Shown: piece after piece, positions 1 through 64,000 of the stretch
Position numbering within the stretch: position 1 is the first letter of the stretch
Layout: each line of letters opens with the position of its first letter
Assembly: GCA_016932255.1 (NCBI GenBank)
Contig: JAFGDE010000005.1
Coordinates: forward strand, 1-64,000
Direction of reading: 5' to 3'
DNA length: 64,000 nt
From: Candidatus Saganbacteria bacterium
GTDB taxonomy: Bacteria > Margulisbacteria > WOR-1 > O2-12-FULL-45-9
Notes under the pieces: model-generated
What the model was told of the DNA's origin: nothing
Databases searched by the model: none
The model's input: the letters and a program-made list of their open reading frames with translations, nothing else
Program-made: the position numbers and the translations under genes

Positions 1-1236
1 AATGACAGCGTGAACGCCCGTTCCGGCGTATATCTCAAAGGAACGGGGACAGTGGCCTCAAATGAGGTGAGGGGATACAGAAGCTCGACTTATGCGGCGG
101 TATATTTGGTCAGCGGCGGGCCGTATACGATCAGGAATAACACGATAGTTAAGAATATTTACGGCATTCGTAGCGGAGTAGATGCCACACTTAATAACAA
201 TATAGTAGCGGCCGAAATAGGTTCATATGAAGCCAGCGGGACAAGAGGGATTTATCGCACAGCCGGTACGGTTGTTTCCGAATATAACGACGTTTATGCT
301 AATGACGACAATTGGTACACGGGGATAACATCCGGCGAAGGCGATATTTCAATAGATGCCCTTTTTGTTGCTAGCGGCGAAGCCAATGACTTCCATCTGA
401 CCGCCTCTTCTCCCTGTATCGATGCTGGCACTCCGGAAGGCACAGATATAGGGGCTTACCCGCATGAAGGTCCGACCATCACGGTCAGCCTGATCACTCC
501 CAACGGCGGCGAATCCTGGATCGAGGCGACCGATCACGACATAACCTGGGAATCGAGCGGCTCACCTGACAGTATTAATCTGTATTATTCGGTCAACAAC
601 GGCGTTTCCTATGCGCCTATTGCCACAGGCGAAGCGGATGACGGAGTTTATTCATGGACGATCCCGAACGAACCAACATCTGAAGCACTGGTCAGGATCG
701 AAGCGGTCAAAGGCGCGGTCATCGCCACGGATGAATCAGCCTCGACTTTCACGATCGAGGCTTCGCTCCTGAGCGTTACCCTGCGTGATGCCGCTGACAC
801 AACCGACTACACTACCTGGGAAGTCGGTACAGATAAGTCGCTTGATACTGCTTATCTGATGACCACAGCCGAGTGCGTCTACGTCAAGAATGACGGCAAC
901 ATTGCTGAGGACTTCAGCCTCTCAGGCGAAGCAACTAACTGGACACTAAGCACCACAGGTGAGACAGGCGTTAATATCTGCGTCTTGATGGGCCTGTTCA
1001 ACGCTGATACCGCTCCGACAGCCGCAGACTTTTCGCTCTCAACTGACATTATCACGACCGAAGCTGTCTGGGCAACTGAGGCGGGCGGCAGCGGTCTTTT
1101 CGAGGGCGCGGAAACAGGCGTTAATGTCAGTTCAGGAACAGGCCGAAAGCTATATATCTATCTCAAGACGCCGATTGAGATCACAGGAGGTGATGAAGAA
1201 AAGTTAACCGTGACGATCGGAGTGAAAGCTAACTAG
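1..1236 (+). CDS. Secreted beta-helix/Ig-like surface protein (5' truncated by window edge)
   Basis: The reading frame is open to the first base, so the N-terminus lies outside the window; the GTG at 10 is probably internal. The visible part starts with Asn/Gly-rich short strand repeats of a right-handed parallel beta-helix (about the first 130 residues). Next comes an Ig-like domain that begins with LITPNGGESW and contains YSWTIPN, as in the Kre9/Ser-Thr-rich family of extracellular repeats. The last ~150 residues form a domain with a TTWEVG motif that ends in LTVTIGVKAN. This last domain resembles the small protein at 2179-2736 (GTWDIG ... TITVTIEASG). It stops at TAG, and the TAG is part of the Shine-Dalgarno of the next gene. 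Export and surface location are inferred from composition; no catalytic function can be assigned. Confidence 0.75.
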   Translation, partial: NDSVNARSGVYLKGTGTVASNEVRGYRSSTYAAVYLVSGGPYTIRNNTIVKNIYGIRSGVDATLNNNIVAAEIGSYEASGTRGIYRTAGTVVSEYNDVYANDDNWYTGITSGEGDISIDALFVASGEANDFHLTASSPCIDAGTPEGTDIGAYPHEGPTITVSLITPNGGESWIEATDHDITWESSGSPDSINLYYSVNNGVSYAPIATGEADDGVYSWTIPNEPTSEALVRIEAVKGAVIATDESASTFTIEASLLSVTLRDAADTTDYTTWEVGTDKSLDTAYLMTTAECVYVKNDGNIAEDFSLSGEATNWTLSTTGETGVNICVLMGLFNADTAPTAADFSLSTDIITTEAVWATEAGGSGLFEGAETGVNVSSGTGRKLYIYLKTPIEITGGDEEKLTVTIGVKAN

Positions 1237-1249
1237 GAGGCGATGGTAT

Positions 1250-2107
1250 ATGAGAATGTTAACCGGGTTCCTGGTCGCGTTGATGGTGATCAGCTGCGCT
1301 TTGCCGGCCTTTGGCGCCGGTATCAGGGTGGCCCCGGGGGCTTTCTGCATGCAGGATGCCCAACCGGGTGATGATGTTGATCTGGGGATAGACCTGGTCG
1401 TCTACAATGACAGCCCGGAAGAAGTTGAATTTACGCTGAATCCCATCCGGGCCAGCAGAGCAAAACGCACCTGGCTGCACGGCTATGCGGATATCCCTAA
1501 TCCCGAATGGCTGTATTTTTCTAAAGACAAGATCAAGGTCGCTGCGTATGGCGAAGGCCGGACAAGGATCCATTTGAATATCCCTGACAATGAAATGTAT
1601 TACAACCAGCATTGGATGGTCTATGTCAATGTGGCAGGCGCGCCCAAGAACAGCCAGCTCTTTAACATAGCTATCAAGCCCAATTACATGATCGAAACTA
1701 AAGCAAAGGCTGATACGGAAGCTGAACCATACGGCAAGCTTGGCCTGGTCCCGAGCGTGCTGAATGCAGATGAAGCGGGCCAGGGCAGGGAAGAGAAGGT
1801 CACTTTTACGGTGTTCAACCGGGATAAAATAGCCAGAACTTTCAAGATCAGCTCCTATATACCCCAAGGATCAGAACAAAAGCAGGATATCAATGTCACG
1901 CCTGGTTATGAATGGATCGGCAAGGAGGACTGGATCAAGCCGGCCGTTACAGAGATCGAGGTCCTGCCCCGGGAAAAGGCAGCAGTTGAGCTCAAGGTCA
2001 AGCTGCCTTACAACGCTGCAACAGAAGCAAAAGGCTGGGAAGGGATCGTTATGGTCGAGCCCAGTGAAGGCCTGTTAAATTTTGTGCGTGTCCGCATAAA
2101 CAAATAG
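1250..2107 (+). CDS. Secreted protein with two DUF916/COG1470-like Ig domains
   Basis: The 285-residue protein starts at an ATG with a strong ribosome site (TAGGAGG, overlapping the previous stop). Residues 1-22 are a clear signal peptide ending in PAFGAG. The rest looks like two beta-sandwich domains (about 23-145 and 155-285). Each carries a recurrent pattern: W(L/I), then a strand, then I-x-V and P-x-x-x-x, then a second Trp before a V-x-V strand. The single domain of the protein at 2778-3236 fits the same pattern. Position and fold impression recall the DUF916 partner proteins of Gram-positive WxL surface complexes and COG1470-type domains; this is an analogy, not a proven homology. A role as assembly or anchoring partner of the neighbouring beta-helix proteins is inferred from context. 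Confidence 0.7.
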   Translation: MRMLTGFLVALMVISCALPAFGAGIRVAPGAFCMQDAQPGDDVDLGIDLVVYNDSPEEVEFTLNPIRASRAKRTWLHGYADIPNPEWLYFSKDKIKVAAYGEGRTRIHLNIPDNEMYYNQHWMVYVNVAGAPKNSQLFNIAIKPNYMIETKAKADTEAEPYGKLGLVPSVLNADEAGQGREEKVTFTVFNRDKIARTFKISSYIPQGSEQKQDINVTPGYEWIGKEDWIKPAVTEIEVLPREKAAVELKVKLPYNAATEAKGWEGIVMVEPSEGLLNFVRVRINK

Positions 2108-2121
2108 CAAGGAGGTGCGCA

Positions 2122-2130
2122 ATGATCTGA
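2122..2130 (+). other. Two-codon minimal ORF behind a perfect Shine-Dalgarno
   Basis: AAGGAGG at 2109-2115 is followed at a good distance by ATG ATC TGA. A ribosome would initiate and stop at once, 48 bases ahead of the next real start at 2179. It may be a start-stop leader element or the remnant of a lost gene start; nothing in the sequence decides between these. Confidence 0.4.
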
Positions 2131-2178
2131 CACGGCCTTGTTCTTTTGTGTTCGAATATTGTTTAGGAGGAGATACAA

Positions 2179-2736
2179 ATGAAAAAGTGGCTAGCAACAA
2201 TATTAGTTATGTTGTTCGCGTTCCTCGGCTTGGTGACTTACGCGGCTCAAACAGATTATTTCCAGATAACGATAACCGTTGGTTACATAGGGATCGAGCT
2301 TAAGGATCAAAGCGGAGCTGGTTATGGTACTTGGGATATCGGCGCTGTCGAAGGCGGGATATACACCACCATGGAAGCCTGGGGTGATACAGCCAGTACA
2401 GAAGGTATTGAGGTATATAACGGCAGTAACGTATCGATCGATCTGTCTTGCTGGGCGACCAATTCACTGGGATGGGACTTGGGCCCAATTATTCCGAGCT
2501 CAGATAAATATGTCATGCATGTTACCAGTGAAACGACCTGGGTAGATAACAGCGGGCCGGCTGACATGAGCAGTTCCGTTGTAATCACCGCGACAACTTC
2601 GCCGGGCGATGACGTCGATACGGGAATAAGCGCTTTTGACATGCGATATTGGTTCTTTTATATAGCGGCGCCGACTGAAGTAACAACAGGCAGCGGCAAT
2701 ACTATTACTGTAACCATTGAAGCATCAGGATCATAA
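2179..2736 (+). CDS. Small secreted protein sharing the WxxG-type domain of the upstream surface protein
   Basis: The 185-residue protein starts at ATG with GGAGGAGA five bases upstream. Residues 1-23 are a signal peptide (a basic start, then a hydrophobic stretch ending in TYAA). The mature chain begins QTDYFQITITV, similar to the mature start of the large protein at 3257 (HFAITLSV). The rest is Ser/Thr/Gly/Asp-rich, predicted all-beta and without Cys apart from one residue. The central GTWDIG and final TITVTIEASG match the C-terminal domain of the first gene in the window (TTWEVG ... LTVTIGVKAN). It is probably a structural surface or fibre-type component; the family could not be named. Codon use and spacing place it in the same operon as its neighbours. 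Confidence 0.7.
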   Translation: MKKWLATILVMLFAFLGLVTYAAQTDYFQITITVGYIGIELKDQSGAGYGTWDIGAVEGGIYTTMEAWGDTASTEGIEVYNGSNVSIDLSCWATNSLGWDLGPIIPSSDKYVMHVTSETTWVDNSGPADMSSSVVITATTSPGDDVDTGISAFDMRYWFFYIAAPTEVTTGSGNTITVTIEASGS

Positions 2737-2777
2737 ATAAAACTATTGGTTTTATAGCATAAGGCAAGGAGGATGCC

Positions 2778-3236
2778 TTGTTAAAAAGGCTTATCCTGAT
2801 AGTTGGATCATTACTATGCCTGGTTTGGCCGGTATCCGGCCGCGGGCTTGATGTGGGACCGGCGGTCTTTCGCTGGCAGGATGTTGTCCCGGGCAAGGTC
2901 GTAGCAAGACCCTTTGTCTTGCGCGTGACCAACCGGTCCGACCTGCCGCAGAACTATACGGTCCATGTCAGACAGCCCGGCCAGATAAATTCGCGTCCGG
3001 ACAAGGGCTTTGAGCCTTTACCGGAAACCTCCTGGTTGTCGCTAGCCACAAGGGACATTAGAGTGCCTCCGCGCACCACCCAGCAGGTCCCTGTCTTTTT
3101 GAAGGTCCCGGCTAAGAGCGTCAACTACGGCAAGGCCTGGCAGGCATACATTGAAGTGAGGGAAAAAACGAACAGAAGGGGCGGGCTGGCCTTAGCCTGT
3201 TATCCTAAAGTACTTATTAAGACGATTAAAAAGTAA
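2778..3236 (+). CDS. Small secreted single-domain DUF916/COG1470-like protein
   Basis: The 152-residue protein uses a TTG start; AAGGAGG lies five bases upstream and no in-frame ATG is near. Residues 1-22 form a signal peptide (LKRLILIVGSLLCLVWPVSG). The mature part is one beta-sandwich: LDVGPAVFRWQDVVPG at its start matches the IRVAPGAFCMQDAQPG start of the protein at 1250-2107, and the SWLSLATRDIRVPP and KAWQAYIEV motifs also correspond. It is therefore a single-domain paralogue of that two-domain protein. It sits 20 bases ahead of the 1421-residue beta-helix protein, which suggests a partner or assembly role. No enzymatic residues are evident. Confidence 0.7.
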   Translation: MLKRLILIVGSLLCLVWPVSGRGLDVGPAVFRWQDVVPGKVVARPFVLRVTNRSDLPQNYTVHVRQPGQINSRPDKGFEPLPETSWLSLATRDIRVPPRTTQQVPVFLKVPAKSVNYGKAWQAYIEVREKTNRRGGLALACYPKVLIKTIKK

Positions 3237-3256
3237 AAAGTTTAAATAATTATAGA

Positions 3257-6200
3257 GTGATGCGTAAGACGATCTTACGATATATCTGCGCGGCATTCAT
3301 GCTGTGTACCATATCAGCGGCTTCCATACTGGCCGCGACAGGGGCGCATTTTGCCATAACCCTGTCCGTGCTGACGCCGCCGTCCGCGCCTAATGTCGTT
3401 ACGAACTGTAACGACTCGGGCCCGGGCTCGCTACGTGAGGTGTTGACCTATGCCAGCACAGTGGCCGCAACTGTGGTTATCTTTGACATCACTACAGCTG
3501 AAGCTGGTTATTCGACCGGCGAAGCTTATCCGGGCCTGGTCACGGTCGCTGGTAATTCCTGGTTCAGGATAGTAGTTAATTCGGTACTCCCGAGCATTTC
3601 ACAGAGCAATATTTATATTTATGGCTCGAGCCAGACCCGTGAAGCCAGTAATACGCTTGGGCCTAAGATCGAGATCAAGGCTAATTCTGCTTCTTTCTAT
3701 GGCCTGACCGTAACGGCTGATAACTGCACTATTGAAGGTTTGTCCATGGGTGGTTTTACTCAGTTAGGTTGCGCAGCCATTCGCTTTGACAGCACTAGTC
3801 AGGGCAATAACTTAAAGGGTTGTTATCTGGGAGTATCACCGACAGGCGAGGGTTCTATTGCCAATTTTGCCGGCCTGAGCATTGCCGGTATTAACGCTGA
3901 TGGCCATCAGATCGGCGGCCCAGCCACAAGTGACAGCAACCGGATAATGAACAGTTACAGGTACGGCATTATCATGGTCAATGCCGGATTCGTGACCGTT
4001 GAAGGTAATGTGATATCAGGCAATGGGGTCGGTGATGCGCTGCACTCCGGCATCTACATGCAATCCAGCGATAACAACCGGATAATCGGAAATATCATCG
4101 GCCTTGATCCGACAGGCATGACGGATCTAGGCAATAATCGCTATGGCATTTATCTCAGGTTGGGTTCTGACAACAATATTATCGGTGGCAGCACTGAGGC
4201 TGAACGGAACATCATTTCCGGCAATGATAATGATGGCATATTTATCGATGCATCTAATGGCAACGAGATCTGTGGTAATTATATCGGCACTGACATCAAT
4301 GGCATGGTTGCCTGCGGCAACTCTCAGTATGGCATTGCCGTCTCCGGCACAACAAACAATGTGATTGATGGTAATATAATTTCAGGTAATAATTATTCCG
4401 GCATCTATCTTGCCGGAGCCAGCGGCAACCTTATCACCAATAACTATATTGGCACTGATAAAAATGGGAGCACAGACTTAGGCAATACCTTCCACGGCAT
4501 TTATACATACACAAGCAGTTCTAATACGATTGAGAGCAACATTATCTCAGGCAATGATCAATTTGGCGCCTTCTTTACCACTAATTCATATAGCAATGAG
4601 GTTAAGAATAATTATATAGGTGTTGGCTCAACCGGCGGCAGCTTGGGTAATGGCAGTTACGGCCTGTATGTCAATCTCTCCAGCCATTACAATCAGTTCG
4701 GACCCAATAACTGGATCGCTAATAATGCTAGCGATGGCATCCGTGTCGCTGTTAATGTTCAGTGCGCCTATATCACCAGAAATACCATCGAAGCTAATAG
4801 TGGCGCTGGAATATATCTTGAATCCGGAGCCAACAATGACATTGCTTATCCGACAATTATTTTAGCAGATTACGATGGTTCACAATATACGACCGTCAGC
4901 GGCACTTCGCCGGTTAGTTCAACGATAGAGATATTTAAAACAGAAACAACGCCAGGCGGCGACAATCAGGGCGAAGGCAGGACTTGGCTTAAAACCGTCA
5001 CGGCAGAAGCTTCGGGGTCATGGATCGGGACTGTCGAAGGGGTCAGCAGCGGCGATAAAGTCACCGCGACAGCGTCGCTCTTCTCCGGCGAGTCTGGCTA
5101 TACATCTGAGTTCGCTATTAATATGGATGTCCATTATGACGGGATAGGCCCAACAGTAACGGTCGAGTCACCTGATGGCGGCGAACAATGGATGGGCAGT
5201 ACAACTTACGAAGTGACCTGGGCAGCGACCGATGAATCAGGCATTGATGAAATCAGGTTGTATTATACGACCGGCTCTGGCTGGACGGTCATTGCCACCG
5301 GTGAAGCCAATGACGGGGCCTATTCATGGTTGACGCCGGCCATTAACAGCTCAACGGTCAGGGTCAGCGTTGAAGCGATTGACAGCTCGGCCCAGCATAA
5401 TCATGGCACAGATGCAAGCGCGGCTGATTTTACGATTGATTCAAATGGACCGAGCACTCCTAATCTGATCACTCCGGCCAACGGGACTACTGTGACAGAT
5501 ACCACGCCGACACTGACCTGGGAGGCATCGGCCGATAGTCTGACTGGCATAGCCAGCTACGAGATACATTTTGACCTGACCCTGATCACACAAGACGCTA
5601 CAACCGCATTCACGTTGCCGGCCCCGTTAGCTGACGGCTGCCACACCTGGGAGGTCAGGGCCAGGGACGGCGCGGGTAACTGGGGTGCGTACAGCACCAC
5701 CTTTACTTTTGAGGTTAATTCCAGTATCCCGGCGGTCAGCAGTATCGTTCTGCGCGACCTGAACACCGGCAGCCAGATATACACAAATGATAGGATGGTT
5801 TCACTGGAAGCCCTGGGTGTTTCAGGCAGTCCGATAGAAATGATCATTTCCCAGAGCGGGACCTTTAGCGGCGCTTCCTGGCAAGCCTATCTCAACCCGA
5901 CCACGTTCGAAGTTACGGCCGGCGACGGCGGCAAAACGGTCTATTATAAGCTGCGCGACGCTGATCTGGACGAGTCAAGTACTGTCGAAGCCTTGATCAC
6001 GCTTGATATGACCTCGCCAGAGGCGCCGACATTAATCGCCCCGACCAATAACAGTTACACTAATGAGGTCAGGCCGGTCTTCAGCTGGGACCCGGTCACA
6101 GATGCTGTCAGCGGTATTGCCAGCTATGAGATAACTATTAACAGCCCGCTGATCGTCGCAACGCTTGGCGCAGTGACGACCTATACGCCTACGATCGACC

Positions 6201-7522
6201 TGCCGGAGGGCTTCCATAGCTGGGCGGTCAGGGCCAAAGACGGAGCTCAGAATTGGGGTGCCGAGTCATTGACCTGGGGCCTGACGATAGATGCTACCGC
6301 TCCAACGGTTGATCTGATCACTCCTGAGGGTGCGCTGGCCTTTGGCGCTTTTGCCGGACCGGCAACGATCGAATGGACCGCTAATGATGTTCAGGGCCTG
6401 GCGCTAAATCCGATAACCTTGCGTTTCTCATCTGATTCAGGGGCGAGCTGGACGCTGATCCAGTCAGGTTTAGCCAACAACGGCAGTTACTCCTGGACAC
6501 TGCCGGCGGTCACTTTGCCAAACTGCCGCGTCAGTGTTGAAGCGGTCGACCTGGCCGGTAATAAAGGAGAGGACTCTTCGGCCGGCGATTTCACCATTGA
6601 CGCGCTGACCCCGGAAGCGACCTTGATCAGCGCGGCTACGAATGTACCGCTGACCGGCGAGGTCGTGATCAGCTTTAACAGGGCCATGGATGTTGCCGGG
6701 GTTGCAGCCAGGTTCCTGATCTCGCCGGAAGTGACCGGGACGATCGCCTGGTCGTCAGGCAACACGGTCATGACCTTCGGTCATACCGCTTTATTTGACT
6801 ACAATACTGTTTATAGCGTGACAATAACGGCCGGGGCCACCAGTGTTTTTGGCAATCCGATGCCGCAGCAGACATTGACCTTTAGGACCATCCCACGCGA
6901 TTCTGAGCCGCCTGAGATCAGCATAAAGATATCCGACCTGGCGATTAAGAAGGGCGACTTTATAGACAAGGACAGCCGTTTTGATATTGTCCTGACAGAT
7001 AACCTGTCGCTTGATGCTGATTCAATAAGGGTAGCTTTCGACGGGACCGAGGCCGTTTTCTTTATTGGCGAGCTGACCGATAAGCGTATCGCAATTTCAT
7101 ATACACCGTCAACATTGATCGAGGGCGTTCATGCCATCGCCGTTTCGGTCAGTGATATCGCCGGCAATACGACCACCAAAGAGGTCACTGACCTGACCGT
7201 TTCGACCGGACCGATAATAGCTAAGGATATCATTGTCCATCCAATGCCCATGGCGCCGGGCAGAGGCCAGACAGGCAAGATAGCTTATATCCTGAGCAAG
7301 GATGCTGATATCCGCATCATCATGTACGGCTTGTCAGGCGAGCTGGTCTGGAACCGCTATTTTGCTGAAGGCTCTAATGGTGGCAAAGCAGGCTATAATG
7401 AAGTAGAATTTAGTGGTGTATCAGATATCAGTCAGACCGCTCTGGCCAACGGTATTTATGTTTTCAGGCTGCTCTCTGACGGCAAGGCGATCGGGAAGGG
7501 GCATATAGTCATCTATGATTAA
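3257..7522 (+). CDS. Large secreted beta-helix protein with Ig-like repeats and FlgD-like C-terminus
   Basis: The product has 1421 residues; GTG at 3257 is followed directly by ATG at 3260, which is an equally likely start. No strong ribosome site is visible. Signal peptide about 1-27. Residues 45-75 resemble a CSLREA-type N-terminal segment (NCNDSGPGSLREVL). Residues ~130-530 form a right-handed parallel beta-helix with repeated NxISGN, NYIGT and GIYL turns. Ig/fibronectin-like domains follow (about 635-725, 730-820, 925-1020, 1030-1115), several with the SYEI..WxVRAxDGAxNWG pattern. A Big_5-like Ig domain is at ~1120-1215, and the C-terminal ~200 residues are a two-domain module ending in a FlgD-like Ig fold (GGKAGYN, NGIYVFRL, IGKGH). 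The same C-terminal module ends the next protein. Probably a surface-exposed polysaccharide-binding or adhesion protein. Confidence 0.8.
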   Translation: MMRKTILRYICAAFMLCTISAASILAATGAHFAITLSVLTPPSAPNVVTNCNDSGPGSLREVLTYASTVAATVVIFDITTAEAGYSTGEAYPGLVTVAGNSWFRIVVNSVLPSISQSNIYIYGSSQTREASNTLGPKIEIKANSASFYGLTVTADNCTIEGLSMGGFTQLGCAAIRFDSTSQGNNLKGCYLGVSPTGEGSIANFAGLSIAGINADGHQIGGPATSDSNRIMNSYRYGIIMVNAGFVTVEGNVISGNGVGDALHSGIYMQSSDNNRIIGNIIGLDPTGMTDLGNNRYGIYLRLGSDNNIIGGSTEAERNIISGNDNDGIFIDASNGNEICGNYIGTDINGMVACGNSQYGIAVSGTTNNVIDGNIISGNNYSGIYLAGASGNLITNNYIGTDKNGSTDLGNTFHGIYTYTSSSNTIESNIISGNDQFGAFFTTNSYSNEVKNNYIGVGSTGGSLGNGSYGLYVNLSSHYNQFGPNNWIANNASDGIRVAVNVQCAYITRNTIEANSGAGIYLESGANNDIAYPTIILADYDGSQYTTVSGTSPVSSTIEIFKTETTPGGDNQGEGRTWLKTVTAEASGSWIGTVEGVSSGDKVTATASLFSGESGYTSEFAINMDVHYDGIGPTVTVESPDGGEQWMGSTTYEVTWAATDESGIDEIRLYYTTGSGWTVIATGEANDGAYSWLTPAINSSTVRVSVEAIDSSAQHNHGTDASAADFTIDSNGPSTPNLITPANGTTVTDTTPTLTWEASADSLTGIASYEIHFDLTLITQDATTAFTLPAPLADGCHTWEVRARDGAGNWGAYSTTFTFEVNSSIPAVSSIVLRDLNTGSQIYTNDRMVSLEALGVSGSPIEMIISQSGTFSGASWQAYLNPTTFEVTAGDGGKTVYYKLRDADLDESSTVEALITLDMTSPEAPTLIAPTNNSYTNEVRPVFSWDPVTDAVSGIASYEITINSPLIVATLGAVTTYTPTIDLPEGFHSWAVRAKDGAQNWGAESLTWGLTIDATAPTVDLITPEGALAFGAFAGPATIEWTANDVQGLALNPITLRFSSDSGASWTLIQSGLANNGSYSWTLPAVTLPNCRVSVEAVDLAGNKGEDSSAGDFTIDALTPEATLISAATNVPLTGEVVISFNRAMDVAGVAARFLISPEVTGTIAWSSGNTVMTFGHTALFDYNTVYSVTITAGATSVFGNPMPQQTLTFRTIPRDSEPPEISIKISDLAIKKGDFIDKDSRFDIVLTDNLSLDADSIRVAFDGTEAVFFIGELTDKRIAISYTPSTLIEGVHAIAVSVSDIAGNTTTKEVTDLTVSTGPIIAKDIIVHPMPMAPGRGQTGKIAYILSKDADIRIIMYGLSGELVWNRYFAEGSNGGKAGYNEVEFSGVSDISQTALANGIYVFRLLSDGKAIGKGHIVIYD

Positions 7523-9824
7523 AAAGCTGCTGGTCATTACTTTTATTCTGTCAATCGGCCTGTTTCCTGCTACAGCTTTGACTTTTACCGTGACAAATTG
7601 CGGCCAGGCAGGCCCCGGGTCACTGCGTTATGAGGTCGATCAGGCCAACGCCAATCCGGGCGCGGATGCTATAGAGTTCAATATACCGACCACTGAAGCC
7701 GGGCTGACGACCGAAGCGGGTTATAACTGGTGGAGGATACCGTTCGATAATATTGATTCAACGATAGTCATAACCGGCGACGCAACGACGATCGATGGCA
7801 GCACCCAGCCTAAACCAGCCGGTTTCACCTGGCCGGCCGGGCCAGTGATCCAGCTGGGGGCCCTGGATGCCCTTTCTTATGACGGGATCAGGATCAGCGC
7901 AAATAACTGCCTGATCCGCAGCATCAATATGACAATGATGCCGCATGCTGGTTTTCAATTCGGTTTTGACGACGCGATCGAGATCAACGGCAACAATAAT
8001 ACGATATCCGGCTGTATATTAGGGCTAACCCCCAGCGGGGAAGGGGCCGCCCATGGCAATGTGAACCAGATACGCATCAGCGGCAGCGGTAATATTATAG
8101 GCGGCACGACCGCAGCGGCCAGAAATATTATCAGCCAGTCTTGGAGCGCCTGTATCTATGTCACTGGTGCCAATAACAGGATCATTGGCAATTATATCGG
8201 GACCGATCTTACCGGCACAAAGGATTATGGCTCAGCTTTAAGCAGCGGGGTCAGCTTGCTTGGCCCAAGCAACGAAGTGGGGGGAAGCCTGGAAACCGAA
8301 CGAAATATTATTTCAGGACATACGTATTTCGGCGTTTCCCTGAGCAGTTTAACTGCCGCATATAATAAGGTCAGGGGTAATTACATCGGCACGGACGTGA
8401 GCGGCAGCAACGCTATCAGTAATGGTGTTGGCATTGCTTTGAGCTCGCTGGCGCATTATAACCAGATCGGCGGGCAGGGACAATTTGACGGCAATGTTGT
8501 CGGTTTTAGCGATAATTCGCTTGATCCCCAGTTAGGAGTGGGCATCGGCTGTCTTGGCTCAGTTTATAATTACTTCCAGGGTAATTATGTCGGAGTTAAC
8601 CGGAGCGGGGGCGCAATACCGAACGATAGCATTGGTGTAGCTTTTGCCAGCGGCGCCAGTTATGAATCTTTTGGACCGGGCAATATAGTCAAGAACAGCG
8701 CCTCTTATGGCGTTTTTGTTTCCCCTGAATGTCAGTTTATACTGATCACTCAGAACACAATAGAGTCCAACGCCCTCGATGGCATATTTATTTCACCCGG
8801 AGCGAACAATAATATCGCTTACCCGGGGATCGCCACGGCGGAGTATTTTAATCATTCCGGCCAGGTGATCGCCAGCGGCACATCACCCGCCTCAGCAGTT
8901 ATCGAGTTCTTTATGGTGCCGGCAACGCCCGATCCCAGCGGCAGGGGGGAAGCCGCTTATTATCTTGGTTCAACCGAAGCGAACTCTTCCGGTATCTGGA
9001 GCGCCACTCTTGAAAGCCTGTCGCTTGGTGATACGATCACTGCTACATCATCGATTTATCTGAGCCCGGGCTATACTTCTGAGTTCGCGGAAAATTATAT
9101 CGTTGTGCAGGGGACAACTACCACAACTACGACCACGACAGCTACCACCACGATCACTGGCACAACAAGTACAACCACAACATCAACTACCACGACGACA
9201 ATTGACGGCCAGCCGCCTGAAGTGATAATGCTGATCGAAGGAGCGGCCATTAAAAGTTGTGATTATATCGGCAAACGCCCGGCAGTTGAAGCTGAGATCA
9301 CGGATAATACATCAATAGATGCCGGCTCGGTCAGGGCCTATATAGACGGACAGGAAAGTTCCTATATTACAACGGCTTTCAGCGGCCAGGCCATGGCTAT
9401 CCGTTTCATGCCCGCAGACGACCTGTCGGTCGGGGACCATATTCTCAAGGTCCTGGCCAATGACATTTACGGCAATGCCGGCTGGCAGGAGCTTAACGAA
9501 CTGGAAGTCTCATCTGAGAACGTCAGGGTGGTCAATGACGTGCTGGTCTCGCCTTCGACCTATACGGGAGGTAATGTCAGTCTCGCCTACACATTGAACA
9601 CGGATTCCGCCATCCGTTTGCATCTTATCGGGCCGGACGGGACCGTGCGCTGGACCAGGTCTTTCAGCGCCGGCAGCATGGGCGGCAAGGCCGGCTATAA
9701 TATTGTGGCCTTTAATGGCGTGACCGACCTGGCAGGCCAGCAATTAGGCAACGGCATTTACGTGATCATGCTGGTCGCTAACGGCCGAAACATCGGTAAA
9801 GGGCATCTGGTAGTCTTTGAATGA
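7515..9824 (+). CDS. Secreted beta-helix protein with Thr-rich linker and FlgD-like C-terminus
   Basis: The 769-residue protein is a shorter paralogue of the preceding protein and overlaps it by 8 bases, which indicates translational coupling. Signal peptide about 1-21; CSLREA-like start (NCGQAGPGSLRYEV); parallel beta-helix ~115-440 with NxIIGNYIGT-type coils. A small beta-sandwich follows (~455-533, GTSPASAVIEFF ... GYTSEFAE) that also occurs in the 1421-residue protein. A linker of almost pure Thr (about 535-567, DNA 9117-9200) precedes the shared ~200-residue C-terminal module (PPEV...; GGKAGYN, NGIYVIML, IGKGHLVVFE). The Thr linker may be a glycosylated spacer. The repeated C-terminal module may be an anchoring or secretion signal; its resemblance to FlgD/type IX-like sorting domains is only by pattern. 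Confidence 0.8.
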   Translation: MIKKLLVITFILSIGLFPATALTFTVTNCGQAGPGSLRYEVDQANANPGADAIEFNIPTTEAGLTTEAGYNWWRIPFDNIDSTIVITGDATTIDGSTQPKPAGFTWPAGPVIQLGALDALSYDGIRISANNCLIRSINMTMMPHAGFQFGFDDAIEINGNNNTISGCILGLTPSGEGAAHGNVNQIRISGSGNIIGGTTAAARNIISQSWSACIYVTGANNRIIGNYIGTDLTGTKDYGSALSSGVSLLGPSNEVGGSLETERNIISGHTYFGVSLSSLTAAYNKVRGNYIGTDVSGSNAISNGVGIALSSLAHYNQIGGQGQFDGNVVGFSDNSLDPQLGVGIGCLGSVYNYFQGNYVGVNRSGGAIPNDSIGVAFASGASYESFGPGNIVKNSASYGVFVSPECQFILITQNTIESNALDGIFISPGANNNIAYPGIATAEYFNHSGQVIASGTSPASAVIEFFMVPATPDPSGRGEAAYYLGSTEANSSGIWSATLESLSLGDTITATSSIYLSPGYTSEFAENYIVVQGTTTTTTTTTATTTITGTTSTTTTSTTTTTIDGQPPEVIMLIEGAAIKSCDYIGKRPAVEAEITDNTSIDAGSVRAYIDGQESSYITTAFSGQAMAIRFMPADDLSVGDHILKVLANDIYGNAGWQELNELEVSSENVRVVNDVLVSPSTYTGGNVSLAYTLNTDSAIRLHLIGPDGTVRWTRSFSAGSMGGKAGYNIVAFNGVTDLAGQQLGNGIYVIMLVANGRNIGKGHLVVFE

Positions 9825-10201
9825 CGAACATAAAAGGCATCGGCGTGGATATAATCGAGCTTGAACGCATCCGCGAGGCGGTCGAAACATACGGCGAGGC
9901 TTTTCTGAAGCGGGTCTACACGGAAAACGAGATCGCTTACTGCTGCCGCAGGAAGATTTACCGTATCCCTGAGCTGGCCGTGCGTTTTGCGGCCAAGGAA
10001 GCTTACTCCAAGGCGATCGGTCGCGGTATCAAAGGGTTTGGCCGGCCTAACAACGGCATTAACTGGCAGGATATCGAAATTATCAATAACCTGCACGGCA
10101 AACCCTTGCTTTCGCTCAATGGAATGGTCTCCGACAAGGCCCATGTCAGTTTATCTCATTCAAGGGATTATGCTATAGCAACGGTCTATGTTGAAGAGTA
10201 A
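9821..10201 (+). CDS. acpS: Holo-[acyl-carrier-protein] synthase
   Basis: This 126-residue enzyme transfers 4'-phosphopantetheine from coenzyme A to apo-ACP, activating it for fatty acid synthesis. The N-terminal GVDIIELERI carries the metal-binding Asp, and RFAAKEAYSKA carries the conserved Glu and Lys. SLSHSRDYAIATV is the usual C-terminal strand. Length is normal for bacterial AcpS. Its ATG overlaps the stop of the surface-protein gene (ATGA), and its end overlaps nnrD by 14 bases, so a housekeeping gene is translationally coupled to a surface-protein gene. The acpS-nnrD order is common in many bacteria. Confidence 0.95.
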   Translation: MTNIKGIGVDIIELERIREAVETYGEAFLKRVYTENEIAYCCRRKIYRIPELAVRFAAKEAYSKAIGRGIKGFGRPNNGINWQDIEIINNLHGKPLLSLNGMVSDKAHVSLSHSRDYAIATVYVEE

Positions 10202-11000
10202 AATCAGAAATTTATTGCCAAAACGGAAAGCCGGCACGCATAAGGGCGACTACGGCAGGGTCTTGATCGCTGCCGGGTCAAAAGGCATGACCGGCGCGGC
10301 GGTGCTGGCTTCCCGGGGCGCTCACCGCACCGGAGTCGGGCTGACCTATCTGGCTGTGCCTAAACCTATCCTGGATTATGTCGATGCCATGACTCCGGAG
10401 ATCATCACTCTGCCTTTCTCTGAGATCAAAAAGATCAAAGCTGATGCTTATGCTATTGGTCCGGGACTGCGTGTTTCACTTAAGACCAAGCAGCTGCTAA
10501 AAGAACTGGCCGCTTATCCAAAAACATTGGTCGTCGACGCTGACGCGCTCAATGTCATTGCTAAAGCTCCTGGTCTTATCAAAAAGACCAAAGCCTCACT
10601 GATCATGACGCCTCATCCTGGCGAGATGGCCCGTTTGCTCAAAAAGAGCACGGCATATATCCAGTCCAACCGTTTAAAAGCCGCTTGGGAAGCTGCCAAG
10701 AAGTTCAAATGCGTCATGGTCCTGAAAGGCAGCCGCACAGTCGTGGCCGATCCTCACGGCAAGACCTTTATCAATAATACCGGCAATCCCGGCATGGCTT
10801 CAGCCGGGGTGGGCGATATCCTGACGGGCATGATCGCCGGTCTGGCAGCCCAAGGGTTGTCCGCCTGGGATGCGGCCGTTGTCGGCGTTTATCTGCATGG
10901 CCTGGCCGGAGATCTGGCTGACAAGGATAAAGGCGAATATGGTATGATAGCATCAGATGTAGTGGAGAAGATCCCTTATGCCATACAGAGAAGTCGCTGA
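10188..11000 (+). CDS. nnrD: ADP-dependent NAD(P)H-hydrate dehydratase
   Basis: The 270-residue enzyme of the ribokinase-like fold repairs hydrated NAD(P)H at the cost of ADP. The glycine-rich AGSKGMTGAAVLASRGA near the start and GNPGMASAGVGDILTGMIAG near the C-terminus (catalytic GVGD region) identify it. Only the dehydratase domain is present; the NnrE epimerase domain that is often fused at the N-terminus is missing, and no separate nnrE is seen here. It overlaps acpS by 14 bases and mlaE by 23 bases. Confidence 0.93.
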   Translation: MLKSKIRNLLPKRKAGTHKGDYGRVLIAAGSKGMTGAAVLASRGAHRTGVGLTYLAVPKPILDYVDAMTPEIITLPFSEIKKIKADAYAIGPGLRVSLKTKQLLKELAAYPKTLVVDADALNVIAKAPGLIKKTKASLIMTPHPGEMARLLKKSTAYIQSNRLKAAWEAAKKFKCVMVLKGSRTVVADPHGKTFINNTGNPGMASAGVGDILTGMIAGLAAQGLSAWDAAVVGVYLHGLAGDLADKDKGEYGMIASDVVEKIPYAIQRSR

Positions 11001-11757
11001 AACAGTCGGCAACAGGATGATCGACATCCTGGAAGAGCTTGGCCGGATCACAGGACTGGCCGGAGCTGCCTTGCGCGACATAATCCGCGGCAAAATAAAC
11101 GCGAAACTAACGCTGGACCAGATGGTCAAGATCGGCGTTGATTCACTGCCCCTGGCGCTGATCACGGCGGCATTCATCGGCATGGTCTTTGCCGTGCAGA
11201 TCGCTTCCGAGTTCGTGCGTTTTGGCGCCGGCAAGTTCGTCGGCGGTGTCATGAGCATTGCCATGGCCAGGGAGCTGGGCCCGGCGGTCACCGGCATAGT
11301 CGTTGCCGCCAGGGTCGCGGCCTCGATCACTGCTGAGATCGGCACCATGAAGGTCTCCGAACAGGTCGACGCGCTGGAATCTTTAGGCGCCAGCCCGATC
11401 AGATACTTGGTCATTCCACGGCTGATCGCCACGACCCTGATGCTGCCGCTCTTGACCGTCTTGACCATAATCACCGGATTTTTCGGCGGCTATCTCGTGG
11501 CAGTCACGGTCAGTAAGATTAACGGCGTCCAGTATATGGAAACAGCCCAGAGCCTGGCCAGTCTCTGGGACGTTTACGGCGGCTTGATCAAAACAGCTGT
11601 TTTCGGCGTAATCATAGCCATTATTTCCTGTTATAAAGGCTTGACCACCAGGGGAGGGGCCAAAGGAGTGGGTGAGTCGACCACTTCTTCGGTCGTTATT
11701 ACTCTTATCAGCCTGTTCATTGTCAATTATTTCCTGTCGATCATTTTCTTTAAATGA
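10978..11757 (+). CDS. mlaE: MlaE-family ABC transporter permease
   Basis: The 259-residue integral membrane protein is the permease of an MCE-type phospholipid transporter and acts in the inner membrane with MlaF and MlaD. Several membrane segments are seen (starting ALITAAFIGMVFAVQIA). The conserved stretch MARELGPAVTGIVVAARVAA and the EIGTMKVSEQVDAL motif are diagnostic for MlaE (DUF140). The start overlaps nnrD by 23 bases; an internal ATG at 11017 is possible but has a weaker ribosome site. Its stop overlaps the mlaF start. Confidence 0.94.
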   Translation: MPYREVAETVGNRMIDILEELGRITGLAGAALRDIIRGKINAKLTLDQMVKIGVDSLPLALITAAFIGMVFAVQIASEFVRFGAGKFVGGVMSIAMARELGPAVTGIVVAARVAASITAEIGTMKVSEQVDALESLGASPIRYLVIPRLIATTLMLPLLTVLTIITGFFGGYLVAVTVSKINGVQYMETAQSLASLWDVYGGLIKTAVFGVIIAIISCYKGLTTRGGAKGVGESTTSSVVITLISLFIVNYFLSIIFFK

Positions 11758-12479
11758 TAAACCTGAGCAAATTAACCAAATATTTCGGTAAATTGAGGGT
11801 CCTAGAGAATGTTGATCTTGAGGTCCAGCATGGAGAATCGGTCGCTGTCATCGGGCCGTCGGGCTGCGGTAAAAGCACCCTCCTGCGTTTGCTCATCAGG
11901 CTGGAGGACCCCACCGCCGGCAGAATATATGTTGACCGCCAGGATATCAGCCGTTTGAGCGATGAAGGTCTGATCCGGCTGCGCAGTAATATCGGTATGG
12001 TCTTCCAATCATCTGCTTTGTTCGATTCCATGAACGTCTATGATAACGTGGCTTTTGCCCTGCACCAGCGCGGCAAGCGAAATGAGGACCAGATCAGAAG
12101 GATCGTCAGGGAGAAATTGCGTCTGGTAGAGCTGGAGGGCACGGAGGACCTGATGCCTGATGAACTTTCTGGCGGCATGAAGCGCCGGGTCTCGATCGCC
12201 CGGACCCTGGCGTTCGATCCCAAGATAATCCTCTACGATGAGCCGACCACGGGACTTGACCCGATAACTTCTGTTACCATTGAGGATTTAATGATAAAAT
12301 TGAGCCGTGAGCTTAAGGTCACGTCGATTGTTGTGACCCATGTCATGCAAACAGTCTACCGCACGACCAAACGGATCCTGATGCTGCATGATGGCAGGTT
12401 CATTGAAACTGGTACTCCCGAACAGACTAAAAGCTCGAAAGATCCAATAGTCAAAAAATTTATTACAGGAGGCTTATGA
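11754..12479 (+). CDS. mlaF: MlaF-family ABC transporter ATPase
   Basis: This 241-residue ATPase energises the MCE lipid transporter. Walker A is GPSGCGKST (about residues 33-41), the Q-loop is in GMVFQSSALFD, the signature is LSGGMKRRVSIAR, Walker B is IILYDEPTTGLDP, and the switch His is in IVVTHVM. Gene order mlaE-mlaF-mlaD, each with 4-base overlaps, fits a single translated unit. Confidence 0.95.
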   Translation: MINLSKLTKYFGKLRVLENVDLEVQHGESVAVIGPSGCGKSTLLRLLIRLEDPTAGRIYVDRQDISRLSDEGLIRLRSNIGMVFQSSALFDSMNVYDNVAFALHQRGKRNEDQIRRIVREKLRLVELEGTEDLMPDELSGGMKRRVSIARTLAFDPKIILYDEPTTGLDPITSVTIEDLMIKLSRELKVTSIVVTHVMQTVYRTTKRILMLHDGRFIETGTPEQTKSSKDPIVKKFITGGL

Positions 12480-13600
12480 TGTCGCTTTCAACTGCGGCTA
12501 AAGTAGGGATACTGACCATCATCGCTCTGATCGCCCTGGCGCTGGTCAGCGTCTGGAAGACCGAGTTCTTCATGGTCAAGGAGGGTTATCAGCTGACCGG
12601 ATCGTTCAACAATATCGAAGGCCTGACCCAGGGCTCGGAAGTACGCTTCCGCGGCTTCAAGGTCGGCAAAGTGATGAAGATCGATCCAGGACCGCTCGAC
12701 ATCAAGGTCTTTGCCGTGATCGACAAGAACATCAAGGTCCCGGTCGATTCTCAATTACGGGTCTCATATGACGGGATCGTCGGCCAGAAATATCTGGAGG
12801 TCAGGCCGGGCACGTCTGAAGTCGCCTATAAGTCGGGGGATGTGCTAGAAGGCGTTAAAACCTCGGCTATCGTTGATTTTGTCGATGTCGGCACTCAGAA
12901 CCTGATGGAAAGCAAGCGAATTCTGGAAGATATCAGGATCATGCTTGAGGATCCCCGGCTGCAGCAGGCCCTCTACGGCACTGTTTACGCAGCACAGAAC
13001 GTGGCGGTGGAAGCCGACCTGTTGACCAAGGAACTGAGAAAGACTAACCAGGGCATCAGCGATATAGTGGCCGATCCCAAATTTCAACAGAACGTCAAGG
13101 GCACGATCTCTGAGACAGAGAAAACACTCTCTTCAGCCAACAAGTTTTTTGATTCGGTCGGCAAGATCAATATGCGCGCTTCAGCCGGGCTTGATATCGG
13201 CACCAGGGCCAACGCGGTCCAGGGGGATATCGATATCATCCGGGATGAAAGTAATTATTTTCGGGTCGGCATGGGTGAGGGGCCGACCAGGAGCATAGGC
13301 CTGCTCGACTTGCTGTTCACTTCAAGGCTGAACGAGGCCTGGAGCTACCGCATCGGCGTTATCAATAACCAGATCGGCGGCGGCGTGGCGTTGTTCCCGG
13401 GACCGGTAAGCGTCTTGCGCGGCGATATCTATGACATTAACAATCCGCGGCCGAATTGGCCCAAGGTCAGGTTCGGCTACGAGCACGAGCTGAGGAACTA
13501 TATGGACCTGGCACTCAAGGCTGATGACGTGCTCAATGAAGGCAACCGCAACTTTACTTTCGGCATCAAGGTCAAACCGCCCGGGTCAAAAGTCTTTTGA
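12476..13600 (+). CDS. mlaD: MlaD-like MCE protein with beta-rich C-terminal extension
   Basis: The 374-residue protein is the substrate-binding MCE component. A single N-terminal membrane helix (about 9-26) anchors it, and the MCE domain follows (about 35-115: GLTQGSEVRFRGFKVGKV, VSYDGIVGQKYLEVRPG). A helical/coiled segment spans ~120-220. The last ~150 residues are unlike short MlaD proteins: alternating polar/hydrophobic strands (ASAGLDIGTR, NYFRVGMGEG, SYRIGVINNQIGGGVAL, VRFGYEHELRNYMDLALKAD, FTFGIKVKPP) that end in a terminal Phe. This looks like a small outer-membrane beta-barrel, as has been described for the MlaD of diderm Firmicutes such as Veillonella. If so, the protein could bridge both membranes. 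Two ATG codons stand in tandem at the start, overlapping mlaF. Confidence 0.88.
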   Translation: MMSLSTAAKVGILTIIALIALALVSVWKTEFFMVKEGYQLTGSFNNIEGLTQGSEVRFRGFKVGKVMKIDPGPLDIKVFAVIDKNIKVPVDSQLRVSYDGIVGQKYLEVRPGTSEVAYKSGDVLEGVKTSAIVDFVDVGTQNLMESKRILEDIRIMLEDPRLQQALYGTVYAAQNVAVEADLLTKELRKTNQGISDIVADPKFQQNVKGTISETEKTLSSANKFFDSVGKINMRASAGLDIGTRANAVQGDIDIIRDESNYFRVGMGEGPTRSIGLLDLLFTSRLNEAWSYRIGVINNQIGGGVALFPGPVSVLRGDIYDINNPRPNWPKVRFGYEHELRNYMDLALKADDVLNEGNRNFTFGIKVKPPGSKVF

Positions 13601-15204
13601 ATCGGAAACGGTTGATATTAACTTGTGTTTTTCTGGCCCTTTTTACGGGTCTTATCAAGGCTGAGGAAGGCGCGCGCTTCAGCATACAGGTAAACGGCAC
13701 TAAACTGACGATCACCGCACCCGGCAGCTATACTGCCTCAGGCAAAAGGGTCTTTAAAGATAGTGCCAAGAAATTACGAGTTAAGGCGTACTATGGCGAT
13801 CTGGTCGTCAAGGCCAATATAATTAAATGGGATCAAACAAGCCAATCCTTGGAATTGGTTGATGGGTTCGAAGGCAAATTCCAGAATTATCATCTGACCG
13901 GCGATTATCTCAGGATAAACGCCAAGACCGGGACTTTTTCGGGCTATGACCTTAAGTTCAGTTACCTGAGCGCTTTTTTCTTTGGCGAAGAATTTACGTT
14001 TTACGGCGACCAGGTCGAGGTCAAGAATATCTCGGCTTCCCCCCTGGATTTCCCTGTTTTCCGGCTTTTCGTTGGCGAGATCGATATGTTCCCGGGTTAT
14101 TCTCTGGCCCAGAAGAACATTTTAAAGTGCTTTGAGCTGCCGTTTTATTATGTGCCGCTCTATGTCCAGGACAGCCGGCGCAATCATTATCAGCTTGATT
14201 TCCCTGCGCCCAGCTTCAACAGCGACATCTTTCACGGCACTTACGGCTTTGTCAGCAGCCATTATTTTCTCAATAAATACCATTATGGCGATATTTCGTT
14301 GGGCTATTCTGATCAGGACGGACCAGCTGGCGGCATCAAACATCTTTACAGGATCTCGGACCATGTGCAAACCATGGCCCAGGCCACGGTTTGGGAAAAG
14401 GGCAGGGTCAAACTAAGGACTTCCGGCATTATCCAGGTCTTTGACGAGCCGAAACGTTTGAGGGGGATGACATTCTGGCAGCAGCATGAACTTGAACAGG
14501 AGACTGCCGGCATTGAGCCAAAACTCAGTCTATTGGGCGATGTGACGATAAATGAAGAGATCGAGCGCAGTATCATTGACCGTACGCCGGACCTGTGTTT
14601 CAGCGGCACTTTGCACGGCATATTATATAATCATCAATATACGATCACTCCAAAACTTGAGGCCGGTCATATCAAGGAAAAACGCATTTATCCTGAATCT
14701 GCTCCTGCCCAGGATGTTGATCGTGAATATGAACGAACCAGAGGCTCGGTAAATTTCACGTATTTTTTAGAAACGCCGCAGTTACGGCTTTATAACATCC
14801 AAAAAGCTTTGCTGGAGGTTGATTATGAGCATGCTGTATACTTGCCTGGATCGCAGGATCGTGGCTTGATGGAAACATCCCTGACCGTGCGGAGGCCTAT
14901 TTTTATTCCAGTGGGCCTGTTCTATGAGGCATCTTTGACCAAGAACCTGCTTAAGTACGGCCAGAGCCCGTTCTTTTTTGAGGAATACGGCCGTTTAATG
15001 GACAGCGGGGCAGTGGACCTTTATATAAAGAACCCCTTTATGATGACCGGGGCGCAGTATATTTATGACTTTTCCCGCGGTGAACCCTATAATGAGATCT
15101 ATTATTTCGGCCTGCGCGCCAGCGATAATTATTTTACCTTCCAATATAACCGCCGCATGGGTTCCTGGGAGCTGGCTTTCACTAACAAAGAAGACGCTTT
15201 TTAA
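13597..15204 (+). CDS. OstA/LptD-like outer-membrane protein
   Basis: The 535-residue protein has a signal peptide (about 1-22, ending LIKAEEG). A TTG start overlaps the mlaD stop. Residues ~30-150 look like an OstA/LptA-type beta-jellyroll: repeated strands of the type VKANIIKWDQTSQSLEL ... YLRINAKTG. The remainder, with many aromatic-ended strands (YHYGDISLGYSDQDG, GAQYIYDF, YFTFQYNRRMGSWEL), resembles an LptD beta-barrel. It is shorter than proteobacterial LptD and has only two Cys, after a Cys in the signal peptide, so no LptD-style disulfide network. LPS or lipid insertion at the outer membrane is the family role. Coupling to mlaEFD suggests a joint function in lipid traffic; that link is inferred. 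Confidence 0.72.
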   Translation: MNRKRLILTCVFLALFTGLIKAEEGARFSIQVNGTKLTITAPGSYTASGKRVFKDSAKKLRVKAYYGDLVVKANIIKWDQTSQSLELVDGFEGKFQNYHLTGDYLRINAKTGTFSGYDLKFSYLSAFFFGEEFTFYGDQVEVKNISASPLDFPVFRLFVGEIDMFPGYSLAQKNILKCFELPFYYVPLYVQDSRRNHYQLDFPAPSFNSDIFHGTYGFVSSHYFLNKYHYGDISLGYSDQDGPAGGIKHLYRISDHVQTMAQATVWEKGRVKLRTSGIIQVFDEPKRLRGMTFWQQHELEQETAGIEPKLSLLGDVTINEEIERSIIDRTPDLCFSGTLHGILYNHQYTITPKLEAGHIKEKRIYPESAPAQDVDREYERTRGSVNFTYFLETPQLRLYNIQKALLEVDYEHAVYLPGSQDRGLMETSLTVRRPIFIPVGLFYEASLTKNLLKYGQSPFFFEEYGRLMDSGAVDLYIKNPFMMTGAQYIYDFSRGEPYNEIYYFGLRASDNYFTFQYNRRMGSWELAFTNKEDAF

Positions 15205-15694
15205 GGCCCGCAGCCCGGGCCGGGGCATTAAACCACTTGAAAAACCCGCTAATTTCTATGTCGCATAATATATCTTATGTCAAGTTATGACCAGTTGATG
15301 ATTAGGTAGATTTTAGCTATTTTACGCCAAATTAAACACCACTAAATACTTATCCCCATTGGTTGTCTACAGCTGTTCTGGCGTTATTGGCTTATTGATG
15401 CCCTACACTATATATGGCGTTGTTTGAGAAATGACCGGTAATAATTTTTTCTTACGCACCCTATTACATGTTTAGCTCAAAGATCCAGGTCCCCCGGACC
15501 CAGCCATTTTTTTTATTGTATTCAAGGCTATGATCAGCTTTCATGCCTGAATCATCACCAGTTAGTCTATCTAGTGGTCAAAGTGCTAAATTGAGGCAAA
15601 ATGCGGGTTTTGACAGCTTGAGAAATTCGATTATAGCCGCGTTAGGATTTCCAGAGAAACCCAGGTAAGCTAACTCTTGAGTTGATTTTGCGGT
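15205..15694 (+). other. 490-bp non-coding gap between convergent genes
   Basis: This stretch lies between the end of the LptD-like gene (plus) and the end of the C39-like peptidase locus (minus). It is richer in A/T than the flanks. No reading frame with gene-like composition, tRNA-like cloverleaf or repeat seen elsewhere in the window was found. A GC-rich inverted stretch follows the LptD-like stop (about 15206-15226) and a weak terminator-like hairpin is at 15488-15514. The rest holds nothing I can identify. Confidence 0.6.
15488..15514 (+). terminator. Possible rho-independent terminator
   Basis: A short GC stem GGTCC-CCC-GGACC is followed after six bases by eight T residues. It lies between convergent genes, where a terminator is expected. 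The stem is short and the T-run is displaced, so the call is weak. Confidence 0.3.
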
Positions 15695-16621
15695 TTATGA
15701 GAACCAGGAGCTGACTTCGTCCCAGACGTCCTCAGCCGCGTCAGCGACCGTATTAGCGGCTTTTTCTGCAGCATAGAACGTGTCTTCAAGCCCGTCAACG
15801 ACCTGCAGCGTGTTCTTGAACGTGCTGGAGAGCTTATCAGACGGCAGATAAGTTTTAAACGCCGTGTCCTGGAACGTGCCCGGTTTGGACATGGCCATGT
15901 AATACCGATGGCCGCCAGGGATAATATTATTGTCCCAGAATTTGCTCTTGAAGTCCGATGCTGTCCAGCACTGGGTCGTGCTGCGGTTCGGGTTATTGAA
16001 ATAAATATGCGTGATCTAGCCGGAATCATTCTTTTTATAACCGGTCACGACCATCCAGTGCGCGCGCTTGGCATTATCAATGTAATTTGATATGGACGAA
16101 TTGCTGCCGCCGCCGTAAATGCCCAGGGTCATTACCGGTATACCTTTGTCTACCAGAGCGGCCAGATCGCTCAAACTGCCATAGTTCTCCTGCCTGACCG
16201 TCAGCCCCTTATTTCTGACCTTTTGCTTGAGCGCCAGCGGTCCGTGCCCTACTGTATCGGATTCGAACATATTATGGTAATTGCCAGGATTAACACCCAG
16301 ATACTGCATGATCATGGCCAGGGACGTCGGACCGCACCCATTGGAGTTCTGGACCAAATTTGAAACATTAAGTTTATAATCGGTCCTGGGCGAAACCTGC
16401 AGCTGCGGTAATTGGGGTTTAACCTCATGCACCCGGCTGAAAATGCTCTTTGATATTGATGAATTGGGCTGCCTGGCGGCTACGGTTTTAAAGGCGTTAT
16501 TGAACGAAAAGCTGGTCGCACTTAATTGTTTGGTTATCTTTGCGCTGGTCTTTTTGATCTCTGTGGTCCTGGGACTGAATGAAGCTGAAAATCTCTGGAA
16601 AGCGCGGCTAAAACTGGCCAT
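15695..16621 (-). pseudogene. C39-like cysteine peptidase interrupted by in-frame amber codon
   Basis: Reading from ATG at 16621 (AAGGAGGAG nine bases upstream), 201 codons lead to TAG at 16018-16016. The same frame then stays open for 106 more codons to TAA at 15695. The upstream part has a Ser-rich basic N-terminus without signal peptide, then NGCGPTSLAMIMQYLG (catalytic Cys, about residue 112) and AHWMVVTGY (catalytic His), typical of Peptidase_C39_2. The downstream part continues naturally: ITHIYFNNPN (expected third catalytic residue), then W-x-x-x-DF-x-x-x-FW and a helical tail. So the amber separates the triad. TAG also ends genuine genes here (1236, 2107), so a recoded genetic code is unlikely. 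A CAG-to-TAG change, stop suppression or a consensus error could explain it. Confidence 0.8.
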
Positions 16622-16723
16622 CTAAAGAGCTCCTCCTTATATATAATGTAATTGGGAGTCTGCACTAGTATTATCGCAGAAAATGGCCGAAAACTTTTGT
16701 CTTAAAGCTGCTTTTTGCCTAAA

Positions 16724-18019
16724 CTAAGCCAAACCAAGCCGCTTAAAGATCGTTTCCACGTTCCTGAGGTAGTAATTGATGTCGAACGCCTGCTCGATCT
16801 CTTTCTCTGAGAGATGTTTTCTGGCCAGCTTGTCATTCAAGACCATTTCTTTAAGATGCTTGCCCGAGGCCCGGGCCTTCATGGCCGCTGTTTGGACGAT
16901 CTGATAAGCCTCCTCGCGGGTCAGCCCTTTATCAGTTAAAGCCAGTAATAACCTTTGCGAGAATGTCAAACCCTGCGACTTCTCGATATTTTGCTTCATC
17001 TTTTCCTGATAAACGACCAGGTTATCGATGATCCAGATCATCTTCTGCAGCATATAATCGACCAGGGTCGTTGAATCAGGCACGCAAACACGTTCGGTCG
17101 ATGAGTGGCTAATATCCCGTTCGTGCCAGAGAGCAACATTCTCAAAGGCGACCTGGGCATTGGCCCGCACAATACGCGAAAGACCGCAGATGCGCTCGCA
17201 GGTAATCGGGTTCTTCTTGTGCGGCATGGCTGAAGACCCTTTCTGCCCTTTCTTGAACGGCTCCTCAACTTCGCCTATTTCAGTTTTCTGCAGTCCCCTG
17301 ACCTCCAGAGCGATCTTTTCCAGGGTAGCGGCAACGACCGCCAAGGTCGACATATATTCAGCGTGGCGGTCGCGCTGGATCACCTGGTTCGACACGGATA
17401 CAGGCTCAAGCCCCAGTTTCTTACAGGCGAATTCCTCGATCTTGGGATCGATGTTCGAATATGTGCCTACCGCGCCGGATATCTGGCCGACACTGATCGT
17501 CTTTATAGCCGCTTCCATGCGCTCCTTGTTGCGTTCCATCTCCTTGAGCCATAAAGCGAACTTAAGCCCAAGTGTCATTGGTTCAGCGTGCACGCCATGC
17601 GAACGCCCCATCATCACCGTGTCACGGTACTTCCTGGCCATCTTTTTCAGGACCTTGATGAACTCATCCACATCCTTAAGAATGATATCGGCCGCATCGC
17701 GCATGACCAGGGAGAGGGAGGTATCAACAACATCCGAGCTGGTCATGCCCATGTGGATATAACGGCTTTCAGGGCCGATATTCTCCGCCACCGCGGTCAG
17801 GAAAGCGATCACATCATGGTCGACCTTCTTCTCGATCTCGTTTATCCGTTTGATCGAGAAATTGGCCTTGCTTTTGATCTTTTTCAAGGCAGGCCCCGGT
17901 ATCTTGCCCAGTTTGTTCCATGCCTCGCAAGCTGCCAGTTCGACCATCAGCCAGGTCTTGAACTTATGTTCTTCCGACCAGATCTCCCTCATTTTAGGTA
18001 AAGAATATCTATCTATCAT
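16724..18019 (-). CDS. purB: Adenylosuccinate lyase
   Basis: The 431-residue enzyme of the fumarase/aspartase superfamily acts twice in purine synthesis: it splits SAICAR into AICAR and fumarate, and adenylosuccinate into AMP and fumarate. The signature GSSAMPHKKNP (about residues 262-272) and MGMTSSDVVDTSL are present; GRSHGVHAEPMT holds a catalytic His. Length is normal. It lies upstream of the broken C39 gene, with about 100 bases between, and downstream of ispG with a hairpin-repeat junction. Confidence 0.97.
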   Translation of the reverse strand: MIDRYSLPKMREIWSEEHKFKTWLMVELAACEAWNKLGKIPGPALKKIKSKANFSIKRINEIEKKVDHDVIAFLTAVAENIGPESRYIHMGMTSSDVVDTSLSLVMRDAADIILKDVDEFIKVLKKMARKYRDTVMMGRSHGVHAEPMTLGLKFALWLKEMERNKERMEAAIKTISVGQISGAVGTYSNIDPKIEEFACKKLGLEPVSVSNQVIQRDRHAEYMSTLAVVAATLEKIALEVRGLQKTEIGEVEEPFKKGQKGSSAMPHKKNPITCERICGLSRIVRANAQVAFENVALWHERDISHSSTERVCVPDSTTLVDYMLQKMIWIIDNLVVYQEKMKQNIEKSQGLTFSQRLLLALTDKGLTREEAYQIVQTAAMKARASGKHLKEMVLNDKLARKHLSEKEIEQAFDINYYLRNVETIFKRLGLA

Positions 18020-18042
18020 GATTACTCTCCTTCTTCCTCGCT

Positions 18043-18110
18043 GAAAACCTGCGACTAAACGTCGCGGTTTTCAAACTTCATGGAACCGCGAAGTTCATTC
18101 GCAGGTTCCA
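18043..18110. repeat. BIME-like pair of inverted bulged hairpins (copy A)
   Basis: Two 30-base hairpins stand back to back in the purB-ispG junction. The first (18043-18072) is GAAAACC-T-GCGAC-TAAAC-GTCGC-GGTTTTC with a one-base T bulge. The second (18081-18110) is TGGAACC-GCGAA-GTTCA-TTCGC-A-GGTTCCA; its reverse complement has the same design (stem, T bulge, TGAAC loop). So the unit is an inverted pair, as in REP/BIME elements. Related pairs occur at 25631, 31855 and 39041 and a single relic at 20731. Confidence 0.85.
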
Positions 18111-18116
18111 TGACGG

Positions 18117-19184
18117 TCAGTTAATAGCCATTGACTCGATCTCGTCCATTAACGCCTCGATCATCTCAGCTTCCGGCACTTTACGCACGACCTGGCCTTC
18201 ACGGAAGATCAGGCCGACCCCCCTGCCGCCGGCCAGACCGACATCAGCGTCAGCCGCTTCACCCGGCCCATTAACCTCACAGCCCATGATCGCAACTGTC
18301 AGCGGCTGCTTGATATTGCGCGTGCGCTCCTCTATCTCATGCGCCACATCAACGACATTGATGTCGCAGCGGCCGCAAGTCGGGCAGGAAATTATCGTCA
18401 CGCCATGATAGGTGAGCTCAAGTGATTTAAGTATCTCATAAGCGACTCTGACCTCTTCAAGCGGATCTCCGGTCAACGAGACGCGGACCGTGTCGCCGAT
18501 ACCCTGGGACAGGATCGCGCCGATGCCGGCGGCTGAACGGACCGTGCCTACTCTGGGCACACCTGCTTCGGTGATCCCGACATGCAGCGGGTAAGCGACC
18601 TTCTTGGCGATCATCTGATAAGCCTTGATCGTCATAGGCACGCTGGTCGCCTTAATCGAAATCACTATATCCTCAAAGTTCAGCTCTTCAAGTATCTTGA
18701 TATTGTTAAGGGCACTTTTGACCAAACCATCCGCAGTGACATGGCCATGATACTTCTTGCGTATCTTTGGCTCAAGTGAGCCTGAGTTGACCCCCACCCT
18801 GATCGGGATCTTGTGGGCTTTGGCCGCATCAACCACTGCTCTGATCTTTTCCTTGTCGCCGATATTGCCGGGGTTAATGCGCAGCTTGTCCACCCCCGCC
18901 TCAGCGGCAACAAGTGCATATTTATGGTTAAAATGGATATCCGCGACCAGGGGTATGTTGATCTGCCTCTTTATCTCCTTGAGCGCGTCAGCCGCTTCCT
19001 CATCAGGCACGGCACAGCGTACGATCTGGCAGCCAGCTTTTTCCAGGTCCTTGATCTGCTTGACGGTCGCATCGATGTCGGCGGTATTCGTCTTGGTCAT
19101 CGACTGCACGGTGATAGGATTGCCGCCGCCGATCTTGAGCTTGCCGACCGAAACGACCCTGGTCTTTTCCCTGTTATTGATCAT
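18117..19184 (-). CDS. ispG: 4-hydroxy-3-methylbut-2-enyl diphosphate synthase (flavodoxin/ferredoxin)
   Basis: This 355-residue [4Fe-4S] enzyme converts methylerythritol cyclodiphosphate to HMBPP in the MEP isoprenoid pathway. The N-terminal TIM barrel begins [20 protein letters not shown]. The cluster ligands are in [12 protein letters not shown] (about 262-273) and [12 protein letters not shown] (about 302-313). Length matches the short bacterial form without an insertion domain. ATG at 19184 follows TAGGAGC, which contains the stop of the membrane-protein gene upstream. The MEP pathway is therefore the likely source of undecaprenyl phosphate in this organism. Confidence 0.97.
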
Positions 19185-19193
19185 GCCGCGCTC

Positions 19194-19766
19194 CTATTTG
19201 GACTCGTCAGCGTAGGCGCAGGCCAAGGCACCCGAAGTTATCGGCGCGACCAGCACAGTGCTCAGCACGTAATAGACCCAGACCGGGATGTTAAGCGCCA
19301 TAACGATCTGGCCGATAACGAAGTTAATGAAGAAGATGACCACCAGGAAGAGCAGATGCCACCAGGTACCGTTCTTCCTGACCAGCTCTTTGCTCGAACG
19401 CATGCCGTCTTCAATGTGCATATTGCGGTCAACGATGAACAGCATGGCGTACATCCACCAGGCGGCAAAAGCCAGGCCCGGCACGATCAGAAGTATACAG
19501 CCAAGAAAAATGAACAGGCCGATCCCGAAGTAAGCGCCGACCAGAGAAAAATAACGGCCGACCGGGTCGAGCACGGAATTGGCTACCAGCTTCTCGCCGC
19601 GCATCGCTTTGACAAAGAGCAGCTGAAAACCGACAAATAAGGGCAAAGCCAGTACCCCAAAAGTGACCAGTGACAAGATCAGTGCGATCAGTAGCCCTAT
19701 AATGATGGTTCCGAAATTCTTGATATAGATGTTCCACGCGTCAACAAATGGTTTCCCGATGTTCAT
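19194..19766 (-). CDS. Multi-pass membrane protein of unknown function
   Basis: The frame extends to 19805, but the ATG at 19766 has a good ribosome site (GGAGGA, six bases) and starts the conserved-looking part, giving 190 residues (MNIGKPFVDAWNIYIKNFGT). About five hydrophobic segments are seen: ~20-45, 80-105, 110-125, 140-165 and 165-180. The arrangement of a helical start followed by Gly/Ile-rich membrane segments recalls DUF975 or YciC-type integral membrane proteins, but no diagnostic motif was seen. It is the gene between purC and ispG, 35 bases after purC. No function is assigned. Confidence 0.7.
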   Translation of the reverse strand: MNIGKPFVDAWNIYIKNFGTIIIGLLIALILSLVTFGVLALPLFVGFQLLFVKAMRGEKLVANSVLDPVGRYFSLVGAYFGIGLFIFLGCILLIVPGLAFAAWWMYAMLFIVDRNMHIEDGMRSSKELVRKNGTWWHLLFLVVIFFINFVIGQIVMALNIPVWVYYVLSTVLVAPITSGALACAYADESK

Positions 19767-19801
19767 ATGAAGTCCTCCTTTTGATCTCACAGCTCTTTTT
19801 A

Positions 19802-20716
19802 TCACAGCTTGCTCCTTCCTGTCAGCATTTTATATGCTTCCAGATATTTTTCCCGGGTCTTCTGCACGACCTCGTCCGAGAGCCTGGGCGCCGGCGGTTC
19901 TTTATTCCATTTGATCGAGACCAGATAATCGCGCACGAACTGCTTGTCAAAGCTCGGCTGCGGCCCGCCCGGCCTATACGTATCCTTGGGCCAGAAACGG
20001 GACGAATCAGGCGTCAGCATCTCATCGATAATGATGATATTATTCCCCAGCTTGCCGAACTCGAACTTTGTATCGGCGATTATTATCCCTTTGCTATCAG
20101 CGTGATCCCGGCATTTATCGTATATCTCCAAAGTCTTGTCCCTGAGTATCGTGCCGACATCTTTGCCGATAATGTCCATCATCCTTGCCTCAGAGATGTT
20201 CTCGTCATGGCCGCTGGCGGCCTTGGTCGCGGGCGTAAAGATCGCTTCAGGCAGCTTGTCAGATTCTTTGAGCCCGGCCGGCAGTTTAATGCCGCAGACA
20301 GAACCGGTCTTCTGGTACTCGCTCCAGGCTGAGCCCGATATATAACCGCGCGCCACACACTCGATATCGATCGATTCGGTCTTTTTGCACAGCATGGACC
20401 GCTTGGTCAGGACCTTTTTTATATCCTCGTGGATAGTGATCTCTTTCGGGAAGTCATTTACATCGGCGGAGATAACATGATTGTCAATGATGCTTTTAGT
20501 GAAATCGAACCAGAAAGCGGACAACTGGGTCAGGATCTTGCCCTTGTCCGGAATGCCATTGGGCATGACCGAATCATAAGCCGAAATACGGTCTGAGGCG
20601 ACCAGCAAGAGCATATCACCCAAGTCAAAAACATTGCGTACCTTGCCCTTCTTGAACAGTTTCAGACCGGGCAAATTGATGTTAAGCAGAACCTTGTCAT
20701 CAAGTTTTTCCTTCAA
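19802..20716 (-). CDS. purC: Phosphoribosylaminoimidazole-succinocarboxamide synthase
   Basis: The 304-residue SAICAR synthase joins CAIR and aspartate with ATP in purine synthesis, and its product is a substrate of PurB, encoded three genes further on. [11 protein letters not shown] and [23 protein letters not shown] are the SAICAR synthase N-terminal signature, and [14 protein letters not shown]-like and [10 protein letters not shown] stretches follow. Length matches the ~300-residue form found in many bacteria and yeast. The start is TTG at 20716 with GGAGGG five bases upstream; no nearby in-frame ATG exists. Confidence 0.96.
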
Positions 20717-20730
20717 ATCAGCCCTCCTAT

Positions 20731-20760
20731 GCTGGCCCGAGGCTGAACGCCCCGGTTCCT
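20731..20760. repeat. Single relic of the bulged-hairpin repeat
   Basis: In the junction between tagA and purC, CCCGAGGC-TGAAC-GCCCCGG preserves the TGAAC loop and a mostly paired stem seen in the other copies. It has one mismatch and no partner hairpin. Confidence 0.55.
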
Positions 20761-20769
20761 TTTTTGGGA

Positions 20770-21489
20770 TTATATCACTTTCTTGACCAATGTTAAATAA
20801 AGGAACTTTGGCAAAGCCAGCTGGCGTTTCCAGCGCTTAGGCTCCCTGAACAGACGGTAGAGCCACTCAATATATAATTTCTGGACCCAGCGTGGGGCCC
20901 GCTTTTTACGGCCGGAGATAACGTCCAGGCTGCCGCCGATGGCCAGGCCGACCGGAACGCCCGTGGCCGCCAGGTGATGATTCAGCCAGCGCTCTTGCCT
21001 GCCAGCTCCCAACCCAACAAAGAGGATGTCAGGCTTCGTCACCTTGATCTGCTCAACGATCTCCCGATCATCGCTGAAATAACCGTCATGCGTGCCAACT
21101 ATCTGAAGTCGATCGTACTTGTTCAGCAGACGGGCAGAAGCTTCATTGGCCACACCAGGCGCGCTGCCCAACAGGTAGATCCTTTTTCCAGCCTGGTTCA
21201 TCACATCGCAAAGTCTAAGCATTAGATCGATACCGCTGACGCGCTGCTTCAGCGGCTGCTTGAGCAAACGTGAAACGACCAGCATGCTGACGCCGTCAGG
21301 CACGCGCAGGCTGGCGGAATTCATGATCCTTTTCAGTTCGGCATCCTTTTGGCAGACAACTATAATCTCTGGATTAGGGGTAACAATTATATGGCTGCCG
21401 CTCGTTCCAAGATAACCGAGGACGCGTTCCACCGCATCATCAAGCGTCACATTATCTATGATCAGTCCGCCCAGATTAATCGCTGACAT
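20770..21489 (-). CDS. tagA: WecG/TagA/CpsF-family glycosyltransferase
   Basis: The 239-residue GT26 enzyme transfers N-acetylmannosaminyl-type sugars to lipid-linked GlcNAc. Diagnostic blocks are [33 protein letters not shown] and [16 protein letters not shown] near the C-terminal half. It overlaps csaB by 14 bases. In the teichoic-acid or secondary wall polymer pathway it makes the ManNAc-GlcNAc linkage. The TagO/WecA homologue at 46233-47279 could supply the GlcNAc-lipid acceptor. The gene symbol reflects family; the exact sugar is not known. Confidence 0.92.
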
Positions 21490-22615
21490 TTACCGCTGTT
21501 TCTGCTTTTTCCTTGTTCCTGGCAAAATGCTCAAAGAACAGCGAGAAGTTCTGCTCGGCCTGCTGATGCAGCCGTTTTTTGCTTTCTGAGAGCTGCTGCC
21601 TGACGGCATCCCTGTTGCTCAGTATCCGCTCCAGGGCTGACCGCAGGCTTTCCGGGGCCAGGTCTCCGGTGGCAGGGAAATACGGCTGGCCGATCTCTTT
21701 CATAAAGGCATCGACCTTGGGGTCATAGGACAGGCCGAGCATCGGCACCTGGTTCATGGCCGCAAAGATCAGGGAATGCAGCCGCATGCCGATCAGCAGG
21801 TCGAAATTGGCGATGAGCGAAAGCATCTCATCAGGCCGGCAGATACGGAAGATGACGTTTGATTTCTGCTCCATGTAATTGATCACTTTTGAGGTCTCGC
21901 CCATATCTTCCGGACACTGGAAGAGGATAAAGACCGGCGATAGATTCCGTTCTTTGGCCAGCCAATCAAGGGTCGCGGATAGTGTCTGATAAAGTCTTTC
22001 CTCATCCTGTCTTGGCACGTTCCTGACAGCCACGCCGAGCAGCGGCTTGCCCAGCCTGACAGCTTCCAAACTGAGTATCTTCCTGCCCTCCTGCAGCAGC
22101 GGCAGCTTGAGCATGGCAGTGGGATCGGCTGTGACAAAGATATTCCGGTTCCTCACTCCCAGTCTTTTCAGTTCTTCATAAGAGGCGCTGTCGCGTAATG
22201 TGATCAGGTTCGCCCGGTTCAAGGCGAACTTGGCCAGGAACCGGTTAAAACGGCCCTGCAGCGGCCCGAAACCCTGGCCGATGACCGCCACTTTTTTGAA
22301 CATCAGCTTGGCTAAAAGGACCAGGCCGACATAATAAACGAAACTTTTTGTACTGGTGATGTTCTGGAACAGCGTGCCGCCGCCGCTGATAAACACATTG
22401 GTTTTGAGCATTTTAACCAGTAATCTAAACCAATTGTATCGGTTGACCGCTTCGACCTTATTCAGCTCTTTAGTGATCTTGGGCGCGGCTGAGAGGACCG
22501 TGATCCCGATGTCAGGATCGATCTCTTTTAGCCCGGAGACCAGAGCCTGCAGTACAGATTCATCCCCCACATTGCCGAAACCATAATAGCCTGAGATCAA
22601 GACTTTCATCAGCAA
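21476..22615 (-). CDS. csaB: Polysaccharide pyruvyl transferase CsaB
   Basis: The ~379-residue protein belongs to the polysaccharide pyruvyl transferase family, which adds ketal pyruvate to wall polysaccharide so that SLH-domain proteins can bind. It begins with the family motif MKVLISGYYGFGNVGDE. GIGMRLHSLIFA-type and GGTLFQN segments also fit. Two starts are possible: TTG at 22615 directly after the stop of the upstream gene, or ATG at 22609, which begins the conserved sequence; one ribosome site (AGGAGG) serves both. It forms a tight trio with the DUF5693 and TagA genes. Confidence 0.92.
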   Translation of the reverse strand: MLMKVLISGYYGFGNVGDESVLQALVSGLKEIDPDIGITVLSAAPKITKELNKVEAVNRYNWFRLLVKMLKTNVFISGGGTLFQNITSTKSFVYYVGLVLLAKLMFKKVAVIGQGFGPLQGRFNRFLAKFALNRANLITLRDSASYEELKRLGVRNRNIFVTADPTAMLKLPLLQEGRKILSLEAVRLGKPLLGVAVRNVPRQDEERLYQTLSATLDWLAKERNLSPVFILFQCPEDMGETSKVINYMEQKSNVIFRICRPDEMLSLIANFDLLIGMRLHSLIFAAMNQVPMLGLSYDPKVDAFMKEIGQPYFPATGDLAPESLRSALERILSNRDAVRQQLSESKKRLHQQAEQNFSLFFEHFARNKEKAETAVNVSD

Positions 22616-24538
22616 TCATTCCTCCTTGCGAAAAAAAGGATCAAAAATGAAGACCAGAAGAGCGCCGACCAGAACACCTATGACCAATCCGTTAAAGGTC
22701 CTGATCAAAGAGATGATCAACGGTGTGTGGATGTGCGAAAAAGTATTGAGCACCGAGATCGGCGCTATGGTACCGAGCGCCGCCAGCAGCCAGAGCCAGT
22801 GTTTTCTCTGGCGCAGCATGGCCAGGGCCGCCAAGTATAAAAGCGGATAGCCGATAATGAATTCCTTGGTCCGCGGCCTGATAAAGAAAAGAGCCTCCAT
22901 AAAATTCCTGAAATATTTCTCAAAGACAGGCACCGGCAGGACAAAATTCCCTGACCTTGCCAGATAAACGAACAGTCCGCCCATCACGCCGACTCCCAGC
23001 AGGATGGTGGCAAGCTTGACCCTGGTATTGAGGAAGTACAGTAAACGGTCCTTGAGGCTGCCAGTGCCCATTTTAATGATAAAGTAAAAAGCCACGACCA
23101 TCACCGGCAGGAGCAAGGCGAGCTTAACCCCCTGGAATGTCTCGACTCCCAGCATAAATCTGTGGTCGGCCATTATGCCAATCAACAGGAATACGCCGAC
23201 CATAGCTTCAGCCAGGACGTTGAGCACGATCAGGGTGGCGTCGAGCACAACAAGCGAAGGCCGCTGCTCGCGGCTCAGGCTCGAGATCACTGCCAGCGAA
23301 GGGAAGATGACCGCGGTAGCCAGCGCCAGCAGCTTCTGCAGCTGGATCAGCGGCAGGAGCAGCCCAGCCAAATAAAGCAGCGCTGCGGCCAGCGCGACCA
23401 GCAGGTACATGATAACGATGTGCAATCTGATGAAATAATTCAGCAGAAAGACCGCGCCGATAATAATGCCGATACCGAGGAAGAACAACTGCCAGTCAAG
23501 CACTCTGACCGGCGGCACGCTTTGCGGCTGACCAACGATGAAACCGGCTTTGTTCAATCCATCTTTGACCTGGCCGAAGAACTTCAGATTATAAGCTACT
23601 GGATAAGCATCGATCTGCGGCGGCAGGAACGGCCGCAGATAGATCAGCCGCACTTTGCGCTCGCGCACTGCTCTGACAAATCGGTCAATGACCTCATCTT
23701 TGTTCAATTTTTTAAGCTCTTCCTTGGGCACGCTGTGGACACGAATGACAGCCAGGTCCATCAGGCGCCTTAGTTGCTTATCGCCGTCCTGCTTGACTAT
23801 CTCAATATAGCCGTATTTAAGACCGTTCTTCTTAAGCGAATAGCTTAAAGCCTTCAGCGCTTCTGGATAACCCAGTATCTCTTCACCTTCAAAGATGACC
23901 ACATCATGAGCGGCAAGGTCGTTGATCTTAAGGCCGACGTTGCCCAGATGATAACGGGGATCGTTCCAGATCCGCGGGATTATCCTCAGCCCTTTTTTTG
24001 TCAAATAGTCGACCTGATCCTCAGGCAGCCCCAAGCCGAGGCCGCGCAGTTCCTCTTCAGCCTCATTTATCTCCATGACTTCGCGGCCGAGAAAACCGAT
24101 ATTATTCTCTCCTACAACCCATTTCAACTGATTGTAGACGCGCTTGCGCACTTTATCATCGGGCGCGTATATATATGTTTTACCCAGCTGGATCCGGCCC
24201 TGTTTGGCCAAAGGCTTGAGTTCGGGCAGCACATCCTTCAGTCTGATGATGCCGCTGCCTTTAGCGTAATATAGCCTGCCGGCGGCCGCGGCATCCGGCA
24301 GGGTCTCTTCGAACAAGCCGATAGAGACGATGCCCTGCTCCTTCATCTCATCAAGTATCGGTCCGAGCGGCTTCTTTTCAAAGGCCGCGACCTTGCGCAT
24401 ATCGTTCAGATCAACGCATAGCTCGACAGTTCTGTCCTGCAGTTCAACGAAATACCGCGTATAGCCCAGATAGCCGCCCAGCATTACGCTGGCGGTCAGT
24501 GAGATGATCAACAGGCCCTTGCCGATCTTGTCCAGCAT
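22616..24538 (-). CDS. DUF5693-family membrane protein
   Basis: The 640-residue protein has one N-terminal membrane segment (about 8-25), a large extracytoplasmic domain (about 26-345) and a dense run of about ten membrane segments to the C-terminus (about 350-630). This matches the architecture of DUF5693 proteins, which are regularly found beside csaB. Its ATG overlaps the prfB stop (TAATG). A role in exporting or polymerising the pyruvylated wall polymer is plausible from context and topology but is not known. Confidence 0.85.
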   Translation of the reverse strand: MLDKIGKGLLIISLTASVMLGGYLGYTRYFVELQDRTVELCVDLNDMRKVAAFEKKPLGPILDEMKEQGIVSIGLFEETLPDAAAAGRLYYAKGSGIIRLKDVLPELKPLAKQGRIQLGKTYIYAPDDKVRKRVYNQLKWVVGENNIGFLGREVMEINEAEEELRGLGLGLPEDQVDYLTKKGLRIIPRIWNDPRYHLGNVGLKINDLAAHDVVIFEGEEILGYPEALKALSYSLKKNGLKYGYIEIVKQDGDKQLRRLMDLAVIRVHSVPKEELKKLNKDEVIDRFVRAVRERKVRLIYLRPFLPPQIDAYPVAYNLKFFGQVKDGLNKAGFIVGQPQSVPPVRVLDWQLFFLGIGIIIGAVFLLNYFIRLHIVIMYLLVALAAALLYLAGLLLPLIQLQKLLALATAVIFPSLAVISSLSREQRPSLVVLDATLIVLNVLAEAMVGVFLLIGIMADHRFMLGVETFQGVKLALLLPVMVVAFYFIIKMGTGSLKDRLLYFLNTRVKLATILLGVGVMGGLFVYLARSGNFVLPVPVFEKYFRNFMEALFFIRPRTKEFIIGYPLLYLAALAMLRQRKHWLWLLAALGTIAPISVLNTFSHIHTPLIISLIRTFNGLVIGVLVGALLVFIFDPFFRKEE

Positions 24539-25635
24539 TATTTTGCCCCTTTCCTGAGCATGCCTTCGATAAAAGGATCGATATCGCCGTCAATCACTCG
24601 CTGCACATCGCCGACCTCGACCCCTGTACGGTGGTCCTTGACCAGTGTATAAGGCTGGAAGACATAGGAGCGGATCTGGCTGCCCCACTCGATCTTTTTC
24701 TTCTCTCCGGCCAGGTCCTCGATCTTGTCCTTCTGTTGTTCCAGCATCATCTCATAAAGCCTGGCTTTAAGCAGGCGCATTGCCGCTTCGCGATTGGCGT
24801 GCTGGGAACGATCCGTTTGGCTTTGGGTAACGATACCGGTAGGCAGGTGAGTGATCCTGACGGCCGAACTGACCTTATTGACGTTCTGGCCGCCCGGGCC
24901 GGAAGCCCGATAAGTGTCGATCCTCAGATCATTGGGATTTATCTCCACTTTAATGTCCTCTTCGATCTCCGGGATGACCTCAACAGCCACGAACGAGGTA
25001 TGGCGTTTGCCTTCCGAAGAAAAAGGAGAGATCCTGACCAGCCGATGGATGCCTGATTCGTTCTTGAGGTAGCCGAAAGCATACATCCCTGAAATGATCA
25101 GGGTCACGCTCTTTATGCCTGCTTCTTCTCCGTAGGAAATATCCGGCATTTCGACCTTAAACTCTTTACTTTCTGCCCAGCGGCTGTACATGCGCAGCAA
25201 GATCTGGCCCCAATCCTGCGCATCTGTGCCGCCGGCACCCGCATTGATCGAGAGTATAGCATTGTTCTTATCGTATTCGCCACCCAGTAAAGCGGCCAGT
25301 TCCAGCTCTTGGGTCTTTTTACTTAGTTCAGAGAATTCACGGCGTAGTTCGGCTTCATCTTCGTCCTTGGCCATCGCCAGCAAGGTAATGAGATCATCAC
25401 TGCCGCTGACCAATTGCCGGTAGGTCGTGATCTCGCGTTCCAGTGCCTTTTTTTCCTGCATCAGCTTCCTGGCCCTGTCCTGGTCCTGCCAAAGTTTCGG
25501 GTCAGCGACCTCAGCCTCGATCTCAGCCAGACGTTTTTGCTTGACCTCAACCTTAAGCAAAGCATGCAGATCTTTGGCCTTTTCCTTCAGTTTATTCAAT
25601 TCCAGCTTAAATTCGTCAAGCATGATATTCGGCAA
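24538..25635 (-). CDS. prfB: Peptide chain release factor 2
   Basis: The 365-residue release factor recognises UAA and UGA. The peptidyl-tRNA hydrolysis motif is in ASGPGGQNVNKVSSAVRI, and the anticodon-like tripeptide is SPF (RISPFSSEGKRH), which marks RF2. The frame is continuous from MPNIMLDEFK, so the programmed +1 frameshift that controls many prfB genes is absent. A hairpin-repeat pair separates it from secA upstream. Confidence 0.97.
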   Translation of the reverse strand: MPNIMLDEFKLELNKLKEKAKDLHALLKVEVKQKRLAEIEAEVADPKLWQDQDRARKLMQEKKALEREITTYRQLVSGSDDLITLLAMAKDEDEAELRREFSELSKKTQELELAALLGGEYDKNNAILSINAGAGGTDAQDWGQILLRMYSRWAESKEFKVEMPDISYGEEAGIKSVTLIISGMYAFGYLKNESGIHRLVRISPFSSEGKRHTSFVAVEVIPEIEEDIKVEINPNDLRIDTYRASGPGGQNVNKVSSAVRITHLPTGIVTQSQTDRSQHANREAAMRLLKARLYEMMLEQQKDKIEDLAGEKKKIEWGSQIRSYVFQPYTLVKDHRTGVEVGDVQRVIDGDIDPFIEGMLRKGAK

Positions 25636-25689
25636 CCTGCGACTAAACGTCGCGGTTGCCAGGAACCGAGGCGTTCAGCCTCAGGTTCC
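25631..25689. repeat. BIME-like pair of inverted bulged hairpins (copy B)
   Basis: The first hairpin (25631-25660) is GGCAACC-T-GCGAC-TAAAC-GTCGC-GGTTGCC. The second (25662-25689) is GGAACC-GAGGC-GTTCA-GCCTC-A-GGTTCC. Compared with the other copies the upper stem has changed from GCGAN to GAGGC with matching changes on the other arm, so pairing is conserved while sequence is not. The second hairpin contains the secA stop codon, and the first touches the prfB start. Confidence 0.85.
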
Positions 25690-28230
25690 CTCTCCTCCTT
25701 CTTTGGGCAAACAACACTTCTTATACTTCTTGCCTGAGCCGCAGGGACAGGGATCATTGCGGCCTATCTTTACTGCTTTAGGCGGGGACGAGGGACGCTG
25801 GACGCTGGACGATTGTTCCGGCGGGCCTGCCTTGCCGGCAGGCAGGCCATAACTGACCTCGCGCGGACGCGGCTGTTCCTGCGTCTGTTCGACCAGCTGG
25901 ACCTTGAAGATCATGTTAATTATCTCTTCGCGCACGCCGGCCATCATCTGTTGGAACATGGTATAGCCTTCGATCTTGTACTCGACCAGAGGATCGCGTC
26001 CGCCCATGCCGCGCAGGCCGATACCTTCCCTGAGGTTGTCCATATTGTGCAGCTGGTCGATCCAGGCGTTGTCGATCACCCGGAGCATGACCAAACGTTC
26101 TATCTCACGCATTGCACCTGACCCGACTTCCTGCTCACGCCCTTTATATGCCTGTTTCAGCGCGGCAATAAGCGCTTCTTTTACTTTTTCTTTGTTCTCC
26201 TGGCCCTTGACCTGTTCAATGCCCTGGACCGGCACTACTTCATTGACCGCTTTGATCAAGCCGTCATAGTCCCATTCTTCCGGATGGACCTTATCGGACA
26301 GGAAATTATCCACGATATCGCCCATGACCTGATCGATCATCTCAAAAGCTTTTATCTTAAGCTCTTTGCCCTCAAGGATGCGGCGGCGCAGGGCGTAAAT
26401 GGTCTCGCGCTGGCGGTTCATCACGTCATCGAACTCCAGCACCTGCTTGCGGATGCCAAAGTGATATTCTTCGACCTTCTTTTGTGCGCGCTCGATCGAA
26501 TTGCTGATCATACGCGCTTCGATCGGCGTGTCCTCCTCTATACCCAGGCGGTCCATCATACCGGCAATACGCTGGGAACCGAACAACTTCATCAGATCGT
26601 CCTCCAGTGAAACATAGAACCTGGTCGATCCGGGATCGCCCTGGCGGCCGGAACGACCGCGCAGCTGGTTATCAATGCGCCGGCTCTCATGCCTTTCGGT
26701 ACCGATCACGTACAGGCCCCCCTGTTCCACAACACCGTTGCCCAGCACGATATCGGTCCCCCTGCCTGCCATGTTGGTCGAGATGGTCACGTTGCCCGGC
26801 TGACCGGCCCGGGCAATTATCTCAGCTTCTCGTTCATGATGTTTGGCATTAAGCACATGATGCTGAATACCCCGTCGTTTAAGCATCTGGGACAGGAGTT
26901 CAGAGTTTTCGATCGAGATGCTGCCGACCAGCAGCGGCCGGCCCAATTTATGCCATTTAGCTATCTCATCGACAACTGCCTTGAACTTGGCCCGCTTGTT
27001 CTTGTAAACGATATCAGACAGGTCCTGTCTAACCATCGGCCGGTGGGTCGGAATGACCATGACTTCCAGTTTATATATCTTCCAGAACTCGGCTTCTTCG
27101 GTCTTGGCCGTGCCGGTCATGCCGGCCAGCTTCTGGTAAAGGCGGAAATAGTTCTGGAAAGTTATCGTGGCCAGGGTCTGGGCTTCATTGCGCACTTCGA
27201 CCCTTTCCTTGGCCTCAATTGCTTGATGCAGGCCCTCGGAATAGCGGCGGCCCTGCATCAAGCGGCCGGTGAACTCATCAACGATGATGACCTCGCCTTC
27301 CTTGACCACATAGTCAACGTTCTTCTCAAAGCAATGGCGTGCCCTGAGCGACTGGATGATCTGGTGTGCCAGGTCCATATGGGCGATGTCAAACAGGTAA
27401 TCCACCCCGAGCATCCGTTCCACCTTGCGCACGCCCATATCAGAAAGCACCGCGTTCTTCGTCTTTTCATCAACCGTGAAGTCGCTGCCGCGCACCAGCT
27501 TGGCCGCGACCTGATCCCCTTTGAGATAGCTTTGGACCGAACCCTCGACCATGCCGGAGATGATCAGAGGCGTCCTGGCCTCATCGATCAAAATGCTGTC
27601 AACTTCGTCAACGATGGCGTAATTGAGCTCCCGCTGGACGCACTGCTCCAGGGATAGCGACATGTTATCACGCAGGTGATCAAAGCCGAATTCGTTATTG
27701 GTCCCATAGGTGATATCGGCAGCGTAAGCCTGCTGCCGTTCCTCCGGCTCCATCCAGTGCTGGATCACGCCGACCTCAAGTCCAAGGAACCGGTAGATCG
27801 GCCCCATCCATTCAGAGTCTCGCTTGGCCAGGTAATCATTGACCGTGACTACATGGGCGCCCTTTCCGCTCAACGCGTTGAGATAGACCGGCAGTGTCGC
27901 GGCCAGCGTCTTGCCTTCGCCAGTCTTCATTTCGGCGATCTTGCCTTGATGCAGGACGATGCCGCCTAAAAGTTGAACATCAAAGTGGCGCATTCCCGTG
28001 GTGCGGACCGAAGCTTCTCGGACCGCGGCAAAGGCTTCAGGTAAAAGATCATCAAGGCTTGAGCCGGCGGTCAGCCGCTGCCTGAATTCCGCGGTCTTGG
28101 CCCTGAGCTGTTCATCGGAAAGTTGCTGCATATCCGGCTCAAGTGCATTGATCCGCTCGATCAGCGGACCGAGCGCTTTGAGATCGCGCTCAGCCGAACC
28201 GCTGAATAATTTAAAAAGCCATGACAGCAT
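25681..28230 (-). CDS. secA: Preprotein translocase subunit SecA
   Basis: The 849-residue ATPase motor drives Sec-dependent export. Walker A region [55 protein letters not shown] and [13 protein letters not shown] are all present, as is [17 protein letters not shown]. The C-terminal zinc-binding SEC-C tail [16 protein letters not shown] is complete. The linker before it contains [12 protein letters not shown], encoded by an inserted palindrome (25825-25848). The ATG directly follows a perfect hairpin and has no Shine-Dalgarno, so translation probably depends on coupling to hpf. Confidence 0.98.
25825..25848. repeat. Palindrome inserted in the secA linker
   Basis: GCCTGCC-T-TGCCGGCA-GGCAGGC is a near-perfect palindrome around TGCCGGCA. 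It encodes LPAGKAG in the poorly conserved linker ahead of the SEC-C tail. The same core occurs in infB (42213-42228) and in a modified form at 31872-31891. Confidence 0.75.
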
Positions 28231-28252
28231 GCCGGCTCACTGTTCAGCCGGC
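28231..28252 (-). promoter_or_regulatory. Hairpin at the hpf-secA junction, abutting the secA start
   Basis: On the minus strand GCCGGCT-GAACAGTG-AGCCGGC forms a perfect 7-bp stem. The hpf stop codon sits at the 3' edge of the loop, and the secA ATG begins at the base after the stem. No Shine-Dalgarno precedes the ATG, so a ribosome finishing hpf would need to open the stem to allow secA initiation. Confidence 0.6.
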
Positions 28253-28626
28253 GGGGGTTCGATCTCAGGCTTGCGCAAACCAAGCCTGGAAAGCAGCTTA
28301 AAACGAAAACCTTTGCGGCGCCTTTCGCCGACCTTTTTTTCCTTGTATCTCTCCACCTGGCGCTTGGCTTCTTCCAGTGCCATGTCAAAGGCCGCGTAAG
28401 CGTCACGTCCGGCCTCGACAGCCTGGATCATTTTCTTGCCGGCCAGCCAGGCCCGGATCTCGGCCACCTGCCGCCGGTCGACATTATCAATGGCTTTTGT
28501 CTCAAGCACTACCTCAGCCTTCTGTATGTTACGGAAGAACTCTTCCAGTTTTGTTACTTTTTCGTGGATGTAATCCCTCAGTGCCGAAGTGATATCGATA
28601 TTCCTGCCTGTTACCTTGATCTGCAT
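28237..28626 (-). CDS. hpf: Ribosome hibernation promoting factor
   Basis: The start is set at 28626, where ATG follows GAGGAGGGG and begins the conserved MQIKVTGRNIDITSALRDYI. The longer frame to 28683 lacks support. The 129-residue product has the HPF/YfiA fold (beta-alpha-beta-beta-beta-alpha) with VTKLEEFFRNIQKAEVVL and DMALEEAKRQVERYKEK, then a basic tail and a Pro-rich end. The dimerisation domain of long HPF is missing, so it is a short form with a tail. It binds the 30S decoding site in resting cells. It is cotranscribed with secA six bases downstream. Confidence 0.9.
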   Translation of the reverse strand: MQIKVTGRNIDITSALRDYIHEKVTKLEEFFRNIQKAEVVLETKAIDNVDRRQVAEIRAWLAGKKMIQAVEAGRDAYAAFDMALEEAKRQVERYKEKKVGERRRKGFRFKLLSRLGLRKPEIEPPPAEQ

Positions 28627-28679
28627 TTTTCCCCTCCTCTTCAAACCTGGAACAATTCTAGCAAAGTTAATTGTTATCC

Positions 28680-29330
28680 TCAACCAGCTACTGAGCCTGG
28701 CTCATGGTCAACTGCCCTGGAAAGTGTTACGACCTCAACCCTATTCGCGCCAGCCTCACTTAAAGCCTTGGCGCATTCGCTCAGTGTCGCGCCGGTCGTA
28801 TAAATATCATCGAGCAAGATCACCCGTTTGCCCGCGACCTGTCCATTATTGACCGCGAAAGCGCCGATGATGTTCTTGAACCGCTCTTCTCTGGGCAGGT
28901 CGAACTGGGCCCGGGTGTCCCTGACCCTATGCAGCACTGGACTGAGCGGCAGGCCGAAATATTTTCCCAGTACACTGCCCAGCAATTCGACCTGATTAAA
29001 GCCGCGTTCCCGCAAACGCCTGGGGTGCAGCGGTACCGGCACGATCATATCCAATTCCGCCGGATCAAGGCTCGGCATGCTGCTGAGATATTCGACCATA
29101 AGGACTCCCAGGGGTTCGGCCAGCCTTTTACGGCCGTTGAATTTGAAACGATGGATCGCTTCACGCAGAACGCCGTCATAGACCGAAACACTGTGGATGC
29201 CCAAATGGGGTTTCATGAACTTGATCTGTTTATAACAGGCAGGGCAAAGGGCTGCTTTGTTGCTCTTCCGGCAAACCTCGCAACGGGGCGGAAAGATCAG
29301 GTCTAAAATTGAATCAAAAAATACCTTCAT
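28680..29330 (-). CDS. comF: ComF-family phosphoribosyltransferase-like protein
   Basis: The 216-residue protein has an N-terminal zinc-ribbon-like pair (CEVC and CPAC) and a C-terminal phosphoribosyltransferase domain with the PRPP-loop VILLDDIYTTGAT. VYDGVLREAIHRFKFNGR is the conserved central block of ComF. ComF proteins act in the cytoplasm during natural transformation in some species; in others they are of uncertain role. It precedes hpf by 53 bases and is transcribed away from the regulator gene at 29406. Confidence 0.9.
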   Translation of the reverse strand: MKVFFDSILDLIFPPRCEVCRKSNKAALCPACYKQIKFMKPHLGIHSVSVYDGVLREAIHRFKFNGRKRLAEPLGVLMVEYLSSMPSLDPAELDMIVPVPLHPRRLRERGFNQVELLGSVLGKYFGLPLSPVLHRVRDTRAQFDLPREERFKNIIGAFAVNNGQVAGKRVILLDDIYTTGATLSECAKALSEAGANRVEVVTLSRAVDHEPGSVAG

Positions 29331-29367
29331 GATCTCCCATTAAAACCTGCGATGTTAACTTTCGTCA

Positions 29368-29396
29368 TTGCCCTTGATTATACCATATGCTATTAT
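29368..29396 (+). promoter_or_regulatory. Sigma70-like promoter, probably leaderless start
   Basis: TTGCCC (29368-29373), a 17-base spacer and TATTAT (29391-29396) precede the ATG at 29406 by only nine bases. Transcription would begin at or within a few bases of the start codon, and no Shine-Dalgarno is present. Confidence 0.45.
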
Positions 29397-29405
29397 ATAT
29401 CCGCT

Positions 29406-30029
29406 ATGACCTGGGAAGACATCATTGCCCTGCTTGACCAGGGCGAAGGTCAATCGGTTGAGTTTGAAAAAAGCATCCCATCTGATGATGATATCGCACG
29501 CGAACTGGTAGCTTTTGCCAACGCCGACGGCGGTAAATTGATCTACGGGCTTGACGACAAGAACAAGCACCTGGTCGGCGTACAGGTCACTGCCGACCTT
29601 AAAGAAAAGATCAGCAAGATCGGCAAGGAAAGCTGTTCCCCGGAGATCCACCCCAGCGTTGAGATCGTTGAGAAGGCCGGCAAGCAGATTGCGGTCATCA
29701 GCGTGCCTGAGGGTGACGATAAGCCCTTCCGCTACGACGAGATCTGCTATGTCAGGGACGGCAATGTTTCCCGTCCGGCCGAAGAGAACGAGGTCAAAGC
29801 GCTGACCAACCCCTGGTCAGGCAAAGGCCTGAACAAGCGGCAGATCAGGGCGATGCAGCTGATGGCCGAGCACGGCAGCATCACCAACAGAGAGTTCCGG
29901 GAAGCGTTCAATGTTTCGCACAAGACAGCTCATATCGAGCTGACAATGCTGGTCGATAAGAATCTGGTCCTGACGGAAGGTGCCGGGAGATCCACGCGAT
30001 ATATCCTGCCTGCTCCGCCTGCTGAATAG
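29406..30029 (+). CDS. AlbA_2 domain transcriptional regulator with winged-helix C-terminus
   Basis: The start is placed at ATG 29406 (207 residues); the frame upstream to 29352 holds hydrophobic non-conserved sequence and the promoter. Residues ~5-115 form an AlbA_2/Schlafen-type domain (VEFEKSIPSDDDIARELVAFANADGG, YGLDDKNKHLVGV, YVRDGNVSRPA). Residues ~135-205 look like a winged helix (NKRQIRAMQLMAEHGSITNREFREAF with a recognition-helix-like VSHKTAHIELTMLVDKNLV). This pairing is common in uncharacterised regulators. It lies directly ahead of the glycolytic genes, which might be its targets; that is only a suggestion from position. Confidence 0.8.
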   Translation: MTWEDIIALLDQGEGQSVEFEKSIPSDDDIARELVAFANADGGKLIYGLDDKNKHLVGVQVTADLKEKISKIGKESCSPEIHPSVEIVEKAGKQIAVISVPEGDDKPFRYDEICYVRDGNVSRPAEENEVKALTNPWSGKGLNKRQIRAMQLMAEHGSITNREFREAFNVSHKTAHIELTMLVDKNLVLTEGAGRSTRYILPAPPAE

Positions 30030-30068
30030 TTCTTATTGCCCCGTAAATTTTGAGAGGAGCTGAAGCAA

Positions 30069-30806
30069 ATGAGGAAACCGATCATTGCCGGCAACTGGAA
30101 GATGTTCAAGACCGAGGCTGAGGCCGTTGATTTCGTTAAAAAGGTAAAGCCGCTGGTCAAGGACGTCAAGGACAAGACCATGATCATCTGCCCGACGTTC
30201 CCCGCTCTGTCCAAGACCGCCGATGAACTGCAGGGCAGCAATGTCGCTCTGGGCGCCCAGAACATTTTCTGGGAAGATGAAGGCGCCTTTACCGGCGAGA
30301 TCTCAGGCCCCATGCTCAAGGCCGTTGGCTGCACCTATGTTATCATTGGCCATTCGGAAAGAAGGCAATATTTCGGTGAGACAGATGAAACCGTCAATAA
30401 AAGGATCAGGGCCGCGCTGAAACATAAGCTCAGCCCGATCGTATGTGTCGGCGAGCGGCTTGAGGAAAGAGAGAGCGGTTCGACTTTTAAGGTCGTTGAG
30501 ACCCAGATCAGGGGCGCGTTCAAGGATATTGATGAAGCTCACTGGGACAACATTATCATCGCCTATGAGCCGGTCTGGGCGATCGGCACCGGTAAGACCG
30601 CGACCCCGGACCAGGCGCAGGAAGTCCACAAGTTCATCAGAGGCTTGCTGCCCAAGTCAGTGGCGGAAAAGACCAGGATACTTTACGGCGGCTCGGTCAA
30701 ACCCAACAACGTCAAGGACTTGATGGCTCAACCTGACATCGACGGCGGATTGGTCGGAGGAGCTTCCTTGAAGCCGGACAGCTTCAGCCAGCTGGCAATG
30801 TTCTAA
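30069..30806 (+). CDS. tpiA: Triosephosphate isomerase
   Basis: The 245-residue TIM barrel interconverts dihydroxyacetone phosphate and glyceraldehyde 3-phosphate. The catalytic Lys is in AGNWKMFK, the His in IIGHSERRQYFGE, and the Glu in IAYEPVWAIGTG. GGSVKPNNV is the phosphate-binding loop. ATG follows GAGAGGAGC. It is 58 bases ahead of fba, in a cluster with two phosphofructokinases and pgi. Confidence 0.98.
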   Translation: MRKPIIAGNWKMFKTEAEAVDFVKKVKPLVKDVKDKTMIICPTFPALSKTADELQGSNVALGAQNIFWEDEGAFTGEISGPMLKAVGCTYVIIGHSERRQYFGETDETVNKRIRAALKHKLSPIVCVGERLEERESGSTFKVVETQIRGAFKDIDEAHWDNIIIAYEPVWAIGTGKTATPDQAQEVHKFIRGLLPKSVAEKTRILYGGSVKPNNVKDLMAQPDIDGGLVGGASLKPDSFSQLAMF

Positions 30807-30864
30807 GATATCCGGTATAATTACGGCTTCGGCAACAAAAAGATCAGAAGGAGTTGGGTAATAT

Positions 30865-31845
30865 ATGGCAAAAAGATTGTATGAGCAGCTGGGATTGGTC
30901 AACACGACGGAAATGTTCAAGAAGGCAATGGCGGGTAAATATGCCATTCCGGCCTACAATTTCAATAATATGGAGCAGCTGCAGGCCATAATCATGGGCT
31001 GCGCTGAGAGCAAATCACCGGTTATCTTACAAGTATCATCCGGCGCCAGGAAATATGCCAACCAGACCCTGCTTAAGCATATGGCCGAAGGTGCGGTCCA
31101 GATGTGCCGCAAGGACCTTAAATCAGATATTCCGATCGCTCTGCATTTGGACCATGGCGACACATTTGAGCTGTGCAAATCCTGCGTTGATTCCGGTTTT
31201 TCTTCGGTCATGATCGACGCCTCCCACCACCCCTACGATGAGAACGTGGCCCTGACCAAACAGGTCGTTGATTATGCCCATAAATACGGCGTGACCGTTG
31301 AAGGCGAATTAGGTGTTCTGGCCGGTATTGAGGACGAGGTCAAGGCTGACAAGCACACCTACACCGACCCGGCCCAGGTCCAGGATTTTGTCAAGAAGAC
31401 CGGAGTTGACTCACTGGCCATCTCTATCGGCACTTCCCACGGCGCTTACAAGTTCAAGGTCAAGCCGGGCGAGTCCGTTCCCCCGCTGCGCTTTGACATC
31501 CTGGCAGAGGTCGAAAAACGACTGCCGGGCTTTCCGATCGTGCTGCACGGCGCTTCTTCGGTCGTCCAGGAATACGTCCAGATGATCAACAAGTACGGCG
31601 GCAAGATGGAGAACGCGGTCGGCGTGCCTGAGGACCAGCTGCGCAAAGCCGCCAAGTCAGCGGTCTGCAAGATCAATATCGACAGCGACGGCCGGCTGGT
31701 CGTTACCGCCGTTATCAGAAAGGTCTTCGCTGAAAAGCCGTCCGAGTTCGATCCCAGGAAATATCTCGGCCCGGCCCGCGAGGAACTGAAGAAGCTGATT
31801 GTCGCCAAGAACACCAACGTGCTCGGCTCAGCAGGCAAAGCTTAG
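30865..31845 (+). CDS. fba: Class II fructose-bisphosphate aldolase
   Basis: The 326-residue zinc enzyme cleaves fructose 1,6-bisphosphate. HLDHGD holds the zinc His and catalytic Asp, MIDASHHPYDEN and EGELGVLAGIED follow, GTSHGAYK and VLHGASSV complete the active site. AIPAYNFNNMEQLQAI is the typical N-terminal block. ATG follows AGAAGGAGT. The next gene downstream is separated by a complex hairpin repeat. Confidence 0.97.
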   Translation: MAKRLYEQLGLVNTTEMFKKAMAGKYAIPAYNFNNMEQLQAIIMGCAESKSPVILQVSSGARKYANQTLLKHMAEGAVQMCRKDLKSDIPIALHLDHGDTFELCKSCVDSGFSSVMIDASHHPYDENVALTKQVVDYAHKYGVTVEGELGVLAGIEDEVKADKHTYTDPAQVQDFVKKTGVDSLAISIGTSHGAYKFKVKPGESVPPLRFDILAEVEKRLPGFPIVLHGASSVVQEYVQMINKYGGKMENAVGVPEDQLRKAAKSAVCKINIDSDGRLVVTAVIRKVFAEKPSEFDPRKYLGPAREELKKLIVAKNTNVLGSAGKA

Positions 31846-31854
31846 AGTTTAGAC

Positions 31855-31942
31855 GGAACTTGCGAGTAAACCCTGCCTGCCGTCAGGCAGGCTCGCGGTT
31901 CCTTTTGAGCTTTGAAACCGCGACGTTCAGTCGCAGGTTTCA
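31855..31942. repeat. BIME-like pair of inverted hairpins with a palindrome in the first loop (copy C)
   Basis: The first hairpin (31855-31902) has GGAAC-T-TGCGAG-TAAAC as left arm and CTCGC-GGTTCC as right arm. Its loop carries a second palindrome, CCTGCCTG-CCGT-CAGGCAGG (31872-31891). The second hairpin (31913-31942) is TGAAACC-GCGAC-GTTCA-GTCGC-A-GGTTTCA. The unit fills the fba to PPi-phosphofructokinase junction. Confidence 0.85.
31872..31891. repeat. CCTGCCTG palindrome nested in a hairpin repeat
   Basis: CCTGCCTG-CCGT-CAGGCAGG is a perfect 8-bp palindrome with a four-base centre, placed right after the TAAAC loop of the host hairpin. It shares its core with the palindromes inside secA and infB. 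Confidence 0.75.
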
Positions 31943-31959
31943 GAGGGGAAGGAAATAAG

Positions 31960-33171
31960 ATGAAAGCTAAGTTCAACGGCAAAGAGATCAACATCAGGAA
32001 GGTCGGCATCCTGACCGGCGGCGGCGACTGCGCGGGACACAATGCGGTCATGTTCGGCCTGCTGCGCCGGATCAATCAGGCTAACCAGTCTTTACCTGAC
32101 AACGAAAAGATTGAACTGCTGGGCTTGTTCGAAGGCTGGAAGTCGCTGACCAAGGACCCGGCCAAGGTCCCGGTCGATCAGATCATGAAGCCGCTTAATC
32201 GGGCTGATCTGGAAGATTCCTTTAAAGAAGCCGGCACGATCATTAAATCATCCCGCACCAATCTCTTTTCCAAGGCGAGCGTTGAAAAGGAACTGCCGGA
32301 ACAGGCCATGGCCAACGTTAAAAAGCTTGGCCTCGACTGCCTGGTCGTGCTGGGCGGCGATGACACCCTTGGCGCCGCGGGCAAGCTGGGCAAACAGTTT
32401 ACTTTTCCGATGTTTGGCGCACCCAAAACCATGGACAATGATGTCTATGGCACGGAGAGAACTTACGGTTTTGCTTCAGCTGTTGAAGAATCGCTCCACT
32501 TCCTGGAGAACATCACTACCACTGCCCGCTCCCATAACCGGACCTTTGTTGTTGAGCTGATGGGCCGCCACGCCGGCTGGGTCGCTCTTTACGCCGGGAT
32601 CGCTGCCGGTGCTGAGGTTGTTATACTGCCTGAAGAGGTCGTTGCGCTTGAAGAGCTTTTTGCCCGTGTCAGGAAAGCGATGAAAGCTCAGGGCTATTCC
32701 GTAGTAGTCGTTTCCGAAGGGGCCCGCCTGTTCGATAAGCGCTATCCTGACAAGATCAATAAAAAGAACCAGGAGTTGCTTGACGCGGTGCTGGCCGATC
32801 CCAAGCACGCGCTGGTCAAAGCGCGTCATGAGATGCCCAAGAAAAAGGATTCATTCGGCAATGAGCAGCTGGGCGGCATCGGCGAATATTTTTACTCACT
32901 GCTGCAGAAGCATGTGCCGGAGTACGAATACCGTCTTCAGGTCTGCGGCCACGCCATCCGCGGCGGCATCGCCCATATGGAAGACAGGGTCCTCGGCCTG
33001 CGTTTCGGCGACGCGATCTTTGACTTCATGAAGCAAGGCAAGTTCGGCGTATATCCGGGATTGAAAGCTGATGAGGTCATAGCTAATGATCTGTTGGAGG
33101 TCAAAGGCGAACGTTTCATCCCTGATACCAACCAGCTTTACAAGATGCGCAACGCGGTCGATTTCTACTAA
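31960..33171 (+). CDS. 6-phosphofructokinase, probably pyrophosphate-dependent
   Basis: The start is set at ATG 31960 (AAGGAAAT upstream), giving 403 residues; the frame upstream runs through a hairpin repeat and is not coding. The N-terminal nucleotide or PPi site is GILTGGGDCAGHN. Two diagnostic positions read GGDDT and PKTMDNDV: the Asp after GGD and the Lys in PKT are the pattern known for PPi-dependent enzymes, whereas ATP-dependent ones have GGDG and a non-Lys residue. VVELMGRHAGWVAL holds the sugar-phosphate site. The reaction phosphorylates fructose 6-phosphate reversibly. It converges on an ATP-type paralogue with one base between their stops. Confidence 0.9.
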   Translation: MKAKFNGKEINIRKVGILTGGGDCAGHNAVMFGLLRRINQANQSLPDNEKIELLGLFEGWKSLTKDPAKVPVDQIMKPLNRADLEDSFKEAGTIIKSSRTNLFSKASVEKELPEQAMANVKKLGLDCLVVLGGDDTLGAAGKLGKQFTFPMFGAPKTMDNDVYGTERTYGFASAVEESLHFLENITTTARSHNRTFVVELMGRHAGWVALYAGIAAGAEVVILPEEVVALEELFARVRKAMKAQGYSVVVVSEGARLFDKRYPDKINKKNQELLDAVLADPKHALVKARHEMPKKKDSFGNEQLGGIGEYFYSLLQKHVPEYEYRLQVCGHAIRGGIAHMEDRVLGLRFGDAIFDFMKQGKFGVYPGLKADEVIANDLLEVKGERFIPDTNQLYKMRNAVDFY

Positions 33172-33172
33172 G

Positions 33173-34195
33173 CTAGCTCGCCAGCATAGTGGCGATGCGC
33201 AGGTGTTCCATATCGATCTGCTTCTTGGTCTTGCTGATCTTGTCGATGGGAAAAAGCACCACGCGGTCGGAGATCGCGCCGATCAGGTTGCCGTACAACC
33301 CGTTGACCAGCGATTCGACCGCCACAGCGCCCAGCTTACAGGCCAGCTCCCGGCTTAAAGATGACGGCGTGCCGCCTCTCTGGACATAACCGAGATTGGT
33401 CACGCGCACCTCGATATTAAGCTTGTCCTTAAGCTTGTCAGCGATCTTATAAACATTGCCGCAACCCTCGGCCACGACCAGGATAAAGCTCTCTTTGCCC
33501 CGCTCCTGCCCCGCCCTGATATCCCTGGCGATCTGGTCCAGGTCATAAGGCACTTCAGGGATAAGGATAGCTTCCGCGCCGGCCGACAAACCAACATCCA
33601 GCGCGATAAAACCGTTATGCCGGCCCATAACTTCAACCACAAAGAGCCGTTCGTGGGATGTCGCTGTGTCGCGAATCTTATCGATCGCCTCAAGCGCGGT
33701 GTTGACCGCTGTATCAAAGCCGATAGTGAAATCTGTCCCTGGTATATCATTATCTATAGAGGCCGGGATCACGTTGACCGGCACGCCGAATTCTTTCATA
33801 AAGCGATAAGCGGACTTCATTGAGCCGTCGCCGCCGATCACCACCATGGCGTCGATCTGCCGAAGCCGGAGCTCGTTATAAGCCATTTTGCGGTTCTGCT
33901 TCTCATTAAACTCAGGGGTACGCCTTGTGTGCAGAATGGTCCCGCCTTTATTAATGATGCCGCTTACGGATTTTGGCCCCATTTCCTTGACCAGCCCGTT
34001 GATCAGACCGTACCAGCCTCTTTCAACGCCCCAGACCTTAAGACCATGATAGGTCGCTGTCCTGACCACCGCACGAATGGCTGTGTTCATGCCAGGAGCG
34101 TCGCCGCCGGGCGTTATGACCGCGATTGAACTGATCTTTTTCGCTGATAATCTCTGACTAGCTCCAGTGCGTTTTTTAGTTATTTTCTTTGGCAT
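33173..34195 (-). CDS. pfkA: ATP-type 6-phosphofructokinase
   Basis: Start at ATG 34195 is supported by GGAGGAGAAGG just upstream and gives 340 residues; the longer frame to 34324 is not supported. AVITPGGDAPGMNTAIRAVVR opens the fold. VVIGGDGSMKSAY has Gly after GGD and ASIDNDIPGTD lacks the Lys of PPi enzymes, which is the ATP-dependent pattern. VVEVMGRHNGFIALD is the substrate block and VQRGGTPSS is conserved near the C-terminus. It commits fructose 6-phosphate to glycolysis. The basic N-terminal extension (about 24 residues) before the fold is unusual. Confidence 0.92.
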   Translation of the reverse strand: MPKKITKKRTGASQRLSAKKISSIAVITPGGDAPGMNTAIRAVVRTATYHGLKVWGVERGWYGLINGLVKEMGPKSVSGIINKGGTILHTRRTPEFNEKQNRKMAYNELRLRQIDAMVVIGGDGSMKSAYRFMKEFGVPVNVIPASIDNDIPGTDFTIGFDTAVNTALEAIDKIRDTATSHERLFVVEVMGRHNGFIALDVGLSAGAEAILIPEVPYDLDQIARDIRAGQERGKESFILVVAEGCGNVYKIADKLKDKLNIEVRVTNLGYVQRGGTPSSLSRELACKLGAVAVESLVNGLYGNLIGAISDRVVLFPIDKISKTKKQIDMEHLRIATMLAS

Positions 34196-34341
34196 TTGTT
34201 CACCTTCTCCTCCCGGACCGATTGACTCATATGATAACACAGTAAAATACGCATAAAAAGTTGAAATTTGCTCTTTTGCCGACCGAGAAATAACCAGAGA
34301 CTCAATAAAGCCTTGGCCGATCATGATGAATAGATCACTAC

Positions 34342-34370
34342 TTGCAGGTCATGGCGTAAAAGATTAGAAT
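34342..34370 (+). promoter_or_regulatory. Sigma70-like promoter for pgi
   Basis: TTGCAG (34342-34347), a 17-base spacer and TAGAAT (34365-34370) lie 26 bases ahead of the pgi ATG in the 200-base divergent gap. A ribosome site AAGGAGG follows at about 34384. Confidence 0.5.
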
Positions 34371-34396
34371 TCATCTGGGACTAAGGAGGATCAATC

Positions 34397-37832
<3,436 letters not shown>

Positions 37833-37850
37833 TTAATATTACTAATACCA

Positions 37851-38279
37851 CCCCACACTGAAGTGTGGGGAATTAAACAATATAAAGGTCCTTTTTTTGC
37901 TTGTTAACGTAATCTGTGACCATCTCCAATCTATCTTCAGGTATATTCTTCCAAGCAAATCTTCTTGCCCAGAGATTCTTCACTCTCAGCTGGCATTTTA
38001 GCATATTATATTCTAAAAATATCCTTCTTGCAGTTATCCCTTTAATGTTCTTTACTGCGACAGAAATATCCTGATCATCATTAAGCCCTAATAATATATG
38101 GACATGGACTGGCAATGATCCGCTGGCGACCAATAAGTATCCTTTTTCATCAGCTATTAGCTTAAATAACTGATGTACTCGAAGATCTATTTCATCAATA
38201 AGGATGAATTTCTTAGCTTTCGTCTGAAACCACACATGGTAATATTTCATATTATTATTCCCCACAATTCATTGTGGGG
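37851..38279 (-). mobile_element. IS200/IS605-like element with hairpin ends
   Basis: A single transposase gene is bounded by two 20-base palindromes: CCCCACAC-TGAA-GTGTGGGG at 37851-37870 and CCCCACAA-TTCA-TTGTGGGG at 38260-38279. Subterminal hairpins at both ends with no terminal inverted repeats and no accessory tnpB are the IS200 pattern. The outer cleavage sites lie outside the hairpins, so the real ends may be up to a few tens of bases beyond. The element separates truB from ligA. Confidence 0.8.
37873..38250 (-). CDS. tnpA: IS200/IS605-type Y1 (HUH) transposase TnpA
   Basis: The product has 125 residues from ATG 38250; a GTG in the end hairpin at 38265 would add five residues. The HUH motif is in PVHVHILLGL (about residues 49-58), and the catalytic Tyr is probably that of DYVNKQ near the C-terminus. 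KYYHVWFQTKAKKFILI is the usual first strand. Length is slightly below the ~130-150 of most TnpA. It catalyses single-strand transposition through the flanking hairpins. Both catalytic motifs are intact, so it may be active. Confidence 0.88.
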   Translation of the reverse strand: MKYYHVWFQTKAKKFILIDEIDLRVHQLFKLIADEKGYLLVASGSLPVHVHILLGLNDDQDISVAVKNIKGITARRIFLEYNMLKCQLRVKNLWARRFAWKNIPEDRLEMVTDYVNKQKKDLYIV

Positions 38280-38296
38280 TTATTAGAAAATATTCG

Positions 38297-39034
38297 TTAG
38301 GCGGCCGGGGTAAGGCCTTTAAGAAACCCTTCCACAGGAATGATTATATCAGATAACCGGCCGAGTCCCGCCAGGGTGATGATCGTGTCCATGTTTATGG
38401 ACTGGGTCACATGGAACGGATGGGCATAGGTCCGCATCAGTTTTGACAGGTGCCCGCCGCAGCCCAGATCGTCACCTATGTCCATGGCCAGCTGTCTGAT
38501 ATAAGTGCCTTTGGAACAGCTGACTTCTATGGTCAGTTTTACTTCCTCTGTGTTCTCAAAATTCAGGATATCTATCTTATGGATCTTCACTTTGCGTGGT
38601 TTGCGCTCGACCGTCTTGCCTTGCCTGGCCAGTTTATAAAGACGTTGACCGTTGACCTTGACTGCCGAGTACATGGGCGGAACCTGCTCGATCTCGCCAA
38701 GATACTTCTTCAGCACCTTTTCAATATTATGGATAGATACCTGACTTACATCAAGTAGCCGGACATCCGAAGTCTGAGGTTTGCCGGTCGCGTCACCGGT
38801 ATCGGTCCTGATGCCCAGCGTGATCTCAGCGATATAGCCCTTATCGCCTGACATGAAATGCTCGATATACCTGGTCGCCTGTCGGCCGATGAATACAGGC
38901 AGAACGCCTGTTGCCATAGGATCCAGAGTGCCGGAATGGCCGATCTTCTTGATGCTGGTCAGGCGGCGTAGTTTGGCCACTACATCAAAGGATGTCCAGT
39001 CCTTCGGTTTATTGACAATGATCAGGCCTTCCAT
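38297..39034 (-). CDS. truB: tRNA pseudouridine(55) synthase
   Basis: The 245-residue enzyme makes pseudouridine 55 in tRNA. The catalytic Asp is in KIGHSGTLDPMATGVL, preceded by GLIIVNKPKDWTSFDVV, and the conserved QVPPMYSAVKVNGQRLYKLAR and SCSKGTYIRQLAMDIG are present. The C-terminal PUA domain of long forms is short or absent. It is in the order nusA-infB-rbfA-nrnA-truB, a common translation operon. Confidence 0.96.
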   Translation of the reverse strand: MEGLIIVNKPKDWTSFDVVAKLRRLTSIKKIGHSGTLDPMATGVLPVFIGRQATRYIEHFMSGDKGYIAEITLGIRTDTGDATGKPQTSDVRLLDVSQVSIHNIEKVLKKYLGEIEQVPPMYSAVKVNGQRLYKLARQGKTVERKPRKVKIHKIDILNFENTEEVKLTIEVSCSKGTYIRQLAMDIGDDLGCGGHLSKLMRTYAHPFHVTQSINMDTIITLAGLGRLSDIIIPVEGFLKGLTPAA

Positions 39035-39040
39035 GTGGCC

Positions 39041-39120
39041 GAGAAACCTGCGACTAAACGTCGCGGTTTCTCTTTCTCCTCTCCTTCAAGGAACCGCGAA
39101 GTTCATTCGCAGGTTCCTTG
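39041..39120. repeat. BIME-like pair of inverted bulged hairpins (copy D)
   Basis: The first hairpin (39041-39072) is GAGAAACC-T-GCGAC-TAAAC-GTCGC-GGTTTCTC; the second (39087-39120) is CAAGGAACC-GCGAA-GTTCA-TTCGC-A-GGTTCCTTG. The pair fills the junction between the nrnA-like gene and truB. Confidence 0.85.
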
Positions 39121-39127
39121 AGATCAT

Positions 39128-40105
39128 TTACACCAGATATTGGGAAGCTTTGAGGAACTTGAGGACTTCGGCAATGACCTTCTTCTTAGCGGTCTGGATA
39201 TCATCGCTCAGCACGGCTCCGGCTGCACGGTAATGGCCGCCGCCTTTGAACCTGCGGGCGATATCCGAAACATTGACGCGCGATTTGGAACGCAGATTGA
39301 CCTTGACCTTGCCCTGGTCCTCGCGGAACAGGACCGCGACCTCTACACCGTCGATACTCCTGATCTGATCGACCAGGCCAACCAAGTCCTCTCCTTTGGC
39401 GCCGGCCTTGTCCATCATCGCCTGGGTCACGACGGCCCAGGCAGCCTTGCGGTCAGGCGAGATTTCAAGTGTGGCCAGTGCCTCGGCCATGATCCTGATG
39501 CTGGCAATGCTTTTAGTGTCGTAGATCCTGGTGCTGATCGCGTGGGTATCCACGCCGGCCTTGAGCATGTCTTCGGCCATAATGAAAGTGTCCACGGAAG
39601 TGTTCTCGTAACGGTAATTGCCTGTATCGGTGATCAGTGCGACATAGAGGTTCTCTGCCACAGGTTCCTCGATCTTAATCTTGAAATGTTTGAGCATGCG
39701 GTAGATAAGCTCAGCCGTGGATGAGCTTTGCTGGACATAATTGATATCACCGTATTGCGTGTTATCCGGGTGATGATCGATATTAATGATCATCCTGGCC
39801 AGGCCATCGACCTTGAGCTTGTCTCCCAGTCGTTTGATATCGGACGCATCGACGGCTACCAGCAGATCATAGCGCTTGTTCTGTTCCAGGCGTTGTTTGA
39901 CATTATCAGAACCCGGCAGGAAGCGATATATCTTTGGCACGCCGTCCTGCGAGTAGAGATCGACCTTAATGCCCATGGCGCTCAGGACAAAGGCCATGGC
40001 GTTCATCGAACCGATCGAATCGCCATCCGGGTCCACATGCGATACGATCAGCGCGATCTTAGCGCTTTTTAGCGCTTTTTTTATGGCGTTGAATATCTCT
40101 TTCAT
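39128..40105 (-). CDS. DHH-family phosphoesterase (NrnA-like)
   Basis: The 325-residue protein contains the DHH phosphoesterase motifs SHVDPDGDSIGS, VAVDASD, NIDHHPDNTQYGDINYV and DTGNYRYENTS, and the DHHA1 motif FKGGGHYRAAG near the C-terminus. Members degrade nano-RNA or pAp, or cyclic di-AMP products, in the cytoplasm; the exact substrate cannot be read here. Its start (AAGGAACAG upstream) lies 47 bases inside rbfA, an unusually long overlap, which suggests strict coupling. Confidence 0.92.
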   Translation of the reverse strand: MKEIFNAIKKALKSAKIALIVSHVDPDGDSIGSMNAMAFVLSAMGIKVDLYSQDGVPKIYRFLPGSDNVKQRLEQNKRYDLLVAVDASDIKRLGDKLKVDGLARMIINIDHHPDNTQYGDINYVQQSSSTAELIYRMLKHFKIKIEEPVAENLYVALITDTGNYRYENTSVDTFIMAEDMLKAGVDTHAISTRIYDTKSIASIRIMAEALATLEISPDRKAAWAVVTQAMMDKAGAKGEDLVGLVDQIRSIDGVEVAVLFREDQGKVKVNLRSKSRVNVSDIARRFKGGGHYRAAGAVLSDDIQTAKKKVIAEVLKFLKASQYLV

Positions 40106-40445
40106 TCTGTTCCTTCTCCAGGCGGGACATGATGCTCAGGACCCGGCTGCCTCTCGCCAGAGAATCATCACGAACGAACCGGATCTCCGGCACCACTCTC
40201 ATCTGCAGCATATCGCCAAGCTTGCCGCGGATAAAGCTGGTGGCAGATTCCAGCCCTTTCATGCACTCATTTTTCTGCGCCTCATTTGCCAGGATGCTGA
40301 CCCCGATCCTGGCATTTTCCAGATCAGCTGAAAGATCTACCCCGGTAATGCTGATAAAGCCGATCCTGGGGTCGGAAACATCCTCACGGATGATCCGACT
40401 GACCTCGGACTTGATCAGTGCGGCCACGCGTTCGATCCTGGTCAT
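40059..40445 (-). CDS. rbfA: Ribosome-binding factor A
   Basis: The 128-residue KH-like protein assists maturation of the 16S rRNA 5' end in the 30S subunit. RIERVAALIKSEVSRII, DPRIGFISITGVDLSADL and RVVPEIRFVRDDSL are the family blocks. It overlaps infB by four bases upstream and the nrnA-like gene by 47 bases downstream; the overlap encodes its basic C-terminal tail. Confidence 0.95.
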   Translation of the reverse strand: MTRIERVAALIKSEVSRIIREDVSDPRIGFISITGVDLSADLENARIGVSILANEAQKNECMKGLESATSFIRGKLGDMLQMRVVPEIRFVRDDSLARGSRVLSIMSRLEKEQNERDIQRHKKSAKKR

Positions 40446-42682
40446 CGTTTCCTGGCCTTTTCTCGCACTTCAAAGGCCTCGATCTCATCCCCTTCTTTGA
40501 AATCAGTGAAACCGGGGATGGCCACCCCGCATTCATAGTTCTGCTCAACGACCTTGACATCATCTTTAAAACGCTTGAGCGATTCCAGCCTGCCTTCATG
40601 GACCTTTTCCGGTCCGCGATAGAGCCGGAATTTGGCGCCTCGCACCAGTTTGCCGTCCTTGACAAAACAGCCGGCTATCACGCCGACCTTGGAGAATTTG
40701 AACAGGTTCCTGACCTCGGCATGGCCGATCACGACCTCTTCGTATTCCGGTTCCAGCATACCTTCCATGGCCAGCTTGACGTCATCGATCAATTTATAGA
40801 TGATATCGTATTTCCTGACCTCAACGCCTTCCCTGGCAGCCACATTTTCAGCATTGCCCTCGAACCCTACGTTAAAACCGACCGCGATCGCGTCAGAGGC
40901 TTTGGCCAACATGATGTCAGATTCGGTCACCGGCCCGACAGCTTCATGGATAATGTTCAACTTGATATTGCCTACTGTTAGGCCCTGCAGGGATTTATTG
41001 AGCGCCTCAAGACTGCCGCGTACATCGCCTTTAATGACCAGGTTAAGGGTCCTTTGTTCGCCCTCCTTAACATGCTTGGAAAAATCCTCAAGAGACAGCA
41101 CTTTAGCCCTTGAGGCCCTTGTCTTCTGTTCTGCCCGGCTTTCAGCCAGCTGCCGCGCTTCTTGCTCCGAGGTCATGACCTGCAACGTGTCGCCTGCTGC
41201 CGGCACCTCATTGGCGCCAAGCACTTCAACCGGAGTAGCCGGTCCGGCTTCCTTGAGCCGCTTGCCCGAATCATCGAACAGCGCTTTGACCTTGCCGTAG
41301 GTCGAACCGATCACAAATACGTCCCCGATCCGAAGCGTTCCGTTCTTGACCAGCACATCAGCCACCGGCCCTTTTCCCTTGTCCAGACGCGACTCGATGA
41401 CCACTCCATAGCCAGTGCCGTTGGGATCGGCCTTTAGTTCCTGTACTTCCGCGACCAGCAGGATCATTTCCAGAAGCTCGTCAATGCCCTGCTTCTGTTT
41501 GGCTGAAGTTTGGACGGTCACAGTGCTGCCGCCCCACTCTTCAGGCATCAGATCGTGTTCAGAGAGCTGCTTCTTCACTCTGTCCAGATTAGCTTCAGGT
41601 TTATCAATCTTGTTAATGGCAACAATGATCGGCACGCCGGCTGCTTTAGCATGGTCAATTGCTTCGATCGTCTGAGGCTTGACTCCATCGTCAGCTGCCA
41701 CTACCAGGACCGCCACATCAGTGACCTTAGCCCCGCGGGCACGCAGTGCAGTAAAGGCTTCATGGCCGGGCGTGTCAAGGAATGTGACTTTCTTGCCCTT
41801 GACCTCGACCTGATAAGCACCGATATGCTGAGTAATGCCGCCAGCCTCGCCTTCAGCCACCCTGGTCGAGCGCACCGCATCAAGCAGCTTGGTCTTGCCA
41901 TGGTCAACATGGCCCATGATTGTAACGATTGGCGGTCGGTGTTCCAGCTTGCCTATCTTTACTTCGGGTGCGGCACGAACGGCTTTTTCGCGCTTCTTTA
42001 CCACTACCTGTTTGCCGAGCGCGCCTGCCACTTCTTTGGCCATGTCAATATTGATGCGTTGGTTGATATTGGCCAGAGTGCCGCGCTTCATCAATTCTTT
42101 GATCAGGTCGGAGGCTTTAATGTTAAGCTTTTCTGATAGTTCCTTGACAGATATATTGTCGGTCTCGATCACCGGCCCGCTCGGCTCTTTTTTAGGTTCC
42201 GGCTTCTGGGCTTGCCTGCCGGCAGGCATGTCGCTGGGTTCTGTCGCCGGCGCTTTGGGCGCTGGCCTTGATTTCACAGGCTCTTGTTGAGCAGGCTTCT
42301 GTTCGCCCTTTCTTGTCGCAGTCGTTGTTTCTTTCTTCGTTTCAGGCTCTTTCCTGGCTACTGGTTCCTGGCTACCGGCTACTTCTTTTTTGGGAGCGTT
42401 GATCTCTCGAACGACCTGGGCTGAATCAAGGTCTATCGCAGAACCGGCTGTCTTTGCCTCAACGCCAAGATCTTTGAGCATGACTATAAGATCTTTAGAA
42501 CTTACGCCCAGCTCTTTTGCCAGCGCGCTGACCTTGATGGCCTTGGCCGCTGCTTTTTTCGGCGTCGCTTTTGCCTTCGTCTTTATCGCAGCTTTGGTCT
42601 TTGTTTTTGCTGCGGTCTTGGGCTTAGCCTTTTCCTTGGATAGTGTCTTCTTGGTCTTGGTTGGTGTCTTCTTTGTCGCCAT
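40442..42682 (-). CDS. infB: Translation initiation factor IF-2
   Basis: The 746-residue GTPase brings initiator tRNA to the 30S subunit. The N-terminus is Lys/Ala/Thr-rich (about 1-45), followed by an IF2_N domain ([21 protein letters not shown]) and, after a Pro/Glu/Lys linker, a second IF2_N ([18 protein letters not shown]). The G domain has [16 protein letters not shown] and NKIDK. The linker contains MPAGRQAQ, encoded by a palindrome insertion at 42213-42228. It overlaps rbfA by four bases and follows nusA by 15 bases. Confidence 0.97.
42213..42228. repeat. Palindrome inserted in the infB linker
   Basis: TGCCTGCCGGCAGGCA is a perfect 16-base palindrome. It encodes PAGRQA in the disordered N-terminal linker of IF-2 and matches the core found in secA and at 31872. 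Confidence 0.75.
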
Positions 42683-42697
42683 CAGAACCTCTTCTTT

Positions 42698-43867
42698 CTA
42701 TTCACCTTTTAATTTTGCTACGGCGTCCGCAGGCACGATACTGTTGGCGGCCTTGACATCGTAGCCCAGTTCATTGAGCTTTGCCACGAGTTCCTTGCTC
42801 TTGAGGCCCAGTTCTTTGGCCAGTTCGTGGACCTTCATTTTGGGTTCTGTGCCCTGGGTGCTGGGTTCGGGAGCCTCTTTATTCTTCTTTGCCCTGGGCT
42901 TTGATTTTTCCGCTTCGGCTTCCTTGGCAGCTTCTTCTTCAGAGATTATATCGATCTTCCAGCCGGTCAGTTTGACCGCCAGCCTGACGTTCTGGCCTTC
43001 CTTGCCGATCGCCAGAGAAAGCTCTTTTTCAGGAACTATTACTCTGGCCGACTTTTCTTCATCATTCAGCTCGACCCTGGAAACTTTTGCAGGATTAAGA
43101 GCGTGAGTGATGAAACTTACAGGATCATCGCTCCACTCTATTATATCGACCCGTTCAGGCCCGAGTTCGCGCACGATGTTCTGGATCCTGGCCCCCATAT
43201 GACCGACACACGTACCGACAGCTCCGATTTTCTTGTCCTTGGAGAAGACCGCGACCTTGGTCCGGCGGCCGGGTTCCCTGGCTAAAACCCTGATCTCCAG
43301 TATCCCGTCCTTGAGTTCCGGCACTTCCATCTCGAACAGCTTTTTGATCAGACCCGGATGGGACCGTGAAATGACCACGAACGGACCCTTGGGCGTTTTC
43401 TTGACCTCAACGACATAAAGCTTGACCCGGTCGCGTTCGCGCAGGTTCTCGCCCGGGATCTGCTCGGCCGCGGACAGCACGGTCTCGATCCGGCCCAGGT
43501 TGATGAGGTAGCCGCCATACTCGCGACGCTGAACTATGCCTGTTATGATATCACCTTGTTTCTGGCTGAACTCATCAAAAGCTTCGTTCTTTTCAGCCTC
43601 GCGGATACGCTGGATAATGACCTGTTTAGCGGTCTGGGCCGCCAGGCGGCCGAAATCCTTGGGCGTGGCGTCCTTGCCTTCCCTCAGTATGCTCACCTGG
43701 CCGTCATCTGAGATCGTAACCTCAATATTTTCTTCTTCGTCGCCCTTGAAGCGTTTCTTGGCAGCTGAAAGCAATGATGCTTTGATCGCATCAACCAGTA
43801 CATCCTTATGGATGCCTCTTTCGCGCTGGATCGCCTCAAGCATCTCTTGAAAACGCTCGATCTTCAT
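42698..43867 (-). CDS. nusA: Transcription factor NusA with C-terminal IF2_N-like domain
   Basis: The 389-residue protein has the NusA N-terminal domain (about 1-125), the S1 domain (about 130-195, ending PFVVISRSHPGLIKKLF), and two KH domains (GHMGARIQNIVREL; LAIGKEGQNVRLAVKLTGWKIDI). After an acidic/basic linker (about 310-343), residues 344-389 (VHELAKELGLKSKELVAKLNELGYDVK) closely match the IF2_N domains of the adjacent infB product. This domain is not part of standard NusA and looks borrowed from IF-2. NusA modulates pausing, termination and antitermination. rimP, usually upstream, is absent; groL lies upstream instead. Confidence 0.95.
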   Translation of the reverse strand: MKIERFQEMLEAIQRERGIHKDVLVDAIKASLLSAAKKRFKGDEEENIEVTISDDGQVSILREGKDATPKDFGRLAAQTAKQVIIQRIREAEKNEAFDEFSQKQGDIITGIVQRREYGGYLINLGRIETVLSAAEQIPGENLRERDRVKLYVVEVKKTPKGPFVVISRSHPGLIKKLFEMEVPELKDGILEIRVLAREPGRRTKVAVFSKDKKIGAVGTCVGHMGARIQNIVRELGPERVDIIEWSDDPVSFITHALNPAKVSRVELNDEEKSARVIVPEKELSLAIGKEGQNVRLAVKLTGWKIDIISEEEAAKEAEAEKSKPRAKKNKEAPEPSTQGTEPKMKVHELAKELGLKSKELVAKLNELGYDVKAANSIVPADAVAKLKGE

Positions 43868-43910
43868 TTTTTCCTCCTGATTGACACCAAATTTATCCGT
43901 GCCGAGCCAT

Positions 43911-43943
43911 TAAAAAGCAAAAAGTGGGAGGAATCCCCCACTT
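43911..43943 (-). terminator. Hairpin with T-rich tail ahead of nusA (second terminator or attenuator)
   Basis: On the minus strand AAGTGGG-GGATTCC-TCCCACTT is followed by a TTTTTGCTTTTT-type tract, then 44 bases to the nusA ATG. It may act as a back-up terminator for groL, or as an attenuator in the nusA leader. Confidence 0.55.
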
Positions 43944-43995
43944 GTCTTGCACAAAAATAATAGCACCGGCCTACAATTTTGTCAAGCCTTTCCAT

Positions 43996-44027
43996 AAAAA
44001 AACGGCCCCGGTTTTACCCAGGGCCGT
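43996..44027 (-). terminator. Rho-independent terminator after groL
   Basis: On the minus strand ACGGCCC...GGGCCGT forms a stem with a loop of twelve bases (further partly paired), followed by seven T residues. It lies about 35 bases after the groL stop and is the clearest terminator in the window. Confidence 0.85.
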
Positions 44028-44061
44028 TCTTGTGTTCTGATCAGCTGATACTCTGATCTTC

Positions 44062-45720
<1,659 letters not shown>

Positions 45721-45743
45721 TTAAATTGTCACCTCCCGTGACA

Positions 45744-46037
45744 TTACTTTTTGATCGCCAGAATATCCCTCTCGGACAAGATGATGAACTCTTCGTTATC
45801 GATCTTGACCTCAGTGCCGCCGTACTTGCTGTAGATGATCTTGTCACCGACAGAAACGTCGAGCGGGACCTTTTTACCGTTCTCCAGCACCCTGCCTGTG
45901 CCAACAGCCACCACAGTGCCTTCCTGGGGCTTTTCCTTGGCGCTGTCAGGCAGCACAATGCCTGATTTTGTCTTCTGTTCCTCGGGCGCCGGTTTGACAA
46001 CAACCCTGTCACCGATCGGGGTCAGATTCTTTCCCAT
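45744..46037 (-). CDS. groS: Co-chaperonin GroES
   Basis: The 97-residue lid of GroEL has [22 protein letters not shown] at its start, the mobile loop [16 protein letters not shown], and [25 protein letters not shown] at its end. ATG follows GGGAGGTGA. It is the first gene of the CIRCE-controlled operon. Confidence 0.98.
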
Positions 46038-46066
46038 ACCATTTCACCTCCCTGATAAAATATTAA

Positions 46067-46157
46067 ATGCGGAATTAAGAATGCGGAATGAAGGTCATAT
46101 TATTAATATCGCGAAGCGATACCATCATCCTGCATTCTTAATTCTAAATTCTGCATT
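46067..46157 (-). other. Long imperfect hairpin in the groES 5' leader
   Basis: The arms AATGCGGAATT-AAGAATGCGG (46067-46087) and CTGCATTCTTAATT-CTAAATTCTGCATT (46130-46157) pair over their length with one 7-base gap, and the two base differences could form G-U pairs in RNA. A short inner hairpin ATCGC-GAA-GCGAT lies at 46108-46120. It stands between the CIRCE site and the groES ribosome site; it may be a remnant of a small mobile element or a leader structure. Confidence 0.5.
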
Positions 46158-46160
46158 CTG

Positions 46161-46187
46161 TTAGCACTCGTTCCAGGTGAGTGCTAA
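46161..46187 (-). promoter_or_regulatory. CIRCE operator (HrcA binding site)
   Basis: TTAGCACTC-N9-GAGTGCTAA is an exact match to the CIRCE consensus, upstream of groES-groL. HrcA represses through this site until heat shock. hrcA itself is not in the window. Confidence 0.95.
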
Positions 46188-46188
46188 T

Positions 46189-46218
46189 ATAATAGCATGG
46201 CAAAAAAGATTTTGTCAA
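46189..46218 (-). promoter_or_regulatory. Sigma70-like groES promoter
   Basis: On the minus strand TTGACA (46218-46213), an 18-base spacer and TATTAT (46194-46189) lie directly against the CIRCE site, so that bound HrcA would cover the transcription start. Confidence 0.8.
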
Positions 46219-46232
46219 GAGTTTTTGAGAGC

Positions 46233-47279
46233 TTAACCGTTGGCTTCGGGTGAATAGACCTCGACCTTGTTAAGAAAGGCCCAGGCTACCAGGGCAAAAA
46301 TAGCCACGATCAGAAGCAATGAGAAGAATTGCTGCAGATCAGCATTGATCATTGCCAGCGAAATAGCCCCCAGGACGATCTGAACACAATACAAAGCCAG
46401 GACCGTGGCTTTTTGCGATAATCCCATTAAATGAATGCGGTGGTGGGAATGGTCCTTGCCCGGCGTGCTGAACTTAATATGGTGCAGGTACCGGTTAGTG
46501 AAGACATAGAAAGTATCAAAGATCGGGATGCCCAGAATGATCAAGGGAACCACAAAAGAAATGAACTGCAGCCTGGGAATGTTCAGCACCAGGGCGATGT
46601 CCCAGAGCTTATACAGCTCAAGCCTCAGGCTGATCAGGGCCATGGCAAAGCCGATAAAAGTCGAGCCGCCCTCCCCTAAAAAGATCGAGGCTGGATTAAA
46701 ATTATAACGCAAAAAACCGAGGCAGGCGCCGGCCAGGGCCAGCGCGGCCAGAGCCAGGCCTGGCTGGGAATTGTTCAAGGCCAGTACACAAAGCGATGTC
46801 GAACCGAAAAAACCGACCCCGGTCACCAGACCGTCCATGCCGTCAAGCATATTCATCGAATTCGTCATAAAAGTAATGAAACAGGCTGTCAGGACCCAGT
46901 TGATCGGATCAAAACGAAAGAATTGAAAAACTATGCCTGAAGCATATATAAATAGAAAAGAAGCCAGCAGGTGCGACCATATCTTGTAGCGGGCCCGGAT
47001 CTTTATCCCCGCGTCATCAAGCAGGCCAAAAAGGATAAAGAACAGGCCAAAACCAGCGATCGACCAGAGCACCCTGGCTTCAAGGCCTGTCAGCCAGAGG
47101 ACTCCGACAAATGATAGGTAAATGGCAATCCCGCCGAGCAAGGGGATAGGTTTTGAATGTATCTTGCGGTGGCCGGGTTGGTCAAGGATATGGAACTTAT
47201 GGGACAGAAACTTCGCCACAGGCGTCAGAATCAGCGACAGCACCAGCGATGACAGAAAAATAAGCACAAATTTCAGCAT
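46233..47279 (-). CDS. Polyprenyl-phosphate N-acetylhexosamine-1-phosphate transferase (WecA/TagO family)
   Basis: The 348-residue membrane enzyme transfers a GlcNAc- or related sugar-1-phosphate to undecaprenyl phosphate. About ten membrane segments are seen. PGHRKIHSKPIPLLGG and NSMNMLDGMDGL hold the catalytic Asp residues, and DHSHHRIHLMGLS is the HHR-type loop that separates WecA/TagO from MraY. Together with TagA at 20770 it could start a TagA-type wall polymer; it also sits at the end of the polysaccharide cluster. Confidence 0.92.
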   Translation of the reverse strand: MLKFVLIFLSSLVLSLILTPVAKFLSHKFHILDQPGHRKIHSKPIPLLGGIAIYLSFVGVLWLTGLEARVLWSIAGFGLFFILFGLLDDAGIKIRARYKIWSHLLASFLFIYASGIVFQFFRFDPINWVLTACFITFMTNSMNMLDGMDGLVTGVGFFGSTSLCVLALNNSQPGLALAALALAGACLGFLRYNFNPASIFLGEGGSTFIGFAMALISLRLELYKLWDIALVLNIPRLQFISFVVPLIILGIPIFDTFYVFTNRYLHHIKFSTPGKDHSHHRIHLMGLSQKATVLALYCVQIVLGAISLAMINADLQQFFSLLLIVAIFALVAWAFLNKVEVYSPEANG

Positions 47280-47333
47280 TTGGCTTTATATTATAGAATA
47301 AGACCTATGCGCAGACAAGCCTGAACATTAATA

Positions 47334-48674
47334 TTAGTATTCATTCTTACACAATAAAGCCTTTCCCAGCATCCAGACAATCAGTTTGATGTCCAGGATC
47401 AGGGACCAATTCTCAATATAATAAAAGTCATATTTGACCTTTTCTTCGATCGGCAGCGAGTAAGTCCCGGTGATCTGAGCCAGCCCTGCCAGACCAGGCC
47501 TGACATTATTCCTTTCATCATATCCTGTGATCCTTTGCCTGTACTGCTCAGCAAAGAACGGCCTTTCCGGACGAGGCCCGACCAGGCTCATGTCGCCTTT
47601 CAAGACATTGAAAAGCTGGGGCATTTCATCAAGATGGATCCGCCGCAGATATTTACCAAGACGGGTCTTTCTCGGATCATTGCTGGAGGCCAGGATCGGG
47701 CCAGTATCTTTTTCCGCATTCTCTGCCATGGTCCTGAACTTATAGAGGATAAAGATGCATCCGCCCCTGCCGACACGTTGTTGGCGGTAGAAAACACCGC
47801 CAGGAGAGGAGATCTTGATCAATCCGGCAATAACCAACATTATCGGAGCAAAGATGATAAGACAGACCAACGAAATGGAGATATCCATTAAACGCTTAAT
47901 GATCCTGCCACTGAAAACGATATTGCGCTCCCTTACGCTCATCAGCGGGATATTATCAAGCTCCCCCATTCTGACCGGCTTGGAAATGACCTCGAACAGG
48001 TCCGGCACAATGCTCAGACCGACGCCGAACTTCTTGGCCAGGTTCAACAGTTCATCCCTGGGAAGGTCCGGGATCGCCACAAAGACCTCATCGATCGTAT
48101 TGCTTCTTACTGCCTCATCAAGTTCCTTTACCGAGCCAACATTAGCAACGAGCTGGAAGCCTAGCGAAGGCATTTCCCGTATCTTCTCCGCGATGGACCG
48201 GCCGAGCTCCCCTTCGCCCAGGACAACGGCTTTTTTGCTACCGATACCCCTGCTCTTCAATAGCAGCTCCAGCCTTAAAATGGCTATGCGCGACATGCTT
48301 AACAGAAGAAAACTGATCGGCCAGGCATAGAAGATCAGTATCCTTGAATATTTGAACTCGCTGAATATGAACGAGACTATGATAATACCGACCAGCCCGG
48401 ACAAAGTCCCACCCAGCAGGCCGAAGGCCTCATCGATCTCGACAAAAAAACCCTTGCGCGATCTGTATAATCCCAGGACAAAAAATATTGCGACCCAAAA
48501 AAGGGCGACATAGAACAGATAGATCAGATATAACTTTATTCCCGGTTGGAAAGCCGGGCCGAACCTTTGCCGCAGAAAGTAGGCCAGGATAAACGAAATA
48601 AAGATAAAGAAAACATCGCTCATGACCCTGAGCAGGACAAAACCGGCGTTGGCAAGTAGTTTATCGTACTTCAT
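47334..48674 (-). CDS. Polyprenyl glycosylphosphotransferase (exopolysaccharide initiation)
   Basis: The start is ATG 48674, with GGAG six bases upstream, giving 446 residues; it overlaps the upstream gene by 14 bases. Four N-terminal membrane segments (about 1-115) are followed by a CoA_binding_3/NAD-like domain (VVLGEGELGRSIAEK, about 165-215). The C-terminal bacterial sugar transferase domain has KRLMDISIS, KFRTMAENAEKD, LRRIHLDEMPQLFNVLKGDM and VGPRPERP. It adds the first sugar phosphate to undecaprenyl phosphate for EPS. It is the second initiating transferase in the window. Confidence 0.93.
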   Translation of the reverse strand: MKYDKLLANAGFVLLRVMSDVFFIFISFILAYFLRQRFGPAFQPGIKLYLIYLFYVALFWVAIFFVLGLYRSRKGFFVEIDEAFGLLGGTLSGLVGIIIVSFIFSEFKYSRILIFYAWPISFLLLSMSRIAILRLELLLKSRGIGSKKAVVLGEGELGRSIAEKIREMPSLGFQLVANVGSVKELDEAVRSNTIDEVFVAIPDLPRDELLNLAKKFGVGLSIVPDLFEVISKPVRMGELDNIPLMSVRERNIVFSGRIIKRLMDISISLVCLIIFAPIMLVIAGLIKISSPGGVFYRQQRVGRGGCIFILYKFRTMAENAEKDTGPILASSNDPRKTRLGKYLRRIHLDEMPQLFNVLKGDMSLVGPRPERPFFAEQYRQRITGYDERNNVRPGLAGLAQITGTYSLPIEEKVKYDFYYIENWSLILDIKLIVWMLGKALLCKNEY

Positions 48675-49878
48675 TCGTTTCTCCGCATGCGCTGTCAATT
48701 GCCTGGAACATTTTCTTGCCGACCTGCTCCCAGCTGTATCTTTGGCTGACGAGAGCGCGCGCCCGCTCGCCCAGCCCGCTTCTCAGCGCAGGATCGGCCA
48801 GGAGCTTCAGTATATCCTCCGCGATCTGCTCCGCTGAATCGGCCACAACGAAATGATCCCAGCTCTTCCCCTCAATGGAGGCGAGCGCTTTTGAGGTAGC
48901 CACCACGGCTTTGCCCAAAGACATGGCAATAAGGACCTTGGTTTGCATACCCGCGCCGATCAACTGAGGAGAAACGAACACCTTTGCCCTCCTCACATAA
49001 CTCAACGGATCGTCAACAAAGCCGGTCACGACAACATTGCGGCGGGAGGCCAGCCGCCGGACCGTTTTTGTCGGAAAAGCACCGACAATATAGAACTTCA
49101 ATTCAGGGTGTTTCCCCAGCAGTGAGGGAAAGACCTGTTCAACAAAGAACTCGGCCGCGATCTCATTGGGAAAATAGTCCATCTGCCCCATAAAAACTAT
49201 GGTATCATCTTCCTGGCCGTTGTTCCCTGTTCCGCCCACAGGATCGACCCCCATGGGAATGACCTCGAGCGGCCGCTTGCTCGAAAAGTTTCGGAGCAGG
49301 TAATCCCGGTCTACCGGAGAAGCGACAAAAGCCAGGTCAAAGGACTCAATTATCGAAGCCTCATAATCCCTGACGCGCGGATATTCCAACCAATAGAAAT
49401 ATTTCCAGAAGCCCCGGGCTCCTGACCGGGCGATCTGATAGTTCAGGGATATCGCATCACAATACTCCAGGATCTTCAGGATGTTCCTGGACTTTGCTTC
49501 TGGGAGCCGGCGGACATATTCAGCCGTGCGGATCTGGCTGCAAAGCACCGCGTAATAATCGGCAATGTGCCCGTTGACCCAATCCTGGATCCGGGCAAAA
49601 TAATTGCCAGAGACCTGGACCGGCTTTCGGGATAAAATACCGGGGATGGAGTTCAAAATAAGCCTTTGGGCCGGATAAGGGAACTCTATCAGCTCATCAA
49701 AAGCCCCGGACAATCCCTGCCTGTGGCCGCGAGCCCCATTATCATTGATGAACAGCAGGTGGACCTCATATCTCTGGCGCAGGAGTTTGCCCAGATTATA
49801 CACCCTGATCCGGCCGCCTCCGATCAGCGGGTACGGGGTGCGCGACGATATCATCAATAACTTGCGCTTACCCGGCAT
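48661..49878 (-). CDS. Glycosyltransferase family 4-like
   Basis: The start is ATG 49878 (GGGAGG upstream), 405 residues, overlapping the previous gene by 11 bases. A GT-B fold is seen: N-terminal SSRTPYPLIGGGRIRVYNLGKLL and a donor-site block in the second half (VFVSPQLIGAGMQTKVLIAMSLGKAVVAT). Asp/Glu residues before GAGMQTK match the nucleotide-sugar site of group 1 enzymes. It probably adds a sugar to the lipid-linked repeat unit in the cytoplasm. Sugar specificity is unknown. Confidence 0.88.
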   Translation of the reverse strand: MPGKRKLLMISSRTPYPLIGGGRIRVYNLGKLLRQRYEVHLLFINDNGARGHRQGLSGAFDELIEFPYPAQRLILNSIPGILSRKPVQVSGNYFARIQDWVNGHIADYYAVLCSQIRTAEYVRRLPEAKSRNILKILEYCDAISLNYQIARSGARGFWKYFYWLEYPRVRDYEASIIESFDLAFVASPVDRDYLLRNFSSKRPLEVIPMGVDPVGGTGNNGQEDDTIVFMGQMDYFPNEIAAEFFVEQVFPSLLGKHPELKFYIVGAFPTKTVRRLASRRNVVVTGFVDDPLSYVRRAKVFVSPQLIGAGMQTKVLIAMSLGKAVVATSKALASIEGKSWDHFVVADSAEQIAEDILKLLADPALRSGLGERARALVSQRYSWEQVGKKMFQAIDSACGETNEVR

Positions 49879-51046
49879 GGCCGATGACCTCCCGGTACGC
49901 CGCAAGCATTTTCTCCGCGGAATATTTTATATCGAATTTTTCAACGGCCAACTGCCTGGCCTTCCCTGCCCTGGCCCTGGCACAAGCCTCGTTGTCAATT
50001 TGTTCCATTATCCCTCGACAGACCGCAGTCACATTGCGCTCGACGACCGCTCCCGCGTCAGATGCTTTGACCTGCCTGCTGATACCGATATTATCGGTGA
50101 CGATCACAGGCAGTCCCGCGGCCATGGCTTCCAGAACAGAAATGGGCGCCGCGTCACTGAGCGATGTTAAAGCGAAAAGATCGCTTTCAAGCAAAAGCCC
50201 GATCTTTTTCTCATCGCCGCGGATCATTCCCGGCAGGATGACCCTATTGGCAAGGCCACTAGCCTTGAGCCCGGCCCGCAGGTCCAACCCCGGCGCCGCC
50301 GGGCCTGCCAGGACCAGATAAGTGTCTGGCCGACGGGCATGGACCTCTTTGAAAGCGTCCAGCAGCAGATCCAAGCCCTTTTCCCAGCTGAGCCTGCCCA
50401 GATATAAGATGATCTTGGCTGAGCCGCTGATGCCATGCTCCGCCCTGAACCAGGGCCGGGGCTGCGGCACAGAATATTTGTTGGTATCGATCCCCGGCGG
50501 GATAAGCCAGCTACGCAGACCGGACGGAACAAATCTCTTGGACAGTTCAACCTCTTCCTCGCTGACAAAATGGACTCCGCCGGCGTTGCCCAGTATTTTC
50601 CGGACAAATAAATTATAATAGAATGACTTCTTGAGATATCCCCGGCTGAACACGCTGGTATTCAAATTGCCGTGCAGCGAGACCAGTGCGGGCACGCGAT
50701 TTTCCGCAGCGATCCGTGAGGCGATATAGCTCGGATAAGACCAGATCGAATGCAGATGAACAAGATCGTACCTTTTAACGACCTGCTTCAGGCGGGAACG
50801 CAGCGGCAAAGAGAACAGGTAATTATTCGGACCGAAATATTTAAAATATGTGACCTTGAGCCCGTCCAGGTCCTTCTCCTGGCCTGAGCGGATCTCAGCA
50901 GAATTTTCCAGCGAGAGGCCCGTGGTATAGACCGTCACATCAACTCCGGCTTTGGCCAATTCCCTGTTCAAGGCGTGGACATAATGAGGCAGACCGCCTG
51001 TCTCAGCGGCCGGTAGATAACTTGGAGTTACGCATAGTACTTTCAT
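49868..51046 (-). CDS. Glycosyltransferase family 4
   Basis: The 392-residue GT-B enzyme has LPAAETGGLPHYVHALNREL at the N-terminal acceptor side, LGRLSWEKGLDLLLDAFKEV and SLSDAAPISVLEAMAAGLPVIVTD at the donor side; the E-x7-E motif is in the latter. It lies 12 bases after the rmd stop in the same operon. Specificity is unknown. Confidence 0.92.
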   Translation of the reverse strand: MKVLCVTPSYLPAAETGGLPHYVHALNRELAKAGVDVTVYTTGLSLENSAEIRSGQEKDLDGLKVTYFKYFGPNNYLFSLPLRSRLKQVVKRYDLVHLHSIWSYPSYIASRIAAENRVPALVSLHGNLNTSVFSRGYLKKSFYYNLFVRKILGNAGGVHFVSEEEVELSKRFVPSGLRSWLIPPGIDTNKYSVPQPRPWFRAEHGISGSAKIILYLGRLSWEKGLDLLLDAFKEVHARRPDTYLVLAGPAAPGLDLRAGLKASGLANRVILPGMIRGDEKKIGLLLESDLFALTSLSDAAPISVLEAMAAGLPVIVTDNIGISRQVKASDAGAVVERNVTAVCRGIMEQIDNEACARARAGKARQLAVEKFDIKYSAEKMLAAYREVIGHAG

Positions 51047-51058
51047 TGACTTGATCTG

Positions 51059-52977
<1,919 letters not shown>

Positions 52978-53016
52978 TCACTCCTTACTTTACGCTAAAA
53001 ATTATATCATGGACGG

Positions 53017-53838
53017 CTATTGACGCCGAAAAGCTTTCATATAAATAAATCTTCTCAAACGGTTGGGCACAAGCCGCAGACCGATGCGCACTACGAGATT
53101 GACCATAAATTCCATGGGGTTGATCAAGCCGATCCGCCGGAATTCTCGCAGCATCGCCAGTTCGTTCACGAGGTATTTCAACCCGCCCCGTCGATCGATC
53201 ATCTCCCGACCCGCCCTCACGTTGACGAGAACTTCCGGGATATTGGCGAATTTGTAGCCTTTGACCAGCATCCTACCCCAAAGAGGATAGTCTTCAAGTC
53301 CGCGCATCGTTGAATAGCTGCCCGAGGCCAGAATCGCGCTTTTCCTGAACAGGACGGAAACATGGTTGACGGGCATGCGCGTCTTGGCAAAGCGGCGGAG
53401 TTCATCCGGCTCTGTGGGCAGTTTACGGTAAGCATATATATCTGTCTCAGCCCCGTCGAATTCGCTTATCCAGGTCCCGACCACCGCGATCTCAGGATGG
53501 GCCAGCAAATAGGCGGCCTGTTTGGCTAACCTTTCCGGAGCAGAGATATCATCGCTGTCCATGCGGGCGACAAGTTCATGGCGGCACTGCAGCAATCCCG
53601 CGGCGAGCGCCCGGCCCAGACCAACGTTCTTGGCCAGGACGAGCGGACGGATAGCAATCTCTGCGGAACGCCGCCTGATCACGGCCTCGAGTTCGGGCGT
53701 TAGTGGGCCATCCTCGACCAGAACTATTTCCGCCGGCCTAAGCGTTTGCTCGACCAAGCTGCCAAGGGCCCGGTCCAGATGCTCGGCCCGATCGTTCTTA
53801 TAGACCGACATCAAAACTGATATGCTGCTGTCCGTCAT
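53017..53838 (-). CDS. Glycosyltransferase family 2
   Basis: The 273-residue GT-A enzyme has SVLMSVYKNDRAEHLDRALGS, VLVEDGPLTPE and the metal-binding MDSDDISAPERLAKQ. MRGLEDYPLWGRMLVKGYKF holds the later ED-Y motif, as in family 2 transferases that act on lipid-linked oligosaccharides. Overlaps its upstream neighbour by four bases. Confidence 0.93.
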   Translation of the reverse strand: MTDSSISVLMSVYKNDRAEHLDRALGSLVEQTLRPAEIVLVEDGPLTPELEAVIRRRSAEIAIRPLVLAKNVGLGRALAAGLLQCRHELVARMDSDDISAPERLAKQAAYLLAHPEIAVVGTWISEFDGAETDIYAYRKLPTEPDELRRFAKTRMPVNHVSVLFRKSAILASGSYSTMRGLEDYPLWGRMLVKGYKFANIPEVLVNVRAGREMIDRRGGLKYLVNELAMLREFRRIGLINPMEFMVNLVVRIGLRLVPNRLRRFIYMKAFRRQ

Positions 53839-54929
53839 TTCTCACAGACCTCGCTGAAAATTTCCAGGTATTTGCCTTTGACCGCATTAATCGAGTAAAT
53901 GTTCTCAGCCCGCTCCCGCGCGGCCCTGCCCAGGCGCGTTCTCAGGCTGACATCCTGAATCAGCAAGCTAAGCTTTTCCAGCCATTCCTCATCACTGCGG
54001 GCCCAGAACCCCTGCTTGCCGTCTTCCAGGATGTCGGCATTGGCGCCGACCGGCGAAACAACTGAGGGGATGCCCAGGGCCATATACTGGATTATCTTAA
54101 AACCGCATTTGCCGCGAGTAAAGGGGGTATCGGGCAATGGATTGATACCGATATCGAACTGCGCCAAACTGGCCTTTTCGCTCTCTAGATCCCAGCGCAC
54201 GGCGCTCAGCCGATCCACCCGCAGGTCGCCGGTATAGCCCAGGAGAATGACCTGCAAGTCCGGGAACCTTTTCAGCAGCTCCAGCAGTGGCTGGCGCACG
54301 ACATCAATATAAAGGGTCGTGCCATAACTGCCTGTCCAGCCTATCGTAATTTTCCGGTCTCCGGCCGGGCGCTCCACGATCCGGTATGTATCCTTGCTCA
54401 GGTCAACGACCGTTGGAATAATCTTGACATTTTGATTGAATTGCCTGGCAAGATCAGCCAAGGTCCGATTACCGGCGATCACGACATCCGCTAGCCTGAT
54501 GTTCTGCCTGGTCCTCAGATGGTTCGCCTTGACCCACTTGATATAAGTATTGGCCCGGCTGGTAAATGAAAGATAAATGGCATCATCGAAATCATAAACG
54601 ATCGGCTTACGCAGCAGGAACTTGACGATAAAGGCAAAAAGTTCCGGCCCTATTGGAACGATATTACGGTGAATGAACACAAGATCGCAATCAACTGCCT
54701 TGAACACATCGATAAAGCGCCGCAGGAACGCCAGGAAAAAGAAGAACGCTTTCAGTATCGCCGCTCCCACCCCAGGTTTGAAATAGTAGCGTTTTAAGCC
54801 CTCATTAACGAAAGGAATGAATTTGCACTCAATACCCTCGGCCGCAAATGTTTCAAAGAACTGGGTGGCCCGAAAGCGCGAGCTTCCCGAACCATCAGAG
54901 CTTTCAGGCGTAAAGAAGGCTATCTTCAC
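53835..54929 (-). CDS. Glycosyltransferase family 4/1-like
   Basis: The 364-residue GT-B protein has AFFTPESSDGSGSSRFRA at the start, IGWTGSYGTTLYIDVV and DIGINPLPDTPFTRGKCGFKIIQYMALGIPSVVSPV at the donor side. It overlaps the genes on both sides by four bases. Sugar specificity unknown. Confidence 0.9.
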   Translation of the reverse strand: MKIAFFTPESSDGSGSSRFRATQFFETFAAEGIECKFIPFVNEGLKRYYFKPGVGAAILKAFFFFLAFLRRFIDVFKAVDCDLVFIHRNIVPIGPELFAFIVKFLLRKPIVYDFDDAIYLSFTSRANTYIKWVKANHLRTRQNIRLADVVIAGNRTLADLARQFNQNVKIIPTVVDLSKDTYRIVERPAGDRKITIGWTGSYGTTLYIDVVRQPLLELLKRFPDLQVILLGYTGDLRVDRLSAVRWDLESEKASLAQFDIGINPLPDTPFTRGKCGFKIIQYMALGIPSVVSPVGANADILEDGKQGFWARSDEEWLEKLSLLIQDVSLRTRLGRAARERAENIYSINAVKGKYLEIFSEVCEK

Positions 54930-55984
54930 CGGGGGCCTCCTTCAACCAATAGGCTGTAACTGGCCGAGAAAGGTTTGATCTCAATGCGCTCGTTCGCCGG
55001 CAAGCCTGATAACAGATCATTGGAAAGCAATACAATAGTGTCGGCCTCAAGGTCTTGCAGGATAGCCTGAAGCTGACCGAGGTCCTGCAGCAAGACCAGC
55101 CTGATGAACAGGTCCGGCCAAATAGGATTATTGCTGAACCTTTCGAGCTCGATTTCCTGCGGGATCACCTGATATCCTGCGCTAAAGCAATCTGGGACCA
55201 GGTCCAACAACAGCACTTTACCAGCCCGGCTCAACCGGGAAGAAAGCACATTACCTTCGCTTTCCAGACCCAACGCGCTGAGCAGTGTCACCAGCTTGTT
55301 CTTGAGCCAGCGGGGCAGGAACGATTTAAAGGAATTAATGATCAGCTGGCCTGTATTTGTACTGCCGGAAGTAGTATGAACGCCGCGGCCGTATCTTTGT
55401 CTCAGCTGCCAGAGCTGCTTTTCCACGCCCCGCAAAGCCGAGGGCGAATCATGCCACAGGAACAAAGGAAAGACCAGCACATCCGATCCCCGCTGGGCGC
55501 ACTTCAGTGAAAGGTCTGCTCCGTAGGAATTCCAGCCCAGAGAATGGTCAAACCCGCCCAGGTCGAGAAAAACTTCTTTTGGCATGATCATAATAGATTC
55601 ATCGACAGTCTGGGCTTTTTGAGGACAACAGAACGGCCTGCCCCAGACAGCTTTTCTATCCTTGATAAAACCAAGCCGCTGCCCCTGCCTGGACATGCCG
55701 GAACAACCGGCCATACCGAATTCATGGTTTTCGACCAGCCTGGCCAGGGTCGCCAGCCAGTCCGGAGAATAAAGACTGACATCCTGATGAACGATGATCA
55801 AAAAGTCGCCCTTGGCCCCGGCAGCTGTGCTGTTATAAGCTTCGCCAGCCGACTTACAGCGGCCGTTCGAGTTATCGATCAACAGGAACTCAAAATACCG
55901 ATAGGTCTGTTCGTTCAGCGTCCGCAGGGTGTGCCGCTCAAAGACCTGCTTATCGTAATATGTACAAAGCACGGAAAATCTCAT
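54926..55984 (-). CDS. Glycosyltransferase family 2-like with C-terminal extension
   Basis: The start is ATG 55984, right after the stop of the upstream gene, giving 352 residues. The GT-A part has SVLCTYYDKQVFERHTLRTL, LLIDNSNGRCKSAGEAYN, VHQDVSLYSPDWLATLA (a HQD variant of the DXD motif) and LGGFDHSLGWNSYGADLSLK. The last ~150 residues are a separate, Leu-rich segment of unknown role. HQD-containing family 2 enzymes often act in polysaccharide clusters. Confidence 0.86.
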   Translation of the reverse strand: MRFSVLCTYYDKQVFERHTLRTLNEQTYRYFEFLLIDNSNGRCKSAGEAYNSTAAGAKGDFLIIVHQDVSLYSPDWLATLARLVENHEFGMAGCSGMSRQGQRLGFIKDRKAVWGRPFCCPQKAQTVDESIMIMPKEVFLDLGGFDHSLGWNSYGADLSLKCAQRGSDVLVFPLFLWHDSPSALRGVEKQLWQLRQRYGRGVHTTSGSTNTGQLIINSFKSFLPRWLKNKLVTLLSALGLESEGNVLSSRLSRAGKVLLLDLVPDCFSAGYQVIPQEIELERFSNNPIWPDLFIRLVLLQDLGQLQAILQDLEADTIVLLSNDLLSGLPANERIEIKPFSASYSLLVEGGPR

Positions 55985-55985
55985 G

Positions 55986-57254
55986 CTATTTTTTTGCTCC
56001 CTCGGCCATAAGCTCAAGCGATGAATATTTCCTGGAGAACAGGACGATCAGATAAGCAAGCACGATCACCAAAAAGCCTGACGAACCCATAATATAGGGA
56101 TTGGTGCCGGCATAGAACAAATATGAAATATAGCCGCTCATGACGACCGAACAGAGATAACGGTTCTGCCCCAGGACATCATAGTAATAGAAATAAAGAA
56201 AGAGAGGCATGCCCAGGAACAGGCCGAAGATCACAAAACCGACCAGGCCGAGTTGAAGGAACAGATGGAGATACTCCAGTTCAAAGTATTGGGTCGTTGA
56301 GAACTTACGCACATATCTGATACGCCTGAGATTCTCGCCCACCGCGCCAAAGCCTCCACCCCAAATGGAACCGCGGTCGATATTATCGGAAAGGTACTCG
56401 GCCTGTTCCAGCCTGACTAGGTTGGAAAACGTGCTCATATCCAACCCTTCAGCAGCCTCACCTACAGCGCGGAAAACCAGCGGCGATACAACGATCATCA
56501 GCAGTAACACAGCCATCACCCTGATCAGAGGGTCCCTGACCAGAGGGAACTTGAACCTGAACCAGCCCTGAAAAAGAACAAAGAACGCGCCAGCCAATAC
56601 CAGACCGAGAAAGAACGCTTTGTTAAAACCGGTAAAACTGGCCAGGAAGGTTATCAGCAGGCACACCTTCCACTTAAAGCGCGGATCATAACGCATGATG
56701 CCCAAAAGCAGGAATAGGTTCACCGGAATGAACACGTTGCTTCGCAAAATGATCCTAACGAGGCCTGTCTGGCTCATATGCACGCCGCTGCCCAGGCCGG
56801 AAGGCTGCAAAAAGGCGGAGACCGCCGACCTGGTCAACGGATCAAGGAACATATATACGATAAAAAGAATTATCGTCAGAAAGGCCACAAAAGTCACCGA
56901 CTGGGCAACAAGATGAATAAAGCCCCTGAAGGAATCATTGTCGTACAACAGATAGACAAAGAACATGATCGATATCAGCGGAAAAACGTTGACGAAATCG
57001 ATTATATTGGCCAGGGGGTTGCCGTTGATAACGCCGATCACCAGCCAGATCATGGGAAAAACAAAACTAAAGAAGAAAACAAAGATCATCAGATCCATTC
57101 TGATCTTTTTGTCGACCAACAGCATGGTCAGGAACCCAAAGCCGGACATTACCAATAAAAGCATGAACTTGATCGGAACAGGCCCGAATTTCCCGTAGGG
57201 AAAAACGATCATAAATATTATACATAGCCCCAGAATGGTCTTAAACAATCTCAT
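55986..57254 (-). CDS. O-antigen polymerase/ligase-like membrane protein
   Basis: The 422-residue protein has about ten to twelve membrane segments and a soluble loop (about 255-320) containing LDMSTFSNLVRLEQAEYLSDNIDRGSIWGGGFG-like sequence. In the Wzy/O-antigen ligase family such a loop lies at the periplasmic face. It would polymerise or ligate the exported repeat units. It is the only polymerase-like gene seen in the cluster, and no flippase (Wzx) is present in the window. Confidence 0.8.
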   Translation of the reverse strand: MRLFKTILGLCIIFMIVFPYGKFGPVPIKFMLLLVMSGFGFLTMLLVDKKIRMDLMIFVFFFSFVFPMIWLVIGVINGNPLANIIDFVNVFPLISIMFFVYLLYDNDSFRGFIHLVAQSVTFVAFLTIILFIVYMFLDPLTRSAVSAFLQPSGLGSGVHMSQTGLVRIILRSNVFIPVNLFLLLGIMRYDPRFKWKVCLLITFLASFTGFNKAFFLGLVLAGAFFVLFQGWFRFKFPLVRDPLIRVMAVLLLMIVVSPLVFRAVGEAAEGLDMSTFSNLVRLEQAEYLSDNIDRGSIWGGGFGAVGENLRRIRYVRKFSTTQYFELEYLHLFLQLGLVGFVIFGLFLGMPLFLYFYYYDVLGQNRYLCSVVMSGYISYLFYAGTNPYIMGSSGFLVIVLAYLIVLFSRKYSSLELMAEGAKK

Positions 57255-58371
57255 AAAATCTCTCTAAGTATAGGCGGGCCGCCCTGACCCAGCTCAGTTT
57301 TTCCACTACCTGCCTGCCCTGAGCGACCATGCTGGATGCCAGCCCAGGCTCGTTCAAAGCGCGCCCGACAGCTTCAAGTATCTCTTTCTGCTGTTTTGGA
57401 TCGACCATGAGCGACGCCTGACCGATGACCTCCTTAAAAACGTCCGCGTTGCCGACTATTACAGGTTTATCATGCAGCATCGCCTCAAGCGGCGGCAAAC
57501 CAAAGCCCTCATAGGTCGACAAATAAATGAACACGGAGCAGCCGGCATATAACGTGTTCAACTCCTCATCGTTGACAAATTCGTGATGGATTACGTACTG
57601 ACCGCCGTGCCTGCGGTTGATCTCATCGATCATTGCCACCAGATCGGCTCTCGGCCTGGTAGCATTCCTGCCGACCAGGACCAGCCGGACCTTTTTGTCC
57701 TGCGCCAGCCGCGCATCCCAGGCCCGGATCAACTCAACAACATGGCGCCGGTTGAACATCGTTCCGACATACAGGGCATAGCGGCCGCTGATTGCCTCAG
57801 GTGATCGGCTCTCCCCCAGCATATTGGCCGGCTTATCAATACCGCAAGGTATTACGGCGATCTTTCCGGCCGGGACATGATAATGGTCAACGATCTCTTT
57901 TTTTGAGGCCTCTGAATCGGTGATGATCAACGTTGCCAGGGAACAGGACAGCCGTGAAAGCAGATCGGAAATCATCTCTTTTCTGGGATATTCCTGTCTG
58001 AGGGTATGATAGGAAATGTCGTGCACGACCACGCACTTTTTGCCCGGATAGAACAAAGGCATTGAATAATACGGCGAATAGAAGATATCCACTCTGTCCC
58101 GCAACAGTCTCGCGAGCAAACTGAGCTGCTGCCAGACTATCCCGCTCATGGGCAAACGCCGCAATATCTTTGGCCAGCGAACCTCGCGGCAGATAAATTC
58201 AGGCCCCAGTCCGCTGAGGTCGAACAGAGAGCTCTTGAGATCGTCAAAATACAGGATGTACTCGTTAGCCTGACCGCAACGGCTCCATTCCTTTAACAGG
58301 CTGTACAGCACCCTGGCGGTACCGCCGCCAAGCCCACGCTGCAAACATCTTGCGTCAATGCCTATACGCAT
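57241..58371 (-). CDS. Glycosyltransferase family 4
   Basis: The start is ATG 58371 with GGAGG seven bases upstream, giving 376 residues (MRIGIDARCLQRGLGGGTAR). LYVGTMFNRRHVVELIRAW and YLSTYEGFGLPPLEAMLHDKP are the donor-side motifs of mannosyl- or rhamnosyl-type group 1 enzymes. It overlaps the polymerase by 14 bases and its upstream neighbour by 10. Confidence 0.92.
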   Translation of the reverse strand: MRIGIDARCLQRGLGGGTARVLYSLLKEWSRCGQANEYILYFDDLKSSLFDLSGLGPEFICREVRWPKILRRLPMSGIVWQQLSLLARLLRDRVDIFYSPYYSMPLFYPGKKCVVVHDISYHTLRQEYPRKEMISDLLSRLSCSLATLIITDSEASKKEIVDHYHVPAGKIAVIPCGIDKPANMLGESRSPEAISGRYALYVGTMFNRRHVVELIRAWDARLAQDKKVRLVLVGRNATRPRADLVAMIDEINRRHGGQYVIHHEFVNDEELNTLYAGCSVFIYLSTYEGFGLPPLEAMLHDKPVIVGNADVFKEVIGQASLMVDPKQQKEILEAVGRALNEPGLASSMVAQGRQVVEKLSWVRAARLYLERFYEIV

Positions 58372-59483
58372 GAACATGCCTCCGCCAAAAGACTGCCGTA
58401 TCCATCGCACATGCGTGTACTGGAAAAGAATTGCTCTGCCCTGGCCCTGGCCTGTGCCGCCAGTTTTTCCGCCAGGGGCTTTTCGCTCAACGCTTTGATC
58501 AAAGCCGCTGCCAGAGCTTTTGTATCACCCGGCGGCACGAGGATCCCGCTGTCCTGATCGATCATTTCCGGAACGCCGCCAACTGCCGTGGCAACAATGG
58601 CCTTGCCATATGCCATGGCCTCAAGCACGGAATATGGCAGGCTTTCGTTGAGGGAAGCGGTCACCGAAACTTCAGCGACCTGCAGACAGCCGTCGACTGA
58701 CCTCTGATGACCGGTAAAAATGATCTGCTCAGCCGGACCAAGCTGTCCGGCCAGAGCTTTGAGCTCTGCCAAGAGGTATCCATCACCAACTATCAGCAAA
58801 ACAGCGTTCCTGACCTGAGAAGCCACATCCTTGAAGGCCTTGAGCAGGACATCCAGACCTTTGCCTTTGACCAGGCGGGAAATACAGACAACAGGCCTTT
58901 TCCCCGCCAGGCCATACTTTTGTTCTATCTCGCGGCCTTTGGCCAGGTCAACTAGCACCGCAGGGATCCCGTTATAGATCATTCTGACCTTGCTCGAACT
59001 GACCCCGTATCTGTCGATCAAAAATGCCGCGGCCGCTTTTGATGGACAAACACAGGTCGCCAGCGCTCTCAAAGTATTCCAGGCGATCCAGCGCCTGGCC
59101 GGCCCGATCAGAGGATAGCGGGACGCGGGCACGGCTGACATATGTACCGTGCCGATCGCCCGGCACCCGGGCAGGCCAAACCTGAGCATGAGCGCCGCAT
59201 ACTGGCAGGAATACGGCGAGGTCAGATTGAAATGGACAACATCAGCTCCGGCCTGCCTGAACAACTTCAGCAGCCTGAACGCGCCTTTGAGGTCAAAAAG
59301 CCCTTTGACGCGGCAGCCGATGATCTCAAGGCCGTTAAGCCCGGCAATGCCGGAAAAGATCCGCGGCTCAGCGCAGATAAGCTTAATGTCCGCTCCCTGC
59401 CCGGTCAGACCTGACAACAGGTCCTGCAGGAACCTTTCGGCCCCGCCAAACGCTTCCGTATCTGTATAAAATAGTAGTTTCAT
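58362..59483 (-). CDS. Glycosyltransferase family 4
   Basis: The 373-residue GT-B enzyme has FYTDTEAFGGAERFLQDLL at the acceptor side and VCISRLVKGKGLDVLLKAF and SLNESLPYSVLEAMAYGKAIVAT at the donor side. It starts directly at the stop of the family 2 gene upstream. Specificity unknown. Confidence 0.93.
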   Translation of the reverse strand: MKLLFYTDTEAFGGAERFLQDLLSGLTGQGADIKLICAEPRIFSGIAGLNGLEIIGCRVKGLFDLKGAFRLLKLFRQAGADVVHFNLTSPYSCQYAALMLRFGLPGCRAIGTVHMSAVPASRYPLIGPARRWIAWNTLRALATCVCPSKAAAAFLIDRYGVSSSKVRMIYNGIPAVLVDLAKGREIEQKYGLAGKRPVVCISRLVKGKGLDVLLKAFKDVASQVRNAVLLIVGDGYLLAELKALAGQLGPAEQIIFTGHQRSVDGCLQVAEVSVTASLNESLPYSVLEAMAYGKAIVATAVGGVPEMIDQDSGILVPPGDTKALAAALIKALSEKPLAEKLAAQARARAEQFFSSTRMCDGYGSLLAEACSCV

Positions 59484-60404
59484 TCAGGCAGCGGCCTTTG
59501 TCGATCGTCCTGATCTGAGCAGCAGGTATTTTTTTAACGAAGAGAACAGGCGCAAAAAGTATTCCGGGCTTAGAGCGATCGCCCTGGCCAGATAGAACGC
59601 GCCTTTGAACCAGCGGCCGTTTTGAAGATGTTTTGTCCCGATCCAATAATAGATGCGGCCCATGATCCGCCTGGGCAGGACGAACTTGTCGATCGCATTC
59701 TTGAAAGGATAGCGTTTAAGATGCGTCTTCAGCACATTGACCTCGTCCTGAAGGGCCCGCTCGTAATCGCTGCTCAGGTTCTGCCCGTGAATGCGGTAGG
59801 TGCCCAGGACCTTATTGAGAAAGCTGAATTTCTTTCGTTTCTCAGCCAGGCGCAGCCAGGCCTCGTAATCCTCCGCGTGAACGAACTCCGGCCGGCCGTC
59901 GAACCCGCCGATCTCCTCCATCACGCTCTTTTTCGCCACTGTCGCACTGCCCAGCAAACGGTTGCAGAACAGCAGCTGCCGGTACATATCATCCTTTAAT
60001 GGGCCGACCGGCAGAAGAAATGACCCGCCCGATTCATTCTTAGCCAGCAGATCATGAGAAACAACGTCTATCGTCCTGTCCTGTTCCAGGATCGCCATGG
60101 TCTGCTTAAGCTTGTCCGGCTCCCAGTAGTCGTCCGAATCAAGGAAAGCCACATACTCGCCCCGGGCCAGCTTAATGCCGGTATTCCTGGGACCGGCCAC
60201 TGAACCGGTATCCTGCTGATAATGATATCTCAGCTTATCCCAGCTGAGCCCGGCCACGACCTCTCTGGTATTGTCGGTCGAACCGTTGTCGATCACGATG
60301 ACCTCATAATCCGCATAGGACTGCCGCCTGACCGAGTTCAGGCACTCAGGCAGGAAATGAGCGTGATTATGGGCCGCGATTATGACCGAGACCTTGGGGC
60401 TCAT
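59484..60404 (-). CDS. Glycosyltransferase family 2
   Basis: ATG 60404 overlaps the upstream stop (ATGA); 306 residues. VSVIIAAHNHAHFLPECLNS, VIVIDNGSTDNTREVV and VAFLDSDDYWEPDKL are the classic GT-A motifs, and FVHAEDYEAWLRLAEK is the ED-Y block. The longer frame to 60521 has no conserved sequence upstream and lies in the SDR gene. The C-terminal ~60 residues are basic and aromatic. Confidence 0.94.
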   Translation of the reverse strand: MSPKVSVIIAAHNHAHFLPECLNSVRRQSYADYEVIVIDNGSTDNTREVVAGLSWDKLRYHYQQDTGSVAGPRNTGIKLARGEYVAFLDSDDYWEPDKLKQTMAILEQDRTIDVVSHDLLAKNESGGSFLLPVGPLKDDMYRQLLFCNRLLGSATVAKKSVMEEIGGFDGRPEFVHAEDYEAWLRLAEKRKKFSFLNKVLGTYRIHGQNLSSDYERALQDEVNVLKTHLKRYPFKNAIDKFVLPRRIMGRIYYWIGTKHLQNGRWFKGAFYLARAIALSPEYFLRLFSSLKKYLLLRSGRSTKAAA

Positions 60405-61270
60405 GAGCTGCTTTCGATCTCCTTCAACATGATCCGGCTGTATCTCTCGATCGCGACCTCCCAGGCCGGCATCGGCGTGAGGCCAAGAGCTGCCAGGTTC
60501 GCGTTGTTCAACATCTCGCAATCAGGCACATTGGCCTTGCGGGGAAAATGGCTTGAATCGACCGGCTCGACCTTGTTCTTCAAACGGCAGCTGGCAACGA
60601 TCTTTTGCACGTATTCGGCCCGCGAACAGCCGCCAGTGTTCGTAACATGATAGAGGTCAGGCCGTCCGGCCGTTAGGATCTCGTCTATCTTAACGATCAG
60701 GTCCTGCGTGTAGGTCGGAGAGCCGAACTTGTCGCCAGCGCTTTGAATGACCGGCTTGGCCTTAGCCTCAAGATAGCGCTGGTAGACAAAATTCTTCTGA
60801 TGCTTGATGCTGCCGCCGAACAACCAGCCTGGTCGGATCGCATAGGTCTTGCGGCAGGCTTGTCTGGCCTGGACCTCGCCCTCATATTTCGACCGCGCGT
60901 AAACGGTCTTAAGCACCACTGGATCGGCCTCGGAGTAGAACTTCTTTTCGTCACCAAAGAAGCCGCAGGAACTGATATAGATCAGCGCGGCGCCGATGGA
61001 CTGGCAGATCTGCCCCAGTTTCTGGCTCGCCTCGGTATTGAGCTTATGGGCCAGCTGAGGATCGTCCTCACAGGCGTTGACATGCAGGGCCGCCGTGTGA
61101 AAGACATAGTCCGGACGCGCGCCGGTCAGCGCGCTCTCCATAGCCGCATGGTCCATCACGTCCAGTTCTTTATGCCGCGGCGCCTGGACCTGATCGCCTT
61201 TGCCGGCGTAAAAACGCTCGATCTCAGAGGCAAGCATCCCCCCGCCGCCGGTTATAAAGATCTTTTTCAT
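60401..61270 (-). CDS. RmlD-like sugar-nucleotide reductase (SDR)
   Basis: The 289-residue SDR has IFITGGGGMLASEIERFY, HTAALHVNACEDDP, SSCGFFGDE and YARSKYEGEVQARQ (catalytic Tyr-Lys). The pattern fits RmlD (dTDP-4-dehydrorhamnose reductase), and its neighbour is RmlC-like. The nucleotide carried (dTDP or CDP) is not known, since RmlA/RmlB are absent from the window and RfbF (CDP) is present. Confidence 0.8.
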   Translation of the reverse strand: MKKIFITGGGGMLASEIERFYAGKGDQVQAPRHKELDVMDHAAMESALTGARPDYVFHTAALHVNACEDDPQLAHKLNTEASQKLGQICQSIGAALIYISSCGFFGDEKKFYSEADPVVLKTVYARSKYEGEVQARQACRKTYAIRPGWLFGGSIKHQKNFVYQRYLEAKAKPVIQSAGDKFGSPTYTQDLIVKIDEILTAGRPDLYHVTNTGGCSRAEYVQKIVASCRLKNKVEPVDSSHFPRKANVPDCEMLNNANLAALGLTPMPAWEVAIERYSRIMLKEIESSS

Positions 61271-61716
61271 CTATGCTTCAAGCTCCAATCGTATTTGATA
61301 TGCGAATTCAGCGGATCATAACGCAGCATTTCCCCTTCCTCATGCGGCAGGGTCGCACAATTCGCGACTATGGCCGGCTTGACCCCGATGGTCTTATAGC
61401 CGTTGACCACTCCGACGGGTATCCTGATCAATTTATAATCATCTTCGCCAGTGAAGATCTCCATCAATTCGCCTTTGGTCTTGGAATCCTTGCGTTCATC
61501 GAACAGGACCAGCTTGATCATGCCGGAAACGACCGCGTAGAACTGGGTCTGTTTTGTGTGGAGATGCCAGCCTTTGATCACTCCGGGATAGGCCACGGAA
61601 AAGTAGACCTCACCGAACTTTTCAAAATGCGGGTCCGTACACCTGAGCATATGCATTATTTTGCCCCGCTCATCAGGTATCTGGCGCAATGGGACGATCT
61701 TTACTCCGTCTATCAT
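61267..61716 (-). CDS. RmlC-like sugar-nucleotide epimerase
   Basis: The start is ATG 61716 after AAGGAGG; 149 residues. GVIKGWHLHTKQTQFYAVVSG holds the cupin His residues of the dTDP-sugar isomerase fold, and PVGVVNGYKTIG and the ending are typical. It is shorter than RmlC (about 180) and could belong to the QdtA/WxcM-type sugar 3,4-ketoisomerases. Four-base overlap with the downstream SDR. Confidence 0.85.
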   Translation of the reverse strand: MIDGVKIVPLRQIPDERGKIMHMLRCTDPHFEKFGEVYFSVAYPGVIKGWHLHTKQTQFYAVVSGMIKLVLFDERKDSKTKGELMEIFTGEDDYKLIRIPVGVVNGYKTIGVKPAIVANCATLPHEEGEMLRYDPLNSHIKYDWSLKHR

Positions 61717-61729
61717 GTTCGAAACCTCC

Positions 61730-62767
61730 TTATTTTTTTTCGGTCCAGAAGAAATCATTGTCCAGTTTCCCCGACTTCTTCAACAGGGTCAGATGCCTCA
61801 AGCGAACGAACTTATCTCCTTCAAAAGCAGGCATATCGAGCTTATTCCGTTTATAGGCCTCGGCCAGCTCCTCAACACCTTTCAGTACGTTCCATTTCGG
61901 TTTGAAATGGTCCTTGAGGACCGTGTTGATCTTGGAGAAATCGACCTTATAGGTCCTGGAGTCGGAACCGTGCTCCCCGGTATACTCAACCGAACAGCCG
62001 GGAATGACCTGCTTAACGGCCGCGGCCAGGTACCGGATCTGGTAATTCTCACTGTTCTGCCCGACATTAAAGACCTGATTATGCACCAGCTCTTTCGGGG
62101 CCTTAAGAGCGGCAATAAAAGCCCGGCTGAAATCCTGGATATGGATCAACGGCCGCCAGGGCGATCCATCGCTCATGATCTTGATCTTGCCGGTGATATG
62201 CCCCCAGGCCGCAAGATTATTGACCACCAGATCAAGCCGCAGCAGCGGCGAAACGCCGTAAACCGTGGCATTGCGCATAAAGACCGGGGAAAAGTCAGCC
62301 TCAGCCAGCGGCGAAATGCCGAATTCCGTACCGATCTTTGATTTGGCGTAGGCTGTCACCGGGTTCAGCTCGCCCTGCTCCGAGATCATTTCTCCTTCCT
62401 TGGCCACGCCGTAAACACTGCAGGAAGAAGCGAAAACGAACCGCTTGACCCCTGCCTGTTTGGCCAGCTGGGCACAGCGGACCGAGGCATCAAGGTTTAT
62501 CTTCTCGGTGATCCCCGGGTTCAGTTCTCCGATGGGATCGTTGGACAATCCCGCCAGATGGATGACCGCATCGACCCCCTGAAAATCCTCTGCCGCGACC
62601 TGACGGATATCCTTGACGATCTGCCCTATCTTGGCCTGCCGCTGTTCGAACTCGCAGCCTTCAAAGTAGTTCGAGTCCAGGCCGACAACGTCAAAACCTT
62701 CGGACAGAAGCATCGGGCACATCACATTGCCGATATAACCGTTATTGCCGGTGACCAGTACTTTCAT
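61730..62767 (-). CDS. NAD-dependent epimerase/dehydratase (extended SDR)
   Basis: The start is ATG 62767 overlapping rfbF by four bases; 345 residues. The cofactor motif is VTGNNGYIGNVMCPMLL, VIHLAGLSNDPIGE and FASSCSVYGVAKEG follow, and YAKSKIGTEF holds the catalytic Tyr-Lys. YRNATVYG-like and DGSPWRPLIHIQDFSRAF parts resemble sugar-nucleotide epimerases. It probably acts on the product of RfbF or on a related keto-deoxysugar. Exact substrate unknown. Confidence 0.88.
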   Translation of the reverse strand: MKVLVTGNNGYIGNVMCPMLLSEGFDVVGLDSNYFEGCEFEQRQAKIGQIVKDIRQVAAEDFQGVDAVIHLAGLSNDPIGELNPGITEKINLDASVRCAQLAKQAGVKRFVFASSCSVYGVAKEGEMISEQGELNPVTAYAKSKIGTEFGISPLAEADFSPVFMRNATVYGVSPLLRLDLVVNNLAAWGHITGKIKIMSDGSPWRPLIHIQDFSRAFIAALKAPKELVHNQVFNVGQNSENYQIRYLAAAVKQVIPGCSVEYTGEHGSDSRTYKVDFSKINTVLKDHFKPKWNVLKGVEELAEAYKRNKLDMPAFEGDKFVRLRHLTLLKKSGKLDNDFFWTEKK

Positions 62768-63552
62768 TGCCACACCTTCCAGAACGCTTTTTTCTTGTTC
62801 CAAAGATCGTTAAGATGCTCGGTCTCGCGCAAAGTATCCATGCATTCCCAGGAACCGCCATGCTCATAGACCATCATCTGCCCGTCCTTGGCCAGTTTTT
62901 CCAGGGCGCCGTTCTCAAAATCACAGTTCTCGTCATCGGTCAGATGATCGAATATCCTGCGGTCCAGGACAAAGAACCCGCCGTTGATCAGTCCGGCGGA
63001 AGCCTGCGGCTTTTCAGTGAAATCCAGAACGCGGCCGTCCTTTACGACCAGGTCGCCGAAGCGCGAGGGCGGACGGACCCCGGTCAGCGTGCCGATCTTG
63101 CCGTGCTTTTGATGGAACTGGATCGTCTTCTTGATATCCACGTCCGAAACGCCGTCGCCGTAGGTCAAGAGGAACGTATCGCCGTCAATGTATTTTTCTA
63201 CCCTCTTGATCCTGGCGCCTTTGAGCGTGTTCAGGCCGGTATCGACCAGCGTGACCTTCCAATCGGTCTCATCGGGCCGGTTATGATATTCGATCTTGTT
63301 CTCCCCGTCCATGCTGATGGTAAAGTCATTCATCAAAGCATAGTAATGATAAAAATACTCTTTGATCATGGCACCTTTATATCCCAGGCACAGGACAAAA
63401 TCGGTAAAACCGTGGCTGGCATAGATCTTCATGATATGCCAGAGTATCGGCTTGCCGCCTATCTCCACCAGCGGTTTCGGCCTGATCTCGGTCTCTCCCT
63501 TCATCCTGGTCCCTCGTCCACCGCATAGGATCACAACTTTTGGTTTGCTCAT
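62764..63552 (-). CDS. rfbF: Glucose-1-phosphate cytidylyltransferase
   Basis: The 262-residue nucleotidyltransferase makes CDP-glucose from glucose 1-phosphate and CTP. It begins VVILCGGRGTRMKGETEIRP and has KPLVEIGGKPILWHIMKIY, YGDGVSDVDIK, VRPPSRFGDL and LINGGFFVLDRRIFD, a pattern typical for RfbF. ATG follows AGGAGGACG. The expected next enzyme, CDP-glucose 4,6-dehydratase (RfbG), is not in the window. Confidence 0.95.
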   Translation of the reverse strand: MSKPKVVILCGGRGTRMKGETEIRPKPLVEIGGKPILWHIMKIYASHGFTDFVLCLGYKGAMIKEYFYHYYALMNDFTISMDGENKIEYHNRPDETDWKVTLVDTGLNTLKGARIKRVEKYIDGDTFLLTYGDGVSDVDIKKTIQFHQKHGKIGTLTGVRPPSRFGDLVVKDGRVLDFTEKPQASAGLINGGFFVLDRRIFDHLTDDENCDFENGALEKLAKDGQMMVYEHGGSWECMDTLRETEHLNDLWNKKKAFWKVWQ

Positions 63553-63594
63553 AACGTCCTCCTTTAAATATTCAATAGAGCAGTTCTCATGGCC

Positions 63595-64000
63595 CTATCT
63601 GATGACCTCGCAATTCAGGCAGATGGGATATTTCCTGTAGTCAAGACGCCGGAAGTCCCGCCTCATCCTGTTGAAGGCCTTGCCATTCCAGATATCCCTG
63701 ATCGAGTCCTTATTGACGTCACCCATGATCTGCTTGCCGTCATAATCGATACAGCAGGTGGTGACCTTACCGTCCTGAAGAATGACCATGGTCTGCCAGG
63801 GAAAATGGCAGATGGAAGAGATCTCTCCCAGACGATTATATTCCTTGCCGCCGCCGAAATTATGCAGCTCGCAGATATTCAGGCGGTCGCCCAGTTCCTC
63901 GTCGATCAGCGGTTTGAAGATCGCCTCAAAATCACGGACCTTGCTCTGGTCTGAATCGACCGGCAGGTATTGGATGATCACTCTGGGGTTCCTGGCGCCC
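63595..64000 (-). CDS. Radical SAM protein, C-terminal SPASM part (5' truncated by window edge)
   Basis: The frame is open to the end of the window, so the radical SAM core is outside; the GTG at 63981 is probably internal. The visible part has CHFPWQTMVILQDGKVTTCC, DYDGKQIMGDVN and YPICLNCEV, the cysteine pattern of a SPASM auxiliary-cluster domain. SPASM radical SAM enzymes modify peptides or other substrates; in polysaccharide loci the substrate is often unknown. It is 42 bases ahead of rfbF and co-directional. Confidence 0.8.
   Translation of the reverse strand, partial: GARNPRVIIQYLPVDSDQSKVRDFEAIFKPLIDEELGDRLNICELHNFGGGKEYNRLGEISSICHFPWQTMVILQDGKVTTCCIDYDGKQIMGDVNKDSIRDIWNGKAFNRMRRDFRRLDYRKYPICLNCEVIR

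What the first reader, a model, noticed from the sequence alone, without database searches (positions are those of the whole stretch)
15695..16621. C39-like peptidase split by one in-frame TAG between its catalytic residues
The frame upstream of TAG has the Cys and His of a C39-like peptidase, and the same frame downstream has 106 codons with the expected continuation. Amber replaced one codon (probably CAG) exactly between His and the third catalytic position. TAG is a normal stop in other genes here. The downstream part shows no further decay, so the change is recent, is suppressed, or is a base error. No signal peptide is seen, which is odd for such peptidases.
Basis: seen in the sequence. 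Interest (0 to 1): 0.55.

Follow-up and report, generated by a model that had tools for sequence, protein, structure and literature searches.

The report
Peptidase gene cut by nonsense codon
A protein-cutting enzyme gene in an uncultured bacterium is interrupted by a single stop codon that its intact relatives lack; it is most likely a very recent, ordinary gene inactivation (or a base error), not a new decoding trick.

Summary
The gene lies on the minus strand (16621 to 15695), has one in-frame TAG at 16018-16016 (codon 202), and continues in frame for 106 codons that match relatives. The genome belongs to the WOR-1/Saganbacteria class. Four intact full-length orthologs exist there (47-65% identity); at the TAG column they carry Lys or Asn, not Gln. 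The TAG falls after His188 and before the third catalytic position (Asn210, inferred), cutting off the last strands of the papain-type fold. No decay is seen after the TAG (22 of 25 conserved columns kept). TAG is a normal stop here (64 of 323 coding-like ends in a 22.5% genome sample), and this is the only end in that sample with an unexplained coding continuation. RF1 and RF2 are present; none of 42 tRNA matches reads UAG; PylD gives no match over cut-off. None of nine other family genomes holds an intact copy; one has a relic. Best reading: recent nonsense mutation, with a base error the main rival. Intact relatives also lack a clear signal peptide, so that is a subfamily trait.

The parts
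16019..16621 (-). Translated 5' part of the C39-like peptidase gene, 201 codons: N-terminal tail (1-83, poorly conserved), papain-type core with Cys96 and His188
   Evidence: (PF13529 46.8 bits)
16016..16018 (-). In-frame TAG, codon 202; the four intact relatives have Lys or Asn in this column
15698..16015 (-). 106 codons in the same frame after the TAG: third catalytic position (Asn210, inferred), last core strands, C-terminal helical tail; intact in sequence but probably not translated
15695..15697 (-). TAG that ends the full-length frame
16632..16638 (-). AAGGAGG, ribosome-binding-site-like, 10 bases before the ATG (seen in sequence, not tested)
16724..18019 (-). purB (adenylosuccinate lyase: PF00206 224.6 bits, PF10397 85.1 bits), neighbour upstream; the same order and orientation occurs in G019 (L004)
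15205..15669 (.). Stretch downstream of the gene without an ORF of 80 codons or more; no terminator-like site found

Best explanation
A C39-like (papain-fold) peptidase gene, present in a minority of WOR-1/Saganbacteria genomes, has been inactivated very recently by one nonsense substitution. Ribosomes start at the ATG at 16621, RF1 ends synthesis at codon 202, and the 201-residue product lacks the third catalytic residue and the last strands of the core, so it should neither fold fully nor cut. The 106 codons behind are untranslated; the first in-frame ATG, GTG or TTG lies behind 39 further codons, past the third catalytic position, so no useful restart is available. The change is so young (or segregates only in part of the population) that no further decay has built up. 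Shown: the sequence facts, intact orthologs, lack of decay, normal TAG use, no suppressor tRNA found. Inferred: that the substitution is real, that the product is inactive, and which residue is third in the catalytic set.
For: Four intact full-length orthologs with no stop inside in four other genomes of the class. Constraint after the TAG equals that before it: own keeps 22 of 25 columns identical in the other four after the TAG and 41 of 45 in the core before it; pN/pS against the closest relative 0.25 after, 0.28 before. A neutral simulation allows about 0.1 substitutions per site at most since the TAG (joint probability 0.067 at 0.1, 0.012 at 0.15). TAG ends 64 of 323 coding-like frames. 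RF1 matches TIGR00019 at 529.8 bits, cut-off 423.25. The gene is dispensable in this family: 0 of 9 other family genomes has an intact copy and one, G007, holds a relic of about 23 residues between stops (E 7.6e-6). Short-lived in-frame stops are reported as common in bacteria (PMC7918605; abstract and part 1 of 2 of the Results read).
Against: No reads and no other genome of the genus, so a base error in one assembled genome fits equally well in sequence terms. Full retention after the TAG is also what suppression would give. pN/pS against more distant relatives is higher after the TAG than before it (0.41 against 0.29 with L004, 0.43 against 0.35 with L005), though two intact copies show the same (L003-L004 0.50 against 0.34), so I read it as a looser tail. 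Family absence is weakened by completeness of 71-95% in the nine genomes. The G007 relic does not lie beside that genome's purB (different contigs).
Confidence: 0.6

Rival explanations
1. Base error or minority-strain base in the assembled consensus; the real gene is intact and makes the full-length peptidase.
For: The rest of the frame is open and conserved; the genome is a draft of 31 contigs at 89.86% completeness, presumably assembled from a metagenome like its named relatives (inference); no second sequence of this genus is held.
Against: In 375,689 bases sampled no other unexplained in-frame stop was found among 323 coding-like ends, so the assembly is not rich in such errors (frameshift errors were not counted); a substitution error is less usual than an indel in many consensus sequences (recalled).
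Confidence: 0.28
2. The stop is read through or suppressed, giving a small amount of full-length peptidase: a low-expression switch.
For: No decay after the TAG; in-frame stops in genes with dN/dS below 1 have been reported in bacteria (PMC7918605).
Against: 42 tRNA matches (41 over the Rfam cut-off): 39 typed by ARAGORN plus 3 read by eye from the loop (Ser CGA, partial Ala CGC, weak Gln CTG); none reads UAG. RF1 present. No PylD over cut-off. No unusual RNA structure after the TAG (z -0.86). TAG ends many genes, which general suppression would extend. None of the four intact relatives has the stop. About 10% of the genome is missing, so a missed tRNA is possible.
Confidence: 0.06
3. The 201-residue product is a functional short protein (for example a binding decoy) and the rest is a dying tail.
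For: A start, a ribosome-binding-site-like sequence and a clean 201-codon frame exist.
Against: No relative ends here: the four are 297-324 residues. 22 columns after the TAG are identical in all five. The cut falls between two neighbouring strands of the core in the model of an intact relative, so folding is doubtful.
Confidence: 0.04

Closest known systems
Bacterial genes with in-frame nonsense codons of short persistence (Belinky et al. 2021, PMC7918605)
   Same: Single in-frame TAG, downstream part conserved, short evolutionary age
   Different: Only one genome here; the paper's main set rests on stops shared by two or more species, which cannot be shown for this one
Peptidase_C39_2 (PF13529) papain-fold peptidases
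   Same: Profile match over cut-off; Cys, His and Asn/Asp order; fold match of an intact relative's model to C39 peptidase domains (ComA 3k8u and 5xe9, TM by target 0.80-0.81; best E-value PCAT1 8vp5; also staphopains and bacterial papain-like toxin domains)
   Different: No transporter domain, no clear signal peptide; poorly predicted N-terminal tail and helical C-terminal tail; in this window the third catalytic position is beyond a stop
Intact orthologs in WOR-1/Saganbacteria (L003, L004, L005, L006)
   Same: Same full-length architecture, 47-65% identity; G019 (L004) shares the purB neighbour
   Different: No stop codon inside

Membership tests
Peptidase_C39_2 (PF13529) | Profile score over the curated cut-off | tested here: met
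   201-aa part 46.8 bits against 24; four relatives 38.4-50.8 bits
Peptidase_C39_2 (PF13529) | Complete catalytic set (Cys, His, Asp/Asn) in the product | tested here: not met
   Cys96 and His188 before the TAG, third position (Asn210, inferred from the FN(N/D)PN motif) after it; so the product as translated is not a complete member, the frame as a whole is
Peptidase C39 transporter domain (bacteriocin-processing) | Fused to an ABC transporter | tested here: not met
   Frame of 308 codons, relatives 297-324 residues, no transporter domain among Pfam matches
Recent pseudogene by nonsense mutation | Intact orthologs exist and the stop is private to this genome | tested here: met
   Four intact copies in 30 other class genomes, none with a stop inside
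Recent pseudogene by nonsense mutation | Stop present in the organism's reads | not testable with these tools
   No reads held
UAG recoding or suppression (suppressor tRNA, pyrrolysine) | A tRNA reading UAG or the Pyl pathway | tested here: not met
   None of 42 tRNA matches; PylD at best 20.5 bits against cut-off 150.05; over the cut-off in 1 of 14 control genomes, the call does not say which. Genome 89.86% complete.
UAG recoding or suppression (suppressor tRNA, pyrrolysine) | UAG not used as an ordinary stop | tested here: not met
   64 of 323 coding-like ends are TAG

The most novel reading that the evidence does not exclude
The TAG is a kept low-level switch: rare read-through by near-cognate tRNAs yields a trace of active, unexported C39-like peptidase, and selection on that trace keeps the last 106 codons intact.
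Probability: 0.05. Interest if true: 0.45.

Novelty: new member of a known kind. Interest (0 to 1): 0.12.

Why it matters
As a recent nonsense mutation it is an ordinary event; it adds one case of ongoing loss of a C39-like peptidase without a clear signal peptide (a second genome of the same family has only a relic). It would matter more only if several genomes shared the stop while the tail stayed under selection, which would point to regulated read-through in an uncultured lineage.

Tried and rejected
Decayed copies behind purB in the family: in nine genomes the stretch behind purB was scanned with a profile of the four intact orthologs (stretch lengths 80 to 1,509 bases, two of nine under 300). 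Only L071 (G006) gave a weak match (E 0.007), to a separate 193-aa ORF without the catalytic motifs; I treat it as chance or unresolved and do not count it as a relic.

A first codon-usage scan for interrupted genes had thresholds that missed the finding itself; I loosened them and used the other five frames as control. The thresholds were therefore tuned so that the known case is found. One outlier, a TAG after 559 residues of carB, looked like a second interruption but is followed by a DUF167 gene; the three other outliers are followed by Mur ligase, nucleotidyl transferase and PmbA/TldD genes.

Special recoding structure after the TAG: none. The out-of-frame ORF 15670-16029 (119 aa, Arg-rich) starts over the TAG; it was not searched and is taken as chance. 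Sequence search of solved structures with the family profile: 0 hits up to E 0.1. Literature: three searches; one paper used. The PF12385 (Peptidase_C70) match of the read-through frame is under its cut-off (18.5 against 19) and absent from the four relatives at E 0.01, so it is not used.

Synonymous sites are near saturation between these genomes, so uncorrected pN/pS is given and is rough.

Full report
What is there. The finding lies on the minus strand. From an ATG at 16621, preceded by AAGGAGG (16638-16632), a frame runs 201 codons to TAG at 16018-16016 and then, without any other interruption, 106 codons to a second TAG at 15697-15695. The first part matches PF13529 Peptidase_C39_2 up to profile position 133 of 143; the frame read through the TAG reaches 143 of 143, at the same bit score. 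So the stop sits inside the domain, after His188 and before the FNNPN motif whose second Asn (210; Asp in L004) I take as the third catalytic position. That assignment is inferred from the motif, not tested.

Which organism. The window is part of contig C14 (95,689 bases) of a 1.67-Mb genome in 31 contigs. They are placed in the same class as the window's genome, so the window comes from the WOR-1/Saganbacteria class.

Relatives. Of 57 genomes searched, the own one included, 6 had a match to the read-through frame: own, four intact full-length orthologs (G025 65%, G019 56%, G024 48%, G026 47%), and a short fragment in G007. A profile search of the 31 genomes held of the class, own included, found the same five long copies, the G007 fragment, and more distant domain matches in G000, G002 and G010; of 74 genomes held of the phylum, the 43 outside the class had none. 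In G019 the gene also lies beside purB in the same orientation, as in the window; in the three other loci purB is not among the listed ORFs (loci of about 3.7 kb).

Decay or not. In the core before the TAG own keeps 41 of 45 columns that are identical in the other four; after it, 22 of 25. Leaving out each other genome in turn gives 41 of 42 to 51 and 22 of 23 to 29 (the numerators are equal by construction). pN/pS against the closest relative L003 is 0.28 before and 0.25 after; against L004 0.29 and 0.41, against L005 0.35 and 0.43; the intact pair L003-L004 shows 0.34 and 0.50, so the rise with distance is a looser tail common to the family. The frame score after the TAG is coding-like (27.4 in frame over all 106 codons, negative in the shifted frames over the first 40 codons). 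A Jukes-Cantor simulation of neutral drift from the moment of the TAG gives a joint probability (no new stop, at most 3 of 25 columns lost) of 0.39 at 0.05 substitutions per site, 0.067 at 0.1, 0.012 at 0.15. So the stop is young relative to the separation of these genomes, whose synonymous sites are near saturation.

Is TAG special in this genome? In the window plus the rest of the contig plus 14 stretches of 20 kb (375,689 bases, 22.5% of the genome), 323 frames with coding-like codon use end in TAA 137, TGA 122, TAG 64. In 32 of them the same frame goes on with coding-like sequence. In 27 of these a start codon follows within 5 codons (taken as ordinary next genes, not looked at singly); in four it follows after 10, 13, 14 and 21 codons, and the continuation holds domains of other genes: DUF167, PmbA/TldD, nucleotidyl transferase, Mur ligase. 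Only the finding has 39 codons with no start although those very codons are conserved. The thresholds of this scan were loosened after a first version missed the known case.

Suppression. The Rfam tRNA search of the own genome gives 42 matches, 41 over the cut-off. ARAGORN types 39, none reading UAG; the three others read as Ser CGA, a partial Ala CGC and a weak Gln CTG by their loops, by eye. RF1 is present and RF2 lies in the window at 24538-25635. PylD gives no match over its cut-off. No unusual RNA fold follows the TAG. The genome is 89.86% complete, so a missed tRNA remains possible.

Loss elsewhere in the family. None of the nine other genomes of the family has an intact copy (completeness 71-95%). 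G007 has a relic of about 23 residues covering the FNNPN...WTASDF part, in a frame closed on both sides by stops; it is not on the contig of that genome's purB. So the gene has been lost in this family at least once independently of the finding.

Structure. An AlphaFold2 model of the intact relative L003 (5 sequences, mean pLDDT 67.6; core mostly well predicted, both tails poorly) shows the papain-type core at about 70-235; the cut would fall between strands 176-186 and 192-198, removing the last three core strands and the C-terminal helices. Foldseek's top matches are C39 peptidase domains of transporters and staphopains; bacterial papain-like toxin domains follow. These are general matches of the fold and name no function.

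Signal peptide. The most hydrophobic 13-residue stretch in the first 57 residues scores 0.37 (own) and 0.72, 0.94, 1.18 and 1.78 (relatives; L004 is borderline) on the Kyte-Doolittle scale, against 2.68 for the C39-type paralog L059 of the same genome. The lack of a clear signal peptide is thus largely a property of the subfamily, and no evidence about the stop. No dedicated signal-peptide program was available.

Judgement. A recent nonsense mutation is best (0.6), a base error or minority variant second (0.28), read-through (0.06) and a functional short protein (0.04) unlikely. In-frame stops that persist briefly are reported as widespread in bacterial genes (PMC7918605; abstract and part 1 of 2 of the Results read). 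Interest is low.

Noticed in passing
L079 (G000:C22:20001-40000), 9792-11471 minus: carB N-terminal half only (559 aa, matches positions 1-541 of 1058 of NF003671), ending in TAG and followed by a DUF167 gene: the large subunit of carbamoyl-phosphate synthase seems split or truncated in this genome; the other half was not sought.
   Followed up: partly
L059 (G000:C6), 1243-2007 minus: A second C39-type peptidase with a hydrophobic N-terminal stretch, in the same genome; matches PF13529 at 59.2 bits.
   Followed up: partly
L007 (G007:C2), about 1500-1570 minus: Short relic of the same peptidase (CYFNNPNQSTAQWWTASDFINRF) between stops, in a stretch without a long ORF in that frame.
   Followed up: yes
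L071 (G006), 836-1417 minus: A 193-aa Ser/Thr-rich ORF behind purB, the place where the window has the C39 gene; weak profile match (E 0.007), origin unresolved.
   Followed up: partly
L003-L006 and window 15698-16015, C-termini: The four intact orthologs and the window frame share a C-terminal (L/W)F(S/A) ending and a conserved Tyr and Glu in the tail, of unknown role.
   Followed up: no
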